From positions 1-64,000 of the forward strand of contig CALUZC010000012.1 in assembly GCA_944325215.1 (NCBI GenBank): DNA of 64,000 nt, given 5' to 3'. Positions within the stretch are counted from its first letter, which is position 1, and every line of letters starts with the position of its first letter. Positions 1 through 64,000 of this stretch are shown one piece after another. This DNA is from an uncultured Mucispirillum sp. GTDB lineage: Bacteria; Chrysiogenota; Deferribacteres; Deferribacterales; Mucispirillaceae. The notes below the pieces were generated by a model. The model searched no databases. It had not been told where the DNA came from and saw only the letters and a program-made list of their open reading frames with translations. The position numbers were made by a program, and so were the translations under genes.

Positions 1-84
1 ATATTATTTTATTTAAAGAGATTTAACAACCACTTTTTTATTTACTACTTTTTTCGCAATCGTTTTTAGAATTTACTGTATATA

Positions 85-347
85 TTATGATAGTTTTAGG
101 CAAAAATTAGAGTGTATCATACATTGCTAAAAAGCTTATTTTATTTAATATAGTAAAAAACGAGGTGATATATGGTAAAAAAGATTTTATTTATAGTAAT
201 ATTTTTAGCATTAAATATGGAGGTTTATGCTATGCAGTCAAATTTAAATAATAAAGAAAAAAGTATTGTGGAGATTTCAGCATACACATCAGCTGGTGAT
301 TTACAAAATTTATCAACTGCTTTAAATGAGGCTATTAATAATAAAAT
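85..347 (+). repeat. Direct repeat, copy A
   Basis: About 263 bases match 1161-1423 without gaps, at a constant offset of 1076. The first ~157 bases (promoter region, ribosome binding site and signal peptide) read as identical, and I count five substitutions after that. The repeat carries the upstream region and first ~59 codons of the CMD/cupin gene. I see no terminal inverted repeats and no transposase, so it looks like a segmental duplication. Confidence 0.9.
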
Positions 348-360
348 AAATGAAGTATAA
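172..360 (+). pseudogene. Truncated 5' remnant of the CMD/cupin gene
   Basis: This 62-codon frame encodes the same signal peptide and start of the first carboxymuconolactone-decarboxylase-like repeat as the intact gene at 1248. Just after base 347 the two copies diverge through a small deletion, and the frame ends at TAA 358-360. The ribosome binding site (GAGGTG) and upstream sequence are intact, so a short exported peptide could still be made, but no functional domain remains. I read it as a relic of duplication, not a gene with its own role. Confidence 0.8.
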
Positions 361-386
361 AATTGTATTAAGTAAAGTTAATAAAA

Positions 387-411
387 ACCCTGCTTTATTT
401 AAAAGCAGGGT
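387..411. terminator. Bidirectional terminator hairpin
   Basis: Ten-base arms ACCCTGCTTT and AAAGCAGGGT with a five-base loop lie between the remnant frame and the convergent barrel gene ending at 420. A and T runs flank it on both sides, as expected for a terminator serving both strands. Confidence 0.8.
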
Positions 412-419
412 ATAAAATT

Positions 420-1073
420 TTAGAATCTATATCCAGCTTCAGCATATATTCTAAAACCTGATAAATCAACACCTCCAGGTGCTGTAATAGTATAATCTAA
501 ATTTACTCCTGCATATGCTTTTTTAAAATTATATTTTAAACCTAAAGCAGCAACATAACCAAAATATGCACCATTATAATCAAATACAACATCCTGCCTA
601 CTATAATGCTGTATAGTTTCTGATTTTGCAAAGGATATAACAGGTCCAGTTCCAAACCATGGAACAAAACCTGTTTCATCTTTTTTTCTTTCATATTGTA
701 TTATACCCATTATTTTTATATCAAACATATTTGATATGGTTGTATATTTAAAATAATCTTGCTCTTGTCCTTTCACATATGTATATCCTAAATCAGTGCT
801 TATTGCAAAAAATCTATTAAAATTAAATTTATATTTCAAAGCAGCACCACCACCAACAGCTCCATCTGATAAACCATAAGATACGCTAGTTGGAAAATAT
901 ACACCACCACTTACCCCTAATGTCATAGGGTAATCTTTGTAATTAAGCTTACCAATACTTTTTATTTCACGGTTAAATTCATCAGCAAATGATTCTTTCT
1001 TTTTAGGCTCTTCCTGTGCAGATACGATAAATGATGTAAAAATAAATAAAATACTAAATAATAATTTTTTCAT
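420..1073 (-). CDS. Small outer-membrane beta-barrel protein
   Basis: A 217-residue protein with an N-terminal signal peptide (cleavage likely after FIVSA), a short charged linker and then amphipathic strands typical of an eight-stranded OmpX/OmpW-size barrel. It ends in an aromatic residue (AEAGYRF), the usual outer-membrane assembly signal. The ligand or function is not identifiable. AAGGGG upstream of the ATG serves as ribosome binding site. The gene lies between the two copies of a direct repeat and is transcribed against them. Its promoter contains a nine-base C tract in the -35/-10 spacer, so expression may be phase variable. Confidence 0.8.
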   Translation of the reverse strand: MKKLLFSILFIFTSFIVSAQEEPKKKESFADEFNREIKSIGKLNYKDYPMTLGVSGGVYFPTSVSYGLSDGAVGGGAALKYKFNFNRFFAISTDLGYTYVKGQEQDYFKYTTISNMFDIKIMGIIQYERKKDETGFVPWFGTGPVISFAKSETIQHYSRQDVVFDYNGAYFGYVAALGLKYNFKKAYAGVNLDYTITAPGGVDLSGFRIYAEAGYRF

Positions 1074-1102
1074 ATTTTTCCCCTTAAAAATAAAATATGG
1101 TC

Positions 1103-1129
1103 ATTATATCATGGGGGGGGGAATGTCAA
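1103..1129 (-). promoter_or_regulatory. Promoter with C9 tract in its spacer
   Basis: On the minus strand TTGACA (1124-1129) and TATAAT (1103-1108) are both perfect consensus hexamers. They are separated by 15 bases made of TT, nine C and ATGA. The homopolymer occupies 1113-1121. The spacer is two bases shorter than the optimal 17, so slippage of the tract would alter promoter strength. The start codon is 30 bases downstream of the -10. Confidence 0.85.
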
Positions 1130-1160
1130 GGAAATTGTTTATTATTATATTAAATAAATT

Positions 1161-1423
1161 TTATGATAGTTTTAGGCAAAAATTAGAGTGTATCATACAT
1201 TGCTAAAAAGCTTATTTTATTTAATATAGTAAAAAACGAGGTGATATATGGTAAAAAAGATTTTATTTATAGTAATATTTTTAGCATTAAATATGGAGGT
1301 TTATGCTATGCAGTCAAGTTTAAATAATAAGGAAAAAAGTATTGTGGAGATTTCAGCATACACATCAGCTGGTGATTTACAAAATTTATCAACTGCTTTA
1401 AATAAGGCTCTTGATAATAAAAT
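1161..1423 (+). repeat. Direct repeat, copy B
   Basis: Second copy of the 263-base repeat at 85-347. Here it forms the promoter region and 5' end of the intact CMD/cupin gene. The two copies bracket the barrel gene at 420-1073. Confidence 0.9.
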
Positions 1424-2279
1424 GACTATTAATGAAATCAATGAAATATTAATCCAAAGTTATGCCTACTGTGGCTTTCCTAAAAGCTTAAATGCAATAT
1501 CTACTTTTATTAATGTAGTAAAGGAAAGAAAATCAAAAGGTATAAAAGATATTCAAGGGCAGTCACCAAAAGTATTAACATCAAAAGATAATAAAGGTGA
1601 AATAGGCACTAAAACAAGGGAAGAACTTGCAGGTGGTGAAGTAAAAGGTGAATGGCAGATATTTGCTCCGGGTATTGAGCAGTATTTATTAGAACATTTA
1701 TTTGCTGATATTTTTGCACGTGGAATATTATCTCATCAAGAAAGAGAGCTTGCAACAGTATCATTTTTATCTGTTATAAAAGGGGCAGAGCCACAGCTTA
1801 AAGCTCATATTAATATGGCAAAAAATACAGGGCTTAGTGATAGTAAGTTAGATTATGCTGTCCGTTATGCTCAATTTATAACAGAATATAACATGGGAGC
1901 ATTTGGGCGTGGTGTAGAAAATACAGCTTATGCAAAATATTTTAAAGGCACAAGTTATCTTGATATGTTATCAACAGAAGGCGTTGTTATTGGCAATGTA
2001 GTATTTGAGCCAGGCTGCAGAAACAACTGGCATATCCACCATAAAGGCGGGCAGATATTACTTGTAACTGGTGGCAATGGTTATTATCAAGAATGGGGCA
2101 AACCTGCTAGAAAATTAAAAGAAGGTGATGTGGTACATATTCCAGCAGGTGTAAAACACTGGCATGGTGCAGCGCGTGACAGTTTTTTTGCTCATCTTGC
2201 CATAGAAGTGCCAGCAGAAGGTGCAAAAAATGAATGGCTTGAGCCAGTAAGTGATTCAGAATATAGTAAGTTAAAATAG
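1248..2279 (+). CDS. Exported carboxymuconolactone decarboxylase-like/cupin protein
   Basis: A 343-residue protein. It has a signal peptide ending near VYA (residues 1-20), a CMD/AhpD-like repeat at about 35-85 (YAYCGFPKSLNAI), a second CMD-like segment at about 145-205 (SHQERELATVSFL) and a C-terminal cupin at about 245-330. The cupin carries a His-rich metal motif (WHIHHKGGQ) and a second motif GDVVHIPAGVKHWHG. Such CMD-cupin fusions are usually annotated as oxidoreductase-like or decarboxylase-like with unknown substrate. It heads a tight operon with an FMN reductase (8 bases downstream) and a cyclophilin-like protein, which suggests a small-molecule redox role. GAGGTG precedes the ATG. 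Periplasmic location is inferred from the signal peptide. Confidence 0.85.
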   Translation: MVKKILFIVIFLALNMEVYAMQSSLNNKEKSIVEISAYTSAGDLQNLSTALNKALDNKMTINEINEILIQSYAYCGFPKSLNAISTFINVVKERKSKGIKDIQGQSPKVLTSKDNKGEIGTKTREELAGGEVKGEWQIFAPGIEQYLLEHLFADIFARGILSHQERELATVSFLSVIKGAEPQLKAHINMAKNTGLSDSKLDYAVRYAQFITEYNMGAFGRGVENTAYAKYFKGTSYLDMLSTEGVVIGNVVFEPGCRNNWHIHHKGGQILLVTGGNGYYQEWGKPARKLKEGDVVHIPAGVKHWHGAARDSFFAHLAIEVPAEGAKNEWLEPVSDSEYSKLK

Positions 2280-2286
2280 GTATAAT

Positions 2287-2824
2287 ATGGGTAAAAGAGT
2301 ATTAATATTATCAAGCAGCCCAAGGAAAAATGGTAATTCTGATACTTTATGCCATAATTTTGATGAGTGGAGCAAAAGATAGTGGTAATGAAGTGGTGGA
2401 AATATTTATAAATGATAAAAATATTAACTACTGCAAGGCTTGTGCATACTGCGAAAAACATAATGGAGTATGCATAATTAAAGATGATATGGTAGATATT
2501 ATAAAAGAAATATTTGCAAGTGATGTAATAGTATTTGCAAGCCCAGTTTATTTTTATTCTATTAGTGGTCAAATGAAAACATTTATAGACAGGCTTGTTA
2601 CTATATACAGGCAGATAACAAATAAAGAGATTTATTATATATTTGCAGCAGGTGATAAAACTCCAAATTTTAAAATAGTAGAGCTTTGTATGCGTGGTTT
2701 AGTAAGCTGTTTTGCAGGCTCAAAAGTAATGGGAGTGATACAGGCAGGCGGTGTTCGTAAAAAAGGTGAAGTAAGCTATACAGAGCATTTGCAGGAAGCC
2801 TATAAAATGGGAGCTGAAGTATGA
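2287..2824 (+). pseudogene. NAD(P)H-dependent FMN reductase, frameshifted
   Basis: The natural start at 2287 gives MGKRVLILSSSPRKNGNSD, the phosphate-binding start of flavodoxin-fold FMN reductases, but that frame stops about 30 codons in. The rest of the family sequence (GAKDSGNEV, a Cys cluster NYCKACAYCEKHNGVC, then SPVYFYSISGQMKTFIDR) continues in another frame. The frames join if one base is removed around 2358-2362, in TTTTG. The repaired protein would have about 178 residues. Its stop overlaps the next start as ATGA, and it follows the CMD/cupin gene by 7 bases. It is either a recent single-base lesion, a sequence error, or a recoded gene. Confidence 0.8.
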
Positions 2825-3249
2825 AAAAAATAGTTATTACACTATTTATTATAATAAATATAGCAAATTATACAAGTGCAAAAGATATGGAAAAAATAGC
2901 AGATATTGAAATTATTATAGCTGATAAAAAGGCAGAAGGTGTTATATATAACACAAGTGCAGGTAAAGATTTTTTAAAAAGACTACCAGCTAAATTTAAT
3001 ATGGAAGATTTTAACAGCACAGAAAAAATATCATATTTAAAAGAGAAACTAGATACTTCCAATATGCCTTCATCGTTTGACCCATCAGCTTCTGATATTG
3101 CTTATTACGGACCATGGGGAAATATATGTATATTTTATAAAGATTTTAGGCTTTCACAAAACCTTTATTCCATAGGTAGAATAACTAAAGGGATAGAATA
3201 TTTTGCAGATAAAAATAATGATTTTGAAATAACAATAAAAGTAAAATAA
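2821..3249 (+). CDS. Exported cyclophilin-like protein
   Basis: A 142-residue protein with an N-terminal hydrophobic signal sequence (residues 1-20) and a cyclophilin-like domain. The domain shows the pattern of small bacterial members: NTSAGKDFLKRLP, FNSTEKISYL, then YYGPWGNICIFYKDF and GRITKGIEYF. These proteins have a cyclophilin-type barrel but no proven prolyl isomerase activity. The start overlaps the stop of the FMN reductase (ATGA), so the two are translationally coupled. It ends the three-gene operon and is followed by a shared terminator. Confidence 0.8.
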   Translation: MKKIVITLFIIINIANYTSAKDMEKIADIEIIIADKKAEGVIYNTSAGKDFLKRLPAKFNMEDFNSTEKISYLKEKLDTSNMPSSFDPSASDIAYYGPWGNICIFYKDFRLSQNLYSIGRITKGIEYFADKNNDFEITIKVK

Positions 3250-3251
3250 AA

Positions 3252-3273
3252 ATGGGAAGCATAAGCTTCCCAT
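3252..3273. terminator. Bidirectional terminator hairpin
   Basis: Nine-base arms ATGGGAAGC and GCTTCCCAT with loop ATAA sit between the convergent ends of the cyclophilin-like gene and tsf, flanked by A/T runs. Confidence 0.85.
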
Positions 3274-3279
3274 AATATT

Positions 3280-4161
3280 TTATAAACCTGCTTGTTTTCT
3301 AACTTCTTCAGCAAAGTCTTCTTTTTTCTTTTCGATACCTTCGCCAAGTTGAAATCTTGTAAAGCGAACAACCACTTTATCACCTAATAATTTAGCTATG
3401 CTTTCATCAGGGTTTTTAACAAATTTTTGGCTTACAAGGCAAGATTCCTGTTTAAATTTGTTAACTTGACCTTCAACGATTTTTTCAATTATATTATCAG
3501 GTTTGCCACTTTCTTTAGCTTTTTGCACATAGATTTCTTTTTCATGAGCAATAACTTGTGGGTCTAAATCTTTATCACTTACGCAAAGTGGGTTTGCAGC
3601 ACAAATATGAAGTGCAATATCTCTAACAAGTTCTTTATCAGCACTTGTTACTTTATCAAACTCAACTAATACACCAATTTTGCCACCTGCATGGATATAT
3701 GCTTCAAGCATACAAGATGCATCATATTGAGCAAAACGGCGAACTCTTATATTTTCACCGATTTTAGCAACTTTTTCTGCAATAGTTTTTTCAACAGTAG
3801 CACCTTCAAAATCAAGAGCAAGTAAAGCATCCATATCTGCTGGTTTTTTATCAGCAACTAATTTACAAATTGCATTTGAAAAATTAATAAAATCATCAGT
3901 TTTTGCAACAAAGTCAGTTTCGCAGTTAACTTCAACGATAGCACCATTTTTTAAATCATCAGAAAGGTAAGTAACTACTAAACCTTCAGCAGCAACTCTG
4001 CCAGATTTTTTAGCAGCATCAGCTAAACCTTTTGTGCGTAAGAAATCAATAGCTTTTTCTAAATCGCCGCCAGTTTCTGATAATGCTTTTTTGCAGTCCA
4101 TCATACCTGCGCCAGTTTTTTCACGAAGTTCTTTTACAAGTGAAGCTGTAATTTCTGCCAT
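3280..4161 (-). CDS. tsf: Elongation factor Ts
   Basis: A 293-residue EF-Ts, the nucleotide exchange factor for EF-Tu. The N-terminal UBA-like domain (VKELREKTGAGMMDCKKAL) carries the family signature, followed by the conserved core TDFVAKTDDF, the active exchange region. A dimerisation-type second half and the normal C-terminal module follow. The start overlaps the rpsB stop by one base (TAATG), as in the widespread rpsB-tsf operon, so translation is coupled. It is a standard intact housekeeping gene. Confidence 0.97.
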   Translation of the reverse strand: MAEITASLVKELREKTGAGMMDCKKALSETGGDLEKAIDFLRTKGLADAAKKSGRVAAEGLVVTYLSDDLKNGAIVEVNCETDFVAKTDDFINFSNAICKLVADKKPADMDALLALDFEGATVEKTIAEKVAKIGENIRVRRFAQYDASCMLEAYIHAGGKIGVLVEFDKVTSADKELVRDIALHICAANPLCVSDKDLDPQVIAHEKEIYVQKAKESGKPDNIIEKIVEGQVNKFKQESCLVSQKFVKNPDESIAKLLGDKVVVRFTRFQLGEGIEKKKEDFAEEVRKQAGL

Positions 4162-4964
4162 TATTTCACCTCATCTTCTGGTATATCATCAAGTTCTGCT
4201 TCTGCCATAGAAACAATATCATCTTCTTCCACATCTTCTTCTTTAGATGCTTCTCTAACTTCCCCAACAAGCTCATCTTCTCTAGACTGTCTGCCTTCGT
4301 TAATAGCATCAGCTAATCTGCCTGCAATAAGCTGGCATGCTCTAATGGCATCATCGTTACCTGGAATTGGGAAATCAACCATTTCAGGGTCGCAGTTTGT
4401 ATCAACAATAGCCACTATAGGTATACCTAATTTATGAGCTTCTAAAACTGCATTTTGTTCCATATTAATATCAACTATAAACATAACATCAGGGATATTT
4501 TTCATATCCTTGATACCACCTAAATTTTTCTCTAATTTGTCATACTCTTTTTTAAGAAGTGCTGCTTCTTTTTTAGTGTAACGTTTGATTAAATCAGTAG
4601 CAAACATTTCTTCTAATTCTTTAAGTCTTGCAACTCTGCCTTTAATAGTATTAAAGTTAGTTAATGTGCCACCTAACCAACGGTTATTAATGTAGTAAGC
4701 ATTGCATTGCTCAGCAGCAGCTTTAATAGCATCTTGAGCTTGTTTTTTAGTGCCTACAAATAAGAAGTTACAGCCTTGTTTAGCCATATCTCTTGTGAAT
4801 TCAAATGCGTTATTAAAGCATTGAACAGTTTTTTGAAGGTCAAGAATATAAATACCGTTTCTAGCACCAAAAACGTATTTAGACATTTTAGGGTTCCAAC
4901 GGTTAGTTCTGTGACCAAAATGCACACCTGCTTCTAACAGGCTTTTCATTGAAATGTACGACAT
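4161..4964 (-). CDS. rpsB: 30S ribosomal protein S2
   Basis: A 267-residue S2. Signature regions include [19 protein letters not shown] at the N-terminus, [24 protein letters not shown] and [13 protein letters not shown]. The last ~40 residues form an acidic tail ([18 protein letters not shown]). The start at 4964 is chosen because AAGGAG lies correctly upstream and the protein begins where family members do. The frame extends upstream but without homology. A 5' leader of about 110 bases with mutually exclusive stems suggests autogenous control. Confidence 0.97.
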
Positions 4965-5008
4965 ATTAATTCTCCTTTCGTTTTTTCTTCCACTGATAAG
5001 ATGAAGCA

Positions 5009-5048
5009 CTCTTATAATTTTATATAAGAGAACACGCCGAGCTCTTAT
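5009..5048 (-). promoter_or_regulatory. rpsB leader with alternative stems
   Basis: In the leader RNA three segments occur in order: AUAAGAG (5048-5042), CUCUUAUA (5030-5023) and UAUAAGAG (5016-5009). The middle one can pair with either neighbour, so the stems are mutually exclusive. Two near-identical CTTATCA(..)TGG blocks flank them. This could be a ribosomal-protein autoregulatory or attenuation element; no known family is recognised. Confidence 0.45.
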
Positions 5049-5080
5049 TTTTGCCAGTGTGATAAGTCGCAAGCTATATT

Positions 5081-5107
5081 TCTATAGATTAATGCTGTAA
5101 AAGTCAA
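5081..5107 (-). promoter_or_regulatory. Candidate rpsB promoter
   Basis: TTGACT (5102-5107) and TATAGA (5081-5086) on the minus strand are separated by 15 bases, about 115 bases upstream of the rpsB start. The spacer is short, so confidence is moderate. Confidence 0.45.
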
Positions 5108-5123
5108 GCAATAATTTTATAAA

Positions 5124-5996
5124 TTAATTAGTATCAGTTTCCACATATGCATAAATATGGTCTTTTTCCACTACAAGATAAATTCTTTTCATTTCCACAC
5201 CAGATATTTCATAAATATTATTTATTTTTTGTATTTTATCAGGTGAATATACTGGAAAATAATTTTCGCCATACTCTATAGCATAAATTTTATTAAAATA
5301 TCCCCTTAATATATTATATGTTTTTGTTAAATCTTTAGTATTTAAAATAAAAAGTTCATAATTACTTGCTTCACTTTTAGAATAAACATCTTTAATAGTA
5401 AGCCCAGTAGTTACATGATGCAAGTTTTTTCCTAAAGGTATACCACTTATTTTAAGTCTTTTAATATTTTCACCTACATTTTTTGCTTTTGATATATCAA
5501 TTGGTGAAAATCTGTCATTCATAAAGGTAAAATCTGCCACAATTGTTTTGCCGTCTTTTTTCATAAATATTAAATTATAATCTATTTTATTTTTTATAAA
5601 AGTTATCTGTATTGTAGTTTGAGAGATATTAAATGATATATCTACATTATCTTTCTGAATTTTAGTATTATTTGCAGGCAGTTCTTTAGGCAGCATTTCT
5701 AATAATGCAGTCCCAAAGCCAGTATCAATACTAGCAAGGAATTTGCTGTATGCTTTTTTTAAATCATTTTCTTTAGTTTCATATATTTGAGCACAGGCAT
5801 TTGAATATATATATTGTGGCTTATTATCAGATTTACCAAAAAATGTATCACCAGTTAATATACAGTCAAACCCCCATGATGATACGTATTGATTATATTC
5901 TTTATTGTTTGAAGAATATCTTTCAAAAGTATTATCTTGTGCATATAAATTATTACATATAAAAGCAAATATTAATAAAAATAGTATTTTTTTCAT
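5124..5996 (-). CDS. Exported protein of unknown function
   Basis: A 290-residue protein with a clear signal peptide (MKKILFLLIFAFICNNLYA), so probably periplasmic or surface located. The mature part alternates short beta-rich and charged segments; I recognise no domain and no catalytic motif. It stands alone between the rpsB leader and a small membrane protein, on the same strand as both. A ribosome binding site (GGAGGG) lies upstream of the ATG. Confidence 0.7.
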   Translation of the reverse strand: MKKILFLLIFAFICNNLYAQDNTFERYSSNNKEYNQYVSSWGFDCILTGDTFFGKSDNKPQYIYSNACAQIYETKENDLKKAYSKFLASIDTGFGTALLEMLPKELPANNTKIQKDNVDISFNISQTTIQITFIKNKIDYNLIFMKKDGKTIVADFTFMNDRFSPIDISKAKNVGENIKRLKISGIPLGKNLHHVTTGLTIKDVYSKSEASNYELFILNTKDLTKTYNILRGYFNKIYAIEYGENYFPVYSPDKIQKINNIYEISGVEMKRIYLVVEKDHIYAYVETDTN

Positions 5997-6024
5997 AACT
6001 TTATCCCTCCAATTTGCTTTATAT

Positions 6025-6855
6025 TTATGCGTTATTTTTTATCTTTTCTAAAAGAGATGTAATTTCTTCCACATCATTATTTGATGAGCTGTCATTATTT
6101 TGATTATTAGAAGCAAACGATACTGTAAACTACCTTGAATTTTTTAGTACAACAGTAAGTTCAATTTGATTAAGTGGGGCGGTATTTCCTGTATTACTGA
6201 AAAATTTATCAAAATCAAAGGGAATATTGTTTGCTTGTAATTTATCAATAGTATTCTTATTCATATTAAAAGAAGGAATACTAATGTTTGTTGTACCTTC
6301 TTTTATGCTGTAGTCTATTAAATCACTGTATTTAAAAACTTCATTAAAAGGGTATAAGGACCATGTTTTATCATTTTCATTAATTGCAATAAAATTAGCA
6401 ATTTCATAAGTTGATTGAAAGGGCTCTGTATTTGTATCTTTATTAAATGGGTTTATTTTACTAAAAGGATTAAATTCATTATTAAATTTAGTAAAATCGC
6501 CGTCAGTAAAAATATCATTTTTATTTATATTAATAGTAAAAGTATCATCCGAGCTGGAAATATTTTTTGTATAAAATGTATGACTATTATTGGAAATACT
6601 GTTTGTATTAAAGCTGCTGTCTGTGTTAGATGTATTTTCTGCACTATGAGTATTATTTGTATTAGAAGTATTATTATTAGCAGTTTGCAGTTTAAAGCAT
6701 TCATCACATATGAGTGCTCCGTTATAAGTGTGGGAATGAAATGAATTAGTAATTCTACCACAACGCATACAGGTTATGGAACGAGTTTTTTTATAAAAAT
6801 ATATAATAAAAAAAACTGCTGCTATAATTAATAAAATTATAATATACTTCTCCAT
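6025..6855 (-). pseudogene. Membrane zinc-ribbon protein interrupted by an amber codon
   Basis: The frame starts at 6855 (GGAG upstream). It encodes one transmembrane helix (residues ~4-22), a Cys4 treble-clef or ribbon (CMRCGRI...ICDECF), a long Asn/Thr/Ser-rich linker and a C-terminal beta-rich domain (IELTVVLKN). TAG at 6130-6132 stops it after LKNSR. The same frame continues for 34 codons (FTVSFASNNQ ... EEITSLLEKIKNNA) to TAA at 6025-6027. The continuation looks like the natural end of the strand-helix domain. The gene is therefore either mutated, read through, or makes a slightly shortened protein. The family resembles zinc-ribbon proteins of the DUF4428 kind, but this is uncertain. Confidence 0.65.
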
Positions 6856-6955
6856 ATTACACTCCAAATATTTAACAAATATATTAGATAAACTAAATCA
6901 TATACTAAAAATAATAAAATATCCATATAAAATATGTTTAAATAAATCTAATATA

Positions 6956-6983
6956 TTGACATATAAATTTAATTCATTAAAAT
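6956..6983 (+). promoter_or_regulatory. Candidate lgt promoter
   Basis: TTGACA (6956-6961), 16-base spacer, TAAAAT (6978-6983), 31 bases upstream of the lgt start. Confidence 0.6.
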
Positions 6984-7014
6984 TACATAGATTATGAAAA
7001 TGGGGTAATTTTTT

Positions 7015-7986
7015 ATGATGCCATATCTTTTTAAAATAGGTAATTTTGAATTACGTATATACAGCCTTATGATTATAATAGGCTTACTTTTAACGCTTTT
7101 TATAACCAGTAAAAAAATGAAAAAAATGGGTTATAAACAGGAATATTTGGAGAATATGATAATAGTAGTATTTATTGCAGCTTTACTGGGAGCAAGAATC
7201 TATTATGTTATATTTAACTGGGAATATTATAAAAGCGAACCTTTAGAAATATTTAAAGTATGGCATGGTGGGCTTGCCATTCATGGTGGAGTTATTTTAG
7301 GGTTTATAGCATCAGTTATATATGGTCATTATATAAAAATAAAAGTTATGTTTTTTGGTGATTTAATAGCTCCATGGGTACTTTTTGGGCAAGGGCTTGG
7401 AAGGCTGGGTAATTTTGCAAACGGTGAGGCTCACGGTGTTCCAACTATTGTCCCACCTGATATTATCTTTAGATTAAAACCAATATTTACTGATTTTTGG
7501 GCAACTGTATTAAATACATTTAACCTAAATAATAATCCTGAAAGTATATCAAAACTAAATGATATAGTTAAAAACGGTGCAGAAGTAACATTTCAAGGCA
7601 GGGTTTATGAATTGAAAGAGTATGTGCCGTGGGGTATCAGCTTTACAAATAAATATATGCCAGCAGCATACAGAGATTTTGGCACACTGCCAGTGCACCC
7701 TACATTTTTTTATGAGATGATATTAAATTTTACAGGTGCATTTATAATGTTTTTATTTTGGCGAAATGATAAAAATATTTCCACTGGGCTTATTTTTGGT
7801 ATATACTTAATATCATATGGTTTAATACGTGCTTTTGTTACTATGTTTAGGGCAGATGATTTAATGCTTGGTGTTCTAAGAGCACCGCACGTGGCAAGCC
7901 TTGCTTTTGTTTCTGTTGGTATATTTCTAGTAATTAGAGCAAGGTATATTTTAAAAAAAGCACCAAATATTAAAGAAAGAAATTAA
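7015..7986 (+). CDS. lgt: Prolipoprotein diacylglyceryl transferase
   Basis: A 323-residue polytopic inner-membrane enzyme that transfers diacylglycerol from phosphatidylglycerol to the lipobox cysteine of prolipoproteins. Visible motifs are HGGLAIHGG in the first half, the Lgt signature GRLGNFANGEAHG with its essential Arg, and HPTFFYE in the C-terminal half. About seven hydrophobic segments are present. Between the signature and HPTFFYE lies a loop of ~85 residues, somewhat longer than in compact Lgt proteins. The start could be 7015 or 7018; GGGG lies upstream. Its substrates in this window include several lipoproteins (26257, 47508, 60795, 61696). Confidence 0.95.
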   Translation: MMPYLFKIGNFELRIYSLMIIIGLLLTLFITSKKMKKMGYKQEYLENMIIVVFIAALLGARIYYVIFNWEYYKSEPLEIFKVWHGGLAIHGGVILGFIASVIYGHYIKIKVMFFGDLIAPWVLFGQGLGRLGNFANGEAHGVPTIVPPDIIFRLKPIFTDFWATVLNTFNLNNNPESISKLNDIVKNGAEVTFQGRVYELKEYVPWGISFTNKYMPAAYRDFGTLPVHPTFFYEMILNFTGAFIMFLFWRNDKNISTGLIFGIYLISYGLIRAFVTMFRADDLMLGVLRAPHVASLAFVSVGIFLVIRARYILKKAPNIKERN

Positions 7987-8010
7987 AATAATATATAAGG
8001 AGGCGTTACA

Positions 8011-8559
8011 ATGAAAAAAGCAGTAATTTTTTTAGCTAATGGGTTTGAAGATATTGAAGCCCTTGCAACAGTGGATATTTTAAGACGCGGTGGGGTGGAT
8101 GTTACTATTGCAGGAGTAACAGGTGAAATAGTTACAAGCTCTCATAATTTAAAAGTAGTAGCAGATAAGTTAGCAGATGATATTAAAGCAGCAGATTATG
8201 ATGCTGTAATATGCCCTGGTGGAATGCCTGGAGCTACTAATTTAAGAGATAGTGATAAAGTAGTAAGCGTAATAAAAGAAGCATATGATGCAGGTAAAAT
8301 AGTTGCTGCCATATGTGCTGCCCCTATGGTTTTAGAAAAAGCAGGTGTGTTACAGGGTAAAAATTTTACAATGTATCCTGGTATGGAAAGCCATGCTCCA
8401 AGTGGTAATTATAAAAATAATGTATATGTAGTTCAAGATGGTTCAGTGATTACAGGTGCTGGTCCTGCTGCTACATTTGAATTTGCACTTACAATTGTAT
8501 CAAACCTTCAAGGTAAAGATATAGCAGACCAGGTTGCTCAAGGTATGCTTATAAAATAG
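8011..8559 (+). CDS. DJ-1/PfpI family protein
   Basis: A 182-residue class I glutamine-amidotransferase-fold protein of the DJ-1/YajL type. The conserved Glu lies in NGFEDIEAL, and the reactive Cys sits at the nucleophile elbow in AAICAAPMVL, preceded by CPGGMPGA. Relatives act as deglycases or chaperones in carbonyl and oxidative stress; the exact activity is not deducible. AGGAGG precedes the ATG. It lies 24 bases after lgt and 25 before the MBL-fold gene, probably within one operon. Confidence 0.92.
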   Translation: MKKAVIFLANGFEDIEALATVDILRRGGVDVTIAGVTGEIVTSSHNLKVVADKLADDIKAADYDAVICPGGMPGATNLRDSDKVVSVIKEAYDAGKIVAAICAAPMVLEKAGVLQGKNFTMYPGMESHAPSGNYKNNVYVVQDGSVITGAGPAATFEFALTIVSNLQGKDIADQVAQGMLIK

Positions 8560-8584
8560 CCTGTATATAATTTAAGGCAAAATT

Positions 8585-9556
8585 ATGAGTAATAAGATAT
8601 CGTATGAATATAATAATAACCTGCCTTTTATAAAGGCAGGTTATTCTGGTAACATATTAGTTAACGGCAGGTTTTCTAAAGATGAAAATAAAAAGAAAAC
8701 CCATGTATTTAAAACACTTCGCTGGTTTATTAAGAAAAACCCACAAAAAGCACGGCTATTACAGGAAAAATCAATTACAAAAGTAGAAAAAATTGAAAAT
8801 TTCAAAAAAAATGCTGTCTATTGGCTTGGTCATTCATGTTTTTATATAAATTTTAATGGAATATCTTTAATAACTGACCCTGTATTTTTTGATTTACTGA
8901 CTAATAAAAGAGATACAGAACTTCCTTTTAATATAAGTGATTTAAAAAATATAGATTACCTTTTAATAAGCCATGACCATTATGACCATTTGAGTATAAA
9001 AAGTATAAAATCACTTTTAAAAAACAATCCTAATATGAAAGCATTACTGCCACTTAAGACTGGCATGCTTTTTAACGGTATAAATATTGATTATGAAGAA
9101 GCGGGCTGGTATCAAACATATACTACAGATGAAAAAGTAAAAATATCATTTTTACCAAGCGACCACTGGTGCAGACGAAGTATGTTTGACCAAAATAAAA
9201 GGCTTTGGGGTAGTTTTTTAATAGATTTTCATCAATTTAAAATTTACTTTGCAGGAGATACTGCCTATAATAAAAGTATGTTTCAAGAAATTAATAAAGT
9301 ATGTGGAAATATTGATATATGCCTTATGCCCATAGGCAGCTACAGCCCAGCTTTTATGATGAAAGACCACCACACAAACCCAGAAGAAGCAGCAGCTTTA
9401 TTTCATATACTAGGTGGTAAAAAATTTATTCCTATGCATTACGGCACATATACTATGAGTTCAGAACCAGCAAGTGAACCAGTGAAACGAATAAAAAAAG
9501 TAATAGATAAAGAAAACCTTATATTATTAAATATAGGTGGAGTGTATGATTTATGA
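8585..9556 (+). CDS. Metallo-beta-lactamase-fold hydrolase (UlaG/NAPE-PLD-like)
   Basis: A 323-residue cytoplasmic MBL-fold protein. Metal ligands are visible: VYWLGHSCFYI, the core motif SHDHYDHL, DHWCRRS, then FAGDTAYNK and the late HYGTY. An N-terminal segment (residues 1-65) before the fold is typical of NAPE-phospholipase D/UlaG-like members. A near-perfect 14-base inverted repeat lies within codons ~11-20. The stop overlaps the patatin start (ATGA), so the pair is coupled and lipid-related hydrolysis is a reasonable guess, but the substrate is unknown. Confidence 0.85.
   Translation: MSNKISYEYNNNLPFIKAGYSGNILVNGRFSKDENKKKTHVFKTLRWFIKKNPQKARLLQEKSITKVEKIENFKKNAVYWLGHSCFYINFNGISLITDPVFFDLLTNKRDTELPFNISDLKNIDYLLISHDHYDHLSIKSIKSLLKNNPNMKALLPLKTGMLFNGINIDYEEAGWYQTYTTDEKVKISFLPSDHWCRRSMFDQNKRLWGSFLIDFHQFKIYFAGDTAYNKSMFQEINKVCGNIDICLMPIGSYSPAFMMKDHHTNPEEAAALFHILGGKKFIPMHYGTYTMSSEPASEPVKRIKKVIDKENLILLNIGGVYDL
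8615..8645 (+). repeat. Strong inverted repeat inside the MBL-fold coding start
   Basis: Arms AATAACCTGCCTTT and its exact complement are separated by three bases, about 30 bases into the coding sequence. In mRNA this would form a stable hairpin close to the ribosome binding site, and it could also terminate readthrough from the DJ-1 gene. No T run follows directly. Confidence 0.7.
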
Positions 9557-10434
9557 GTATATTTAGTAATAAGAAAATCTCATTAGCATTAGACAGTGGC
9601 TCTGCAAAAGGTATGGCTCACATTGGTGTTATAGAAGAACTTGAAGAACAGGGCTATAAAATAACTGCTGTTGCAGGCACATCAATGGGTGCAGTAGTGG
9701 CAGCATATTATAGCTTAGGAAAGCTTGATGTTTTAAAAAACTGGCTATTAAGTTTAAATAAAAAATCTACTTTTTTTACTTTAGATTTTACTATTTCTGG
9801 TGGCTTTATTGGTGGTAAAAAATTAATGCAGGCTTTTGAGGAACATTTAGGCAGTGCAGAATTTAAGGATACTAAAATACCATTATATATAACTGCCACA
9901 AATTTGGATACAGGTAAGGAACATATATTTCATGAAGGACAGATTTTGCCTGCTATAAGAGCTTCTATTTCTGTGCCGGGAGTAATGCGCCCTTATTTTT
10001 ATAATGGTAATTATTTTGTAGATGGGGCAGTTACAAACCCGCTGCCTGTAGATATTTTACATAATAATAAGTATAAAAATATAGTAGCAGTTCATTTACA
10101 TGAGTATATATATACACGAGATTCAGGCAGCACGCCTGGATTAGTTGAAACGATGATACGTTCTATGGGTATAGTTTCACGCTATCTTGCAAAAGCAAAA
10201 ATGAGTGAGGCTATGGCAGTTATAGAGCCTGATGTATCTGGTGTTGATATGTTTCATTTTTATCAAGCTGAAAGTGTAATAAAACGTGGCAGAGATGCTG
10301 CACAGATTGCTGTAAAAAATGGTGCATTAAATAGTATAACATTAAAAATGCTTTCATTTTTTAAAGAAAAAATAAGCAATAGAATTATATTTATTTTAAA
10401 AAAGAAACTGGGAAAAGGCAGTTTAGAAGAATAG
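9553..10434 (+). CDS. Patatin-like phospholipase
   Basis: A 293-residue patatin-domain lipid acyl hydrolase. The N-terminal glycine-rich oxyanion region (SGSAKGMAHIGV), the nucleophile elbow GTSMGA with catalytic Ser, and the DGA motif (VDGAVTNPLP) carrying the catalytic Asp are all present, so it should be active. There is no signal peptide, so it is probably cytoplasmic or membrane-associated (RssA-like). The start overlaps the stop of the MBL-fold gene. Confidence 0.92.
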   Translation: MSIFSNKKISLALDSGSAKGMAHIGVIEELEEQGYKITAVAGTSMGAVVAAYYSLGKLDVLKNWLLSLNKKSTFFTLDFTISGGFIGGKKLMQAFEEHLGSAEFKDTKIPLYITATNLDTGKEHIFHEGQILPAIRASISVPGVMRPYFYNGNYFVDGAVTNPLPVDILHNNKYKNIVAVHLHEYIYTRDSGSTPGLVETMIRSMGIVSRYLAKAKMSEAMAVIEPDVSGVDMFHFYQAESVIKRGRDAAQIAVKNGALNSITLKMLSFFKEKISNRIIFILKKKLGKGSLEE

Positions 10435-10481
10435 GTTTTCATATATTGCTTTATAAAAAAATATTTTTATGCAGGTAGATT

Positions 10482-11607
10482 ATGGATAAAAAAGGCAGTA
10501 AACGAAATTTATTTATGCTTTATGATCCACTTTCAAAAAAAGGGTATGACTGGTGGTGGCATAACTTTACAGCAGAGAATGAAAAAACAGGGGAGAAAAA
10601 ACATTTTATATAGAATACTTTTTATGTAACCCATATTATGCAGAAGAAAAACCAGTTATTGTATGGCATAATAAAGACTTGCAAAATAAGGGAGTAAGTC
10701 CAAGTTATGCTATGATGAATGCAGGCTGCTGGGGAAAAGATAATGCACAGCTTCATAATTTCTATACTTGGAAAGATGTAAAAATAAATGATGAAAATAC
10801 TTTGGATATAGAAATAGGTAAATGTTTTTTAAGTGAAACACATATTAAAGGAAGTATAGAAATAACAGAAGAAGAAAACAAAAACCATATAGAATATATG
10901 AGTGATTTTGGAAGCATAATCTGGGATTTAAAAGTCAATAAAAAATAGCATATAATGTAGGGTATGGTGCATCTTGGTTATTTAGGAAATTAAATGCTTT
11001 TGAAATGTTTTGGCATGCTGAAGGAATGAAAACAGAATATGAAGGCACAATAATATATAACGGAGAAAAATATATAGTAAATCCAAAAACAAGTTATGGA
11101 TATGCTGATAAAAACTGGGGAAGTGATTTTACAAGCCCATGGATATGGCTTTCATCTAACAATTTAATAAGTGAAATAAGTGGTAAAAAATTAGAAAATA
11201 GTGTATTTGAAATTGGTGGTGGCACACCAAAAGTATTTCATATACCTTTAAAAGAAAAGCTTTTAGGAACATTTTACTATGAAGGTAAAAATTATGAATT
11301 TAATTTTAGTAAATTTTGGACAGGTTCTAAAACAAAATTTAACTGCTTTGAAACAGATGAAGAAATAATATGGCTTGTGGAACTTTCTACCTTTAAAGCA
11401 AAAATAGAAGTAGAAATTAAATGTAAAAAAGAAGAAATGCTTTTAATAAATTATGAATCACCAGATGGATACAAAAGGCATACAAGGCTTTTTAACGGCG
11501 GCACAGGTTATGGAAAAATATCACTTTATGAAAAAAGAAAAGGAAATTCTATATTAATAGATAAAGTATTGGTTGAAAACTGTGGCTGTGAATATGGTGA
11601 GTATTAA
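10482..11607 (+). pseudogene. Tocopherol-cyclase-like protein with two frameshifts
   Basis: Three successive frames encode one ~375-residue protein: MDKKGSKRNLFMLYDPLSKK to about 10600, then FYIEYFLCNPYYAEE to 10945, then IAYNVGYGASWLF to the TAA at 11605-11607. The frames join if one A is added to each of two A6 runs (10596-10601 and about 10940-10945); 1126 + 2 bases is exactly 376 codons. The assembled protein resembles a bacterial family annotated as tocopherol cyclase-like, with conserved AFEMFWHAEGMK, GYADKNWGSDFTSPW and FSKFWTGSKTKF. The role in bacteria is unknown. Both lesions being minus-one A in A6 tracts points to homopolymer slippage, polymerase stuttering, or sequence error. Confidence 0.75.
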
Positions 11608-11609
11608 AA

Positions 11610-11632
11610 ACCTGCCATAATATAAGGCAGGT
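11610..11632. terminator. Bidirectional terminator hairpin
   Basis: Arms ACCTGCC and GGCAGGT with a nine-base loop lie between the convergent ends of the tocopherol-cyclase-like gene and the Ter locus; A-rich on the left, T-rich on the right. Confidence 0.75.
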
Positions 11633-11644
11633 CATTAAATTTTT

Positions 11645-13996
11645 TTAATTTCTTCTAAATATTCGTGAAAGGATTTCCTGCCCAATAAAAGATTTATCTA
11701 TATCATCTTCTTTCATATCATAATCATATTCCCCTGCCTGATAATCTACAAATAAAGGCTCGTTATAGTATGATTCTACTACCTGATAGCCAGTAGGTGT
11801 ATATATGGCAATATCAAACCCTGCAAAATGCAGAAATGCCAGTAATATAGCATCATCAATAGAGCAGCTGTTTTCACTAAAAGCAAGCACAACTACTTTT
11901 GGAATATATTTTGTAAAGTCAAATTTTTGTATTAGCCTTATTATATCTTTATTTAAATCAAGCAGCACATTTAATATTCTATACTCCATACCTTGAGTAA
12001 ATGTGCCTTTGATTATTTTAGAATCAAGTAAAAGCTGTATTTTATTAAAAATATGTTCCTGAGTTTCATTACGCAGGATTTTATATTTATATTTTGGTGA
12101 TGATTTTATAACATCTACTAATATTTTACCATTTCTTATTAATTCATTTGCCTTAAAATTAGTAGTATTTATATTTTTAATGTAAGGGACAGATTTAATT
12201 AAAATAGTATCATCACCTAATTTTTTCTTAATATTTTCCCAGTATTGTTTTTTATTGCCGTTTTTTATACCATTAATTTTTGCTGCAATTACAGGAAGCA
12301 GAACAGTATTATCCATAGTTTCAAAACCCGGTCTGTATGTGCCTGTTTCATGCCATAATATATTTATTTCCTCAAGCATTGTTTGAAGTTTTAATGTATC
12401 AGCATGTTTATATTGCATTTGCCTATACATTCCAGTATTATCATATAAAATGTTTGTTAAATCCTGCTCTGCATGGTATGCAACTGTGCCTATAACTGCA
12501 TCATCTGGTGTTTTTGGCAGTTCATAAATATTAAGAAATTCATCATAAGATACAGAAAAAAGTTTACCATCTTCAAGCATACATTTATCATTTTCTGATG
12601 GGCATAAAATTAGTATATCACATAAAATATGTGATAAAAATTTTAAAAATATACATTCAAAGTTTGATTTTGCACCACCAAAATAAATAAATACAGGCAT
12701 ATTGTTATCATCTTTATAATTAGCATAAAGCTTATTTACAAACCTGTTAAACCAAACTGCTAAATATATTGCTTTATTATTTAATCTATTTAATTTATCT
12801 TCATCATCATTCATAATAACATCATAAAATGCTTTATATATAATATTATTAAGTCTTGGCACAGATGTTTTTTGTAAAACAGGGTATATACCTGCAACAA
12901 TATCTTCTTTTGAAGTAATATTAAAACGTGGTATATTTTGTGTTTCCTGCATAGAAGGGATATCTATTTTATTAATTTCTATAATATTCCTGCCATTTTG
13001 GCTTAATTTTTTTTGCCATGAAAATAAATCTTTTACACATGCTGTTCTATCCCATATACCATTAATACGGATAAACAGGTTATATATAGTATTACCGTCC
13101 CCACGTTCACTTTCTGGTTTTAAAAATGAATTTAATATTTCTAATGGAGTAGCAGCTAAATTTTTTGATGATTCTACAGTAGTATAAAGCCATGCATTAG
13201 TATTAACATTAGGAATATTAGGCGGCAGTGTAATTTTACTGCTGCCTGCTATTTTATTTTGGCTTGTATTATTTACCTGCTGATTAGCAGCAGGGCTGTT
13301 TTGTTGTGCAGCTGTATTATTTTTTGCAAGTTTATTTAAAATATAGTTTGCAGAAAAATTTTCAGGATAAGGCAGTTTATTACTATCTTCAAATATATGA
13401 GAAAGGCTGTGGTCACTGTCTGCTTTTTTATAAGATTGCACATCTTGAATTAAGAGAAAAATATCGCAGCCGCTTTCTGCTAAAAGATGCATAAATAAAA
13501 GCTCATGATTTGAGATACTACCTGTATATATTATTTTCGGAAAAGTATCATTTCCTAAAAATGTAAGAATATTGCCTAATTTATAGTAAAACCAGCACAT
13601 AAATTTAACGTAAATATTTTTTAAAATACTTTCAGTTTTACCAGTTTTTAAAAGCATATTAAATGTTTCTTCAAGTGAATCTACAAGTGCATTTTTTTGG
13701 TTTGCATTAAGTTGTGAAAGCCATTTATCAAAAGCATTTTTAAAAAATTCTCTATTATTTGAAAACTCTACCCCTAATATAGTTTCATAATAATCCAGCT
13801 GCAATTCATCGGGATTAGTTAATTTATCAATAAATAAAACATTATATTTACTTCTATTTTGAATAAGTTTTTGCAGGAATATTTCAATATCTTTACCGTA
13901 AGAAAATGAGCGAAGTAAGTATGCCCCTTTATTTGTTCGTTTTGAATATGCTGTAAAAAAATCATCTAAAAATGTGGTGGATATAATGTTATACAT
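11645..13996 (-). CDS. YceG-like protein of the Ter biosynthetic module
   Basis: A 783-residue protein with no signal peptide. It resembles the large YceG-type proteins annotated as putative component of a biosynthetic module in tellurite-resistance (ter) loci; the fold and activity are not established. I see two similar halves, each with segments like FPKIIYTGSISNHELLFMHL and MPVFIYFGGAKSNFECIFLK, suggesting an internal duplication of a glycosyltransferase- or Rossmann-like unit. A Gln/Asn/Ala linker is present at about residues 230-260. The start at 13996 is preferred because GGAG is well placed; it lies 11 bases after the StiP-like gene. Last gene of the locus. Confidence 0.75.
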   Translation of the reverse strand: MYNIISTTFLDDFFTAYSKRTNKGAYLLRSFSYGKDIEIFLQKLIQNRSKYNVLFIDKLTNPDELQLDYYETILGVEFSNNREFFKNAFDKWLSQLNANQKNALVDSLEETFNMLLKTGKTESILKNIYVKFMCWFYYKLGNILTFLGNDTFPKIIYTGSISNHELLFMHLLAESGCDIFLLIQDVQSYKKADSDHSLSHIFEDSNKLPYPENFSANYILNKLAKNNTAAQQNSPAANQQVNNTSQNKIAGSSKITLPPNIPNVNTNAWLYTTVESSKNLAATPLEILNSFLKPESERGDGNTIYNLFIRINGIWDRTACVKDLFSWQKKLSQNGRNIIEINKIDIPSMQETQNIPRFNITSKEDIVAGIYPVLQKTSVPRLNNIIYKAFYDVIMNDDEDKLNRLNNKAIYLAVWFNRFVNKLYANYKDDNNMPVFIYFGGAKSNFECIFLKFLSHILCDILILCPSENDKCMLEDGKLFSVSYDEFLNIYELPKTPDDAVIGTVAYHAEQDLTNILYDNTGMYRQMQYKHADTLKLQTMLEEINILWHETGTYRPGFETMDNTVLLPVIAAKINGIKNGNKKQYWENIKKKLGDDTILIKSVPYIKNINTTNFKANELIRNGKILVDVIKSSPKYKYKILRNETQEHIFNKIQLLLDSKIIKGTFTQGMEYRILNVLLDLNKDIIRLIQKFDFTKYIPKVVVLAFSENSCSIDDAILLAFLHFAGFDIAIYTPTGYQVVESYYNEPLFVDYQAGEYDYDMKEDDIDKSFIGQEILSRIFRRN

Positions 13997-14007
13997 ATAA
14001 GCTCCAA

Positions 14008-15054
14008 TCATACATCTGCAATATTTTTTATAATACCACAAGTTTTATAGTTTTTTAAAGGATAATATTGAACTTGCACATTTTTTTCTTTTGCAAGCTG
14101 TAATATATGCTCTATATCTGAACCTTTTTTATTTTCATTAATTATAACAAGCCAGGGAATACGCCTTAAAAGCACACGTGTAGTTTCTCCAATACCCGGC
14201 TTTATAAAGTTTATATTACTTACACTAAAATGATTTGATAACTCTTTAACTTCATCTACTCCAAAAGTATTTGGTCTATTAATTTCCTGCTCTGTAACCT
14301 GTGGAAAAAAACTTACAACTTTATCAATAAATTCATATGTTTTATCTTCATTAATAAATTCTTTATAATAAGCAGCCCCATGAAAATCATTTTCTAAAAT
14401 AATATTATCTTTATAAAATGTTCTACTAATAAGCCCAGATATAGTGCAGTTAAAAGCAGAGCTTGGTATTAATATATCTTCATAAGTGCCTGCAAGGCTT
14501 GTAATATTAGCAGGGTCTGCTAAAACTGCCAGCTCGTTAGATATATTAGGATAATTTTTTAATTCCTTTACAAGTTCATTTTTAATAGCACCTTTCCCAG
14601 TCCACCCGTCTACAAAAACAATACTTTCTGCATTATGTTTTTTTAATATATAGTCAACAGCATTTCTATCTATCCCCATATCTCTAATAATAGATATGGC
14701 ATAATGGGCTGCATCTATATTATACTTATATTTAATATACCTTTTTATTAAAATACCTGCAGGAATACCTGCTCGTGCAAGGGAAACAAGTGTTATATTA
14801 TTACCATATTTTTCTACTATTTTTTTACTTACATTTGCAACAGCTTGGGCAGTAATAAGTGAGCCTTCATCTAAATAAGAATAAAAAAGTTTATTATAAT
14901 CATCAGTTGGAGAATATTCTTTAGGAAGCATTTGGCAGTAATGAATACCTGATTGTATTAGTGGTTCTCGCTCTGCTGCACTCATTGGTGTAACTAAACC
15001 TGTTATATCTTTTAGAAGCAGAGTAACATCATCTTTTAAAAAACTGCTTTGCAA
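14008..15054 (-). CDS. StiP-type phosphoribosyltransferase-like protein
   Basis: A 348-residue protein resembling the StiP family of ter-associated proteins. A PRTase core is visible: LVSLARAGIPAGILIKR and a PRPP-loop-like segment SIVFVDGWTGKGAIKN. The C-terminal ~90 residues form a small domain (GIGETTRVLLRRIPWLVII, then a PELOTA-like alpha/beta stretch). The family is sometimes annotated cysteine protease StiP, but PRTase-type chemistry in a nucleoside-like pathway is the comparative-genomics prediction. It starts with TTG at 15054, GGGGG upstream, six bases after the PRTase-TRSP gene. Confidence 0.8.
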   Translation of the reverse strand: MQSSFLKDDVTLLLKDITGLVTPMSAAEREPLIQSGIHYCQMLPKEYSPTDDYNKLFYSYLDEGSLITAQAVANVSKKIVEKYGNNITLVSLARAGIPAGILIKRYIKYKYNIDAAHYAISIIRDMGIDRNAVDYILKKHNAESIVFVDGWTGKGAIKNELVKELKNYPNISNELAVLADPANITSLAGTYEDILIPSSAFNCTISGLISRTFYKDNIILENDFHGAAYYKEFINEDKTYEFIDKVVSFFPQVTEQEINRPNTFGVDEVKELSNHFSVSNINFIKPGIGETTRVLLRRIPWLVIINENKKGSDIEHILQLAKEKNVQVQYYPLKNYKTCGIIKNIADV

Positions 15055-15059
15055 TTTTA

Positions 15060-16163
15060 TTATCCCCCTAAATTAATTATAGTTATATTTTTATTGTCTT
15101 TTATTTTTAATGCATTAATTAATGAATTAACGCCATCATTATTATAAATAGAATCTGTTACAATATATATATTATCATACTTTTTTAAATTATAAATATA
15201 AGTAACTCTATTTTTTTCATAAAAACTTTCAAGGCTGTATCTTGAAAATAATGGATAATTTTCATATTTTACTGGCACTATTGGGCTTCTTGTAGTTGCA
15301 TGGAATAAAATATTACCACCAAGTTTAAAACCGAATAAAATACCTGCAAACATACATTCTTCTGTGCCAAGTATTAAAGTGTCATTAATATTTATATTAT
15401 GCTTTATTTTATCATATAAATCTATTAGTTTTGTATAGTAATCTTCATAACTAGTTACAAATCTTGGATTAATATATCCCTTTAAATTTATAATATTAAT
15501 GCTGCTGCTTTCTGTATTACAATTATATTTTTCACCATTTTCATCAATATTATTAATTAGTTGCAATATATCATCATTATTTGTTTTTAAAAGGTATAAA
15601 GGTGTAATATTATGTTTTTTAAAGTTATCAAAATTTTCCTGTTTCATACCATTTATTAAAGATATTGTCCAAAAATTAATATTTTCACATTTATATTTTT
15701 TATTTAATGCATTATATAAATTAATAATAGTATTACCAGTAGTGATTTCATCTTCAATAAATACAATATGTTTTATATTATTTATTATATTATGAAGATT
15801 TTTCGTATAAAGTTTTTGAGCAGCAGCATGGGAGTGGACTTCAGAAAAATCAATATATTCTTCATTATCATAATTTTCTCTAGTAGTAGTAATAAAATAC
15901 ACTTGATTATTTTTATGAAGATAGTAAGCACAAGCTGCTCCAACTGCTGTGGCAGTTTCTGAAAAAGCAATCACTAATATACTACTGTTACTGATATATT
16001 CTAATAATTTATTTGATAACTGCTCAGCTTTTTCCATTAGTATATTAGGGCAGGCAGGAATATGCTTGCATAAACATGGATTTACTATTAAGTATGAACG
16101 CAGTTTATTATTATCTCGTTTTGCTGGTTTTACCATTTGGTTATATAATACATCATTATTCAT
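15060..16163 (-). CDS. Phosphoribosyltransferase with TRSP domain
   Basis: About 367 residues. The N-terminal half is a PRTase domain with a PRPP loop (VFIEDEITTGNTI) and a preceding LVIAFSETATAVGAA loop. The C-terminal half has the TRSP signature (FHATTRSPIVPV) found fused to PRTase domains in ter loci. It is predicted to attach or transfer ribose-phosphate in synthesis of a nucleoside-like metabolite. The frame begins within the end of the CitE-like gene (overlap), consistent with coupled translation; ATG 16163 or 16175 could be used. Confidence 0.85.
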   Translation of the reverse strand: MNNDVLYNQMVKPAKRDNNKLRSYLIVNPCLCKHIPACPNILMEKAEQLSNKLLEYISNSSILVIAFSETATAVGAACAYYLHKNNQVYFITTTRENYDNEEYIDFSEVHSHAAAQKLYTKNLHNIINNIKHIVFIEDEITTGNTIINLYNALNKKYKCENINFWTISLINGMKQENFDNFKKHNITPLYLLKTNNDDILQLINNIDENGEKYNCNTESSSINIINLKGYINPRFVTSYEDYYTKLIDLYDKIKHNININDTLILGTEECMFAGILFGFKLGGNILFHATTRSPIVPVKYENYPLFSRYSLESFYEKNRVTYIYNLKKYDNIYIVTDSIYNNDGVNSLINALKIKDNKNITIINLGG

Positions 16164-17121
16164 CAATAGTTCCATATATTTTATAAAGGTTTATTATTTT
16201 ATTTGCCCAGTTGTAATGAGTTTTATACTCATTCATACGGCTGCCTGTTACATTTTTACCAACAAGTGATATTTCATTATTACTCATATTAAGTATAATT
16301 TTTGCATCTTCAAAATCACTTTTTTTAACAGCTAAATATTTATTAACATATGGTATTTGGTTGGGGTGGATTACAGTTTTACCAATAAACCCATTTTTTA
16401 TATCCATTTTAATTTCATTAATAAGTCCAGTTTCAAACCCATTATCAAAATATTCCCAAACAGGGGCAGATACAACATAATCTGCTGAAAACATGGTAAG
16501 AATATCCATTAATATACTATTTATTATACCTATTTCATAAATAGTTTCGTTATAATGACGCCTTAACCCGTAGTAATTTAAAAAGTCGTTGCCACCAACA
16601 CGAATATTGAGCACATAATCTTTGATACTATCAAGCTGTGATTTAATATTGTTAAGTGTAGCAGAACGCATATCAAGGTGAAAAAGGTCGCTGCTTTCTA
16701 AAACAGGCATTAAGTAAAATATATTATCATTTTGATTTATATTTTTAATAGCATCAATATATTCTTTTGAGTTAGTAAGAGTAAATTTTGGTGCAATAAA
16801 CCCTGCAATAAGACAGGCAGATTTACCAAAAGCATCAATAAGTGTAAAAATCTGTTCAGGATACCTAACCCTTATAAAAATATTAGGCATATAAAAATCT
16901 TGGTTTAGGCTGGCAGTATATAATTCATTAATTATTTTTACTAGAACATCTTCTGCATATTTAACAGCATTATCTGCAATAGTATCTTCTAAACATAATG
17001 CTAAAGAAAATGGTTGTGGCAGTTTTTCTTTAACAATACTATCAATTACATTTTCTCTAACAGCAGGGGCATAAAGAAGTGCACCTACTGCATATGGTGA
17101 TAAAAAATTATTTTTTTGCAT
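16156..17121 (-). CDS. HpcH/HpaI aldolase/CitE-like protein
   Basis: A 321-residue TIM-barrel protein of the citrate-lyase-beta type. Visible are SLALCLEDTIADNAV at the first metal/acidic region, IRVRYPEQIF, LNIRVGGNDFLNYYGLRR, and the C-terminal KTVIHPNQIPYVNKYL signature. CitE-like members cleave or form C-C bonds of acyl-CoA or acid substrates; in ter loci a distinct branch is predicted to build a sugar-like precursor. GGGAG precedes the ATG. It sits between the HAD phosphatase and PRTase-TRSP genes, with overlap at its 3' end. Confidence 0.85.
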   Translation of the reverse strand: MQKNNFLSPYAVGALLYAPAVRENVIDSIVKEKLPQPFSLALCLEDTIADNAVKYAEDVLVKIINELYTASLNQDFYMPNIFIRVRYPEQIFTLIDAFGKSACLIAGFIAPKFTLTNSKEYIDAIKNINQNDNIFYLMPVLESSDLFHLDMRSATLNNIKSQLDSIKDYVLNIRVGGNDFLNYYGLRRHYNETIYEIGIINSILMDILTMFSADYVVSAPVWEYFDNGFETGLINEIKMDIKNGFIGKTVIHPNQIPYVNKYLAVKKSDFEDAKIILNMSNNEISLVGKNVTGSRMNEYKTHYNWANKIINLYKIYGTIDE

Positions 17122-17129
17122 GATACTCC

Positions 17130-17879
17130 CTATAAATGTTTTATTACTTCTTTTAAAAGCTCATCTGAAAAATTATTATTATTTATTTTTAAATAATTAT
17201 TTGATGGGCTAAACTCAAGGTTACTAGGAAATACAGCTAAATCACCAGCATTTAATAAAGGAATATCAAAAACACTATCCCCTGCAGTTATTATTTTATC
17301 AATATTATCTAAATATTCATTGATAAACCTTTTAAGAGCAGAACCTTTATTTAAATTATCGGGTAAAATATATACTTTATTTCCATAATAATGCACATTA
17401 ACAGGTTCATTATGTAGCAACTTTTGTAATTTACTAACAGTTTCCTGTGGTGCAGCACTTTTTGTATAAGTAAATAACCCATCTACACGTTTAACCTCAA
17501 GAGTTCTGTTACTATCCTTTTCTAAAAATTCTTCCCCTTTTGTAAGACTATCAAAAGCATGCTGACATAATGCAACTGTCTGGCTATACCAGCTATCATC
17601 AACTTTGCCTTTAATTAATAAATTACCTCCGTTACTTGTAAGTGCATAATTGGGGATAAAATCACCAAACTTTATTCTATTATACTGTTCTATACTTCTT
17701 GTAGTTACAGGCACAAATAAAGCATTATTATGCACTATTTCAAGGTTTTCTTTAGTATATTCAGTGATAAATGATATATTTTCCCCATTATATAGCTCGC
17801 AGGGGATTTTACTACCGATATTTTCTTTTTTATGGGAATATATCAGCGTATTATCAATATCTGATGCAAAAAGGAGCAT
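17130..17879 (-). CDS. HAD-family phosphatase of the Ter module
   Basis: A 249-residue HAD hydrolase. Motif I is ASDIDNTLI (nucleophile Asp and acid/base Asp), a Thr/Ser in VPVTTRS serves as motif II, a Lys lies in NKGSALKRF, and motif IV is TAGDSVFDIPLL. The size and order match Cof/sucrose-phosphatase-like type II HADs with an inserted cap. In ter loci such a phosphatase is predicted to remove phosphate from the pathway intermediate. It starts directly after the ATPase stop codon (TAAATG). Confidence 0.88.
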   Translation of the reverse strand: MLLFASDIDNTLIYSHKKENIGSKIPCELYNGENISFITEYTKENLEIVHNNALFVPVTTRSIEQYNRIKFGDFIPNYALTSNGGNLLIKGKVDDSWYSQTVALCQHAFDSLTKGEEFLEKDSNRTLEVKRVDGLFTYTKSAAPQETVSKLQKLLHNEPVNVHYYGNKVYILPDNLNKGSALKRFINEYLDNIDKIITAGDSVFDIPLLNAGDLAVFPSNLEFSPSNNYLKINNNNFSDELLKEVIKHL

Positions 17880-20519
17880 TTAAATGCCCCTTAATTTATT
17901 TGTAATAAGTTTCCTAATAATATCAACAGGATACATTGTTAAAGCCATAATTATAACAACTATCCAACCGTTAAGTCCAAACCTTTGGCAGCTAAATATT
18001 TCACCAATAACACCACCAATACTTACAACAACCACTTGAACTGCAATAATTACAAACCAGATTTTTATAAACATTGGGTTTTCTTTTATATGCTCAAAAA
18101 TATTTATACTGTCGCTTCTTACATTAAATGCATTTACCATAAATGCAAATACAAACATAGCAAAATAACCAGTGTAGAACTGAGCTTCTGTTTCAAAAAA
18201 CGGTCTAAAAATCCCTGATTTAAACCAGAAAATACTTAAAAATGTAAGCCATGCACTCATAATTAATATCTGCACTGCCATAGGTTTACTGATAATGCTT
18301 TCATCACGTCTTCTAGGTTTATCTCTCATATATTTAGCAAGAGCAGCTTCCCCAGCAAACATAATAGAAGCAAGTGCGTCCATACATAAGTTTATCCATA
18401 ATAAGTGTGTAACTTTTAATGGGCTTTTTATACCAATAAATGGGCTTATAGCTGATACTACAACAGCTGCCACATTAATCACAAGCTGCATTTTACAAAA
18501 TTTTAATATGTTTATATATAAAGTTCTGCCATACCATACAGCATTTTTTATGGAGTTAAAGTTATCATCTAATATAACAAGTTTGCCAGCTTCTTTTGCT
18601 ACATCAGTTCCACTTCCCATTGCAAAGCCTACATCTGCTCGTTTTAATGCAGGGCCGTCATTTACACCGTCCCCAGTCATACCAACAACTAAATTCATTT
18701 CCTGGCATATTTTTACCATACGGCTTTTATCAATAGGCATAGCACGGGAGATTACTCTAATTTTTGGAAGTATGGCTTTAATTTCATCATCGCTCATTTC
18801 ATTTAGTTCATTTGATGTTAAAACCATATCATCACTATTATGGATAAGCCCTGCATCTTTTGCAATGGCAACGGCTGTTTCTTTCCTATCCCCAGTAATC
18901 ATAACAACTTGGATACCTGCTTTTTGCACTTCGCTAATAGCTTCTTTTGCTTCAGGGCGAACATCATCTCTAATCCCTACAAAACCAATTAATACTATTT
19001 CATCAGAAATAACATTTTTTTCCATTTTGTGTGTGCTGTAACCAAAAGCAAGAACTCTCATTGCTCTATTAGAAAGCTCATTGATTTTTTCATCAATTAC
19101 TGCCTTATTAATACTTTCAAGTTTACCATCTTCTGATAAATAAAATTTTGCTTTATCTATTAATTTTTCAGGAGCACCTTTATAGAAAGTTTTTCCAATA
19201 TTTTCAATATAAGCCTGGCTGAATTTATTGGCACTGTTAAATTCCTGATGTTCTGTAACACTGTATTTATCATTACTGTTTATTTGAGTATAAATATCTT
19301 CTCCCAAAAATTTTAAAAGTGCTTTATCTGTCATATTTCCACCGATTATATTGTGGGAAGAATCAAACATAGCACCAGTATTTTTACCAATACATAAGCT
19401 TAAAGCTTCTTTTATAGTTTCATTATTTTTATAATCTATTGCTTTTGCATTACCTGTAAAGAAATCAACTACTTCAAGCTGACCTTTTGTAATAGTTCCT
19501 GTTTTATCACTAAATAATATGTTTAATGAACCAGCTGTTTCAATACCAATAGATTTTCTTACTAAAACATTAACTCTTAAAAGTTTGCCAGTATTTTGCA
19601 TTAACACAAGGGCAATAACAAGGGGAAGTCCTTCAGGAACGGCACAAACTATAATTGTAACAGCAATAGCCAAAGCCGTCATTATATCTCCAAGCACAAC
19701 AAATATATCTTGTGAGAAATATGAACTTATGCCACCTGCTTGTAAAATATAGAATATGAAATAAGCTAAGGCAATAACGACTGCACCAATATAACCAAAT
19801 ATAGATATTTGATGAGCTAAATTATTAAGTTTAACTTTTAATGGAGAATCGGGCTCTTTTTCTTCCATATCTTTAGCCATTTGCCCCATCATAGTAGCTT
19901 CACCCACTCTTTGAACCTGCATAACACCTTCGCCGTCTAAAACAACAGCACCTCTAAAAAGGCTGTGTTTATCAACAAAAGTATCCCCAGATATTTTTTC
20001 AGGGAGAACAAAGTTTTCATTGGCTGTTTTTTTACATTCTTCAGCTTCACCGTTTAGGACACTGTTGTCTATATCAATATCGCCATTATATAATATACCG
20101 TCAGCTGCTATTTTATCACCAGCATGTAAAATAATCATATCGCCAACAACAATATCATCAACTTCAATTACTTGGATACCACCATTTCTATAAACTTTTG
20201 CAGTATCTTTTTTTTGTGATGCTTTTAATTTTCTATAAGCATTATCATTTGATACACTTGTTTTTGCAGAAACTAAATTTACAAGCAGCACAGCAATAAT
20301 TGTTCCCACAGGTTCATACCAGTGGCTGTGCCCTAATGCAAACATTAAAAGCATAAGTGCTGCTATAACACATAAAACCCTTATCATAGGGTCTTGAAAG
20401 CCTTCTAAAAAAGCTTGGAAAAATGTAACTGGTTCTGCTTCTTTAATAGCATTTGAACCATATTTTTGTCTACTCTCCTCAACTTGAGCGTCTGTTAAAC
20501 CTAATATTTTCTTTTCCAT
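17880..20519 (-). CDS. Calcium-type P-type ATPase (P2B-like)
   Basis: An 879-residue P-type ATPase. Landmarks in order are the N-terminal cation-ATPase region, VPEGLPLVIALVL in M4, phosphorylation site FSDKTGTITKGQ, KGAPEKLI nucleotide-binding motif, TGDGVNDGPALKRADVG hinge, and LWINLCMDALAS in M6, whose Asn and Asp match the Ca2+ site of PMCA/SERCA pumps. Ten membrane segments are expected. Function: ATP-driven export of Ca2+. The start at 20519 has AAGG upstream; the frame extends upstream without homology. A terminator separates it from the TerD genes, but it abuts the metabolite-module genes, tying Ca2+ export to a TerD (Ca2+-binding) system. Confidence 0.93.
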   Translation of the reverse strand: MEKKILGLTDAQVEESRQKYGSNAIKEAEPVTFFQAFLEGFQDPMIRVLCVIAALMLLMFALGHSHWYEPVGTIIAVLLVNLVSAKTSVSNDNAYRKLKASQKKDTAKVYRNGGIQVIEVDDIVVGDMIILHAGDKIAADGILYNGDIDIDNSVLNGEAEECKKTANENFVLPEKISGDTFVDKHSLFRGAVVLDGEGVMQVQRVGEATMMGQMAKDMEEKEPDSPLKVKLNNLAHQISIFGYIGAVVIALAYFIFYILQAGGISSYFSQDIFVVLGDIMTALAIAVTIIVCAVPEGLPLVIALVLMQNTGKLLRVNVLVRKSIGIETAGSLNILFSDKTGTITKGQLEVVDFFTGNAKAIDYKNNETIKEALSLCIGKNTGAMFDSSHNIIGGNMTDKALLKFLGEDIYTQINSNDKYSVTEHQEFNSANKFSQAYIENIGKTFYKGAPEKLIDKAKFYLSEDGKLESINKAVIDEKINELSNRAMRVLAFGYSTHKMEKNVISDEIVLIGFVGIRDDVRPEAKEAISEVQKAGIQVVMITGDRKETAVAIAKDAGLIHNSDDMVLTSNELNEMSDDEIKAILPKIRVISRAMPIDKSRMVKICQEMNLVVGMTGDGVNDGPALKRADVGFAMGSGTDVAKEAGKLVILDDNFNSIKNAVWYGRTLYINILKFCKMQLVINVAAVVVSAISPFIGIKSPLKVTHLLWINLCMDALASIMFAGEAALAKYMRDKPRRRDESIISKPMAVQILIMSAWLTFLSIFWFKSGIFRPFFETEAQFYTGYFAMFVFAFMVNAFNVRSDSINIFEHIKENPMFIKIWFVIIAVQVVVVSIGGVIGEIFSCQRFGLNGWIVVIIMALTMYPVDIIRKLITNKLRGI

Positions 20520-20568
20520 ATTCAACCTTAAATATTTAGATATAAAAACTTTATTTTTTACGAAAATT

Positions 20569-20591
20569 ATCCTGCATAAAATATGCAGGAT
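20569..20591 (-). terminator. Terminator after the third terD gene
   Basis: Arms ATCCTGCAT and ATGCAGGAT with a five-base loop are followed on the minus strand by an AT-rich stretch. It lies between terD and the ATPase gene and may only partly stop transcription. Confidence 0.7.
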
Positions 20592-20599
20592 AAAGTAGT

Positions 20600-21202
20600 T
20601 TATGAAAATCTTGCAACAAGTTCTTTTAACCCAGGATCTTGTGTTCCCTGCCCTAATGCATTGAACTTCCATTCCCCTTCGTTTCTATATACTTCACCGA
20701 AAATCATAGCAGTCATATTGCTATAATCATCAGTTAAATTAAATCTTAAAACTTCAGAGTTATCTCTTGAGTCTACAAGTCTAATAAAAGCGTTTTGAAT
20801 CATTCCAAAATGTTGTTTTCTGCTAACTGCACTATATATATTAACAACAAATACAAGTCTATTATAATCTGCTGGAACAGATGATAAATTAATAATGATT
20901 TGTTCATCATCACCGTCACCATCTCCAGTTAAGTTATCACCTAAATGCTGAACAGAGCCAGATGGGTGTTTTAAATTACCAAAATATACTATATCTTGTG
21001 CACTTGTAATCTTATCATCTTTAAGCATAAGAACAGATGCATCACAGTCTATATTTGGTGTGCTTGAGAAAATAGACGATAAAAACCCTTTTTTTTCACC
21101 TGCTGGTTTTGCGTCCCAGCCTAAGCCTATAACAATTCTGTCTAAACCAGCTTTTTCTTTACTAAGACTAACTTTTTGTCCTTTAGTTAAACTTACTGCC
21201 AT
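20600..21202 (-). CDS. terD: TerD family protein
   Basis: A 200-residue TerD-domain protein. The family start LTKGQKVSLSK, a GLGWD-like strand, [28 protein letters not shown], the acidic calcium-binding stretch [11 protein letters not shown], and the closing FGEVYRNEGEWKFNALG are all present. TerD proteins are Ca2+-binding beta-sandwiches implicated in tellurite, phage and chemical stress tolerance. This copy has an insertion (EKKGFLSSIFSSTPNI) between the GWD strand and the CDAS strand and is the most divergent of the three. It is third in the run behind telA. Confidence 0.95.
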   Translation of the reverse strand: MAVSLTKGQKVSLSKEKAGLDRIVIGLGWDAKPAGEKKGFLSSIFSSTPNIDCDASVLMLKDDKITSAQDIVYFGNLKHPSGSVQHLGDNLTGDGDGDDEQIIINLSSVPADYNRLVFVVNIYSAVSRKQHFGMIQNAFIRLVDSRDNSEVLRFNLTDDYSNMTAMIFGEVYRNEGEWKFNALGQGTQDPGLKELVARFS

Positions 21203-21254
21203 TTAAGCCTCCTTTTATATAATAATATAAATTTTATTATATTTTATTAAATAA

Positions 21255-21836
21255 TTATTCTGTTTCCACGCCATAATTAGCACAAAGAGCTGCAAGGCCA
21301 CCTTGAAACCCACTACCTATGGCATTAAATTTCCATTCACCATTGTGACGGTAGATTTCTCCAAATACTGCAGCAGTTTCAATAGAGAAATCTTCCCCTA
21401 AATCATACCTTAACAATTCTTCATTGTTATCAGCATTATATATTCTTACATATGAGTTATTAACTTGTCCAAAGTTTTGGTTTCTTTCTTCTGCTTCATA
21501 AATTGTAACAGTAAATACAATTTTAGAAATATTTGCAGGAACTAAAGCTAAATCAATTTTAATAAGCTCATCATCACCATCTCCTGCACCAGTTCTGTTA
21601 TCACCTAAATGTTCAACAGCACCACTTGGGTGTTTTAAGTTACCAAAAAATACAAAATCGCTAGATGATGTAACTTTGCCATTATCTGCAATTAAAAATG
21701 CAGCAGAATCTAAATCAAAACTACCACCCGTATCAAACTTATTAATATCCCAGCCAATACCAACATATAAATTTTTTAAACCGGGATTTCCTTTATTTAG
21801 GCTTACTTTTTCACCTTTTTTCAAACTTACAGGCAT
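21255..21836 (-). CDS. terD: TerD family protein
   Basis: A 193-residue TerD protein, close to the upstream copy at 21867 over the whole length. The Ca2+ motif reads [11 protein letters not shown], with [10 protein letters not shown] and [19 protein letters not shown] conserved. The start at 21836 is chosen because GGAGG is ideally placed; an upstream in-frame codon adds four residues without support. It is cytoplasmic, without signal peptide, and presumably acts with the other TerD copies and TelA. Confidence 0.95.
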
Positions 21837-21866
21837 ATTTACCTCCATTATTATATATTAATTAAA

Positions 21867-22448
21867 TTATTCTGTTTCTATACCATAGTTATGGCAAAGA
21901 GCAGCAAGGCCACCCTGAAAGCCGCTACCAACGGCATTAAATTTCCATTCACCATTGTGGCGGTATATTTCTCCAACTACTAAAGCAGTTTCAATAGAGA
22001 AATCTTCACCTAAATCATATCTTATAATTTCTTCATTAGTATTAGTATCTAATATATGAATATAAGCATTGCTAACCTGACCAAAATTTTGGCGGCGTTT
22101 ATCTGCCTCATATATTGTAACAGTGAAAGCGATTTTAGATATATTTGCAGGCACAAGTGATAAATCTACAATAATCTGTTCATCATCACCATCTCCAGCA
22201 CCAGTTCTATTATCACCAGTATGTTCTACAGCACCAGAAGCGTGTTTTAAATTACCATAAAAGATGAAATCTTCCTGTGTATTAGTTTTACTACTATCAT
22301 TTAATAAAAATGCTGAGGCATCAAGGTCGAAATCAGCACTGCCGTCATATTTATTAGTATCCCAGCCAAGCCCAACAATGACTTTTTTAAGACCAGGATT
22401 TGTTTTTGTTAAGTCAACCTTTTGTCCTTTTGAAAGATTAATCGCCAT
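21867..22448 (-). CDS. terD: TerD family protein
   Basis: A 193-residue TerD protein, first of three tandem copies. The sequence is canonical: [56 protein letters not shown] and [20 protein letters not shown]. It lies 10 bases downstream of telA, so the two form an operon. It is expected to bind Ca2+ in the GDGDD loop. The near identity of its C-terminus with the 21255 copy points to tandem duplication. Confidence 0.96.
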
Positions 22449-22458
22449 ATTTTATCTC

Positions 22459-23604
22459 CTATTTGTTAGTAGTGCTATTTTGGTGGAATTTTTCTTCAAA
22501 TTCTTTTTTTATAACTTCAAGCCTTGCAGTATCTTCTTCTCTTTTTCTTCTAGCATCTTCTTGGATTTGGCGAGTATCAGTAATACCCTGCATAATAGTT
22601 TTCCAAGTCTGCTCTAATGTTTCTATTTTTATAGAGCTGCCTGAGGCAAGTGCTGCAGTTTGTTTTGCCTGTTCTGCTGTATTTTGTGCATTACGAATAA
22701 GCATTTCGTTAGTTTTTGCATCAAGGGCAGATAAAGCTTCAGCTTGTATTTTTTGGCGTTTTAAAAGTATAGCTTGGGCTAAAGACTGCTTAAATATAGG
22801 TAAAGTAATGATAAATGCAGAATTAATTTTTCTAACTAAATTCATATTGCTAAAAGCAGTAGTTTTAAGCATAGGAATAGACTGCATAGCCACATTTTCT
22901 GCAATACGTAAATCATGAGTTCTTTGTTCTAAAAGCATTTTAGACTGGTTTAAGCTTGTAATATCCATTTGAATAGCATTATCACCAGTTCTTTCAAACT
23001 CTGCCTGCCTTTCCTGAATATATTTATCAATTTCTTTTACACCTTGCTCACCAGCAAGTATATACTTAACCAGCTCATGATAGTATGCTAAGTTAGTCTG
23101 AAACATTTCCTCTAAACTGCGGTTTGATTCCTTAATTTCTGCTTCATATTTTTTAAGCTGAACAAATATTTTATCAACTTCATCACCCATAGTTTGATAT
23201 TTGTCTAATATTTTATCCATCTGTTTACGAAGGTTTGTAAAAAGTTTACCAAAAAACCCAGGGTTTTCTTTTATTTCTTTAATATCAAATTTATCCATTA
23301 TTTTTGAAAGAGCATTTAACATTTCCCCAGAATCATTAATCTGGCTCATATTCATGCTTCTAACAACAGCATCAGAGCATTTTGCTATTTCATCTGCTGC
23401 CTGGCTGCCAAAGGATACAATACTATCCATATTATATACTTCTATTTGGCTAACTAATTTATCTACTTCGGCTGAATTTGTATATTTTTCAGCCATTTCT
23501 TTTCTATCTTGAACAATGTCAAATGGAACAACACTTGTTTCCTGTTCCTCAACAGTAGTTGTGTTTTGAGTTTGATTAGCAGGTTGATTAAAATTTAATG
23601 CCAT
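22459..23604 (-). CDS. telA: TelA/toxic anion resistance protein
   Basis: A 381-residue, almost entirely helical protein of the TelA (KlaA) family, linked to resistance to tellurite and other toxic anions and to Ter stress systems. Recognisable parts are the Thr/Gln-rich N-terminus, a long coiled-coil centre (MDKILDKYQTMGDEVDKIF, YHELVKYILAGE), the conserved AENVAMQSIPMLKTTAFSN region and ALSALDAKTNEMLIRNA. No membrane segment. It is the first gene of the locus; GGGAGGAAG precedes the ATG, and a TATAAT-like element lies in the ~40 bases upstream with no good -35. Confidence 0.93.
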   Translation of the reverse strand: MALNFNQPANQTQNTTTVEEQETSVVPFDIVQDRKEMAEKYTNSAEVDKLVSQIEVYNMDSIVSFGSQAADEIAKCSDAVVRSMNMSQINDSGEMLNALSKIMDKFDIKEIKENPGFFGKLFTNLRKQMDKILDKYQTMGDEVDKIFVQLKKYEAEIKESNRSLEEMFQTNLAYYHELVKYILAGEQGVKEIDKYIQERQAEFERTGDNAIQMDITSLNQSKMLLEQRTHDLRIAENVAMQSIPMLKTTAFSNMNLVRKINSAFIITLPIFKQSLAQAILLKRQKIQAEALSALDAKTNEMLIRNAQNTAEQAKQTAALASGSSIKIETLEQTWKTIMQGITDTRQIQEDARRKREEDTARLEVIKKEFEEKFHQNSTTNK

Positions 23605-23799
23605 AATTCTTCCTCCCTATTTTATATAACTTTTAATTATATATCATACATCTTATAAAAAAATCAATAAGTTTTTAGGGATAGTAAATGCATTAAATTT
23701 ATATAATAATATCAATATTTTATATCCAAACATCTGTCAAGTTAGATATGGTATTATTTACGGTATTTTGTGGTTTAAATAGGCTTAAAAAAGAAATTT

Positions 23800-23828
23800 A
23801 TTCTGCTGGTTTTTCTTCCCAGCAGAAT
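23800..23828 (-). terminator. Terminator after the barrel gene
   Basis: Ten-base arms ATTCTGCTGG and CCAGCAGAAT with a nine-base loop, followed on the minus strand by a T-rich run. It ends the 24960-23836 transcription unit. The 160 bases between it and telA show no gene. Confidence 0.8.
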
Positions 23829-23835
23829 ATATAGA

Positions 23836-24960
23836 TTATCTTGTTGTAACAGGTATATTATATGTAAAATTAAAGCTTAAAGTTTGGTCGTATCTGCCAC
23901 CAACTTCTCCAGTTTCTGTTAAAAATACGCCGTTTATAAATCCAAGTGATAAGCTTATGCCGTTACTAAATACAAATTCTTTTTTAACATTTAGCCCTGC
24001 ATAAAAAGGCACTCTAAAAAATGGGTCACCTTCCACACTTATAAACCTGTGGTCATTATTTAAATACCAGCCTGAAACAAAAACTAAAGGTTCTATTTCA
24101 AACCAGTTTTTTACAGGTATTGTGCCGCGAAGATATATACCATGTCCAAACTGAGTAACATTATTATCTCTATCAGGTATATTATAGCTTGCAAGGTATA
24201 ATATGGATAACCATTTACTATTAATACCAATAGCACCAGTGTAATTTTCTGTAATAGAAGGTGTTCTTTCTCCAGTTGTAGTATTTACCACAAGTGGAAA
24301 TTCATGCCCTCCATTATGCCAGTAGTGAACAGCTAAATATGGTGTAAATATAGGGGATACAAAATCTAAAGCATAAATTAAGCCTACATCAAAACGCTCT
24401 CTGTGGCGTTCAGTATGCAGTATCTGCCAGTTCATATAAACTTCACCTCTACCACCTTTAAACCATTCAAAAGATGCACCATATTCATAATAACCATGTG
24501 TTAATTTATCATTATATTTATATGTTTCTGGTCCATCTTTAATCAGTGTATTATCTATGGTAGAACGGACAACTGGAGTCATATCCATAAGTGGATCACG
24601 AATTGGGGAAGGCAAGTTATGACCACCTTTTAATGTGCCTATTCTCAACTGCACTGCATCGTTGCCTATTCTTGAAGTTACAATAGGAAAAAAACGAACA
24701 TTATCAGGAAATTCAAATGTAAAAGGTAAAAGCACTGCCATACCTAAATCTACATCAATAAGTTCATTAAATTTAATTTTAAAAGATGCCTCTGTAAAGT
24801 TTTCAAAATAAGTTAAAGTAGTTCTAGTTTCTTCCCACTGAGTATTTTCGCCATTATAAGCATATGAGCTTGTAAAAAGGTTAAAATCTACCTCAGGTGC
24901 TGCAACAGCAAAATTATTAAACATAATTAATAGAGTAACAATTAATAAAAGTCTTTTCAT
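23836..24960 (-). CDS. Outer-membrane beta-barrel protein
   Basis: A 374-residue protein with a signal peptide (residues 1-20, MFNNFAVAA) and many amphipathic aromatic-rich strands (FEWFKGGRGEVYMNWQILH, FIPYLAVHYWHN-like repeats), typical of a 12-16 stranded porin or exporter. No specific ligand is recognisable. Its ATG overlaps the stop of the upstream barrel gene (TAATG), so the two are co-translated and may form a functional pair. Confidence 0.8.
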   Translation of the reverse strand: MKRLLLIVTLLIMFNNFAVAAPEVDFNLFTSSYAYNGENTQWEETRTTLTYFENFTEASFKIKFNELIDVDLGMAVLLPFTFEFPDNVRFFPIVTSRIGNDAVQLRIGTLKGGHNLPSPIRDPLMDMTPVVRSTIDNTLIKDGPETYKYNDKLTHGYYEYGASFEWFKGGRGEVYMNWQILHTERHRERFDVGLIYALDFVSPIFTPYLAVHYWHNGGHEFPLVVNTTTGERTPSITENYTGAIGINSKWLSILYLASYNIPDRDNNVTQFGHGIYLRGTIPVKNWFEIEPLVFVSGWYLNNDHRFISVEGDPFFRVPFYAGLNVKKEFVFSNGISLSLGFINGVFLTETGEVGGRYDQTLSFNFTYNIPVTTR

Positions 24961-26153
24961 TAGAACTTAATTCCCCCTGCAATATAATATCTTCCGTCTG
25001 TAGAACCTTGAAAACCTAAAGTAAATTCAGCTGTTGCTGCTTGAAATTTACCATATATGGCATATTCTAAATATGCTCTAGTAACTCCATCTCTAACTTG
25101 TATAATTTCACGAAGTGCTAAATTTAGCATATAATATTCTATAGACTGTTCTAACCTAACATAGTGAGCATCTGGAGCAAAAGGAATTAAATTACCGTTT
25201 GCATCTACTGTATGGTTTCCATCAGGAGAAACTTTATCTTGTGGAACTTCTCTAACATCATTTTCTCTCCATGTGTATTCTGCAATAGCATTTACCCATA
25301 GTTTATTATTTAAAAATGGGTATCTAAAAGTGGAAGAAATCTGCACTAAAGAGCTTGAAAGCTCATTTGTCCAGCTTCTAGGTGCATTTCTATTTTCATG
25401 GGCATATAAAAACCTATACTCCATATTAGGAAGGTTAAATTTTGCTAAAACTGCTTTTGGTATGCCGTGCATAAAGTCCCCTTGAGAGTATGCTATTTCA
25501 TAATGTTTTCCAATAAAACCAACCCTAATACCTGCACCATTCATATTTTGTGGCAGGTAGTATCCGGGAATATCTGTATAAAAGGCAGCGTTTTCATTAA
25601 ACACATCTAATGTAGTATCATAGTAATGGGGCATAAGCATAAAAGTATTAGTATTAATATCAAATGTTGCTCTTCCTCTAACTGCAACTAATATTCTATC
25701 TAAAAATATGGCTTGAACACCACCATCATATAAACCAACGTTACCTTTAATGTATCCATAATCTTTTTCAGGTAAATGAGTATCAAAATATCCGTTTGCT
25801 GTAATAAAGCCTGTAAGCTGAACATAATCATTGTGAAAAGTTTGGCCTAAAGTAGCATACATTTCACGCATATTAAATGTATTTGCAGGTATTGAATATG
25901 TAAAATTAGAAGTTAAATGAAACTCTATCGGGTATTTTTGGAAAAACCCAAGTGACTCATTATCAGCATCAGGTAAAACTCTCTTATAGTCATCACGAAT
26001 AAAATCAGGCTTAATATATTGTGGTAAATTATTATTTTTTTCTGCCTGCCTTGAAATAAAAAAATCATAAGCTGATGGGTAATCATAAGCATATGATGAT
26101 GTTGCTAAAATGGTGGATAATAAAAATAATGAAAGAATGCATAGTTTATTCAT
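24960..26153 (-). CDS. Outer-membrane beta-barrel protein
   Basis: A 397-residue protein with a signal peptide ending at SSYA. It has regular alternating strands and a C-terminal Phe (YYIAGGIKF) typical of outer-membrane proteins. No known family is assigned; size and strand pattern fit a 14-16 stranded porin. The start at 26153 is preferred because AAGGGG is nearby and the signal peptide begins there. It is translationally coupled to the barrel gene at 23836 and driven by a strong promoter resembling that of the 420-1073 barrel gene. Confidence 0.8.
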   Translation of the reverse strand: MNKLCILSLFLLSTILATSSYAYDYPSAYDFFISRQAEKNNNLPQYIKPDFIRDDYKRVLPDADNESLGFFQKYPIEFHLTSNFTYSIPANTFNMREMYATLGQTFHNDYVQLTGFITANGYFDTHLPEKDYGYIKGNVGLYDGGVQAIFLDRILVAVRGRATFDINTNTFMLMPHYYDTTLDVFNENAAFYTDIPGYYLPQNMNGAGIRVGFIGKHYEIAYSQGDFMHGIPKAVLAKFNLPNMEYRFLYAHENRNAPRSWTNELSSSLVQISSTFRYPFLNNKLWVNAIAEYTWRENDVREVPQDKVSPDGNHTVDANGNLIPFAPDAHYVRLEQSIEYYMLNLALREIIQVRDGVTRAYLEYAIYGKFQAATAEFTLGFQGSTDGRYYIAGGIKF

Positions 26154-26171
26154 AAATCGCCCCTTAAAAAA

Positions 26172-26199
26172 ATTATATATAGCAACATGCAAATGTCAA
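26172..26199 (-). promoter_or_regulatory. Promoter of the barrel pair
   Basis: TTGACA (26194-26199), 16-base spacer, TATAAT (26172-26177), with the start codon 18 bases further. It shares TTTCCTTGACATT around the -35 and AAGGGG before the ATG with the C9-tract promoter at 1103-1129, but has no homopolymer. Confidence 0.8.
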
Positions 26200-26256
26200 G
26201 GAAATTTATATATAAATTTTATCTTGACAAAATAAGTAAAAATATGAAAATACTTT

Positions 26257-27093
26257 ATGCAAAAAATCAAAGTAATTATATTAGTTTTATTTCTATTTAT
26301 GATATCTGGCTGTGAAAAATATTTTTTCTATCCGCAAAAAATATTATACTATATGCCTGAAACATGCATGTATGCCCCTGAAAATATTTTAGTAGAGACA
26401 GATAAAGGCAAAAGGCTTCATGGCTGGTATTTTAAAACTAAAGTAAAAAAACCTAAGGGGACAATATTTTTCTTACATGGTAATTCTAATAATATAAGCA
26501 CTGAAAGTGTTGGTATGGTTTGGGTGTTAGATAAAGGCTATAATCTTTTAACCTTTGATTACAGGGGGTATGGTCTTTCAGAAGGAAAGCCAGATATTGC
26601 AGGTGTGCTTGATGATGGATTAGAGTTTGTAGATGCCATAATGAAAGATAATATGGTAGATAAAAGAAATATGATAATTCATGGGCAAAGTTTAGGTGGT
26701 GCTGTTGCTTCCCATATTGCAGCATTTTCTCCATATGCTGATAAGTTTAAAGTGCTTGTATTAGAATCAACTTTTACATCTTGGAGAAGTGTATCAAAAG
26801 AAATAGCATCAAAAAATTTTTTTACTTGGGCATGGCAGTATCCTATAAGCTGGGGGATACCATCAAAGTATTCATCAATAGATAATATTCGTAATAGTAA
26901 AATAAAAAATACAATAATTGTCCACTCAAAAAAAGATGCAATGATAGGATATAAAAATGCCGAAACTCTTTATGCAAATGCACATAACAAAAAAGTAATA
27001 TTATATGATGATTTTTCAGCTCATGCTGCTATAATGCAAAATCCAAGAATACAAAAAGAATATATTAAAGAATTAGAAAAATTATCTAAATAA
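26257..27093 (+). CDS. Alpha/beta hydrolase lipoprotein
   Basis: A 278-residue lipoprotein: lipobox FMISGC at residues ~14-19, then an alpha/beta-hydrolase fold. The oxyanion region is FFLHGNSNN, FDYRGYGLSEG follows, the nucleophile elbow is HGQSLGGA with catalytic Ser, and late acidic and His candidates are HSKKDAMIGY and DFSAHAAIM. This matches ABHD13/BEM46-like serine hydrolases; the substrate is unknown. No Shine-Dalgarno is visible, and a TTGACA at 26224-26229 sits only 28 bases before the ATG, so the transcript may be nearly leaderless. Confidence 0.88.
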   Translation: MQKIKVIILVLFLFMISGCEKYFFYPQKILYYMPETCMYAPENILVETDKGKRLHGWYFKTKVKKPKGTIFFLHGNSNNISTESVGMVWVLDKGYNLLTFDYRGYGLSEGKPDIAGVLDDGLEFVDAIMKDNMVDKRNMIIHGQSLGGAVASHIAAFSPYADKFKVLVLESTFTSWRSVSKEIASKNFFTWAWQYPISWGIPSKYSSIDNIRNSKIKNTIIVHSKKDAMIGYKNAETLYANAHNKKVILYDDFSAHAAIMQNPRIQKEYIKELEKLSK

Positions 27094-27112
27094 GCAAATA
27101 TTGAAAGAAAAT

Positions 27113-27131
27113 AATAGTTATTATCATTATT
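27113..27131 (+). promoter_or_regulatory. Possible Fur-like operator
   Basis: AATAGTTATTATCATTATT matches the 19-base Fur consensus at about 14 positions and lies just upstream of the -35 of the DUF3015 gene. In DNA this AT-rich such a match can occur by chance. Confidence 0.25.
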
Positions 27132-27135
27132 TTTA

Positions 27136-27163
27136 TTGACAATCGTAATTATATTTGTATAAT
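27136..27163 (+). promoter_or_regulatory. Promoter of the DUF3015 gene
   Basis: TTGACA (27136-27141), 16-base spacer, TATAAT (27158-27163), 31 bases before the ATG at 27195. Confidence 0.85.
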
Positions 27164-27194
27164 TTAGAACAATACTTATATATAGGAGTTAATT

Positions 27195-27653
27195 ATGAAA
27201 AAAACTTTATTATTTATTTTTGTTTTTTCTATGATGGCGTCACTTGCTATGGCTGGTAATGTGAGAAATAATGCAGGTTGTGGTGTAGGTACATTATTAA
27301 TGGAAACAGTTGGTAAACCAAATGGTGGCTGGGTGCTCCAAACTACTGCATTTACTACAAACGGTATTCTTTCTAATACTTTCACAATGTCAACAGGTAC
27401 TATGAACTGTAGAGGTCATATTAATAAAGCTGTTAGTATTGAAGTATATGAGTTCATCACTGCAAATATGGACAACTTAGCAAAAGACATTGCTATGGGA
27501 CAAGGGGATACTATTAACTCTTTAGGTTCTATGCTTGCTGTTAACGATGTAGATGCTTTTGCTTCAAGATTACAATCAAACTTCGGTGAAATATTCCCTA
27601 GTGCAGATGTTCAATCTGATTCAGTTGCTAATAAGATTATAGCATTAAGCTAA
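27195..27653 (+). CDS. DUF3015-like exported protein
   Basis: A 152-residue protein with a signal peptide ending SLAMA. The mature part contains NNAGCGVGTLLMET and a later single Cys (TMNCRGH), which may form a disulfide; this pattern fits the DUF3015 family of periplasmic proteins. Function unknown. It has its own consensus promoter, GGAG before the ATG, and a terminator right after it, while the DUF4105 gene follows at 27696. The two families often neighbour each other. Confidence 0.8.
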   Translation: MKKTLLFIFVFSMMASLAMAGNVRNNAGCGVGTLLMETVGKPNGGWVLQTTAFTTNGILSNTFTMSTGTMNCRGHINKAVSIEVYEFITANMDNLAKDIAMGQGDTINSLGSMLAVNDVDAFASRLQSNFGEIFPSADVQSDSVANKIIALS

Positions 27654-27665
27654 TCAAAAGTATAT

Positions 27666-27686
27666 GAGGGCATTTTTTATGCCCTC
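27666..27686 (+). terminator. Terminator after the DUF3015 gene
   Basis: Arms GAGGGCAT and ATGCCCTC with a T5 loop, followed by TTATTC. It lies just before the DUF4105 start, so it may act as a partial terminator or attenuator. Confidence 0.75.
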
Positions 27687-27695
27687 TTATTCATT

Positions 27696-29594
27696 ATGCA
27701 AAAACGATTTATTTTTTTATTTTTATTTCTTTTTTATTCTTATTCTTATGCAGAACCCACCCAGTATGGTAAAGAAATTGCTAAAAAAGCATTAGATGAA
27801 AAAGCATATTTAGAGCGGGAATGGAATGTTTTGATGCAGTATAAAAAACCAGCAGGCAGGAAAATAAGAAGTTTAGTAGATGATGAAAGGTTTTTTTTAT
27901 CAGAAAACGGTAAATATTCTCCACAAGATGAGCTTGAAGCAACTATTCTCTCATTATTTGATAATGATTTATCAAAAGATAATGATAATAAGCACCCAGT
28001 TTGTTTATTTGCCGGCAGACGTGAGTGGATAATTGAGCGTTTTAATGTGGATAGAAATAAAATTCCTAAAAAGGTTTGCTCTGATTATAATAAAGTCCGT
28101 GAAAAAATAGACCCTGATAGTATTACTGTAATATTTCCATTTATGTATTTAAAAAACCCTGCTAGTATGTTTGGTCATACAATGCTGCGTATAAATAACA
28201 GCAGGAAAGACCCGCTTACTTCATACAGTGTTACATTTGCTGCCAGTGTGGAAAGTGGCACAAATATGTTAAAGTATGCAGTGCTTGGGCTTTTTGGCGG
28301 CTATGATGGTTATTATAACGTTAAAGAATATTATAAGACAATATATGAATATGGTAATGCAGATAATAGAGATATATGGGAATATGATTTAAATTTTACT
28401 AGGGAAGAAACTATCAAGCTTTTTAATCACTTATGGGAACTGCAGGATATAGGCAGCCAGTATTTTTTCTTTGATGAAAACTGTTCTTATAGTATGCTTA
28501 TGCTTTTAGAATCAGCACGCCCAAGCCTTAATCTTTCTAAAAGTATATTATGGGAAGCTCCAACAGATAGTATAAAATTAATAAGAGATGAAGGCTTAAT
28601 TGTAAAAAAAGAATACAGGCCATCTCATATTAAGCTTTTAAATATATATACTCGCGGCATGAGTAGAAGTGCTATTAATTTGGCCCATGATTTAGCACGT
28701 GGTAAAAAAACAGTAGATGATGTAAATAACAGCAATTATTCACTGGAAGAAAAAGTAAAAATATATGATTTAGCAATAGAAACCATGCGGTTTGAATTTA
28801 TCCAAAGGGATAAAGTAACTGATGAAATATTTGATGAATATAAAGAGAAAACCATACTTCTTTTATCAGCAAGAGCACGCCTTGGAGTAAAAAGTGTAAA
28901 TAAAATAGATGTGCCATCATCTCCAGATATGGGGCATGATATAACTCGTGTAAAAATAGGTGTGGGCGCAGAAAACTTTAAAGATTTTTATACAGAAGCA
29001 GGCTTTCAGTTAGGTTTTCACAGCCTTGATGATATAGATAATGGTTTTATACCAAACAGCCAGTTAACAGTGTTAGATATTAATGTTCGGTGGAATACAA
29101 ATACAGGATACATAAATATTCCAGAAGCATCATTAATTAAATTTGGAGCATATACTCCACTTACTCATGCATTAAAAAATGTATCCTGGAAATTTGAAAT
29201 AGCAGGGGAAGAAAAAGAATTTTCAAGTGGCATTAAATATTTTACTCCATATATTCGTGGTGGTGTTGGGCTTACACTTGGGGCAGGTGGATTTACAAGT
29301 TATTTAACAGCAGATATGGATTTAGCTTTTGCAAAAGGTTATAACCCTTATTATACAGGGCTTGGTTTTGGTGGTAATCTTGGTTTAATGTATAGTTTTA
29401 AAGGTGGTAAATTACTGGCTGAAGGCTATTACAGATATTATGTACTAGATAATTTAGGTGCAGAGTTTGGAGCAGAAGCACTATATGCCATACCTGTAAC
29501 ACAGAATAATTCCATAGAAATAAATTATAAATATAAAAACTACTGGGACAGGCAGAAGCACGATTTAGGGCTTTTTTGGAGAGTTTATTTTTAA
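27696..29594 (+). CDS. DUF4105 (Lnb N-terminal-like) exported protein
   Basis: A 632-residue protein. Signal peptide residues 1-19 (LFYSYSYA). A DUF4105 domain at about 130-300 has the NlpC/P60-like core PASMFGHTMLRIN, DIWEYDLNFT and FFDENCSYSML with candidate His and Cys residues. A C-terminal outer-membrane-like region from ~410 contains repeated barrel strands and ends in Phe (FWRVYF). It is probably an outer-membrane-anchored enzyme of unknown substrate. It follows the DUF3015 gene on the same strand. Confidence 0.8.
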   Translation: MQKRFIFLFLFLFYSYSYAEPTQYGKEIAKKALDEKAYLEREWNVLMQYKKPAGRKIRSLVDDERFFLSENGKYSPQDELEATILSLFDNDLSKDNDNKHPVCLFAGRREWIIERFNVDRNKIPKKVCSDYNKVREKIDPDSITVIFPFMYLKNPASMFGHTMLRINNSRKDPLTSYSVTFAASVESGTNMLKYAVLGLFGGYDGYYNVKEYYKTIYEYGNADNRDIWEYDLNFTREETIKLFNHLWELQDIGSQYFFFDENCSYSMLMLLESARPSLNLSKSILWEAPTDSIKLIRDEGLIVKKEYRPSHIKLLNIYTRGMSRSAINLAHDLARGKKTVDDVNNSNYSLEEKVKIYDLAIETMRFEFIQRDKVTDEIFDEYKEKTILLLSARARLGVKSVNKIDVPSSPDMGHDITRVKIGVGAENFKDFYTEAGFQLGFHSLDDIDNGFIPNSQLTVLDINVRWNTNTGYINIPEASLIKFGAYTPLTHALKNVSWKFEIAGEEKEFSSGIKYFTPYIRGGVGLTLGAGGFTSYLTADMDLAFAKGYNPYYTGLGFGGNLGLMYSFKGGKLLAEGYYRYYVLDNLGAEFGAEALYAIPVTQNNSIEINYKYKNYWDRQKHDLGLFWRVYF

Positions 29595-29605
29595 AACTCT
29601 CCAAA
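29575..29605. terminator. Terminator overlapping the DUF4105 3' end
   Basis: Twelve-base arms TTTGGAGAGTTT and AAACTCTCCAAA with a seven-base loop spanning the stop codon; it serves the convergent PHP-like gene as well. Confidence 0.8.
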
Positions 29606-29614
29606 TATTTTAAA

Positions 29615-30823
29615 TTAATTTCTTTTCCTTTTCATAGTAATATACCATAATCCATAAACTATGCAGGCAGCAAGAATTATAGAGAAAAGATATTTTATAA
29701 TAGTTAATGGATAATTTAGGCTAATCTCTGGCATATTAGGTTTTAAGCCATCACTTGTTCTAATTACTGGGTTAAAATAAGCGATTGATTCGTTATCAAA
29801 ATAAGCAGTAGCACGGATATAACTTTCATCGTTCATAAATTTATAGCTGGCATTATCAGTGTTTTCAAAAGCTGCCTTTTCTACTCCATTATCTGATGTA
29901 AAAGTTATTTTATCAACATTTCTATTAAGCTTAATATTAATAAGCCCATTATCATCAACCTGTAAAGATATTAGCTGTGGGTGGCTTTCTAATACTTTTA
30001 ATTTTTCATCTCTATTAAGTGCAGCTATTGAATGGGGAACAGTGATACCGTAAGCTGAGCCCTGCTTTAAAGTGTCATATACTAATTCATACTTACTTGG
30101 CTCAAGTGGTATCATAGTAATATTTCTACCAATATCTGTATTTATAAACACATTATGAGTATCATCACTGGCCAGTAAAAAAGCAGGTCTGCCACTAGTT
30201 AATGCTGTATCCCAGTGAGTTACGGAGTGGGCAAATGTGTTTACTACTTCCATTAAGTCATACCCTGTTAATTTTTTCATATGCTCAACTTCTATGCCGT
30301 TTAAAAAAGCAGGGTGGGCAAGGGTTACGATATTAGTATGGGGTTTTACCATATTTATACGAAATTGTATTGTATTTGCATCTTGAAGTAATGGCTGGTC
30401 GTAATATTCTTTTCTTGTTGAGCCAATTAATAAAAGATGAGTTTTAAATACATTTACGCCATATTCCTGCGCAGGAATTAACGGAAAATCATAGAAAGAT
30501 TCAGGTGTAATATGGTGGTAGTTAGAAACAGTAGCATAGCCATATTCTAAATCACGGTATGCTTTAAAAACATCTTCTAAAGAGTTATCTTTACCGTTTG
30601 TAAGACCACCTGTAAGCCTTGAATGACCATGAAAATTTGCTCTATAATAATGGGTATTATCATAATCTTTATAAGGGTTATAAAATTTATCACCACTAAA
30701 TTTTTGCTCTTCTGGGAAATTATAAACTGGTATAACAGCCCATAAAACAAAACTTAAAATCAGTGCAAATGCAATTATACCTAAAAGTGTATATGATATT
30801 ATCTTAAGTATTTTTTTAACCAT
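29615..30823 (-). CDS. Membrane-anchored PHP-like domain protein
   Basis: A 402-residue protein with an N-terminal transmembrane anchor (residues ~5-32), a PHP-like metal-dependent phosphoesterase region and a C-terminal transmembrane helix (~370-392). PHP-type metal residues appear as RANFHGHSRL (instead of DxHxH), YHHITPE and a late ASDDTHN. Relatives lack strict PHP chemistry evidence, so activity is inferred. A beta-sandwich-like segment (DKITFTSDNGVEKAAFEN) precedes the last helix. Its truncated paralogue lies just upstream on the same strand. Confidence 0.75.
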   Translation of the reverse strand: MVKKILKIISYTLLGIIAFALILSFVLWAVIPVYNFPEEQKFSGDKFYNPYKDYDNTHYYRANFHGHSRLTGGLTNGKDNSLEDVFKAYRDLEYGYATVSNYHHITPESFYDFPLIPAQEYGVNVFKTHLLLIGSTRKEYYDQPLLQDANTIQFRINMVKPHTNIVTLAHPAFLNGIEVEHMKKLTGYDLMEVVNTFAHSVTHWDTALTSGRPAFLLASDDTHNVFINTDIGRNITMIPLEPSKYELVYDTLKQGSAYGITVPHSIAALNRDEKLKVLESHPQLISLQVDDNGLINIKLNRNVDKITFTSDNGVEKAAFENTDNASYKFMNDESYIRATAYFDNESIAYFNPVIRTSDGLKPNMPEISLNYPLTIIKYLFSIILAACIVYGLWYITMKRKRN

Positions 30824-30914
30824 TTTACCTCCAATTAATGATAAATCCTATCAAAAAAAGAATTAATAGTCAATTTATATTTAACATTAATAATTAAGGT
30901 AGCTTGGTTGTGTA

Positions 30915-31772
30915 TTACTCAGTTTTATCATAATCATTGCTTTTATTATTTTCACTTTTTTTACCAAATAATAATTTAAAAGGATAGAAAATCACGGCAA
31001 AAAATGATTTTATAAATTTAATAATAAAATTAAAAACAAGGCGAAAAAACTTTATTAATATAATTATAAGAATAATAATGAAAACAGCATATTTAATATA
31101 TGTATATTTTTTATTTATTTCTGGAATATCTATTTTTAAATTATTAAGGTTATCCCGCATAAAAGGGTTAAAATAAAATACTGAACCGTCATGAGTATAA
31201 GCTGTTATCCTTACGTATGTATCTTCATCATTTATATTATAACTTGCATTGTCCGTATTATATGCAGTATGCTTTATAACACCATTATCAGCAGAAAACA
31301 CTAATTTTTCAAAAGGTTTTGTAAATTTTGCATTTATGGTAATGTGGTTATCGATATTTATTTTATCAATATGCGGCATATTTTCAAGATAGTTGATGCC
31401 TTTATTAATATTTTCATTGTAATATTTATCAGAAACAGAAACAGCATATGTTTGAAGAAAAGAATTAAAGTTTGAAATATATGCAAAAAATTCAGATATT
31501 AGTAAAAGTTTGCCATAATTATTTTCATTAAATTCTTCTCTTACAAAAAGTAGAACAGGAATACCTGATGAAAGAACTTTATCCCAGTAATGAATAGCTG
31601 AAATATTATCACTTAATATTTCCATTAAATGATAACCCTTAAGTTTTGAAAAATATTCAATTGGCATATTACTTTTTGCAGGGTTTTTTAAAGCTATAAT
31701 ATTACTAACATTATCTGCTTTTGCAATACGGTATTGCAAATCATTTATATTTTGAAAAAAAAGGCTGCTCAA
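30915..31772 (-). pseudogene. 5'-truncated paralogue of the PHP-like protein
   Basis: The 285-residue frame aligns with the C-terminal ~60% of the 29615 protein: TIQFRINMVKPHTNIV versus DLQYRIAKADNVSNII, KLTGYDLMEV versus KLKGYHLMEI, FTSDNGVEKAAFENTDNASY versus FSADNGVIKHTAYNTDNASY. The N-terminal anchor and the first metal-binding half are missing, and the late ASDD motif is also lost. The only start available is a TTG at 31772 next to a large hairpin. The C-terminus is longer, with a second hydrophobic stretch and a Lys/Asn/Asp tail. It is either a decayed tandem duplicate or a membrane protein that lost the catalytic part. Confidence 0.65.
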
Positions 31773-31774
31773 AT

Positions 31775-31817
31775 GATGCGAACCCCATTTATTTGTCCAA
31801 TAAATGGGGTTCGCATC
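31775..31817. terminator. Long perfect hairpin between haemerythrin and the truncated paralogue
   Basis: Nineteen-base arms (GATGCGAACCCCATTTATT and its exact complement) with loop TGTCC, extendable by one pair. This stem is about twice as long as the other terminators in the window. It ends the haemerythrin transcript on the minus strand, and the homology of the truncated paralogue begins immediately after it. Confidence 0.75.
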
Positions 31818-31835
31818 AAAAAACTATCCCTTTTT

Positions 31836-32303
31836 TTAGCCTCTATATTCAAGCTTATAGTAATCAGCAAATCGTTTATCAGCATCAAGCAAGTGTCTGT
31901 GGTACCAGTCAGTGACAAAGTCTGTAATATCAGTAATCAGCCCATAAACCCCACGTTCATCGTATTCATCAGCTGGCACATCACTTCTTTTAAGCAGCAG
32001 GCGTTTTTTTAATAATTTTGCACATTCAAGGTTAAATCTTTTGTGTTCTGCTTTGTGTTCATCAAGCGATGGAAAATTAACCCTTGCCATTAAATCTTCT
32101 TGAGCAGGAAAATGTTTATGAGAATATTCATTTAATTTATTTAAAATAGAATCAATATGGTCTTCAGCATTGCCAGAGTTTCTTGCATCAATAAATGTAT
32201 TACTCATTCTTAAAAACTCTTTAGCATGACTGTCTAACGTGTATTCGCCAATAGACATAAATTCTTCCCATTCTAATGGACGAACCATATTATTTTCGTT
32301 CAT
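31836..32303 (-). CDS. Bacteriohaemerythrin
   Basis: A 155-residue single-domain haemerythrin. The di-iron ligands are visible in order: His in LDSHAKEF, HKHFPAQE (HxxxE), HKAEH (HxxxH) and HRHLLDAD (HxxxxD), with the usual W near the start (RPLEWEEF). It probably binds O2 reversibly, buffering or delivering oxygen or sensing it in a microaerophile. The start overlaps the stop of the upstream membrane-protein gene by four bases (ATGA), implying coupled translation. Confidence 0.93.
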   Translation of the reverse strand: MNENNMVRPLEWEEFMSIGEYTLDSHAKEFLRMSNTFIDARNSGNAEDHIDSILNKLNEYSHKHFPAQEDLMARVNFPSLDEHKAEHKRFNLECAKLLKKRLLLKRSDVPADEYDERGVYGLITDITDFVTDWYHRHLLDADKRFADYYKLEYRG

Positions 32304-34054
32304 GGAAGCACCTCTCTTCTAGTTTCTTTATCAGGCACTAAGGCTGATGATATATATAAGACAACAAAAAATAATATTACAGGATAAACATAAACTAAAA
32401 AAGTAACAGCAGCTGCCGTTAAATTAACCTCATTTAATGTAAATGCATAATCAATTAATCTAGATTGAGAGTATGCAATAAGCGGCAATAGAAAATAGGA
32501 TATTACTGCAAAAATAGTAAGTGTTTTACCAATAAATCTAAATGCAGGTATAACAAGCATAGAGGCAGCAAACCCTAAAAGATACTGCAACAGAATACCT
32601 TTATTCATAACCACATCAATACTTTTAAGAAAAGCATAAAACATAACGGCACTAGATTTCATCATGGTAAGAGAAGTTTGTGCAATATCGTATTTTACAC
32701 TTTCATTAGCAGCAGTTTTATTATCAGTAACAGTCATATTATCAGTTGAATACATTTTTTCAATTTCAGTATCAAAAGACTGGATATGCTGCATAGCAGT
32801 ATTAGCAGCTTCTTGAAAAGTTGAGCTAAAAGGCTGTGGTATAAGAGAAAATACCATTTGATAAACACCAAAAACTGCCACAATAGCTGCTAGCCAGTAT
32901 AAAACAAATGGCGGCAAAAACCTGCCTAATAATTTATTTAAAACATACATTGGTAAAAAGAAAAGAATACCAATAATATTGGCAAAAATCCTGCCGGGAA
33001 TATCAAGCCATGATTTATTTCTGTTTTCATATGTATATTTTTGTGCTTCCTGCTCTCTTTTTTTAGCAAGGCGAGCTTGTTTTTTCTCTTCTTTAGCCTG
33101 TTGTTTAGCAGCTTTTTTATCCATCTTTTCTTGTGTTTTGGCAGATTTATTAGTATCATCATTGGAAGTCATCTCTTTAATATCTTCCTCATCTATTAAA
33201 CCTTCAGGTATTTCATCAAGGCTTTTTTCAACAGGGCCTGTATTTGATACTTCAATTTTTTCAGTCTGTTCATTTAAAAATTTGCCATATAATAAATCTG
33301 CCTCAGTTTCATCTTTTGGCATATCTGCAGTTTCTTTTGGTTTAATAAGGTCATTTAAATCAATGCTGTCTAGCATTTCTTCTTCATCAATATCTTCTTT
33401 GGATTCATCATCAGTTTTTGGGCTTACAAGTGGAGTCTCTGCATCAAAATCATTAGTTTTAGTATTTAAATCAATATTATCAACAATGGTATCGTCTTTT
33501 GGTTCAAATACTGGAGCAATATCTTCATCAGAAAGCATGTTATCATCTTCCTGCCCATCTGTTTGATTATAAAAGCTGTATATACTGGAAAGTTTTTTCT
33601 TCATACTTTCGTCAATAAATATGACTAAAAACTTCCCCTTTAAAGGAACTGATTGAAATTTATAAGCATTATTTTCAAGATATTCTTTTACAAAATTACT
33701 ATTTTCTTCACTAATAACAAGAGAATATTTTAAAGTAAGTGCACTTAAATCTGTTCCATCATTCAAAGAGAAACTGTCATCAAGGCTGTTTGCAGCTTTA
33801 CTTAAAGTATAAACGGCATGTGCAGCATTCTCACTAAGGGAAGCATCTGACATAAATTTTGAAATGTTTTCATCTTCAATGGCGTTATCAAAAACATCAC
33901 TTTCTGCTGCATAATATGATTTACGTTTTTTATCTAATAATATGTAGGCAGGTAGGTTTGTATCATCACTATAACCTTCACCTTTCTTTACAATTTGAAC
34001 ACCAGCTTTCTCAAAAAATTTAGCCATAGAAAGTTCAAATTCTTGCTGCTGCAT
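32300..34054 (-). CDS. Large acidic membrane protein of unknown function
   Basis: A 584-residue protein with three parts: a cytoplasmic N-terminal alpha/beta domain (residues 1-~165), a very acidic, Lys/Glu-rich low-complexity linker (~170-330, ending in a KKAAKQQAKEEKKQARLAKK coiled stretch), and a membrane domain of about five helices (~350-575). I do not recognise the family. Translational coupling with bacteriohaemerythrin suggests a related role, for example an oxygen-linked membrane process. It has a good promoter and TGGAG ribosome binding site. Confidence 0.7.
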   Translation of the reverse strand: MQQQEFELSMAKFFEKAGVQIVKKGEGYSDDTNLPAYILLDKKRKSYYAAESDVFDNAIEDENISKFMSDASLSENAAHAVYTLSKAANSLDDSFSLNDGTDLSALTLKYSLVISEENSNFVKEYLENNAYKFQSVPLKGKFLVIFIDESMKKKLSSIYSFYNQTDGQEDDNMLSDEDIAPVFEPKDDTIVDNIDLNTKTNDFDAETPLVSPKTDDESKEDIDEEEMLDSIDLNDLIKPKETADMPKDETEADLLYGKFLNEQTEKIEVSNTGPVEKSLDEIPEGLIDEEDIKEMTSNDDTNKSAKTQEKMDKKAAKQQAKEEKKQARLAKKREQEAQKYTYENRNKSWLDIPGRIFANIIGILFFLPMYVLNKLLGRFLPPFVLYWLAAIVAVFGVYQMVFSLIPQPFSSTFQEAANTAMQHIQSFDTEIEKMYSTDNMTVTDNKTAANESVKYDIAQTSLTMMKSSAVMFYAFLKSIDVVMNKGILLQYLLGFAASMLVIPAFRFIGKTLTIFAVISYFLLPLIAYSQSRLIDYAFTLNEVNLTAAAVTFLVYVYPVILFFVVLYISSALVPDKETRREVLP

Positions 34055-34092
34055 TGTTCGCTCCAGAAGTTATACATAATATATCAGAGTTA

Positions 34093-34121
34093 ATTATATC
34101 ATAAAAAAAATAATACTTCAA
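34093..34121 (-). promoter_or_regulatory. Promoter of the membrane protein-haemerythrin operon
   Basis: TTGAAG (34116-34121), 17-base spacer, TATAAT (34093-34098) on the minus strand, 38 bases before the start codon. The rest of 34055-34349 is noncoding and AT-rich, with two hairpins (34246-34274 and 34301-34333). Confidence 0.8.
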
Positions 34122-34245
34122 GAATAGATTTTAAAAAATAGTCTTTTTCAATAGAATTATGAAAAATACATAAATATATATACTTTTTATACAAGAATAT
34201 TAATGCATATTTAATTATTTAAATATACTTCTAAATAAAATACAT

Positions 34246-34274
34246 TGCCGCTTAGTTTTTATTCTGAAGCGGCA
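34246..34274. repeat. Inverted repeat downstream of rpmB
   Basis: Arms TGCCGCTT and AAGCGGCA with a 13-base loop; a second, competing pairing (ATTCTG/CAGAAT) is possible on the minus strand. It may be a back-up terminator for rpmB. Confidence 0.5.
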
Positions 34275-34300
34275 GAATGTAGATTGTAAGAAAAAGCCCT

Positions 34301-34333
34301 TTACAGCCTAATTATAATTATATCAGGCTGTAA
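34301..34333 (-). terminator. rpmB terminator hairpin
   Basis: Nine-base arms TTACAGCCT and AGGCTGTAA with a 15-base AT loop, just after the rpmB stop codon on the minus strand. Confidence 0.65.
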
Positions 34334-34349
34334 ATATATAAATTAAAAA

Positions 34350-34541
34350 TTATGCTTTTTTAACTTTTCCAGCTTTAAGGCATTTAGTGCAAACTTTTTT
34401 TCTTACAACAGTTCCGTCTGCCTCAACAGTTTTAACACTGTGCAGGTTTGGATAGAACTTTCTTCTTGAAACATTATGGGCATGGCTTATTAAATTACCA
34501 CTTAATGGACCTTTGCCACAAACATCACAACGTCTTGCCAT
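34350..34541 (-). CDS. rpmB: 50S ribosomal protein L28
   Basis: A 63-residue L28 of the zinc-binding type: CDVCGKGP at the N-terminus and [10 protein letters not shown] at the C-terminus give the four cysteines, with [20 protein letters not shown] between them. Retention of all Cys means the C-plus form. GGAGG lies upstream of the ATG. It is monocistronic. Confidence 0.97.
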
Positions 34542-34622
34542 ATCTTTCCTCCTTGCTTTTTAGGGATTAAAATGATAACCTATATTTTATAAAAAAAGCA
34601 AGTGTTTTTTTAAGGGGGACGC

Positions 34623-34817
34623 ATGAATATTACAAAAGATACTTTAACAGCAGATATTTTGAAAAACTTAAAAGGTTCAAAAGAGTTTTTTGAAAGCTTA
34701 AATATGGGTTGCCTAAGCTGTATGGGCATACAAAATGAAACGCTGGAAAAAAGCTGCCTTATGCATGGTTTAGATATTGAAGAAATTATGGAGAAACTAA
34801 AAGAACTTGATAAGTAG
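34623..34817 (+). CDS. DUF1858-like small protein
   Basis: A 64-residue protein with the DUF1858 pattern: ITKDTLTADILKN, then GCLSCMGIQNETLEKSCLMHGLD. Two or three cysteines (CLSC) could bind metal. Such domains occur alone or fused to hybrid-cluster or MoaA-like proteins; the function is unknown. AGGGGG precedes the ATG. The trmB start lies 20 bases downstream, so they are likely cotranscribed. Confidence 0.85.
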   Translation: MNITKDTLTADILKNLKGSKEFFESLNMGCLSCMGIQNETLEKSCLMHGLDIEEIMEKLKELDK

Positions 34818-34836
34818 AAAGTTCTCACAAGAAAGT

Positions 34837-35574
34837 ATGGAAGAAAATATTACAGAAAATAAAACTAGGGAAATACCTGCCTTTTTATCATGGTGGCAGG
34901 GTGGCCAGCGTTACGTCGATAACGTTGCTGATAATGGTGTTAAGCTGAACCTTCCCTTTGAGAAGAATGCACTATATGGTGACAAAATATGGGAGCAGCT
35001 ATACCCAGATATTAAAATACAGTATATTTTAGGTGAAGAAATATTTGGCAATAATAAACCATTAAATTTAGAAATTGGGATTGGTAATGGTGAATTTATT
35101 GCAAATATGGCAGTCATGAAGCCTGAAGAAAATTATTTAGGTGTTGAAGTATTTAAAAAGATTTTTAAATTAGCAGAAAAAAGAGCAAACAAGGTTGAGC
35201 ATGGTAATATAAAAATTATTCAGTTTGATGCTGCATTAATACTTAGGCTTATGAAAGATAATTCATTAAATAATGTATATGTAAATTTTCCAGACCCATG
35301 GCCTAAGAAGAAGCATAAAAGAAGAAGGCTTTTAAAACCAGATTTTATGCAGCTTATAGCATCGAAATTAAAAAAGGGTGGTTTAATGCAGATAGCTACA
35401 GACCATGATGATTATGCAGAAGAAATTAATGAAAATATAAAGGAAGTTAAGGGAATAAAATCTATTTACCCATCGCCTTATGTTAGAAAGGTTGATGATT
35501 ATTTTCCTACAAAATACTACAGAAAATTTGTAAATAATGAGGGAGCATATTTTTTTAGGTATGAAAAAATTTAG
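34837..35574 (+). CDS. trmB: tRNA (guanine-N7)-methyltransferase
   Basis: A 245-residue SAM-dependent enzyme that makes m7G46 in tRNA. The SAM-binding region is LEIGIGNGEFIANMA and the family signature is VYVNFPDPWPKKKHKRRRL with the catalytic Asp. An upstream in-frame TTG adds ten residues, but ATG 34837 fits homologues. The 3' end overlaps the next gene by 14 bases. Confidence 0.93.
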   Translation: MEENITENKTREIPAFLSWWQGGQRYVDNVADNGVKLNLPFEKNALYGDKIWEQLYPDIKIQYILGEEIFGNNKPLNLEIGIGNGEFIANMAVMKPEENYLGVEVFKKIFKLAEKRANKVEHGNIKIIQFDAALILRLMKDNSLNNVYVNFPDPWPKKKHKRRRLLKPDFMQLIASKLKKGGLMQIATDHDDYAEEINENIKEVKGIKSIYPSPYVRKVDDYFPTKYYRKFVNNEGAYFFRYEKI

Positions 35575-36838
35575 TTTAAAAAAATTATCTTTAATAATTT
35601 TATTTATGTTTTTTTGTTTTAATGTATATGCTGCAGAAAAATATAATAAAATATATTCTTTTGAAATAGATGGTGTAATAACTGATGCTACGGTTAAGCA
35701 TGTTGCAGCAAATATTGAACGGGCAGAAAGAGATAATGTGCCAGTTTTAATCTACATTAACACTCCCGGTGGTGTGCTTGAATCAACAAGATTAGTAGTA
35801 CAAAATATTTTATCATCAAAAGTTCCTGTAATAACATTTGTATATCCAAAAGGTGCTCGTGCAGCTTCTGCTGGTATGTTTATTACAATTGCTGGTGATT
35901 ATGCCGTTATGAGTGAAAGTTCAAATATAGGTGCAGCTCACCCTGTATCTTCAAATGGAGAAGATATAAAAGGTGAAATGGAGAAAAAAATTCTAAATGA
36001 TACCATTGCACTTGCCAAAAGCATAGCAGAAAAAAGGGGCAGAAATGAAGCGGCAGTTACAGCTATGGTAGAAGAGTCTGCAAGCTATACTGCAAAGGAA
36101 GCTTTAGATTTAAAAATAATTAATGCTGTTAGTGTAGATGAAAATATATTATCCATACTGCCTGATAGTTTAAATATATCAAAAACTGCAGAAATACAAT
36201 TTTTTGAGCCAGATTTTACTCAATCACTTTACAATTTTATAGCTAACCCTAATATTTTATCTGTTTTATTGTTTATTGGTATAGCACTTATTTTATTGGA
36301 AATAAAAATGGCAGGCACATTTATTTTTGGTTCATTAGGTGTAGTATGCCTTGTATTATTTGCTTTTGGTGCCAATATTTTACCAATTAATTTGATTGGT
36401 GTTGGCTTAATTATTCTTGGATTTGGTTTGCTTGTGGCAGAAGTATTTATTACAAGTTTTGGTCTTTTAACTATTGGTGGTATTATTAGCTTTGTATTTG
36501 GTTTAAAAGCTTTATTTGATAGTGAAAAAAGTGCAGGAATATCTGTTTCAATGTGGGTAATCATATTAATTATAAGCTTATGTATATCACTGGTATTATT
36601 AATAGGCAGGCTTATTATAAAAGATTTTAAAAGGAAGCCAGTTGTAGGTATAGAGTCATTAGAGGGCTCAACAGGTAGTATTTTAGAATGGGATAGTGCA
36701 GCCCATAAAGGAAAAGTGCAGGTAAATGGTGAAATATGGAATGCCTGCAGTGAAAAAAATTATGAAAAAGGTGATATGGTTAAAGTGATAGTTGTAGATG
36801 GGCTTACTTTACATATAGAAAAAAACAATAATGAGTAG
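35561..36838 (+). CDS. NfeD-type membrane serine protease (nodulation efficiency D family)
   Basis: A 425-residue protein: signal peptide (CFNVYAA), a ClpP-class serine protease domain (residues ~28-220) with NTPGGVLEST, the nucleophile Ser in ARAASAGMF and a candidate general base Lys in IALAKSIAEKRGRN; then about four transmembrane helices (~235-365) and a cytoplasmic NfeD OB-fold domain (GSTGSILEWDSAAHKGKVQV). This is the long NfeD1b architecture, usually paired with a stomatin homologue, which is not adjacent here. ATG 35561 begins the signal peptide and lies within the end of trmB. Confidence 0.9.
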   Translation: MKKFSLKKLSLIILFMFFCFNVYAAEKYNKIYSFEIDGVITDATVKHVAANIERAERDNVPVLIYINTPGGVLESTRLVVQNILSSKVPVITFVYPKGARAASAGMFITIAGDYAVMSESSNIGAAHPVSSNGEDIKGEMEKKILNDTIALAKSIAEKRGRNEAAVTAMVEESASYTAKEALDLKIINAVSVDENILSILPDSLNISKTAEIQFFEPDFTQSLYNFIANPNILSVLLFIGIALILLEIKMAGTFIFGSLGVVCLVLFAFGANILPINLIGVGLIILGFGLLVAEVFITSFGLLTIGGIISFVFGLKALFDSEKSAGISVSMWVIILIISLCISLVLLIGRLIIKDFKRKPVVGIESLEGSTGSILEWDSAAHKGKVQVNGEIWNACSEKNYEKGDMVKVIVVDGLTLHIEKNNNE

Positions 36839-37991
36839 AATAGTTTTTATTAGAGATAAAACAAATAAACATTCTATAAGAGCCTTGCTGGCAGCCTATG
36901 AAAAATGGTTTCCTAACAGGGAATATTATGTTGTTACTCCACAAGATGCAGTTACTTTCTTAAGTAATAATGATACTGCTTTATTTTCATTTTTAACAGG
37001 TTCTAGTTCAGCTTACATAGAATATGTTACAAGGTTAAAAGAAATGCTGCCAAATATTAATACTGTTTGTGGTGGAGCTCACCCTAGTGCAAGAAGTAAT
37101 GAAATGCTTAAATATTTTGATGCAGTATGCACTGGCGAAGGTGAAATCACTATAAAAGATATAGTTGAAATGGCAGATAACGGCAGGGTAGAAGGAATAA
37201 TTACTGGTGAGAAAGTTTTAAATTTAGATGATTTTAGAGTATTTCCACGTAAAATGGTTTCTCTTGGGCCCATAGAGATAACAAGAGGCTGCCCAAGTGG
37301 CTGCACATACTGCCAGACACCACAGCTTTTTAAAGGCAGGCTGCGTCATAGAAGTATTGATTTTATAGTGGAAGAAATAAAATTTGCCTTAAGCAGAAAA
37401 GGATTTGCTGATGTCCGTTTTATTGCACCTGACGCTTCATCATACCAGTTTAATAAAGGTATAAATTTAGAAGCCATAGAATCTCTTTTATATAATGTTC
37501 GTAAAACTATTGGTAATAATGGCAAGCTTTTTTATGGCACATTTCCATCAGAATTAGATCCTGCAGGCGTAAGTAAAGAACTTGTAGAGTTACTTGTGCA
37601 GTATTGTGATAATAAGCAAATTGTGCTTGGCTTACAGTCTGCTTCAAAAGATATGCAAAAAATCATGCACAGGCGTTCTGGGCTTTTTGAAACAGAACAG
37701 GCTATTGAACTTTTTTTAAATAAAAATTTTGAAATAGTGGTGGATTTAATTTTTGGTCTTCCCTATGAAACAGAAGAAACATATGAAGCGACATATAAAT
37801 TTATAGAAAAATGGAAAGGTAAAGTTACAATCCATTCTCACCCATTTGACCCACTGCCTGGCAGTAAGTGGGAAAATGAAAAAGCAACAGAAGTGCCTGA
37901 AAAACTTGTAAGGGCAGTAAAAAGTTTGGAAGGTATAGGCAGAGTTTTTGGCAGGGTAATAAAAGACAAGGAGAAGGTATGCAAAATATAG
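36831..37991 (+). CDS. B12-binding/radical SAM protein
   Basis: A 386-residue radical SAM enzyme. Residues ~1-115 form a cobalamin-binding-like Rossmann domain (TVCGGAHPSARSNEML). The radical SAM core follows with the 4Fe-4S motif CPSGCTYC and EITRGCP before it, then LGLQSASKDMQKIMHRR and DLIFGLPYETEETYEATY. It resembles the small TIGR04013/MJ_1487-like group; the product is unknown. The start overlaps the NfeD stop and the end overlaps the DUF493 gene, so it is part of a compact operon. Confidence 0.88.
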   Translation: MSRIVFIRDKTNKHSIRALLAAYEKWFPNREYYVVTPQDAVTFLSNNDTALFSFLTGSSSAYIEYVTRLKEMLPNINTVCGGAHPSARSNEMLKYFDAVCTGEGEITIKDIVEMADNGRVEGIITGEKVLNLDDFRVFPRKMVSLGPIEITRGCPSGCTYCQTPQLFKGRLRHRSIDFIVEEIKFALSRKGFADVRFIAPDASSYQFNKGINLEAIESLLYNVRKTIGNNGKLFYGTFPSELDPAGVSKELVELLVQYCDNKQIVLGLQSASKDMQKIMHRRSGLFETEQAIELFLNKNFEIVVDLIFGLPYETEETYEATYKFIEKWKGKVTIHSHPFDPLPGSKWENEKATEVPEKLVRAVKSLEGIGRVFGRVIKDKEKVCKI

Positions 37992-38251
37992 AAAGTGGTA
38001 AAACATTAAAGGATTTGCAAAAATTCCCAGATAAGTTTACATTTAAAATAATGGGGGATAATACAAATAAATTTGCAGCAGATGTCAGGAAAATTTTTGA
38101 TAATAAAGAAGATGTTATTTTTTCTGATAATGTTAGTAGAACTGGGAAATATATAAGCATATCTGCTACTTTAGAAGTATACAGTTATGATGAGCTAGAA
38201 TCATTATACATTGCAATAAGTAAGGTAGAAGGTTTAAAATTTCACGTATAG
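37979..38251 (+). CDS. DUF493/YbeD-like regulator domain protein
   Basis: A 90-residue ferredoxin-like (ACT-type) protein with the DUF493/YbeD layout: LQKFPDKFTFKIMGDNT, a helix with FAADVRKIFDN, then SISATLEVYSYDELESLYIAI and a final LKFHV strand. The family may regulate lipoylation or bind small ligands; function is not proven. It overlaps the radical SAM gene by 13 bases. Confidence 0.85.
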   Translation: MQNIESGKTLKDLQKFPDKFTFKIMGDNTNKFAADVRKIFDNKEDVIFSDNVSRTGKYISISATLEVYSYDELESLYIAISKVEGLKFHV

Positions 38252-38261
38252 GGGGTTTATT

Positions 38262-38876
38262 ATGAACAATATTGAAAATGAATTAACTGCAGCAGTTGAA
38301 AGTGATGATATTAAAATGGCAGAGGCTGTTTTTAACAGTGGTGAAAAATTTAATATAAATTTACAAAGCAGTAATGGAGATACGCTGCTGCATATGGTAA
38401 AATCACCAGAAATGGCAGAACTGCTTTTAAAAAATGGTATTGATACAACTATACAAAATAATGAGGGTGCAACGGCATTAGGTAAGTTTTTTGAAAGGAT
38501 ATACTTAGGCAACATAGAGAAAATAGTTACATCTTTAATAAATAATGGCGTAGATATAAATGCAGCAGCTTATTATGATGAGCCACCTGTTATAAAAATT
38601 GCTAATAATGCAGCTACATTAAGTACAAACATTGAACAGCTGGAATATTTAGTTAAATTAGGGGCAGATATTAATATTAAAAACAAACAGGGCTATACAC
38701 CATTAATGCTTGCAGTTATAAAAAGTAATATAGATATGGTAAGGGGTTTATTAGATGCAGGTGCAGATACAAAGCTTGTAGATAATAAAGGAAGAGATGC
38801 TAAAAAAATAGGCGAAGAAATGATGTCATCAGGTTATTATGTGCCAGCATTAAAAACAATGATTTCTATTTTATAA
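38262..38876 (+). CDS. Ankyrin repeat protein
   Basis: A 204-residue protein of about five ankyrin repeats: SSNGDTLLHMVKSPEMAELLLKNG, ENNEGATALG-like, and the best preserved NKQGYTPLMLAVIKSNIDMV. No signal peptide and no catalytic domain, so it is likely an intracellular protein-binding module. It lies 10 bases after the DUF493 gene with a GGGGG ribosome binding site, the last gene of the operon. The 159 bases after it are noncoding. Confidence 0.9.
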   Translation: MNNIENELTAAVESDDIKMAEAVFNSGEKFNINLQSSNGDTLLHMVKSPEMAELLLKNGIDTTIQNNEGATALGKFFERIYLGNIEKIVTSLINNGVDINAAAYYDEPPVIKIANNAATLSTNIEQLEYLVKLGADINIKNKQGYTPLMLAVIKSNIDMVRGLLDAGADTKLVDNKGRDAKKIGEEMMSSGYYVPALKTMISIL

Positions 38877-39035
38877 GTTATAAAAACTTTTTAAGTGTTT
38901 ATTATAGGTATAGCTTATATACTCATAATAAACAACAAAATTATCACTAAGGTTCTAATAATAAAAATTATTCCACTTGATTATATTCTATTAATATAGT
39001 ATTCTAAGTAGTATTTATATATGGGGGAATATTTT

Positions 39036-39746
39036 ATGGATTTAAAATATAGTAGAATATTATTAAAATTAAGTGGTGAAGCATTAATGGGTAATGCCCA
39101 GTATGGAATAGATGCAGAAACAGTTAAATTTATTGCTTCAGAAATAAAGCCTATTTATGATTTAGGTGTAAAAATTGGCATAGTAATAGGTGGTGGTAAT
39201 ATTTTCCGTGGAGTATCCCCTGCGGCAAAAGGAATGGATAGAGTTACGGCAGACCATATGGGAATGCTTGCAACTGTAATAAACTGTTTAGCAGTTCAAA
39301 ATGCTCTTGAAATGAACGGTATAGAAACAAGGGTTCAATCAGCTATTGAGATGAGGCAGATTGCAGAACCATATATTAGAAGGCGTGCTATGCGTCACCT
39401 TGAAAAAGGGCGTGTAGTTATTTTTGCAGGCGGCACAGGTAACCCTTATTTTACAACAGATACTACAGCAACATTAAGAGCTTCAGAAATAAACGCTGAT
39501 GTGGTTTTAAAAGCTACTAAAGTAGATGGAGTATATACTGCTGATCCTAAAAAAGACAGTAGTGCTACAAAGTATGACGAAATAAGTTATATTGATGTAT
39601 TAACAAAAGGTCTTAAAGTAATGGACTCCACAGCAATAAGCATGTGTATGGATAACAAAATCCCGTTAATAGTATTTGATATGTTTGGTAAGAATAACTT
39701 AATGAAAATCGTTCGTGGAGAGCCTGTTGGCACTCTTGTAAAATAA
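39036..39746 (+). CDS. pyrH: UMP kinase
   Basis: A 236-residue bacterial UMP kinase of the amino-acid-kinase fold, making UDP from UMP. Seen: [59 protein letters not shown]. Start at 39036 is chosen because GGGGGA sits at good distance, five codons after an upstream in-frame ATG. It is the first gene of pyrH-frr-uppS-cdsA-dxr. Confidence 0.97.
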
Positions 39747-39776
39747 TAAAATAAACATGAAAATTAGGAGAATATA

Positions 39777-40331
39777 ATGAGTGAAGTTGTAAAGGATTTT
39801 AAATCTTCAGTTGAAAAGTCAATTAACTTCTATAAAGAAGAATTAAAAGGTGTTAGAACAGGCAGGGCAAGTGTTGCTATGTTTGAAAATATTAAGGTCG
39901 ATTACTATGGCACACCTACTCCATTAACGGGGGTAGCATCTCTTTCTTCCCCAGAGCCACGTCTTGTAACAATTTCCCCATGGGACGCAACAATGATACC
40001 TGCTATTGAAAAAGCAATACAAAACAGCCAGATGGGCTTTAACCCATCAAACGATGGTAAAATAGTTCGTGTTCCTTTCCCTCAGCTTACAGAAGAAAGA
40101 AGAAAAGAGCTTGTGAAAATAGTTAAAAAAATGGGGGAAGATGCAAAAGTAGCTATTCGTAATGAAAGACGTGATGCAAACGATAAAATAAAAAAACAAG
40201 AAAAAGATAAAGAAATAAGTGAAGATGAAGCAAAAAAACTTCAAGATGATGTTCAAAAAGTCACAGATGATGCTGTTAAGAAAATTGATGAAATAACAGC
40301 AGTTAAAGAAAAAGAAGTTATGGAGATATAA
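39777..40331 (+). CDS. frr: Ribosome recycling factor
   Basis: A 184-residue RRF: helical arm with KGVRTGRASVAMFENIKVDYYG, then TPTPLTGVASLSSPEPR, and the C-terminal KMGEDAKVAIRNERRDANDKIK. It splits post-termination ribosomes with EF-G. Normal length. Its TAA overlaps the uppS ATG. Confidence 0.97.
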   Translation: MSEVVKDFKSSVEKSINFYKEELKGVRTGRASVAMFENIKVDYYGTPTPLTGVASLSSPEPRLVTISPWDATMIPAIEKAIQNSQMGFNPSNDGKIVRVPFPQLTEERRKELVKIVKKMGEDAKVAIRNERRDANDKIKKQEKDKEISEDEAKKLQDDVQKVTDDAVKKIDEITAVKEKEVMEI

Positions 40332-41056
40332 TGCCAGAAGGCTTAGAAAATCTGCATGTTGCCATAATTATGGACGGCAATGGCAGGTGGGCAAAAAAAC
40401 GAGGAATGCCACGTGTTTTAGGACATAAAGCAGGTGGTAAAACCTTAAAAAATATTATTACTTATGCTGCAGAAAATTATTTAAAAGCATTAAGTATATT
40501 TGCTTTTTCTGCTGAAAATTGGCTGCGTCCTAAAGAAGAAGTATCTTTTTTAATGGATTTGCTTGATGAGTATATTATCAATGAATGGTCATCAATAACA
40601 GATAATAATATTAAGTTTTTAGTTTCTGGCAATGTTAATTTAATACCTGAAAAAACAAGGAATTCATTACTTAAGCTTATTGATGATACGAAAAATAATA
40701 CAGGTCTTATGCTTAATATGGCATTAAGTTACAGTGGGCAGGAAGAAATATTAGAGTGTGTTAAAAAGATTGCTCATAAAGTAAATAGTGGTGAGTTATC
40801 AGTTGATGATATATCTAAAGAAACAATTATTGAACATTTATATAATAAGGAACTGCCAGAGATAGACTTGCTTATTCGCACAAGTGGTGAGCAGAGAATA
40901 AGTAATTTTATGCTATGGCGTCTTTCTTATGCAGAATTATATTTTACAGATGTTTTATGGCCTGATTTTACAAGTGATGAATTTAATAAGGCAATAATAG
41001 AATATAATAAACGAGTTCGCAGGTTTGGAAAGACTGATGAACAAATAAAAAGCTAA
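40331..41056 (+). CDS. uppS: Undecaprenyl diphosphate synthase
   Basis: A 241-residue cis-prenyltransferase making the C55 carrier lipid for peptidoglycan. Signature HVAIIMDGNGRWAKKRGMPR with the catalytic Asp, FAFSAENWLRP, and the C-terminal LLIRTSGEQRISNFMLWR with SYAELYFTDVLWPDF. Coupled to frr by TAATG. Confidence 0.97.
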   Translation: MPEGLENLHVAIIMDGNGRWAKKRGMPRVLGHKAGGKTLKNIITYAAENYLKALSIFAFSAENWLRPKEEVSFLMDLLDEYIINEWSSITDNNIKFLVSGNVNLIPEKTRNSLLKLIDDTKNNTGLMLNMALSYSGQEEILECVKKIAHKVNSGELSVDDISKETIIEHLYNKELPEIDLLIRTSGEQRISNFMLWRLSYAELYFTDVLWPDFTSDEFNKAIIEYNKRVRRFGKTDEQIKS

Positions 41057-41069
41057 AGAGGGTTTTATA

Positions 41070-41885
41070 ATGGCTTCAAGCAAATCAAAAGAAATGATTA
41101 CAAGAATAATTACTGCATTAATACTATTACCACTATCTATTTTTTTGATTGTAAAAGGTCATAATCATTTATTCTTTTTAGTCATATATTTAATAAGTCT
41201 TTTAGGTGTCTGGGAATTTATAAAGATAGTTAAACATGATACAATAATTGTATATAATAAAATTATATGGTTTTCTGGAGCTGTAGTTCCATTTATAATC
41301 TATTTTTTTGGTTTTAATGCTTTTGTTTTATCATCTTTTGTTCTTTTATTTTTAATCCTGCTTATTAAAATGTTTTCAGCAAACCCTACAGAAAATGTTA
41401 TTGAAGAAGTATCATATAACTTTTTTGCTGCTTTATATATACCGTTTTTATTTACTTTTATACCACTTTTAAAAAATATTGGGTTTGAATGGGTATTATT
41501 TTTATGTTTTGTAATATGGGCAAGTGATTCATTTGCTTATTTTACAGGCGTTGCTTTAGGAAAGCATAAGTTAATTCCAAAGGTAAGCCCTGGTAAATCT
41601 ATAGAAGGTTTAATAGGTGGAACACTTGGTGCATTAATTATAGCTTACGTTCTGAATTATTATTTATTAAAAGAAAGTCTATATATTATGGCAATCATAA
41701 CTGTTGATGTGATAGCTGCTGGTGTTATAGGTGATTTAATAGAGTCTATGATGAAACGCAGTGCTAAAGTAAAAGATAGTGGCAAGCTTTTACCGGGGCA
41801 TGGTGGTGTTTTGGACAGGTTTGATTCATTAATCATAGCTGCACCAGTTTTATATTTTTATCTTATTTATGTAGCAGGTAAATAG
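41070..41885 (+). CDS. cdsA: Phosphatidate cytidylyltransferase
   Basis: A 271-residue polytopic membrane enzyme making CDP-diacylglycerol. About eight hydrophobic segments; signature near the C-terminus SAKVKDSGKLLPGHGGVLDR followed by FDSL, preceded by DSFAYFTGVALGKHKLIPK. Two bases separate it from dxr. Confidence 0.96.
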   Translation: MASSKSKEMITRIITALILLPLSIFLIVKGHNHLFFLVIYLISLLGVWEFIKIVKHDTIIVYNKIIWFSGAVVPFIIYFFGFNAFVLSSFVLLFLILLIKMFSANPTENVIEEVSYNFFAALYIPFLFTFIPLLKNIGFEWVLFLCFVIWASDSFAYFTGVALGKHKLIPKVSPGKSIEGLIGGTLGALIIAYVLNYYLLKESLYIMAIITVDVIAAGVIGDLIESMMKRSAKVKDSGKLLPGHGGVLDRFDSLIIAAPVLYFYLIYVAGK

Positions 41886-41887
41886 AT

Positions 41888-43000
41888 ATGGTAAAAAAAC
41901 GTATTGGTATAATCGGAGCAACAGGTTCAGTCGGTTCTGCAGGGGTTGAAGTAGTCCATGCAAATCAAGATATTTTTGAAACAATATTTGTTACAGCCCA
42001 CAGTAATGAAAAGGGACTTGAAAACGCTAAAGATAAACTTCAAGCAAAATATGCATTATTAACTAGTAAAATAGAAGATAATAAAGATATTATAGATATA
42101 ATCAATAATGAAAATGTGGATATAGTTCTTTTTGCAGCAGCAGGTGTTAGTTGTGTAAAGCTTGTGTATGATATTGTCCATAACGGCACAAATATAGCAC
42201 TTGCCAATAAGGAATCAATTGTTACTGCAGGCAGGTTGATTATAGATGAGGCAAAAAGTAAAGGTGTAAAAATTTTACCAGTAGATAGTGAACATTCTGC
42301 AATTTTCCAATGCCTTATGGGGCAGCGTAGGCAGTATGTATCTAAAATAACATTAACTGCTAGTGGTGGCCCTTTTAGATACCGTCCTGGAGATGCTTTT
42401 GAATACGTAAATATTAATGAAGCATTAAAACACCCTAACTGGCTTATGGGTTCAAAAATAACAATAGATTCTGCTACAATGATAAATAAAGGGTTGGAAT
42501 TAATAGAAGCACGTTTTTTATTTGACATAGAGCCTTGTAAGTTAGATGTAATAATCCACCCGGAAAGCATTGTTCATTCATATATTACTTTTATAGATGG
42601 TTCTACAATAGCACAGCTTGGGCTGCCTAATATGAAGACACCAATAGCTTTTGCTTTAGGTTATCCTGAACGGATAATTTCTCAAGTAGAACCTATAAAC
42701 CTTTTTGAGCAAAAATCACTTACTTTTTTAAAACCAGATTTAGAAAAATTTAGATGTTTAAAAATAGCAAAAGAAGTTTTAGAAAAGGACTCTAATGATT
42801 TAATGGCAGCCATGAATGTAGCAAATGAGGAAGCTGTGAAAGCATTTTTAAAAGGGAAAATAGCTTTTAAAGATATATCATACGTTATAGAAGATGTTAT
42901 TTCTAAAGCAGATGTAAAAGATGCTCAAAATATATTAGAAGCAGAAGAAAATATAAAAAAATATCAAATATTTGCATCTGAATTTTTAGCTAAATATTAG
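41888..43000 (+). CDS. dxr: 1-deoxy-D-xylulose 5-phosphate reductoisomerase
   Basis: A 370-residue enzyme of the MEP isoprenoid pathway, feeding IPP to UppS. NADPH-binding GIIGATGSVG, LANKESIVTAG, PVDSEHSAIFQCL and substrate region ALKHPNWLMGSKITIDSATM are all present. The rseP gene often found next is absent; 354 noncoding bases and the convergent lepB follow. Confidence 0.97.
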   Translation: MVKKRIGIIGATGSVGSAGVEVVHANQDIFETIFVTAHSNEKGLENAKDKLQAKYALLTSKIEDNKDIIDIINNENVDIVLFAAAGVSCVKLVYDIVHNGTNIALANKESIVTAGRLIIDEAKSKGVKILPVDSEHSAIFQCLMGQRRQYVSKITLTASGGPFRYRPGDAFEYVNINEALKHPNWLMGSKITIDSATMINKGLELIEARFLFDIEPCKLDVIIHPESIVHSYITFIDGSTIAQLGLPNMKTPIAFALGYPERIISQVEPINLFEQKSLTFLKPDLEKFRCLKIAKEVLEKDSNDLMAAMNVANEEAVKAFLKGKIAFKDISYVIEDVISKADVKDAQNILEAEENIKKYQIFASEFLAKY

Positions 43001-43311
43001 TTATTTTATTTACTGCATATGAAATTGTATAAATCACGATTTATGAGAAATTTAAATTAGTAAGTAAATATTTAAGTATGTAAGATTTTTATAAATCTAT
43101 AAATTATTTTAAATATAAAATAACAAATATCAGCTGTATTAAAATTCTTATGGACTAAACTTATAGTGTGTATCCAAGTTTCGTGTTTCATATATTCTTA
43201 TAAATATTTCAAGTTTTTTTACAGGCAAACTTATTAATCCAGTTTGTTTTTTAATAAAGAATAATCAAGCTTACGAAAAGACTGGGTGAAAAAATATATT
43301 TTTAAAATATT
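43001..43311. other. AT-rich noncoding stretch after dxr
   Basis: No frame with coding character, no tRNA and no strong hairpin until the lepB terminator at 43312. It may hold decayed sequence at a synteny break; nothing specific can be named. Confidence 0.5.
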
Positions 43312-43344
43312 AGACTGATGAAAACATAAATTTTCCATCAGTCT
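43312..43344 (-). terminator. lepB terminator hairpin
   Basis: AGACTGATG(A)AAA pairs with TTTTCCATCAGTCT around a short loop, nine clean base pairs at the base plus an AT extension; lies just downstream of the lepB stop and could also end dxr transcripts. Confidence 0.75.
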
Positions 43345-43354
43345 TAAAAGATAA

Positions 43355-43954
43355 TTATTTTATTAAGTTAAAAAGTCTTGAAAATCTTGGACCATTTTCA
43401 CCCCAAGACCAGTAAATAATAAAGGCTTTACCAACGATGGCATCTTCAGATACATAGCCCCAAAAACGGCTGTCTTCGCTATTATCTCTATTATCTCCCA
43501 TCATAAAATAAAATCCTTCAGGCACAGTAAATTTAGGCACATTATCAGCTATTTTTAAACTGTATTCACGCATAAACTGCACATAGTCTGGCTCTAATTT
43601 CTCACCATTTCTATAAACTACTTTATCTTTTATCTCAATAACATCACCTGGCACACCTATTACTCTTTTAATATAATCAAGTCTAGGGTTTAATGGGTAT
43701 TCAAAAACAACAATATCATCATGCTGAGGTTTAGAAAACTTATATGATAATTTATTTACAAGTATAAAATCACCAATTTGGAGTGTTTCAAGCATGGAGC
43801 CAGATGGTATAGTATAAACCCCAAGAAAAAAAGTTCTTATAAATATAGCTATAACAAAAGCAACAATAATGCTGTCTACTATTTCTTTAGAAGCACTTTT
43901 TGGTGCTTCTTCCTGCACCTGTTCTTTTTGGTTATTATTATCTTTTTTACTCAT
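43355..43954 (-). CDS. lepB: Signal peptidase I
   Basis: A 199-residue type I leader peptidase. N-terminal cytoplasmic segment, one membrane helix (IIVAFVIAIFIRTFFLG), catalytic Ser in TIPSGSMLETLQIGD, catalytic Lys in DYIKRVIGVPGD, and GDNRDNSEDSRFWG. It cleaves the many exported proteins of this window. It starts one base after the lepA stop, in the common lepA-lepB order. Confidence 0.97.
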   Translation of the reverse strand: MSKKDNNNQKEQVQEEAPKSASKEIVDSIIVAFVIAIFIRTFFLGVYTIPSGSMLETLQIGDFILVNKLSYKFSKPQHDDIVVFEYPLNPRLDYIKRVIGVPGDVIEIKDKVVYRNGEKLEPDYVQFMREYSLKIADNVPKFTVPEGFYFMMGDNRDNSEDSRFWGYVSEDAIVGKAFIIYWSWGENGPRFSRLFNLIK

Positions 43955-45763
43955 TTATTTATCTTCTCCTATTTTAAGCACTGCTAAAAAAGCTTCCTGT
44001 GGCAGTTCCACAGAGCCTATCTGTTTCATGCGTTTTTTACCTTCTTTTTGTTTTTCAAGGAGTTTTCTTTTACGGCTAATATCACCACCGTAACATTTTG
44101 CAATAACGTCTTTTCTAAAGGCTTTAACAGTGCTTCTTGCAATTACTTTGTTGCCAATAGCAGCCTGTATAGCTACTTCAAACATCTGCCTTGGTATTAC
44201 TTCTTTCATTTTTTCAACTAATTCTCTACCCTTATATTCTGCCTGATCTCTATGAACTATAATAGATAAAGCGTCCACAGGTTCTTTATTAATTAAAATA
44301 TCAAGTTTTACAAGCTTGCTTTCCCTGTATTCTGCAAATTCATAATCAAAAGATGCATAACCTCTTGAGCATGATTTTAATTTATCATAGAAATCCATAA
44401 CGACTTCCATTAAAGGCAGCATATATTCTAATATAACACGGGACTGTGATAAAAATTTCATATTAGTCTGCCAGCCTCTTCTCTGCTGTAAAAGCTGTAT
44501 AACTGGTCCTACATATTCTGAAGGAAGAATTAATGTGGCAGCAATAAATGGTTCTTCTATTTTTGTATAATTATTAGGGTCTGGTAAATCAGCAGGGTTA
44601 TCTACTTCAATACATGTGCCATCTGTTTTATATATTTTATAAATAACAGTAGGGGCAGTGGATATTAAGTTTAAATTAAACTCTCTTTCCAACCTTTCCT
44701 GCACAATTTCCATATGTAAAAGCCCTAGAAAACCACATCTAAAGCCAAATCCTAAAGCAACAGAGCTTTCTGGTTCAAATGTAATGGCACTGTCATTTAA
44801 TATTAGCTTTTCAATAGCATCTCTAAGGTCTTGATACTGGTTAGGGTCAATTGGATAAAGCCCACAAAATACAACAGGTTTAACATTTTTAAAACCGGGA
44901 AATGGGTCTTTTGTAGGGTTTTTAGCATGGGTTACAGTATCACCAATTTTTACTTCATGAACATCTTTTATACTTGCAGAAATAAAGCCAACTTCCCCCG
45001 GTCCTAAGCTTTCCATTTGAGTGGCCTGTGGTAAAAATTTACCTATTTCTATAATCTCATATTCTTTACCTGTTGCCATAAACTGGACTTTATCGCCTTT
45101 TTTTATAACACCGTCCATTACTCTAATTAAAACAATTATACCCCTGTATGCATCATACCACGAATCAAATATCATAGCTTTAAGGCTTTTATTTTCATCA
45201 CCCTGCGGTGCAGGCACTTTTTGAACTATAGCTTCTAATATTTCTTTTGTGCCAATATTTTCTTTAGCACTGGCAGGTATGGCTTCACTGGCATCAATAC
45301 CAATAGAATCTTCAATTTCTGCTTTTACCCTTTCCACATCAGCAGAAGGCAGGTCAATTTTATTAATAACAGGAATAAGTTCTAAATTTTGGTCAACAGC
45401 CATAAAAGTATTTGCAATAGTTTGTGCTTCCACCCCTTGAGAAGCGTCTACTACAACTAATGCACCTTCGCATGCTGCCAAACTTCTTGAAACTTCATAT
45501 GTAAAATCCACATGTCCTGGAGTATCAATTAAGTTTATAATATATTCATTGCCATCATCTGCTGTATAGTTTAAGCATACAGTTTGTGCTTTAATAGTAA
45601 TACCACGTTCCCTTTCTATATCCATAGAATCAAGCACTTGAGCTTTCATTTTTCTTTTTTCTATTGCACCAGTATATTCTATTAACCTGTCAGCAATGGT
45701 AGATTTACCATGGTCAATATGGGCAATAATACTAAAATTACGAATAAACTTAGTTGACATCAC
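43955..45763 (-). CDS. lepA: Elongation factor 4 (LepA)
   Basis: A 602-residue translational GTPase. G1 [16 protein letters not shown]2 [12 protein letters not shown]3 DTPGHVDF, G4 NKIDLPSAD; then domains II, III and V and the LepA-specific C-terminal domain. Acts in back-translocation or ribosome biogenesis. ATG 45763 or 45760 is possible. Confidence 0.97.
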
Positions 45764-45958
45764 TTATCCTTAAATAAAATTATTATATTTACATAGGTTT
45801 AGCAGAAAATATGCTTTTTAGCAATAAAAAAGGATTAGTATTAGGTAGAAATTCTAAAATATTTAACAAAATTAAAATATATTTAAGGTAGGTATTGAAA
45901 TTTTGTAAAATAATATTATATTAGTTTCATGAAAAATATTATTAAGGATGTGGTGGTT

Positions 45959-46444
45959 ATGAAGATAGTTAAGACATTTGAAGATAATTCTGAGGTTGGT
46001 TTTGGTCGTGGAAGATTTGATAATTAGTGCGTGTATTATATTGCTCCAACAGGACAGAAAAAAGCACCGAAAGATATTGAATATTTTTCTTTTATAAAAG
46101 AACTTGATGAGACATATGGTTCAGATATGGTCTATAATCTTATATTTGAAATTTTCAAAAAAACAACTAATAATGTTGACACGCAAATTTTAGAGTATAT
46201 TACTCAACAATGCAAAATAAAATTTGGCACTCAAAGTCTTGAGGCAGATAAGAATATTACTTTTATATACTTGGGAATGATTGCAGAAGAGAATAAGAAA
46301 AATGCTGTAGTAAAAAAACGTATCAAAATGCTTGGAATATATTATTTATTAAAAGAGCATAAAAGTGTTGAAATGTCAGCAACTTGTTTATGCTATATGA
46401 ATGCTGAAGCAATTCTAGAAGAGTGTAGGGTTAGGAATATATAA
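45959..46444 (+). pseudogene. Uncharacterised small protein gene with in-frame amber
   Basis: ATG 45959 (AAGGA upstream) opens MKIVKTFEDNSEVGFGRG and RFDN, then TAG at 46025-46027, then in the same frame CVYYIAPTGQKKAPKDIEYF and on to TAA at 46442-46444. The whole reads as one 161-residue alpha/beta protein. From memory, related small proteins (DUF7004-like) carry FDxWCVY at this point, so TAG most simply replaces a Trp TGG. The downstream part alone could start at GTG 46031 but lacks a good ribosome binding site. Function unknown. It neighbours a DNA adenine methyltransferase, suggesting an accessory insertion between lepA and ybgF. Confidence 0.7.
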
Positions 46445-46446
46445 TT

Positions 46447-47331
46447 TTAATAGTTACTAATAAGTAACTCATTAATTTTTCCCCTTTTTAATGAGTTACT
46501 ATTAATCGCCCTTGTGGCTTCTATTCGTATAATATTTTTGGTGCGATATAACTCATCAAAAAACAAATCATTTTCTGAAGTATTTTTCGGATCTGAATTA
46601 CTTGCAAGAACATAAGCACCTTTTTTATCTGCTTCATTAATAAAAGTTGAAAGACGTATTTGCTCTTTATCATCAAATAGATAAGTAGAGTAATTTGTGA
46701 ATGATGAAGTTTTTGTTAATGGTCTATATGGTGGATCAATATAAATAAAAGTATTACTTTCTATATGATTATATACAGTAGAAAAATCACCACACAATAT
46801 CTCAACCTTTTGTAATATTTGTGATATATTTAATAAATTTTCTTCATCATAAATTGTAGGGTTTTTATATTTACCTGTTGGGACATTAAATTGATTATTT
46901 CTATTTACTCTGTATAGTCCATTAAAACATGTTTTATTTAAAAAAATAAAAAGAGCTGCTTTTTCAATATTGATAGATTTATCTATAATAATGTTATTAT
47001 ATTTTTTTCTTATGCTATAATAAAATAAGTCTTTATCATCTATTGATAATTGTTTGTAGTAAGATGTAATATTTGAAAGATACCCTAAAAGACTATTTAT
47101 ATCTTGCTGTATTGCTTTATATGTGTTTATCAATTCTTTATTGATGTCATTAATAATGTATGTATCTAATTTATAGTTAGTTACTACATCAAAAAAAACA
47201 GCACCACCACCAATAAAAGGTTCAATATATTTATTTATCTTACTTCCTAGTTCTTTTGGATAAAGTGGTCTTATTTTATTTAGAATTTGTCCCTTACCAC
47301 CTGCCCATTTTAAAAATGGTTTTATAAGCAT
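46447..47331 (-). CDS. dam: DNA adenine methyltransferase (D12 class)
   Basis: A 294-residue N6-adenine methyltransferase. SAM-binding motifs X and I are FLKWAGGKGQIL and EPFIGGGAVFFD; the catalytic DPPY motif IV is IYIDPPYRP. This is the Dam/DpnII-M class, which often methylates GATC, but specificity is not readable. No restriction enzyme is next to it, so it may be solitary. An eight-base T run lies in codons for AVFFD (47191-47198). GAGGAC precedes the ATG. Confidence 0.9.
   Translation of the reverse strand: MLIKPFLKWAGGKGQILNKIRPLYPKELGSKINKYIEPFIGGGAVFFDVVTNYKLDTYIINDINKELINTYKAIQQDINSLLGYLSNITSYYKQLSIDDKDLFYYSIRKKYNNIIIDKSINIEKAALFIFLNKTCFNGLYRVNRNNQFNVPTGKYKNPTIYDEENLLNISQILQKVEILCGDFSTVYNHIESNTFIYIDPPYRPLTKTSSFTNYSTYLFDDKEQIRLSTFINEADKKGAYVLASNSDPKNTSENDLFFDELYRTKNIIRIEATRAINSNSLKRGKINELLISNY
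46463..46500. terminator. Hairpin at the convergent ends
   Basis: Eleven-base arms AGTAACTCATT and AATGAGTTACT with a 16-base loop lie within the last codons of the methyltransferase gene and just after the small amber-interrupted gene; probably a shared terminator. Confidence 0.6.
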
Positions 47332-47472
47332 TTTGTCCTCGTATACTCATTATGTAATTTATGTTACTTGATATAATATATTTTAGCAATAAAAACATAG
47401 GTTGATTTAAAATTATATACAATATTATTACAAAAACTAAATATAATAAATTATAAAATATGACAATAAAAA

Positions 47473-47496
47473 AGCCTCTAAATTATTTTAGAGGCT
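47473..47496 (-). terminator. Terminator after the YbgF-like gene
   Basis: Ten-base arms AGCCTCTAAA and TTTAGAGGCT with loop TTAT, followed by a T run on the minus strand. Confidence 0.9.
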
Positions 47497-47507
47497 CTAT
47501 ATCTTAA

Positions 47508-48329
47508 TTATGCACCTAAAGTTTGAAGTTTTTGCCTTGCAAGTGTTGCAGGTTTTGATTTAGGGTATTTTTTAAGCAGGTTTTGGAAAGTAGCTATAGC
47601 TTCCTGCTTTTTACCTTGCTTTTCTTGAACATAGCCTATTTTTAACATTGCATCAGGTATTTTATTTGATTTAGGAAATTTATTTAAAACATCTTGAAAA
47701 GATTTCATAGCATTATTCATATCATTAACAGAGTAGTAAGTTTCCCCTATCCAGTATTGAGCATTGCCTGCTAACTGGTCATTAGGATATTTTTTAATAA
47801 ATTCTTGGAATTTACCTCTAGCATCTTTATATTTTCTTTGTCTGTTAAGTTCGATAGCATAGGAATAAAGACTGTTTTTTGCAGCACCAGAATCTTCAAT
47901 CACTACAATTTGTGGGGAAGAAGATTTACTTTTTGATTTTGATGGTTCTTCATCTAAAACTATAATGTTATTAAGTGGAGCAGAACTGCCTTTTGAAGTA
48001 GTAGTGGAACTAACATTTTGACTGCTTAAATCTTGAGTAGAAGCAGTAGCACCTTTATTACCCTTTAATACTAATATCTCATTATTTAAATACGCAATTT
48101 CAGAACGAAGCTCTGCAATAGCATCAGCATTTGTGGAAACATCGTTTTGAAGGTTGCCACTGGCAGACTGAACATCTTCCATATTCATTTGAGTATCAGT
48201 TAAAGATTTCTGAATAACAACAAGTTCTTCATTAATGTTTGTAAGACTTTTTTTAACAGCATCATTACCACCTGCTGCACAGGACATTACAAATAACCCA
48301 ACTAATGTAGATAATAATATCTTTTTCAT
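47508..48329 (-). CDS. ybgF: YbgF/CpoB-like TPR lipoprotein
   Basis: A 273-residue protein: lipobox LFVMSC at residues ~13-18, a coiled coil (~25-95) for trimerisation, a Ser/Thr-rich linker and three TPR repeats (YSYAIELNRQRKYKDARGKF, AQYWIGETYYSVNDMNNAMK, AMLKIGYVQEKQGKKQEAIA). This is the layout of YbgF/CpoB, which links peptidoglycan synthesis to Tol-Pal constriction, although no tol or pal gene is adjacent. Unusually, it is predicted to be lipid anchored. Confidence 0.88.
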   Translation of the reverse strand: MKKILLSTLVGLFVMSCAAGGNDAVKKSLTNINEELVVIQKSLTDTQMNMEDVQSASGNLQNDVSTNADAIAELRSEIAYLNNEILVLKGNKGATASTQDLSSQNVSSTTTSKGSSAPLNNIIVLDEEPSKSKSKSSSPQIVVIEDSGAAKNSLYSYAIELNRQRKYKDARGKFQEFIKKYPNDQLAGNAQYWIGETYYSVNDMNNAMKSFQDVLNKFPKSNKIPDAMLKIGYVQEKQGKKQEAIATFQNLLKKYPKSKPATLARQKLQTLGA

Positions 48330-48359
48330 TAAATACCTCGCTACTAAGATATATTGGCC

Positions 48360-49292
48360 TTATGAATTCTTATAAATTATAGTGCCTTTTTTATCAAGAA
48401 CAAAATCATCAACAGCTTGAATTAAATCACTTAAATCTGGTTTACCTATAAAACGAGAAGCACCAATACTTAAAAGTTTTCTCTCATTTTCTTCACTAAC
48501 CATAGAAGAGAATACAAGTATAGGCACATCATTAAATACTTCTTTTTCTCTTGTTTTGCGAACAACGTAGTCACCACTACCACCTGGCATTTCAAGGTCA
48601 GTAATAATAAGGTTTGGTTTTTCAACACGTAATCTAGTTAAAAGTTCTATACCATTTTCAAAAGTAGAAGTTTCATAACCTGCTCTATCAAAACTATTTT
48701 TAAGAAGTTTTCTAATAGTAGGAGAGTCTTCTGCTAAAAATACTTTTTTGCCATGACGGTCAGAAGCTCTTGTCATATCTATTTCAGTAGTTTCTCTAAC
48801 CATAGTAATAGGGTTAATTTCAGCAACAATTTTTTCAAAATCAAGCATTTGAATAAGGCGGCCATCAATAGTAACAACACCTAAAACAGAATCTACTATT
48901 TTTAAGTCACTAATTGCTGAATAGTCTTTAATATCACTCCATGTAATACGGTGAATACGAACAACTTCATCAACTAAAAAGCCATTATATGCACCATTAA
49001 AGTATGTAACAATTACTTTTGATTTGCTAAAATCAGGATCCTGCTGCCTAACACCTATCCACTGACCAAGGTTAATAATAGGAATAAGGTTTTGGCGAAT
49101 ATTTGCAGTGCCTAATATAGCAGGGTGAGCATCTGGCACCTGTATAGTAGTTTCTGGGAATACTATAACTTCACGCACTTTTGCAACATTTATACAAAAA
49201 TGATAAGCAATATCGCCATTATTAATAATAAATTCAACAATTTCAAATTCATTAGTTCCTGTTTCTAATAATATACCATGATTAAGAGCCAT
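48360..49292 (-). CDS. cheV: Chemotaxis coupling/receiver protein CheV
   Basis: A 310-residue protein: CheW-like domain (residues ~10-160; TIQVPDAHPAILGTANIRQN, IPIINLGQWIG) followed by a receiver domain (~180-305) with acidic pair LAEDSP, phosphoacceptor Asp in IITDLEMPGG and Lys in FIGKPDL. It couples chemoreceptors to CheA and tunes signalling by phosphorylation, implying motility. Start 49292 has GTGGAG upstream. Confidence 0.94.
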   Translation of the reverse strand: MALNHGILLETGTNEFEIVEFIINNGDIAYHFCINVAKVREVIVFPETTIQVPDAHPAILGTANIRQNLIPIINLGQWIGVRQQDPDFSKSKVIVTYFNGAYNGFLVDEVVRIHRITWSDIKDYSAISDLKIVDSVLGVVTIDGRLIQMLDFEKIVAEINPITMVRETTEIDMTRASDRHGKKVFLAEDSPTIRKLLKNSFDRAGYETSTFENGIELLTRLRVEKPNLIITDLEMPGGSGDYVVRKTREKEVFNDVPILVFSSMVSEENERKLLSIGASRFIGKPDLSDLIQAVDDFVLDKKGTIIYKNS

Positions 49293-49497
49293 ATCATTCT
49301 CCACTTTTAAATACTATTGATACTATCATATGTTTAAATCTTTTGCAATAAGGAAAATAAAATTTATAGGCTTTATAGCCAAAAAAATATAGTAATTTTG
49401 TAGAATTGGTATATTATTTGTATTATATAATAAAAAAATGATATTTTATATAAAGTTTTTCTTGTAATATTATTGAAAATATGTAGTATTATTATGT

Positions 49498-52140
49498 ATG
49501 ATGAGAAAATTATGTTTACTTATAATTATCCTTACTTTTAGTTGTAGCTCATTATATGCTCAAGAGCTTTTTCTTAGGAAGGATAAATATTTTACTGAAG
49601 TTTATTTAAAGCTTGACCCTAAAAACATCAAATCTGTTAATAAAGGTAATAATAAAGTTGTAATTACTTTTAATAATATGATTAAAAAAGGTTTTCAGCA
49701 AAACATAAATGATGATTTTATATCTAATATTCAGGGCAGTGGTAATAATTTTACTATAAATATTAAGCAGGGTAATGAATTTTCCATTGTGCAGGATACT
49801 AATGGTGTAAAAGTTGTAGCTACAAAAGGCAAAACAAATGACAATACACTTTCAAGTTATAATGTAGCAAAACCACTGCTTGATAATAAGACGAAAGATT
49901 TAGAAGATAAAAACCTTCAAGATATGCTTGATGCGGCAGATAGATATATTGCAGCAAAACAATTTCCTCAAGGAGCTCAAATTTTAGGACAGATATTATC
50001 ATCTACTCAAAACCAGTTTTACAGGCAGGAAGCCATGTATAAATTAGGGCAGACATATATGCTTATGGGGCAGTATGATGCACTATATTATACTAATACA
50101 TATGAAGTGTTTGATGAGTTTGCAAAGCAGTATCCTGATAACTTTAGGGCAACAGATGCGCTTTTAAATTCTGCTGAAGCAAAAGAGCTTGGTAACCAGT
50201 ATTTTGAAGCCATTAAAACATACCAAAAAATATATAACACAGTGCCTGATTTAGAAACTAAAAGAAATGCTTTGAAAAAAATGGCTGCTCTTTATAAAAA
50301 AGTGGGGCAGGTGGATAAAGCTATTGATACATACCTTTCCTATTTACGTAATTTCAAAACAGACCAGGATTTTATAAATGGGGAAGTTGGGCAAATGTAT
50401 TATGATATGAACGAGGAAAACCTGGCATTTGAATATTTTTCTACATTAAATCTTGATGAGCTTATGGCTGACCCTGATGTAACATTAACACGTCTTACTG
50501 CTGTGGCAGATACATTATATAAGAAAAACAGAATGGAGCCTGCTTTAAAGTTATATACTCATATACATGAAAAATATCCAGATGAGCCTATTGCCAATAC
50601 GGCTATATTTAGGTCAGCATCTATATTAAATAAATCTGGCAGGAATGCAGATGCAGACCAGCTTTTATTACGTTTAAAACAAATGTATCCAGACAGGGAA
50701 AGCGGTCAGCGTGCTACTATTGAGTATGCGCAAAAATATTTAAATACGAAACCATACGATTATTGGAACAAATTTTTTGCAGACCTGCTTACAAGGCCAG
50801 ATTCTTATGGACTGCATGAAGAAGCAAAATATATGCTTATTAAAACATTATATAAAGAAAACAAAATGGCAGAAGCTGTAGAAATGATTACAAACTTTTT
50901 AGGGCTTTACCCACAAAGTAAATATTTTGCAGAGCTTAATACTATCCGTGAAGATTACATGTTTTCTCAGGTGCAAGATGTTTATAATAAAAAGGATTAT
51001 GTTACAGCAGAACCATTAATAAATAGGTTTAATCAGGAATACCCGGAAAGTAAATACAGGCAAAGAACAGATATAATGCTTAATGAAATAAAATATGGTA
51101 AAATTGATGCTGTATATAAAAATAATGATTATAAGGGTGTAATATCTTTTGTAAATGCCCATCTTGCTACAAAAGAGCCAGAAAAATTTGGTGACAGGTC
51201 AAGGTGGCAAAACCTGCTTGATAATGCAACATATAAAGATTTAAATGTTACATATGGTTCTAAAAATTATCCTGCAGCAAGAGCTGGAGCAAAAGAGTAT
51301 CTGCAAAAATTTCCAACAGGTGCATACAGGTCGCAGGCTGGAGCTATACTTGAAAACTCAATGCTTAAGCCAATGGAAGAAATTTATAGAGCATTGGATT
51401 ACCCTACTGTAGTGCAGCTTTATGATGCTAACAGTGACTGGATAAATACATGGAAAAATAAAGCATTTCAAGACAGAATAAAAACAATGGTTGCCATGAG
51501 TGTTTACAGGCTTGGTTCTCCAAGTAAGGCAAGAACATTTTATGCAGAAATTACACCAAACCCTAAAAATATGGATTATGCAATATTAGGGTATTTATTA
51601 GGTGATAAAAATTTAAAAGTTGATGTTAATAATTTTGATGCAGATACATTTAAGTATATTATAGGTGAATTGGAGCAGCTTGATGTGGATATGGCTGTAT
51701 CACTGCTTGATAAATATACGAAAGATATGAAATATGCTACAAGTTTAAAATATGCTCTTGCTAAAAATATTCCAAGCGATGCTAAAAGGCAGCAGATACT
51801 TATGAGCATATATGATACTATTAAGACAAATTCAGCGGCTCGTTTTGATGGCAGTAACAATGTTTATATGGATATAGGGCTTATTTTTTATAGAAAAAAT
51901 GATTTTAAAAATGCAGTTTTACCATTAAAACAGTTTGTAGATAATTACAGGGAGAAAGATGATAGAAGGGCAGAAGCTTTATATTATCTTGGTAAGTCTT
52001 TTATAAACCTTGGTGATGTTCAGCGTGGATATAACTATTATAATGATATTGTATCCAATATTCCAGATTCTATTTATGCAGGTATAGCGAAAGGGGAGAT
52101 GGAAGAGGATAGCTGGCGTAAAAACTTAAATAATTATTAA
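49498..52140 (+). CDS. Large exported TPR protein
   Basis: An 880-residue protein with a signal peptide (SSLYA), a beta-rich AMIN-like N-terminal domain (~25-105) and at least ten TPR-type repeats to the C-terminus (e.g. YRQEAMYKLGQTYMLMGQYD, ALYYLGKSFINLGDVQRGYN). Probably a periplasmic or outer-membrane scaffold. It is followed 14 bases later by a histidine kinase and NtrC-type regulator, so it may be part of their regulon or sensing. Confidence 0.85.
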   Translation: MMRKLCLLIIILTFSCSSLYAQELFLRKDKYFTEVYLKLDPKNIKSVNKGNNKVVITFNNMIKKGFQQNINDDFISNIQGSGNNFTINIKQGNEFSIVQDTNGVKVVATKGKTNDNTLSSYNVAKPLLDNKTKDLEDKNLQDMLDAADRYIAAKQFPQGAQILGQILSSTQNQFYRQEAMYKLGQTYMLMGQYDALYYTNTYEVFDEFAKQYPDNFRATDALLNSAEAKELGNQYFEAIKTYQKIYNTVPDLETKRNALKKMAALYKKVGQVDKAIDTYLSYLRNFKTDQDFINGEVGQMYYDMNEENLAFEYFSTLNLDELMADPDVTLTRLTAVADTLYKKNRMEPALKLYTHIHEKYPDEPIANTAIFRSASILNKSGRNADADQLLLRLKQMYPDRESGQRATIEYAQKYLNTKPYDYWNKFFADLLTRPDSYGLHEEAKYMLIKTLYKENKMAEAVEMITNFLGLYPQSKYFAELNTIREDYMFSQVQDVYNKKDYVTAEPLINRFNQEYPESKYRQRTDIMLNEIKYGKIDAVYKNNDYKGVISFVNAHLATKEPEKFGDRSRWQNLLDNATYKDLNVTYGSKNYPAARAGAKEYLQKFPTGAYRSQAGAILENSMLKPMEEIYRALDYPTVVQLYDANSDWINTWKNKAFQDRIKTMVAMSVYRLGSPSKARTFYAEITPNPKNMDYAILGYLLGDKNLKVDVNNFDADTFKYIIGELEQLDVDMAVSLLDKYTKDMKYATSLKYALAKNIPSDAKRQQILMSIYDTIKTNSAARFDGSNNVYMDIGLIFYRKNDFKNAVLPLKQFVDNYREKDDRRAEALYYLGKSFINLGDVQRGYNYYNDIVSNIPDSIYAGIAKGEMEEDSWRKNLNNY

Positions 52141-52154
52141 GATATGGTGCAAAT

Positions 52155-53267
52155 TTGTCTGATTTTTCAAATATTAATGTAGATTTGTTAAAAGAAGTTG
52201 TTGAAGCTGTTAATAAAACAACAGAGAGTTTAAAAGAATCATATTCTTTACTGCAGAAAAAACTAGAGCATACACAAGGTCTTTTAGATTCTGTATTAGA
52301 TAATACAAATTCTGCAATTATTGCTCAAGATGATAAAAATGGTGTATTTTTAAAAAACAGGCGTGCAAAGGAATTAATTGACGAGTTAGGTTCAGAAAAA
52401 GTTTTCCATATATTAAGTTTATTTTCTACTACTGGCGTTCATGATTATGATGATGAAGGTAGAAGGTATTTCAGGCTTAGTGTTAGTGCATTAAGTTATG
52501 AAGATTCTGAAGGTTTTGTATATGTTATGGACGATATTACAAGGCTTAAGAAATTTGAGCAGGAAAAACAGAGAAACGAAAGGCTTAGAATAATGGGGGA
52601 GATGGCAGCAAATATTGCACATGAAGTAAGAAACCCATTAGGTTCTATTGAGCTTTATGCTTCCCTTTTGGCAAGAGATTTGGAAAGTGAGCCTGATAAA
52701 AAAAGGCTGACTACTTCCATAATAAAGGGTGTTAGAACTATTAATGCAGTTATTAGTAATACTCTGCTTTTTGCAAAAGAAATAAAAATAAACCCATCAG
52801 AGCATGTTTTGGCAGATATTGTTGATGAAGTTGTGCTTTACCTGCAGCACATTATTAGGGATAAAAAAGTAAAAGTTATAAACAAGCTTGATGAAGAGCA
52901 TGTTATTTATTGTGATGAGGATATGTATAAGCAGGTTATAATGAACTTAATAGGTAATGCTGTTGATGCGGTAGGAGTTGGTGGAGAAATTACAGCCACA
53001 TCAGAGATGACAGATAAATATACAATCCTTCACATAAGGGATAATGGTCATGGAATAGATGAGGATATGTTATCGCGTCTATTTATGCCATTTCAAACTA
53101 CAAAAGCAAAGGGAACAGGTCTTGGGCTTTCCATATCGTATAAGATTATAAAGGCTCATGGTGGTGATATTACAGCAGAGAGCAATGGAGAAAACTACAC
53201 TATGTTTACTGTTAGTGTGCCCACAAAATCATATGCATTATCTTTGGAGGAAGAAAATGGTGAATAA
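52155..53267 (+). CDS. Cytoplasmic PAS histidine kinase (NtrB/FlgS-like)
   Basis: A 370-residue kinase with no membrane segment. N-terminal coiled coil (~15-45), PAS-like domain (~45-130), HisKA with phospho-His in AHEVRNPLGSIEL, and HATPase with NLIGNAVDAVG, DNGHGI and GTGLGLSISYKI. The lack of a membrane sensor resembles NtrB or FlgS. Start is TTG. It overlaps the response regulator start by 11 bases, so they are a cognate pair. Confidence 0.9.
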   Translation: MSDFSNINVDLLKEVVEAVNKTTESLKESYSLLQKKLEHTQGLLDSVLDNTNSAIIAQDDKNGVFLKNRRAKELIDELGSEKVFHILSLFSTTGVHDYDDEGRRYFRLSVSALSYEDSEGFVYVMDDITRLKKFEQEKQRNERLRIMGEMAANIAHEVRNPLGSIELYASLLARDLESEPDKKRLTTSIIKGVRTINAVISNTLLFAKEIKINPSEHVLADIVDEVVLYLQHIIRDKKVKVINKLDEEHVIYCDEDMYKQVIMNLIGNAVDAVGVGGEITATSEMTDKYTILHIRDNGHGIDEDMLSRLFMPFQTTKAKGTGLGLSISYKIIKAHGGDITAESNGENYTMFTVSVPTKSYALSLEEENGE

Positions 53268-54699
53268 AAACATATTAATAGTTGATGATGATGATAATAT
53301 GCGTGAAGCCATGAAAGAGACAGTTTTAAGGCTGAATATTAATGTGGATACAGCTGAGAACGGTCGTAAAGGTTTTGAAATGGCCACTAAAAAAGTATAT
53401 GATTTAATTATTAGTGATATGCGTATGCCAGAGATAGATGGTCTTTCTATGTTTGAAATGTTAAAAGCTACTGGTATAAAAACACCTGTTTGTTTTGTAA
53501 CAGCATATGGTTCTGTAACTGGAGCTGTGGAAGCATTAAAAATAGGTGCTTATGACTATATTTTAAAACCATTTTCCCCAGAAGTAATAGAAGAATTAAT
53601 AAGAAGAACATTTGAATTAACTGAAAATAAAAGTGCAGCTAATGAACAGGTGGAACAGTTAGACCATAATCAAAAAGGCACGGTGTATAAAAGTGCATAT
53701 ATGGAGCATGTGTTTTCGCTGGCAAAAGATGTGGCAGAAAGTGAAGCTACTGTTTTAATAACAGGTGAATCAGGAACAGGTAAGGAAGTGCTGGCACGTT
53801 TTATACATGAAAATTCAGGCCATTCAAAAGGTCCATTTGTTGCAGTAAACTGTGCGGCTATTCCAGAAAACTTAATAGAAAGTGAGCTTTTTGGTTATGA
53901 AAAGGGTGCTTTTACTGGTGCTGTTAATAAAAAACTTGGTAAGTTTGAATCAGCAGATGGTGGCACAATTTTACTTGATGAAATAGGGGAGATACCTATA
54001 CATTTACAGGCAAAACTGCTTCGCGTGCTGCAGGAAAAAGAGGTGGAAAGGTTAGGTGCATTAAAACCAAGTAAGATTAATACAAGGGTTCTTGCTACAA
54101 CTAACAGGGATTTAAAAGCTATGAGCGAAGAAGGCACTTTTCGGGAAGATTTATATTACAGGCTTAATGTTATCAGTATGGAACTTCCACCACTTAGGGA
54201 TAGAAAGGAAGATGTGGCAGACTTATCTGCATTTTTTATAAAAAAATATTCTGAAATTAATAAAAAGCCAGTAAAACCATTATCAGAAGATGCATTAAAA
54301 GCATTACAGAGTTATGAATGGCCGGGTAATGTGCGTGAGTTAGAACATACTATTGAAAGGGCTGTAGTTTTATCAAAAACAGCAGAGATAACATCAAAAG
54401 ATTTATTTTTACATGGAATTACCATTGCAGGCTTTAAATCTAAACCAGAAAGTGAAACTGTATTAGAAGAAAAAGAACCAGTAAAAAAACAAAGTGAAGT
54501 TAATGATGATGGTATGGGCAGTGCCGTAGGTAGAACTATTGCAGATGTAGAGCAGGAACTTATACTTAAAACACTGCAAGATGTGGCAGGCAATAGAACA
54601 AAAGCTGCAGAAATTTTGGGCATTACTGTTAGAACATTAAGAAATAAATTAAATGAATATAGAGATATGGGTATAGATGTGGAGGAATACCTTAAATAA
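53257..54699 (+). CDS. Sigma54-dependent NtrC-family response regulator
   Basis: A 480-residue regulator: receiver (1-120; VDDDDNMREAM, Asp in IISDMRMPEIDG, Lys in YILKPFS), AAA+ domain with Walker A GESGTGKE, GAFTGA sigma54 loop (YEKGAFTGAVN) and GNVRELEH, and a C-terminal Fis-type helix-turn-helix (NRTKAAEILGITVRTLRNKL). It activates RpoN promoters on phosphorylation. Start 53257 follows GGAGGAAG within the kinase gene. Confidence 0.95.
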   Translation: MVNKNILIVDDDDNMREAMKETVLRLNINVDTAENGRKGFEMATKKVYDLIISDMRMPEIDGLSMFEMLKATGIKTPVCFVTAYGSVTGAVEALKIGAYDYILKPFSPEVIEELIRRTFELTENKSAANEQVEQLDHNQKGTVYKSAYMEHVFSLAKDVAESEATVLITGESGTGKEVLARFIHENSGHSKGPFVAVNCAAIPENLIESELFGYEKGAFTGAVNKKLGKFESADGGTILLDEIGEIPIHLQAKLLRVLQEKEVERLGALKPSKINTRVLATTNRDLKAMSEEGTFREDLYYRLNVISMELPPLRDRKEDVADLSAFFIKKYSEINKKPVKPLSEDALKALQSYEWPGNVRELEHTIERAVVLSKTAEITSKDLFLHGITIAGFKSKPESETVLEEKEPVKKQSEVNDDGMGSAVGRTIADVEQELILKTLQDVAGNRTKAAEILGITVRTLRNKLNEYRDMGIDVEEYLK

Positions 54700-54720
54700 T
54701 AAGCTATTAGGAGTATATAC

Positions 54721-56367
54721 TTGAAAGAGAAGTTAACAAATATTATTGATGAAATAATAAAGGGTATGTTAAAAGATGCAGGGGTAAATGAAGAAGTTAC
54801 ATTTAGCCTTGTTATACCAGAAAAAGAAGAACATGGGGATTTTGCATGTAATGCAGCAATGCAGCTTGTAAAGCATTTAAAGAAAAACCCAAAAATAATA
54901 GCAGAAGATATAATAAGTAAACTAAATGAAAAAATAAAATTAGACTGCACTATTGCAGGTCCTGGTTTTATTAATATAAAAATAGATGCTTCGTGGTATG
55001 CTGAAACTGTTATGGATATAATAAACAATGAAAAATATTTCCATAATAATACAGGTGGTGGCAAAAAAGCTATGGTGGAGTTTGTAAGTGCAAACCCAAC
55101 AGGTCCACTTCATATTGGGCATGGCAGAGGGGCAGCTTATGGTGATTCTGTTGCGCGATTACTAGAAATGTCAGGTTATGAGGTAGCAAGAGAATATTAT
55201 GTAAATGATGCAGGTAACCAAATGAATAACCTTGCATTAAGTGTATATGCAAGGGCAGCAGAAATAAAGGGAAGAAGTGATATTACTTTTCCAGAAGCTG
55301 GGTATCATGGTGATTATATAATAGATATTGCAAAAGATGTGTTAAATACCCATGAAAATATATTAGATATGGATAAAACTCAAGCGTTAGATATATGCCT
55401 TGAGAAAGCAGTTCAAACAATACAGGCAGATATAGATAACGATTTAAAAGAATTTAGAGTAACTTTCCATAATTATTTTAGTGAAAAAATTTTGTATAAA
55501 AATAAGCTGGTAGAAAAAACCCTTGATGAGCTTGCAAAATCAGGCAAAGTTTTTGAGCAGGACGGTGCGTTATGGCTTAAAACTACAGATATGGGTGATG
55601 ATAAAGACAGGGTTTTAAGAAAATCCACTGGTGAATATACATATTTTACTCCAGATATAGCATACCATCAAAATAAGTATGAAAGGGGCTATGAATATTT
55701 AATAGATATATGGGGAGCAGACCATCATGGTTATATAAAACGTATGCAGTGTGCTTTAGAGTGTTTGAACCACAAGTTAGAAAGTTTTAAAGCAACCCTT
55801 ATTCAAATGGTAAACTTAATACAAAATGGTGAAAAAATAAGTATGTCTACAAGAAGTGGCGAGTTTATACCACTTTCATGGCTTATAAATGAAGTAGGAG
55901 TAGATGCAGCAAGGTTTTTTTATAACATGAGAAGTCATGATGCACAGTTTGATTTTGATATTGATTTAGCAAAATCAAAATCAAATGATAACCCAGTATA
56001 TTATATACAATATGCCCATGCACGAGTAAACAGTTTAATAGACAATGCCAACGAAAAAGGTATAGAATATAAGAGAGGGCAAGGGTTAGAAAAAGCTATT
56101 GGCAGTGAAGAAATAAAGTTAATAAAAAATATGGTAAAATTAAAATATGTAATAGAGCTTTCTGCCCAGTATTTAGAGCCACACAGAGTAAGTTATCATT
56201 TACAGGAGCTTGCTGCAAGCTTTCATTCATATTACTATAATAATAAAATATTAAATAATGAAGATGTAGATACAACCTGCGGAAGGCTTACTATATGCGA
56301 AGCAGCTGCTGTTACAATAAAACAAGGGCTTGATATACTTGGTGTATCAGCACCTAAAAGGATGTAG
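54721..56367 (+). CDS. argS: Arginyl-tRNA synthetase
   Basis: A 548-residue class I synthetase: N-terminal Add-1 domain, HIGH motif in PTGPLHIGHGRGAAYGD, YVNDAGNQMNNL, IDIWGADHHGYIKR, MSTRSG in place of KMSKS, and an alpha-helical anticodon domain ending AAVTIKQGLDILGVSAPKRM. Start is TTG with AGGAG upstream. Complete. Confidence 0.97.
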   Translation: MKEKLTNIIDEIIKGMLKDAGVNEEVTFSLVIPEKEEHGDFACNAAMQLVKHLKKNPKIIAEDIISKLNEKIKLDCTIAGPGFINIKIDASWYAETVMDIINNEKYFHNNTGGGKKAMVEFVSANPTGPLHIGHGRGAAYGDSVARLLEMSGYEVAREYYVNDAGNQMNNLALSVYARAAEIKGRSDITFPEAGYHGDYIIDIAKDVLNTHENILDMDKTQALDICLEKAVQTIQADIDNDLKEFRVTFHNYFSEKILYKNKLVEKTLDELAKSGKVFEQDGALWLKTTDMGDDKDRVLRKSTGEYTYFTPDIAYHQNKYERGYEYLIDIWGADHHGYIKRMQCALECLNHKLESFKATLIQMVNLIQNGEKISMSTRSGEFIPLSWLINEVGVDAARFFYNMRSHDAQFDFDIDLAKSKSNDNPVYYIQYAHARVNSLIDNANEKGIEYKRGQGLEKAIGSEEIKLIKNMVKLKYVIELSAQYLEPHRVSYHLQELAASFHSYYYNNKILNNEDVDTTCGRLTICEAAAVTIKQGLDILGVSAPKRM

Positions 56368-56369
56368 GA

Positions 56370-57149
56370 ATGTCGGACAATAAAAATTCATTTAGAGATA
56401 TGATACTAATTATATTTGTAGTATTAGTATGTTTTGGTATAACTATTTATGGTATTGCGTATTTAACAGGAAAAGTATTTTCAACAGATTATGAGCCGGA
56501 AATATCAGAAAACGATATGCCGAAAGAAGTAACAACTAACCCACAGGAAGGCGATACAATAACCTTTACAACTATGCAGGAACAGGGGCAGGAAGTTATG
56601 CCTGATGTTGATGATATAATCACTACAGTAACACCACCTGAAAGCAGTAATATGGAGGTGGCAGAAAATAATGTAGATAATATAGAAGTTCAAGAAGAAG
56701 TTCCAGTATTAGAAGAAAGTGCAGCACAGCCTGCTCCAGTAGTGGAAGAGAAAAAAACACAAGAGCCTAAAAAAGAAACGGTAAAACAGCAGGCAAAACC
56801 AGCTCAGGAACCAAAAAAACAGGAAACGGCTAAAAAGCAGGAACCAAAAAAAGAAACTGTTAAGAAAGAGCCAGTAAAAAAAGAGCCAGTAAAACCTGTT
56901 GCACCAAAAAAGGAAGGAAATTTTGTAGTGCAGATTACTGCTCTTAGTTCAAAAGAAGCTGCAGAAAAAGAAAAGGCAAAATACAGGGCAAAATTTCCAG
57001 ATGTTTTTATAAAGCAGGTGCAAATAAATGGTAAAACGTGGTATAGAGTTCGCCTTGGTGTAAGTGAAACTAAAGAGCAGGCAGAGCAGGTTGCAAAACG
57101 AGTAGCAAATGAGTTTAATATAAAACCTATTGTAACTAAAAATAACTAA
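56370..57149 (+). CDS. SPOR-domain membrane protein
   Basis: A 259-residue FtsN-like protein: one N-terminal transmembrane helix (~10-32), a long acidic then Lys/Pro/Gln-rich periplasmic linker (~35-180, KKQEPKKETVKKEP repeats) and a C-terminal SPOR domain (NFVVQITALSSKEAAEKEKA ... WYRVRLGVSETKEQAEQVA). SPOR domains bind denuded glycan at division sites. It follows argS by two bases and its TAA overlaps the next ATG. Confidence 0.92.
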   Translation: MSDNKNSFRDMILIIFVVLVCFGITIYGIAYLTGKVFSTDYEPEISENDMPKEVTTNPQEGDTITFTTMQEQGQEVMPDVDDIITTVTPPESSNMEVAENNVDNIEVQEEVPVLEESAAQPAPVVEEKKTQEPKKETVKQQAKPAQEPKKQETAKKQEPKKETVKKEPVKKEPVKPVAPKKEGNFVVQITALSSKEAAEKEKAKYRAKFPDVFIKQVQINGKTWYRVRLGVSETKEQAEQVAKRVANEFNIKPIVTKNN

Positions 57150-58315
57150 TGATGAAAAAAATAGCTGTAATAATATTTTTTGTTTTAACCTTAAATAGTG
57201 TAACACACAGCCAGACAGTTTTAAGTAGTGAAGAAATATATAAAATAAATGGAGCCCAAGTTTTTGTGCTTGATGAGAAATATAAGGGCGATATTGGTAA
57301 GTTTTTTCAAGAGGCGAAAGAAAAAGGTATAAATACAGTTTTTTTTAGAGTATTTCATAATAGTAAGGACAGGGCTCATTTAGGTCTGCCTTTACAGTGT
57401 GAAAGTGGAGTATATTATGAAACACAACATGCCTGCACTGTTTATGACTTACTTTCTGATGTTGTAAAAGCAGCACATGATAATAATATTAAGCTTTATG
57501 CATGGATGGCCACAAGAAGTTTATCATTTTTAAAATCTAAAGAAAATATGAGTATGAGTTTATCAGCTTCAGGTGGTCATGAAACAGGCTATGGAGCAAA
57601 TATATTTAAAAAAGAAGTGCGTGATATACTGCTTGGGCTTTTTGAAGATTTAGCAAAGTATGAAATAGATGGTATTTTATTTCAAGATGATTTTATTATT
57701 AAATACACAGAGGGCAGCGACAGGTATGCGTCATTTTTGTTTAAGGAAGAAACTGGTATAGAAGTGAAAAGTGAAAACTTTTTTAAAAGTGTTAAAACAT
57801 ATAATGGCAGGAAAGTTTTTTCAGAATATACAGAAAACTTTTATACATGGGCAGAGTGGAAAAGTTCGCAGTTATCACTACTTTTTAAAGAATTAAAGGA
57901 GAGGGCAAAAACCCATAACCCTAAAATAAAATTTGCAGCAAACATATATTATGAAACGCCAATTGATGAAAAGGCAGGTATAGCTTGGTATTCGCAAAAT
58001 TTAACTGCATTAAAAAATGCAGGGGCAGATTATTTTGCTGTTATGGGGTATTATGAGCAAATAAGTGATGAAAAAAAACTTGATAGGGTATCAGCAGCAG
58101 AATATATAGGAAAGATAGCAGAAAGTGCAGTAAAAATGGCAGGCAGTGAAAAAGCAGTTATAATGAAGCTGCAGTCTAAATCATTTAAAGGTGCTGGAAT
58201 GTTAAGTTATGATGATTATAAACTTGTATGCAGGCGAACAAGATTAGCAGGGGATATTAGTTATGCTACAGTGCCAGTTTTTTCATCAAGTGATATATAT
58301 GTATGTCCAAAATAA
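57149..58315 (+). CDS. PgaB C-terminal-like glycosidase
   Basis: A 388-residue exported TIM-barrel protein: signal peptide to ~THSQ, then the GHL13-type pattern of PgaB (GINTVFFRVFH, IKLYAWMATRSL, YEIDGILFQDDF, FAANIYYETPI, YFAVMGYYEQI). Acidic pair in FQDDF suits glycosidase chemistry on poly-N-acetylglucosamine-like glycans. The polysaccharide deacetylase half of true PgaB is missing, so it is a stand-alone hydrolase. Coupled to the SPOR gene by TAATG. Confidence 0.8.
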   Translation: MMKKIAVIIFFVLTLNSVTHSQTVLSSEEIYKINGAQVFVLDEKYKGDIGKFFQEAKEKGINTVFFRVFHNSKDRAHLGLPLQCESGVYYETQHACTVYDLLSDVVKAAHDNNIKLYAWMATRSLSFLKSKENMSMSLSASGGHETGYGANIFKKEVRDILLGLFEDLAKYEIDGILFQDDFIIKYTEGSDRYASFLFKEETGIEVKSENFFKSVKTYNGRKVFSEYTENFYTWAEWKSSQLSLLFKELKERAKTHNPKIKFAANIYYETPIDEKAGIAWYSQNLTALKNAGADYFAVMGYYEQISDEKKLDRVSAAEYIGKIAESAVKMAGSEKAVIMKLQSKSFKGAGMLSYDDYKLVCRRTRLAGDISYATVPVFSSSDIYVCPK

Positions 58316-58335
58316 ATTATATTTGAGGTAAAACT

Positions 58336-59703
58336 ATGAAAGTGGGAATTATTGGTGGAGGTATCTCTGGTGTATCTTTAGCATTAAAGCTGGGGATATT
58401 AAAAGAGCAGGGAAAAGAAATTGATATTACTCTTTTAGAAGCAGATAACAGGCTTGGTGGAACAATAGATTCAGTCCATAAAGATGGCTATGTTATAGAA
58501 TCTGGCACAAATGGTTTTTTAGACAGCAAACCATTTACTTTAGAAGTATTTGAAGAAGCAGGCCTTAAAGATAAACTTGTTAGAAGCAACGATAAAGCAC
58601 GTATAAGATATATTCAAAGATATGGAGAGCTTCAAAGACTGCCAGAGGGAGCAGGTGCATTTTTTAAATCAAAACTTTTAACTTTTGGTGGTAAAATGCG
58701 TATTGCAAAAGAATATTTTGTGCCACAGAAAAAAGATGACAGTGATGAAACTTTAGCTTCTTTTGCTGAAAGAAGGCTGGGAAGGGAAGCATTAGATTTT
58801 TTAATAGGTCCTATGGTATCTGGTGTATTTGCAGGTGATCCTGAAAAAATGAGCCTGCAGTCATGTTTTCCTGTTATACATGATTTAGAAAAAACTTACG
58901 GTGGCTTAATTAAAGGTATGTTGAAAAAACCTAAAAAGAAAAGTGGCCCTGCAGGTCCTGGTGGCGTGCTTACATCTTATGAAGGTGGTATGGGGCAGTC
59001 TGTTAAGGATTTAGCAGATGTTGCCAAAAGCAAGGGTGCAAAAATACTGCTTTCAAGCCCTGTGGAAAGAGTAACTAAAACAGGTGATAAGTATATTGTA
59101 AAATCAGGCAGTGAAGAGTTTGAATTTGATATTATAGCAGTATGTGCACCAGCTTATGCATCAGGAAAATTTTTACAAGAACTAGATGGCGAGCTTGCAC
59201 AAACGTTATCGACTATTCCATATGCTCCAATGTTTGTAGCAGGGCTTGGGTTTAATGATGAGGATATAATAGATGATTTAAACGGTTTTGGATACTTAAT
59301 ACCGAAAAAAGAGGGTATGCGTATATTAGGTGCATTATTTACATCAAGTATGTTTCCAGTGCAGGCACCACAAGGTAAAAAATTCTTAAGAATTATGGCT
59401 GGTGGGGATACGAACCACGCATTAATGGAAAAAGATACAGATGAACTTTTAAAAATATGCATTGAAGATATAAAACCTATTCTTGGTGTTAAAAAAGAGC
59501 CATATATGGTGCAGACTTTTAAAGTAATGAAAGCTATACCACAATACCACGTAGGCCACCGTGAAAAAGTATTAAAAATAGAAGAGATTACATCAAAGCT
59601 GGGTAATATTTATATTGGTGGTAATGTGCTTTATGGTATTGGGTTAAATGACTGCACAAAAACAAGTAAATTAATAGCAGAAAAGATTGCAGAAAAATTA
59701 TAA
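58336..59703 (+). CDS. hemG: Protoporphyrinogen/coproporphyrinogen oxidase (HemY type)
   Basis: A 455-residue FAD enzyme: dinucleotide-binding GIIGGGISGVSLAL, LEADNRLGGTIDSV, ESGTNGFLDSKP, and C-terminal GNIYIGGNVLYGIGLNDC. Oxidises a porphyrinogen in haem synthesis, which supplies the c-type cytochromes encoded downstream. A terminator follows. Whether the substrate is copro- or protoporphyrinogen cannot be told from sequence. Confidence 0.93.
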   Translation: MKVGIIGGGISGVSLALKLGILKEQGKEIDITLLEADNRLGGTIDSVHKDGYVIESGTNGFLDSKPFTLEVFEEAGLKDKLVRSNDKARIRYIQRYGELQRLPEGAGAFFKSKLLTFGGKMRIAKEYFVPQKKDDSDETLASFAERRLGREALDFLIGPMVSGVFAGDPEKMSLQSCFPVIHDLEKTYGGLIKGMLKKPKKKSGPAGPGGVLTSYEGGMGQSVKDLADVAKSKGAKILLSSPVERVTKTGDKYIVKSGSEEFEFDIIAVCAPAYASGKFLQELDGELAQTLSTIPYAPMFVAGLGFNDEDIIDDLNGFGYLIPKKEGMRILGALFTSSMFPVQAPQGKKFLRIMAGGDTNHALMEKDTDELLKICIEDIKPILGVKKEPYMVQTFKVMKAIPQYHVGHREKVLKIEEITSKLGNIYIGGNVLYGIGLNDCTKTSKLIAEKIAEKL

Positions 59704-59708
59704 AATCA

Positions 59709-59733
59709 GGGAGCATTAAAAGCTCCCTTTTTT
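59709..59733 (+). terminator. hemG terminator
   Basis: GGGAGC and GCTCCC arms with a seven-base loop followed by a run of T; a classic intrinsic terminator. Confidence 0.9.
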
Positions 59734-59744
59734 GTTAATAATGT

Positions 59745-59774
59745 TTGACAAATAAGGAAAACTTAATATATTAT
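59745..59774 (+). promoter_or_regulatory. Promoter of the DUF4241 gene
   Basis: TTGACA (59745-59750), 18-base spacer, TATTAT (59769-59774), 24 bases before the start codon at 59799. Confidence 0.75.
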
Positions 59775-59798
59775 AAAGTATGAGATATGGAGAGAATA

Positions 59799-60542
59799 AT
59801 GAATGTAGATAAATCATGGTTAGATGAGTATAACAGTAAAAAGTCAATAATGTGTCCTGAAAGTTCACTTGAAAAATACTTTACTGATAAAGAAATAGCA
59901 GGCTGTAAAATAGATACAATAGAATTAGGAACTATTAAAATTACATCAGGTGATATAGTAGCCTGTGATCCAACTGCTTGTTTAGACCATAATATAAGCC
60001 CTTTTTTTGATAAATTTCCTAAAGGTGATTTTAAAGTAACAGCATCTATTGTGGTAGATGAGCAGGAAGAAATGGATAGTAAAATAGCTATTGTTCGCAT
60101 TAAATTTAATGATAATGCACCTGCAGCATATAGAGAAGCCCTTTATGGAGATGAGGATTTATCAGAAATCGAATCTCAAGGTGATTTTTTTGGTATTATT
60201 ATAGATACAGGTTTAGCAGCTTTTATGGATAGAGATGGTTATGATAAGCTTGCAGCAAGGCTTACAAAATCAGAAGAAGAAAATGAAGATTTTGATGCAT
60301 ATATAGATATATATTCAAAAGAATTAGAAAAAAGTGCAAAAGATAACCCTAAATACCAATACCCAGATGGTGACTGGGCAAATATTAATATAGATGATAA
60401 AAATAATGCTGTGCTTTTTTCTTCTCCATATGGTGAAGGTTACTTTCCTGTATATGTGGCAGAAGATAAAGACGGTAATATATGCCAGTTACTTATCCAA
60501 TTTATCGATGTTGAATTATCAGATGATGAAGAAATAGAATAA
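59799..60542 (+). CDS. DUF4241 protein
   Basis: A 247-residue acidic, soluble protein. Family-like segments: SGDIVACDPTACLD near the N-terminus, FKVTASIV, and DFFGIIIDTGLAAFMDRDGY followed by a charged C-terminal domain (YFPVYVAEDKDGNICQLLIQF). DUF4241 members occur in immunity-protein-like contexts, but no toxin is next to this one. GGAGAG suits ATG 59799 better than ATG 59787. It is monocistronic. Confidence 0.8.
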   Translation: MNVDKSWLDEYNSKKSIMCPESSLEKYFTDKEIAGCKIDTIELGTIKITSGDIVACDPTACLDHNISPFFDKFPKGDFKVTASIVVDEQEEMDSKIAIVRIKFNDNAPAAYREALYGDEDLSEIESQGDFFGIIIDTGLAAFMDRDGYDKLAARLTKSEEENEDFDAYIDIYSKELEKSAKDNPKYQYPDGDWANINIDDKNNAVLFSSPYGEGYFPVYVAEDKDGNICQLLIQFIDVELSDDEEIE

Positions 60543-60603
60543 ATGTAGTAAATAAATAAGTTTATTATAAACATGTTTTATGCATGTTTTTCGTCTACTT
60601 TAC

Positions 60604-60643
60604 TACTGCAAAACTCAATTTTGGGTTTTGCAGTATTTTTTTT
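60604..60643 (+). terminator. Strong intrinsic terminator
   Basis: Eleven-base arms TACTGCAAAAC and GTTTTGCAGTA followed by T8; ends the DUF4241 transcript. The other bases of 60543-60740 are noncoding. Confidence 0.9.
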
Positions 60644-60740
60644 ATGTAAATAAATCTAAATATAAAAATATGAGATGAATATTATTTAATATTTATTTTA
60701 TAAAAATCAGTAATAATCAATATTTTCTAATAATAAAAAA

Positions 60741-60760
60741 AGGGACTTACAAAAGTCCCT
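60741..60760 (-). terminator. Terminator of the cytochrome operon
   Basis: Arms AGGGACTT and AAGTCCCT with loop ACAA, followed by a T run on the minus strand. Confidence 0.85.
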
Positions 60761-60794
60761 TATAAAATTTATATAAACAATGAATATGTTCAAA

Positions 60795-61667
60795 CTATGG
60801 TAAAGGTGCTTTATTCTTAAAATTATCCTCTCTAGCACCTTCTATTCCATATATAGCAGCATCAGCTTTTTCTCTGCTATCTGCTACTGGTTCATTTATA
60901 TCACCAACAGGATAGTAGTGGCATGTAGAGCATGAGCCATTAGGTTGATGAGTTACTCCATCATTAGTAACAATTAAACCATGTGGTGCTCTATGTGGTT
61001 TAGGCAGATTTGCATGGCATGACCAGCAGAAATTATGAGCTGGGTTATTATAACTGCTATCACCAACTTGTATTTTTTGTTTAAATACAATTTTAGAATG
61101 TGTTTGAGTAGTACATACTGCATTAGGGTCCTTAGCAGTATTACATGGTGGAGCAACTTGGTATGGTTTTGTATCCCTATCTACATATCTTGTATGGCAG
61201 TTTGTAGTGCAGTTACCAATTAAATCAGTATATTTTGAAATATCCTGGTGATATGAGTGTGGAAAACGAACAGAACCTTTAGTAGCGTTTGTGCCACCTA
61301 AACTTGGAACTACTTGTATGTTATCTTCCATAAAACCATGATTATGGTCTCTTTGAGTCCAGTCAAACCAGTTATTATGGTAACTATTATAGTATGCATC
61401 ACCTTTTCCAAAATAATCTTTTAAAAATGGGTGACCAAAAGTTCCATTATCATATGCAGCTGATAATGTTGGAAGCTGTGCCAAATAGGAATAATTTTGA
61501 GAATCGCCATCTCCAATATATGGTCCAGCTAATGTTGGTTGAACATCAGGGTTAGATAAAGAACCATCACCAGTAGTGATATTCTGCCCTTCTTCTGGTA
61601 AAGCAGAACAAGCTGCCATAAACATTACCATAGATAATGTTAAAAATATAGTTTTAAAAATTTTCAT
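60795..61667 (-). CDS. Triheme-type cytochrome lipoprotein
   Basis: A 290-residue lipoprotein (lipobox MFMAAC). The C-terminal half holds three haem motifs: one wide-spaced CTTNCH (CX3CH), then CWSCH and CSTCH (CXXCH), plus extra His (FPHSYHQ, HPFL) as possible axial ligands. It is a paralogue of the 61696 protein, with the CX3CH at a different position. Start 61667 is supported by GGGAGG. It is last in the barrel-cytochrome operon and likely carries electrons at the periplasmic or outer-membrane face. Confidence 0.85.
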   Translation of the reverse strand: MKIFKTIFLTLSMVMFMAACSALPEEGQNITTGDGSLSNPDVQPTLAGPYIGDGDSQNYSYLAQLPTLSAAYDNGTFGHPFLKDYFGKGDAYYNSYHNNWFDWTQRDHNHGFMEDNIQVVPSLGGTNATKGSVRFPHSYHQDISKYTDLIGNCTTNCHTRYVDRDTKPYQVAPPCNTAKDPNAVCTTQTHSKIVFKQKIQVGDSSYNNPAHNFCWSCHANLPKPHRAPHGLIVTNDGVTHQPNGSCSTCHYYPVGDINEPVADSREKADAAIYGIEGAREDNFKNKAPLP

Positions 61668-61695
61668 AGGTATTCCTCCCTTCATATTTTAATAT

Positions 61696-62214
61696 TTATT
61701 GCCCAGCTCTTATATTTTCAACTCTGTGGCAACTTGCACATTCATCTTGCTTTGGTGCATTATTTGGCTCTGGTATTTGGTTATGGCATGTAGTCCAGCA
61801 GAACTCATGTCCCATATTAGTATTAAGAGACTGCCCAGATATTTTTAAGTTATTAGCTGTTAATCTATTTTGTATAAAAGTATCACCTGCTTGAACATGA
61901 CAAGATGTGCAGCCTGAAATAAATATCTGTTGGTCACCACTTGTATTAACAAATATAGCATTCAGTAAAGTTTTTCTATGTATATCATGTGGAAAATAAA
62001 CACCTCTCATTGTCTGCTTATCTATAAAAAGTGACCAATGGTCTGCCAAATTAAAGTATGCCACACCTGAAGTCAGTGTAGGGTCATCAAATGGTATTGC
62101 AGGTTGTGATACATAACTAGGGTTGTTTTTATCATATAAATCTTGGTTTACATTACCATCAGCACAGGCAGATAATACTATAAAACCCATAAATGTAAAA
62201 ATTAGTTTTTTCAT
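61696..62214 (-). CDS. Triheme-type cytochrome lipoprotein
   Basis: A 172-residue lipoprotein (lipobox VLSAC). Haem motifs in order: CTSCH, CWTTCH (CX3CH) and CASCH; YFPHDIH supplies further His. It aligns with the C-terminal half of the 60795 protein over all three motifs. It is about half the size of that paralogue, which has an N-terminal extension. It presumably relays electrons between the pentahaem protein and the outer membrane. Confidence 0.85.
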   Translation of the reverse strand: MKKLIFTFMGFIVLSACADGNVNQDLYDKNNPSYVSQPAIPFDDPTLTSGVAYFNLADHWSLFIDKQTMRGVYFPHDIHRKTLLNAIFVNTSGDQQIFISGCTSCHVQAGDTFIQNRLTANNLKISGQSLNTNMGHEFCWTTCHNQIPEPNNAPKQDECASCHRVENIRAGQ

Positions 62215-62245
62215 TTTTTCCTCCCTAATGATTTACCATTATGCA

Positions 62246-62734
62246 TTATGGGTGCTGCAAACCAGATTTTGTGGTTGTAGGCCTTGTTCTATGGCATACA
62301 ATACAATTTTGTGCTGGTGTGCTTCTCCAGTTAGATGATGGTAACTGACAACTTGTCTGGCAGTGAAAACCTGCACTATTTATATCGCCAAAACCTGCTC
62401 TTGTATGGCTTAATGGAAATGCATTTTCATGGCAGGAATCACAGTAATCTTGTCTATGGCATGTTTGGCAGTATGTTTTATCTATCCTTGCCTGCATACC
62501 ATGTGTTCTATTAACAAAAGTAGCAGTATGGTTACGAGGTGGTGTATCCTCGTGGCAAGAAATACATTCATTTCTTTCTTCATGGCATGTAAGGCATTCT
62601 GCCTCATTTGCTTTTGCAGCCTGCCCATGTTGTTCAATCCAGTTTGTATTATGGTATGTTGGCTTTGTGCTGTCAACAGCATAAGCAACTGATACAACTA
62701 ATAAAAATATTATTAAAATAGGTAATTTCTTCAT
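62246..62734 (-). CDS. Multihaem c-type cytochrome
   Basis: A 162-residue exported protein with signal peptide (SVAYA). Five CXXCH motifs: CLTCH, CISCH, CQTCH, CDSCH and CIVCH. Between the fourth and fifth lies CQTSCQ, a CX3C pair followed by Gln, at the place where the two downstream proteins have CWTTCH or CWSCH; it may be a haem site with a changed ligand or a lost haem. Start 62734 has GGGAG upstream and lies 11 bases after the barrel gene. Confidence 0.88.
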   Translation of the reverse strand: MKKLPILIIFLLVVSVAYAVDSTKPTYHNTNWIEQHGQAAKANEAECLTCHEERNECISCHEDTPPRNHTATFVNRTHGMQARIDKTYCQTCHRQDYCDSCHENAFPLSHTRAGFGDINSAGFHCQTSCQLPSSNWRSTPAQNCIVCHRTRPTTTKSGLQHP

Positions 62735-62745
62735 ATTGTTACTCC

Positions 62746-64000
62746 CTACCACAAAAAGTTAACCCACATTTCAACAGTGTGAACATCTGGTTGTAAATCA
62801 GCATTTTTGAATAAATCTGCATATTCAAATACATACTCCAATTGTAATGCACACCATTCAACAGGTTTATAAATTGCACCAATATATGCTAAAGTGGTAT
62901 TTTCATTATTAACACGTTGATTAATAAAATCAAAATTATTAATCATGCCGTTCATTCTAATAGGACTATTTCTATATTGATAGTTTTGAACGTTTACACC
63001 AAGCCATGCTTCAAGCTGCTCTGTAAAAACTTGTGTCATTCTAAAACCACCAACAACCTGGGATATACCATTTTGATATTTTGTTTCAGGAACATTGTAG
63101 TAATCTACAATTAAACTAAGGTAGTTATTTCTATGAATAAGACCTACTAAGTCTATATTACCAAATACTCTGTGGTAATTTCTATCACCATATAATGTTT
63201 TAAAGTTAAATCTTCCTTCGTAACCAACACCAATTAATAGTTTATCAACTATTCCTTGTGTTATCTTTCCCCCCCCCATGATGTATTCACTTGAACCAAG
63301 TAAACCTTCATATAAGGATACGTATGTATTAATAGGGTCATTATTAATTGTAGCCTGCCCATTTACATAAAGAGAAATACCTGTTTTGCTGGCATGAATA
63401 TCAGAATCTATACCTGCTTCATACACTACAGCTTTACCTATTAAATCAGCTTCAGCATATATATTAGCAGCCATTGGGTTAAAACTCAGTGCCTGGTCAA
63501 GTCTTGCCCTTGCAACATGAGTATTTAAATTACCACCATCATCATGCATAAAATAGCTGTATGCAAGTTTAATACGAGTGCCGGAACTTTCCACTGGTAT
63601 TTCAATATTAGTACCAGCTACTTGAGTTTTTAAGTTACTATAATAGCTAACAGGTAAACCATAATAAACGTTCATATTAAAATATTGAGAAGGTGTTACT
63701 TTTATATTAGCACCATCAATTTTATATCCATCAATTTGAGCAAGATAAATTCTACCAAGCGAAATATCTGTTATTGGTATAACATTTTTAAATTCCATAT
63801 TACCCTGGTATATTCTAAAATCGCCATCAAGATTTTCTGCACTGCGAGTAAATTCATTATAAGAACGAGATGCGTAAAGACCATCATAAAATCTATGATA
63901 ATTTCTATCACCAATAGTTGGTGCATTATCATATGCCCCACGAACATTTAAATTTAACACAAATTCACCTTGACCAACCTGAACACCACTTAATCTTAAG
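62746..64000 (-). CDS. Outer-membrane beta-barrel of the cytochrome operon (5' end outside window)
   Basis: The frame runs from the window end, with no start codon needed inside it (SGVQVGQGEF continues into VLNLNVRGAYDNAP). About 417 residues are visible: repeated amphipathic strands, an aromatic C-terminus (MWVNFLW) and no haem motif. It is consistent with a porin that holds or passes electrons for the cytochromes downstream, in the manner of MtrB/PioB-type conduits, but homology is not proven. Nine consecutive G (63269-63277) encode MGGGK mid-barrel, a site prone to slippage; the frame is currently open. Confidence 0.82.
   Translation of the reverse strand, partial: LRLSGVQVGQGEFVLNLNVRGAYDNAPTIGDRNYHRFYDGLYASRSYNEFTRSAENLDGDFRIYQGNMEFKNVIPITDISLGRIYLAQIDGYKIDGANIKVTPSQYFNMNVYYGLPVSYYSNLKTQVAGTNIEIPVESSGTRIKLAYSYFMHDDGGNLNTHVARARLDQALSFNPMAANIYAEADLIGKAVVYEAGIDSDIHASKTGISLYVNGQATINNDPINTYVSLYEGLLGSSEYIMGGGKITQGIVDKLLIGVGYEGRFNFKTLYGDRNYHRVFGNIDLVGLIHRNNYLSLIVDYYNVPETKYQNGISQVVGGFRMTQVFTEQLEAWLGVNVQNYQYRNSPIRMNGMINNFDFINQRVNNENTTLAYIGAIYKPVEWCALQLEYVFEYADLFKNADLQPDVHTVEMWVNFLW
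63269..63277 (-). repeat. G9 homopolymer inside the barrel gene
   Basis: Nine G on the coding strand within ATG GGG GGG GGA AAG. A loss of one G gives TAA within a few codons, a gain gives TGA about 8 codons later. The 1113-1121 promoter tract has the same length and base. Confidence 0.95.

Follow-up and report, generated by a model that had tools for sequence, protein, structure and literature searches.

We identified a promoter with a poly-C spacer in the window (the whole stretch of DNA analysed, 64,000 nucleotides, from a Mucispirillum genome of the Deferribacterota with 30% GC). Judged by sequence comparison, it is very probably a slipped-strand, phase-variable promoter and a member of a dispersed, multi-gene family of surface switches. 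An earlier note on this DNA had proposed a phase-variable promoter ahead of an outer-membrane barrel gene. That reading was largely right and also too narrow, since this promoter belongs to a family whose members mostly drive lipoproteins.

The promoter lies on the minus strand, where the region reads cttgacattCCCCCCCCCatgatataatga. An exact consensus -35 hexamer, TTGACA, occupies positions 1124-1129, and an exact consensus -10 hexamer, TATAAT, occupies positions 1103-1108, on either side of a C9 homopolymer at 1113-1121, confirming the promoter architecture claimed earlier. The 15-base spacer (1109-1123) consists of TT, the nine C and ATGA. The TG at 1110-1111, one base ahead of the -10 hexamer, forms part of an extended -10 element (TGATATAAT), and ATGA or GTGA is kept at this place in most sister promoters. 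A Shine-Dalgarno-like AAGGGG follows at 1080-1085, and 29 bases separate TATAAT from the ATG of the barrel gene (1073-1071). The exact hexamers, the proper spacing of the Shine-Dalgarno sequence and ATG, and the conservation of the layout across the family indicate that the homopolymer separates the -35 and -10 hexamers of a predicted promoter, as in phase-variable promoters of the opc/porA type. The barrel could instead be transcribed from another start, with these hexamers idle, and the AT-rich upstream DNA does contain further weak matches. We consider this highly improbable, given the exact -35 and -10 consensus with an extended -10, the correct distance to the Shine-Dalgarno sequence and ATG, and the fact that most sister genes have the same arrangement 20-50 bases ahead of their start codons.

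The gene downstream (420-1073, minus strand, 217 aa) is predicted from its reading frame, homologue alignment, AlphaFold2 and Foldseek to encode a signal peptide and an eight-strand outer-membrane barrel of the OmpA/OmpX/Ail-type fold, ending in F. It matched no Pfam family. The AlphaFold2 model, based on an alignment of eight homologues from the genus, has eight long strands and a pLDDT of 81, and Foldseek with this model returned OmpA, Ail, OprF, NspA and OmpX (E 1e-7 to 2e-5), in support of the earlier assignment as an outer-membrane barrel. Together with the lipoprotein enrichment described below, the model suggests that the promoter controls a surface-exposed protein, as opc/porA-type promoters do; for the lipoproteins, exposure at the surface is an assumption.

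Direct repeats of 269 bp, matching each other at 97%, flank the barrel gene and its promoter on both sides. The copy at 79-347 carries the divergent gene's upstream region and 5' end, here as a truncated ORF of 62 aa, and the copy at 1155-1423 includes the 5' end of the divergent neighbour itself, which encodes a carboxymuconolactone decarboxylase and cupin protein (1248-2279, plus strand; Pfam CMD 2e-19, Cupin_2 2.5e-9). Recombination between the repeats could delete the barrel cassette. A paralogous barrel has a matching promoter with C6 in the window's genome and with C5 in an M. schaedleri bin, where it is adjoining. Longer flanks bring the spacers of these promoters to 16 or 15 bases, and they look as if they were locked. 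In the M. schaedleri bin (L097) the array includes a second copy of the barrel.

Poly-C and poly-G tracts of this length are abundant in the genome. We counted 31 distinct C/G runs of at least nine bases in 2.55 Mb, compared with 0.86 expected by chance under a first-order Markov model, which bears out the earlier claim that the tract is not a chance occurrence. In 384 kb of the genome, C runs of length five numbered 23 and those of length six numbered one, with none of seven or eight and again one of nine. Among the tracts listed for the genus, 3 runs had length 7, 14 had length 8, 105 had length 9, 24 had length 10 and 4 had length 11. A chance series would drop steadily from seven upward. 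Runs in the genus are far longer than expected by chance and peak at 9-10, the pattern that marks simple-sequence contingency tracts of the Campylobacter type.

A -10-like hexamer follows 52 of the 150 tracts listed in Mucispirillum, or about one third, and among these listed tracts the length profile is equal with and without such a hexamer (chi-square p 0.45). Nine is therefore the length at which tracts settle generally, and we rejected any special link between C9 and promoters. Absence of mismatch repair was likewise rejected as a cause of slippage; MutL is present, so slippage would proceed without help from missing mismatch repair. Separately, G000:C4:65850-65885 (L019) holds a C9 run and a G9 run in facing orientation with 18 bases between them; a long G-C hairpin is possible there, and no clear promoter lies around the runs.

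The layout of hexamers around a C run recurs throughout the genus. A gap-pattern search of the window's genome gave 12 such promoters with tracts of C8-C10. It also gave one site of facing tracts that does not resemble a promoter, and one degenerate relative with C6. Poly-C promoters were present in nine of ten Mucispirillum genomes, each of which gave between 3 and 19 matching rows; the remaining genome is 57% complete. Over the genus the forward pattern gave 85 rows, some of them alternative matches at a single place, versus 9 for the reversed control. One sister genus has five poly-C promoters and the other has none (four genomes searched), and other families of the order gave scattered matches of another form only. 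In a side observation, a tandem pair of lipoprotein genes spaced by about 800 bp (L216; G000:C6:78313 and 79117) has a near-identical C9 promoter ahead of each gene.

The commonest form is TTGACA-TT-C9-ATGA-TATAAT; others include TTGACA-AAT-C9-ATG-TATAAT and TTGATA-TT-C10-TGTGA-TATAAT. Measured from the -35 hexamer, the tract shifts by 1-3 bases, and the opposite flank compensates. The two flanks sum to six bases in 50 of 70 promoters, and the variance of this sum is 0.22 compared with 0.54 after shuffling (reached in 1 of 20000 shuffles, or 4 of 20000 on distinct cores). Total spacing is held by compensating flanks and is therefore under selection, tying the tract to promoter function. The spacer is 15 bases long in 44 of the 65 poly-C promoters with TTGACA, and the naturally occurring series extends over tracts of C7-C11 and spacers of 12-17.

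The lability of the tract was assessed by comparing orthologous promoters across species. One pair from two species has C9 and C7 and is otherwise identical over about 200 bases around the tract (L237/L242). Another has C9 and C8, with two substitutions in 190 columns (L229/L238), and a third has C10 and C9 with few other changes (L214/L223). Tract length thus varies naturally at sister promoters, most of the family having C9. The tract differed in 4 of 15 close cross-species pairs, two of these four, which are pairings of one locus group, differing by substitution and not by an indel. We rejected L217/L226 as a tract change since its difference is a C/A substitution, and set aside the species pair L173/L187 (C8 and C9), which gave no clean alignment beyond the promoter. 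On these alignments, tract lability is seen at some loci, and the window's own locus has C9 in all three species that have an orthologue of the barrel.

This constancy, and the dominance of C9 and of the 15-base spacer across the family, would also fit a fixed element, in which C9 is held as a regulator binding site or as a stiff, A-form-like spacer tuned to a 15-base promoter. The promoters would then form an ordinary regulon with tracts invariant in practice. We regard this as unlikely. The peak at nine is also found at non-promoter tracts, where no promoter site is needed; orthologous promoters differ by one or two C with little or nothing else altered; and the tract shifts relative to the -35 hexamer, unlike a site at which a protein docks. 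The genus-wide family and the natural length differences between orthologues instead favor the poly-C-spacer mechanism put forward earlier, as far as sequence comparison can indicate.

The genes downstream are enriched in lipoproteins. By a strict rule, a lipobox is present in 37 of 68 downstream genes and, in the background set of 345 ORFs, in 13 (odds ratio 30, p about 3e-23), a pooled count in which orthologues enter separately, so that the p value overstates independence. For the window's genome alone, 5 of 9 downstream genes carry a lipobox (p 2e-5). Two of the lipoproteins under poly-C promoters are RCC1-repeat proteins, and targets other than lipoproteins include barrels, small membrane proteins, a GtrII glucosyltransferase and an HlyD-type protein. 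The RCC1-repeat lipoproteins at L208 and L215 are large, with eukaryote-like beta-propeller repeats, and L215 has relatives in several species.

Some carriers are paralogues or tandem copies, such as the L216 pair and the L097 barrel array, and the paralogous barrel promoters have C6 and C5. This would be expected if the promoter module had been copied along with duplicating genes, the tract being a mutable passenger with no switching role. We consider such an origin very unlikely, because the downstream genes sort into many unrelated groups with flanks that differ between groups, total spacing is conserved despite the differing flanks, and Clostridia have promoters of this architecture with yet other flanks.

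In the phase-variable mechanism that we favor, DNA polymerase would slip on the C9 tract and give daughter cells with C8, C10 or C11. The distance between the -35 and -10 hexamers would become 14, 16 or 17 bases, with altered helical phase, and initiation by the main sigma factor and RNA polymerase would change, turning the barrel down or up. The module (TTGACA, 1-3 bases, about nine C, 3-5 bases and a TATAAT-like hexamer) would act in the same way ahead of about a dozen largely unrelated surface genes, chiefly lipoproteins, and each promoter, switching independently, would generate many surface combinations in the population. The slippage rate, the reversibility, the effect on transcription, the sigma factor and the benefit (immune, phage or mucus adaptation) are elements of this mechanism that we infer.

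The earlier note had also held that the observed state, with a 15-base spacer, would be weak. Ordinary spacing was taken from a genus-wide search, the 384-kb sample being too small for this purpose. Among the matches listed, 117 distinct TTGACA/TATAAT pairs without a C tract included 19 with a spacer of 15, 27 with 16 and 21 with 17, against a background level of about 2-10 pairs at each spacer length. In Mucispirillum a spacer of 16 is favored and 15 is ordinary, about as common as 17. Given this peak at 16, we do not uphold the claim that a 15-base spacer would be weak. Extrapolating from these counts, output is likely to be low for C8 (spacer 14), intermediate for C9 (15) and high for both C10 (16) and C11 (17); C10 may be the optimum and C8 an off state.

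Tracts within reading frames provide a further set of candidate switches. A Type III DNA methyltransferase (mod) gene is open over 592 aa at G9 in one genome (L295, G001:C57). The mod gene of the window's genome (L302, C19:20000-23000) has G11, and a frameshift truncates it at 447 aa; the res frame beside it is open. The poly-G tract of this Type III mod gene is thus a candidate phase-variable methylome switch. In the window itself, a second C9 tract at 63269-63277 (plus strand) lies in an open minus-strand ORF of at least 417 aa, which has no Pfam match; this tract is possibly a translational on/off contingency tract, separate from the promoter. Poly-G tracts were also seen inside surface-glycan genes (glycosyltransferase family 8 and GtrII; L297, L301), some with lengths that differ between species.

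The mod gene also bears on whether the tracts could be homopolymer artefacts of assembly or sequencing. Many of the genomes are metagenome bins, in which homopolymer calls can err by one, yet the coding G9 tract keeps its 592-aa frame open, independent assemblies have the tract at orthologous positions, and the promoter family is present in a genome assembled as a single contig (G006). We therefore give an artefact almost no weight.

Mucispirillum inhabits the rodent mucus layer and has been linked to colitis and to colonisation resistance. If the proposed switching is real, about a dozen promoter switches together with the coding-tract switches would let one clone form thousands of surface types, a mixture that would bear on IgA recognition, on phage sensitivity and on the reading of single-strain mouse experiments. 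The natural series of tracts and spacers would also offer a ready test of spacer length against promoter strength outside E. coli. The main Mucispirillum genome paper does not mention phase variation (PMC5285517), and the open-access literature searched gave nothing relevant on either subject, phase variation or homopolymers, for Mucispirillum or for the Clostridia bins described below.

Outside Mucispirillum, the poly-C promoter architecture occurs at at least 72 places with a Shine-Dalgarno sequence and an ORF, mostly with C9 and a spacer of 15-16, in many gut Clostridia bins and a few other phyla. Eight gut Clostridia genomes searched whole had 1-9 promoters each, and reversed controls gave none. 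Several Clostridia bins with genomes of about 1 Mb (e.g. L177, L122 and L118) carry TTGACA-AAT-C9-GAG-TATAAT before varied genes, with spacers of 15 and 16 and a smaller group at 19. Clostridia and Mucispirillum have different flanks around the tract, and this suggests a separate origin for the two sets. We see an even chance that promoters with a poly-C spacer serve gut anaerobes as a recurrent switch, one that arose separately in at least two phyla, as a genus-wide set of independently switching surface-lipoprotein promoters in Mucispirillum and a parallel set in several small-genome gut Clostridia, both settling on C9 and spacers of 15-16.

The mechanism itself is already known from Neisseria opc and porA, while the genus-wide, multi-gene family and its parallel in Clostridia appear to be undescribed in the literature searched. 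As in Neisseria opc, porA and fetA, the homopolymer in the window lies in the -35/-10 spacer of an outer-membrane protein gene. Neisseria promoter tracts are a few bases longer than the main Mucispirillum tract (C9, spacer 15). The Neisseria promoters are single loci, whereas Mucispirillum, in another phylum, has about a dozen dispersed, near-identical promoters per genome, mostly ahead of lipoprotein genes. In the N. meningitidis promoters of opc (poly-C), porA and fetA, changes in the length of the homopolymer between -35 and -10 are thought to alter sigma-factor binding (PMC2791445, citing Sarkari 1994 for opc).

In the vlp system of Mycoplasma hyorhinis, a homopolymer promoter is repeated before several surface lipoprotein genes, each of which switches alone (PMC10502178). 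The reuse of one homopolymer promoter design before surface lipoprotein genes is common to both systems. However, vlp has poly-A promoters and one related gene family, whereas the Mucispirillum set has poly-C promoters before many unrelated groups on dispersed contigs and so does not fall within the vlp type, that is, poly-A promoters of one paralogous lipoprotein family. In Campylobacter, poly-G/C tracts peak at nine (53%) and then ten (26%), with 82% of the poly-G tracts located inside reading frames (PMC6321876). Mucispirillum resembles Campylobacter in this order of run lengths and in its many loci per genome, and differs in that about a third of its listed tracts precede a -10-like hexamer.

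Follow-up and report, generated by a model that had tools for sequence, protein, structure and literature searches.

Probable poly-G contingency switch in a putative porin-cytochrome conduit gene of Mucispirillum

Poly-G contingency loci are already well known. In Neisseria promoters of the porA/opc type, a homopolymer lies between the −35 and −10 boxes and its length sets the promoter spacing, while the DmsEFAB and MtrCAB systems of Shewanella are porin-cytochrome conduits. Campylobacter jejuni NCTC11168 has 29 poly-G contingency loci, three of them intergenic (PMC4965091), and mismatch-repair genes are missing in Helicobacter bizzozeronii and other epsilon-proteobacteria (PMC3234257). The genome of the uncultured Mucispirillum sp. 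studied here, a bacterium of mouse-gut type, resembles those of Campylobacter and Helicobacter (PMC4965091, PMC3234257) in carrying about 30 tracts in a low-GC genome, with lengths of 8 to 11, in having in-gene tracts in glycan, restriction-modification and surface genes, and in the on/off differences found between strains. By contrast, it belongs to a different phylum, its MutS and MutL are intact, about a third of its tracts lie in promoter spacers (compared with the three intergenic loci of that C. jejuni strain), and its switches include an electron-conduit barrel and respiratory reductases. We consider it likely that the G9 tract within the barrel gene is a slipped-strand contingency switch of a putative porin-cytochrome conduit, and that the genome contains about 30 switches in all, which fall into two kinds.

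The window analysed, that is, the whole stretch of 64,000 nucleotides, corresponds to bases 1-64000 of contig C12 (CALUZC010000012.1) of the source assembly (GCA_944325215.1, hereafter G000; 2.55 Mb in 67 contigs). Run lengths were counted over contigs C1-C12 (1.276 Mb, 30.3% GC), and tract-bearing stretches elsewhere were added. Over C1-C12, G/C runs are distributed bimodally, with nine runs of length six, one of seven, none of eight, 15 of nine, five of ten and one of eleven; the 21 runs of at least nine compare with about 0.09 predicted from base composition. A/T runs in the same contigs fall off smoothly, without a bump and with none longer than nine. Genome-wide, G000 holds 31 G/C runs of at least nine plus two of length eight, so the barrel G9 is an above-chance homopolymer in a tract-rich genome. 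Mucispirillum genomes that are at least 75% complete have 13-43 tracts of at least nine each (43 in the single-contig genome); the counts are 0-4 for the sister genus and 0-7 for most of the remaining Deferribacterales. The exceptions, G011, G037 and G024, belong to other genera, and their tracts of at least G9 number 64, 65 and 18, several of those in G037 and G024 being close to contig ends. The assemblies behind most of the tracts are drafts or derive from metagenomes and give one consensus length each, so that the differences in length reported below concern lineages and not rates. A plasmid search gave no match.

The barrel tract occupies positions 63269-63277, where the plus strand reads CCCCCCCCC and the G9 is on the coding minus strand. 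It lies in an outer-membrane-barrel-like gene (62746-64275 on C12, minus strand, leaving the window at 64000) whose open frame encodes 509 aa with zero in-frame stops, including a signal peptide and an aromatic C-terminus. The tract codons, ATG GGG GGG GGA AAG, specify Met-Gly-Gly-Gly before the lysine codon, and the tract would act as a translational on/off switch. Removal of one G yields ATG GGG GGG GAA AGA TAA and a predicted product of 337 aa, whereas addition of one G brings a stop after seven sense codons past the tract and a predicted product of 343 aa. The original prediction, made from the letters of the window, had placed the tract in the middle of the gene at exactly this position, with an open frame, a nearly immediate stop after loss of one base and a stop about eight codons on after gain of one, and it holds on each of these points. 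It had also associated the barrel with cytochromes, and here the association turned out stronger than claimed. The end of the barrel gene overlaps a gene (62246-62752, minus strand) for a pentahaem c-type cytochrome with five CxxCH motifs and a Cytochrome_C7 match slightly below the cut-off, which is followed by a small multihaem lipoprotein cytochrome (61696-62214, minus strand; two CxxCH and one CxxxCH) and by a multihaem lipoprotein (60795-61685, minus strand) that weakly resembles an MtrC/MtrF domain (PF22113, below cut-off at E=6.5e-4). Barrel homologues were found across Deferribacterales, and in 26 of the 26 examined a gene of 155-184 aa with 5-6 CxxCH motifs directly follows the barrel gene. 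Judged by the barrel protein, the closest named relatives are metagenome-assembled genomes titled Mucispirillum schaedleri SI.A35 (100% identity) and Candidatus M. faecigallinarum (85%). G000 has one copy of the barrel gene.

The barrel protein matched nothing in Pfam or NCBIfam, nor in PDB, which was searched both with its own sequence and with a profile of 24 rows; none of these searches linked it to MtrB, DmsF or PioB. An AlphaFold model from a two-row alignment reached a pLDDT of 31 and was not used. Its assignment as a probable outer-membrane barrel draws on its signal peptide, its composition, its aromatic C-terminus and the genes around it; together with its cytochromes it may work as an electron conduit. 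As in DmsEFAB and MtrCAB of Shewanella, a barrel-like gene stands beside multihaem cytochromes; unlike in Shewanella, the barrel has no sequence match to any known barrel family and its partner is pentahaem rather than decahaem. The molybdoenzyme and Fe-S subunit of a DmsEFAB-type operon are absent beside the window barrel.

If the tract is a switch, replication would add or drop a G and the frame would be lost; translation of the barrel would then halt after roughly two thirds of its length (337 or 343 of 509 aa), presumably leaving no barrel and possibly reducing translation of the overlapping cytochrome genes, until a second slip restored the frame. Candidate benefits are bet-hedging of surface electron transfer and variation of an exposed antigen or of a phage receptor. 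Among only five carrier genomes, no off allele or length variant of the barrel tract was seen, and a subpopulation lacking surface electron transfer is accordingly something that we infer.

Paralogues of the barrel, with about 60-65% identity, occur in operons of genomes G003, G004 and G006, which contain a molybdopterin oxidoreductase, a 4Fe-4S subunit, a TorD-type chaperone, the barrel and a pentahaem cytochrome. These operons thus add a molybdoenzyme, an Fe-S subunit and a chaperone to the conduit genes in a Shewanella-like manner. The nearest solved relatives of the oxidoreductase are DMSO reductases, and its genes (in operons L243-L246 and L248-L258) bear a G8-G10 tract, mostly right after the Tat signal and lipobox, a combination that differs from Shewanella. 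When on/off state is read by following the Tat frame, most copies are off, those on being one of four in G006, one of five in G003 and two of six in G004. The two barrel sites (see below) and the reductase tracts together imply that this electron-transfer family probably acquired a switch at least three times, and the independent switch sites within the barrel family suggest that these bacteria gamble on surface electron transfer. With about even confidence, we propose more broadly that Mucispirillum phase-varies extracellular respiration, poly-G tracts switching DMSO-reductase-like Tat-lipoproteins, each with its barrel and pentahaem cytochrome, and as a rule leaving one or two of the 4-6 copies on, and with the switch residing in the barrel in species with a stand-alone conduit.

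About half of the G000 tracts are in-gene. By Pfam, their hosts include a Type III DNA methylase beside its Res subunit, two GT2 glycosyltransferases, FdtA, a formyltransferase, methyltransferases, a sulfatase-fold gene, an EptA/B-like phosphoethanolamine transferase, a DUF6056 protein and a radical SAM enzyme; the Type III methylase, glycosyltransferase, methyltransferase and EptA-like genes are of types typical for contingency loci. Between G000 and G001, length differs at 8 of 15 clearly orthologous tracts; among the A/T runs of length 7-9 aligned alongside them, 5 of 38 differ (p=0.004). Judged by frame, the Type III mod methylase and sulfatase-fold genes read as on in G001 alone, and the DUF6056 and methyltransferase genes in G000 alone. 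That close relatives differ in tract length and in on/off state supports, with the bimodal excess of G9-G11, the contingency-locus control that had been anticipated, and in the proposed genome-wide check for tract enrichment the tracts turned up in genes for surface features, glycans and restriction-modification as well as ahead of lipoprotein genes. The predominance of glycan, lipoprotein and restriction-modification genes among those that would switch together fits a compatible variant of the switch explanation in which the barrel tract does switch, but for the benefit of surface antigen or phage-receptor variation and not of electron transfer. We regard this variant as possible though the less probable version, given that the paralogous operons switch the molybdoenzyme, an enzyme rather than the barrel, and that barrel and cytochrome are always paired.

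Comparison of barrel homologues bears on whether the tract could be a fixed Gly-Gly-Gly coding stretch whose GGG codons arose by chance and which does not switch. G000, G001 and G009 have the tract at the same site, whereas in G006 and G002 this first site reads GGGCGGTTTT and a G9 is found instead at a different site of the same gene. That the tract is nine long with an open frame in all five carriers (G000, G001 and G009, and G006 and G002 at the second site) is what a fixed stretch would predict. GGG, however, makes up 11.6% of Gly codons, and yet the GGG codons of the tract are retained within each carrier pair, in which 42-43% of four-fold sites differ; those of the second site are likewise kept between G006 and G002, most other GGG codons are lost within pairs, and reliable retention of GGG between species is confined to the tract codons. 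Several homologues, including all those from the sister genus, have no tract, and where the tract encodes its third Gly the tractless proteins have F, V or L, giving Gly-Gly-hydrophobic. Set beside the genome-wide bimodal excess of G/C runs, these observations make a fixed coding stretch unlikely and argue for a contingency switch.

The second kind of proposed switch consists of tracts between −35 and −10 boxes, where slippage would set the spacing to 15, 16 or 17 bp. One of these, TTGACA-TT-C9-ATGA-TATAAT, is in the window at 1103-1129 (minus strand; tract at 1113-1121), and 39 nt past its tract begins a gene (420-1073, minus strand) for a secreted protein of 217 aa that is weakly similar to the TP0733 family of outer-membrane-barrel-like proteins (NF047328, E=1.7e-4, far below cut-off). 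The original prediction had counted both long tracts of the window as falling in outer-membrane genes; this stands for the barrel tract, and the tract at 1113-1121, although genuine, sits in a promoter, with TTGACA and TATAAT 15 bp apart upstream of the gene, and not in the gene itself. Around 12 tracts of G000 have this placement and the same core, mostly 20-115 nt ahead of a gene. A search with the element pattern gave 67 matches, in Mucispirillum genomes and G011, against one for the reversed control, and none in the other 29 genomes searched, apart from one incomplete Mucispirillum. A 15-bp spacer is present in 47 of 65 distinct matches, though their flanks split the spacer differently, and the TG of an extended −10 in 49 of 65. 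In G000, 6 of 10 distinct genes behind the element have a lipobox; among background ORFs the figure is 40 of 1052 (p=9e-7, the lipobox pattern having been widened once before this count). The position of the tract is shared with the porA/opc-type promoters of Neisseria; the differences are that in Mucispirillum nearly the same 27-bp element stands ahead of many unrelated genes genus-wide (in all searched members of the genus but one), that its −10 box is of the extended TGn type and that its spacer measures 15 bp at C9.

MutS1 and MutL are full length and present in 19 of 19 genomes checked. Missing mismatch repair was therefore rejected as the cause of the tracts, in contrast to the Helicobacter case (PMC3234257), but intact MutS and MutL should also lower slippage, which counts against a switch; tracts may slip at a lower rate here than they do in Campylobacter. 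That the tracts merely reflect biased mutation or deficient repair and were not selected as switches, as their occurrence in many gene types and at some intergenic sites might indicate, is very improbable in view of these repair genes, the lack of an A/T run excess, the gap at 7-8 in the G/C runs, and the tight placement of tracts in promoter spacers and right after the reductase Tat signal and lipobox.

Full-text searches, mostly of non-subscription literature, found no report of phase variation in Mucispirillum or other Deferribacterota, and 'multiheme cytochrome' together with 'phase variation' was nearly absent from the texts searched; the main text of the M. schaedleri genome paper (PMC5285517) does not contain 'phase', 'homopolymer' or 'frameshift'. 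If the contingency switches proposed here are real, a core bacterium of gut mucus that is linked to inflammation would randomly change both the surface it presents and the electron acceptors it uses, through the mechanism with which Campylobacter and Neisseria vary antigens, contingency control would reach respiration, and one more phylum would join the known users of contingency loci. Single Mucispirillum genomes or gene-presence profiles would then misstate the capability of a population.

Some further features of the genome were observed. The barrel region (62746-64275, L073) is 99.4-99.6% identical between G000 and G001, compared with about 95-96% in the flanking alignments, and this higher identity makes a recent exchange possible. 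RCC1-repeat proteins are encoded by two of the genes behind promoter-spacer elements, the lipoprotein genes at C3:3182 (L045) and C20:17564 (L163) of G000. At C4:65850-65885 (L062), between genes of unknown kind, a C9 and a G9 face each other 18 bp apart and could form a hairpin. The tract of the Type III mod gene is a G11 at C19:21515-21525 (L162) in G000, where the gene is split beside an intact Res gene, and a G9 with an open frame in G001, which makes this locus a candidate phasevarion.
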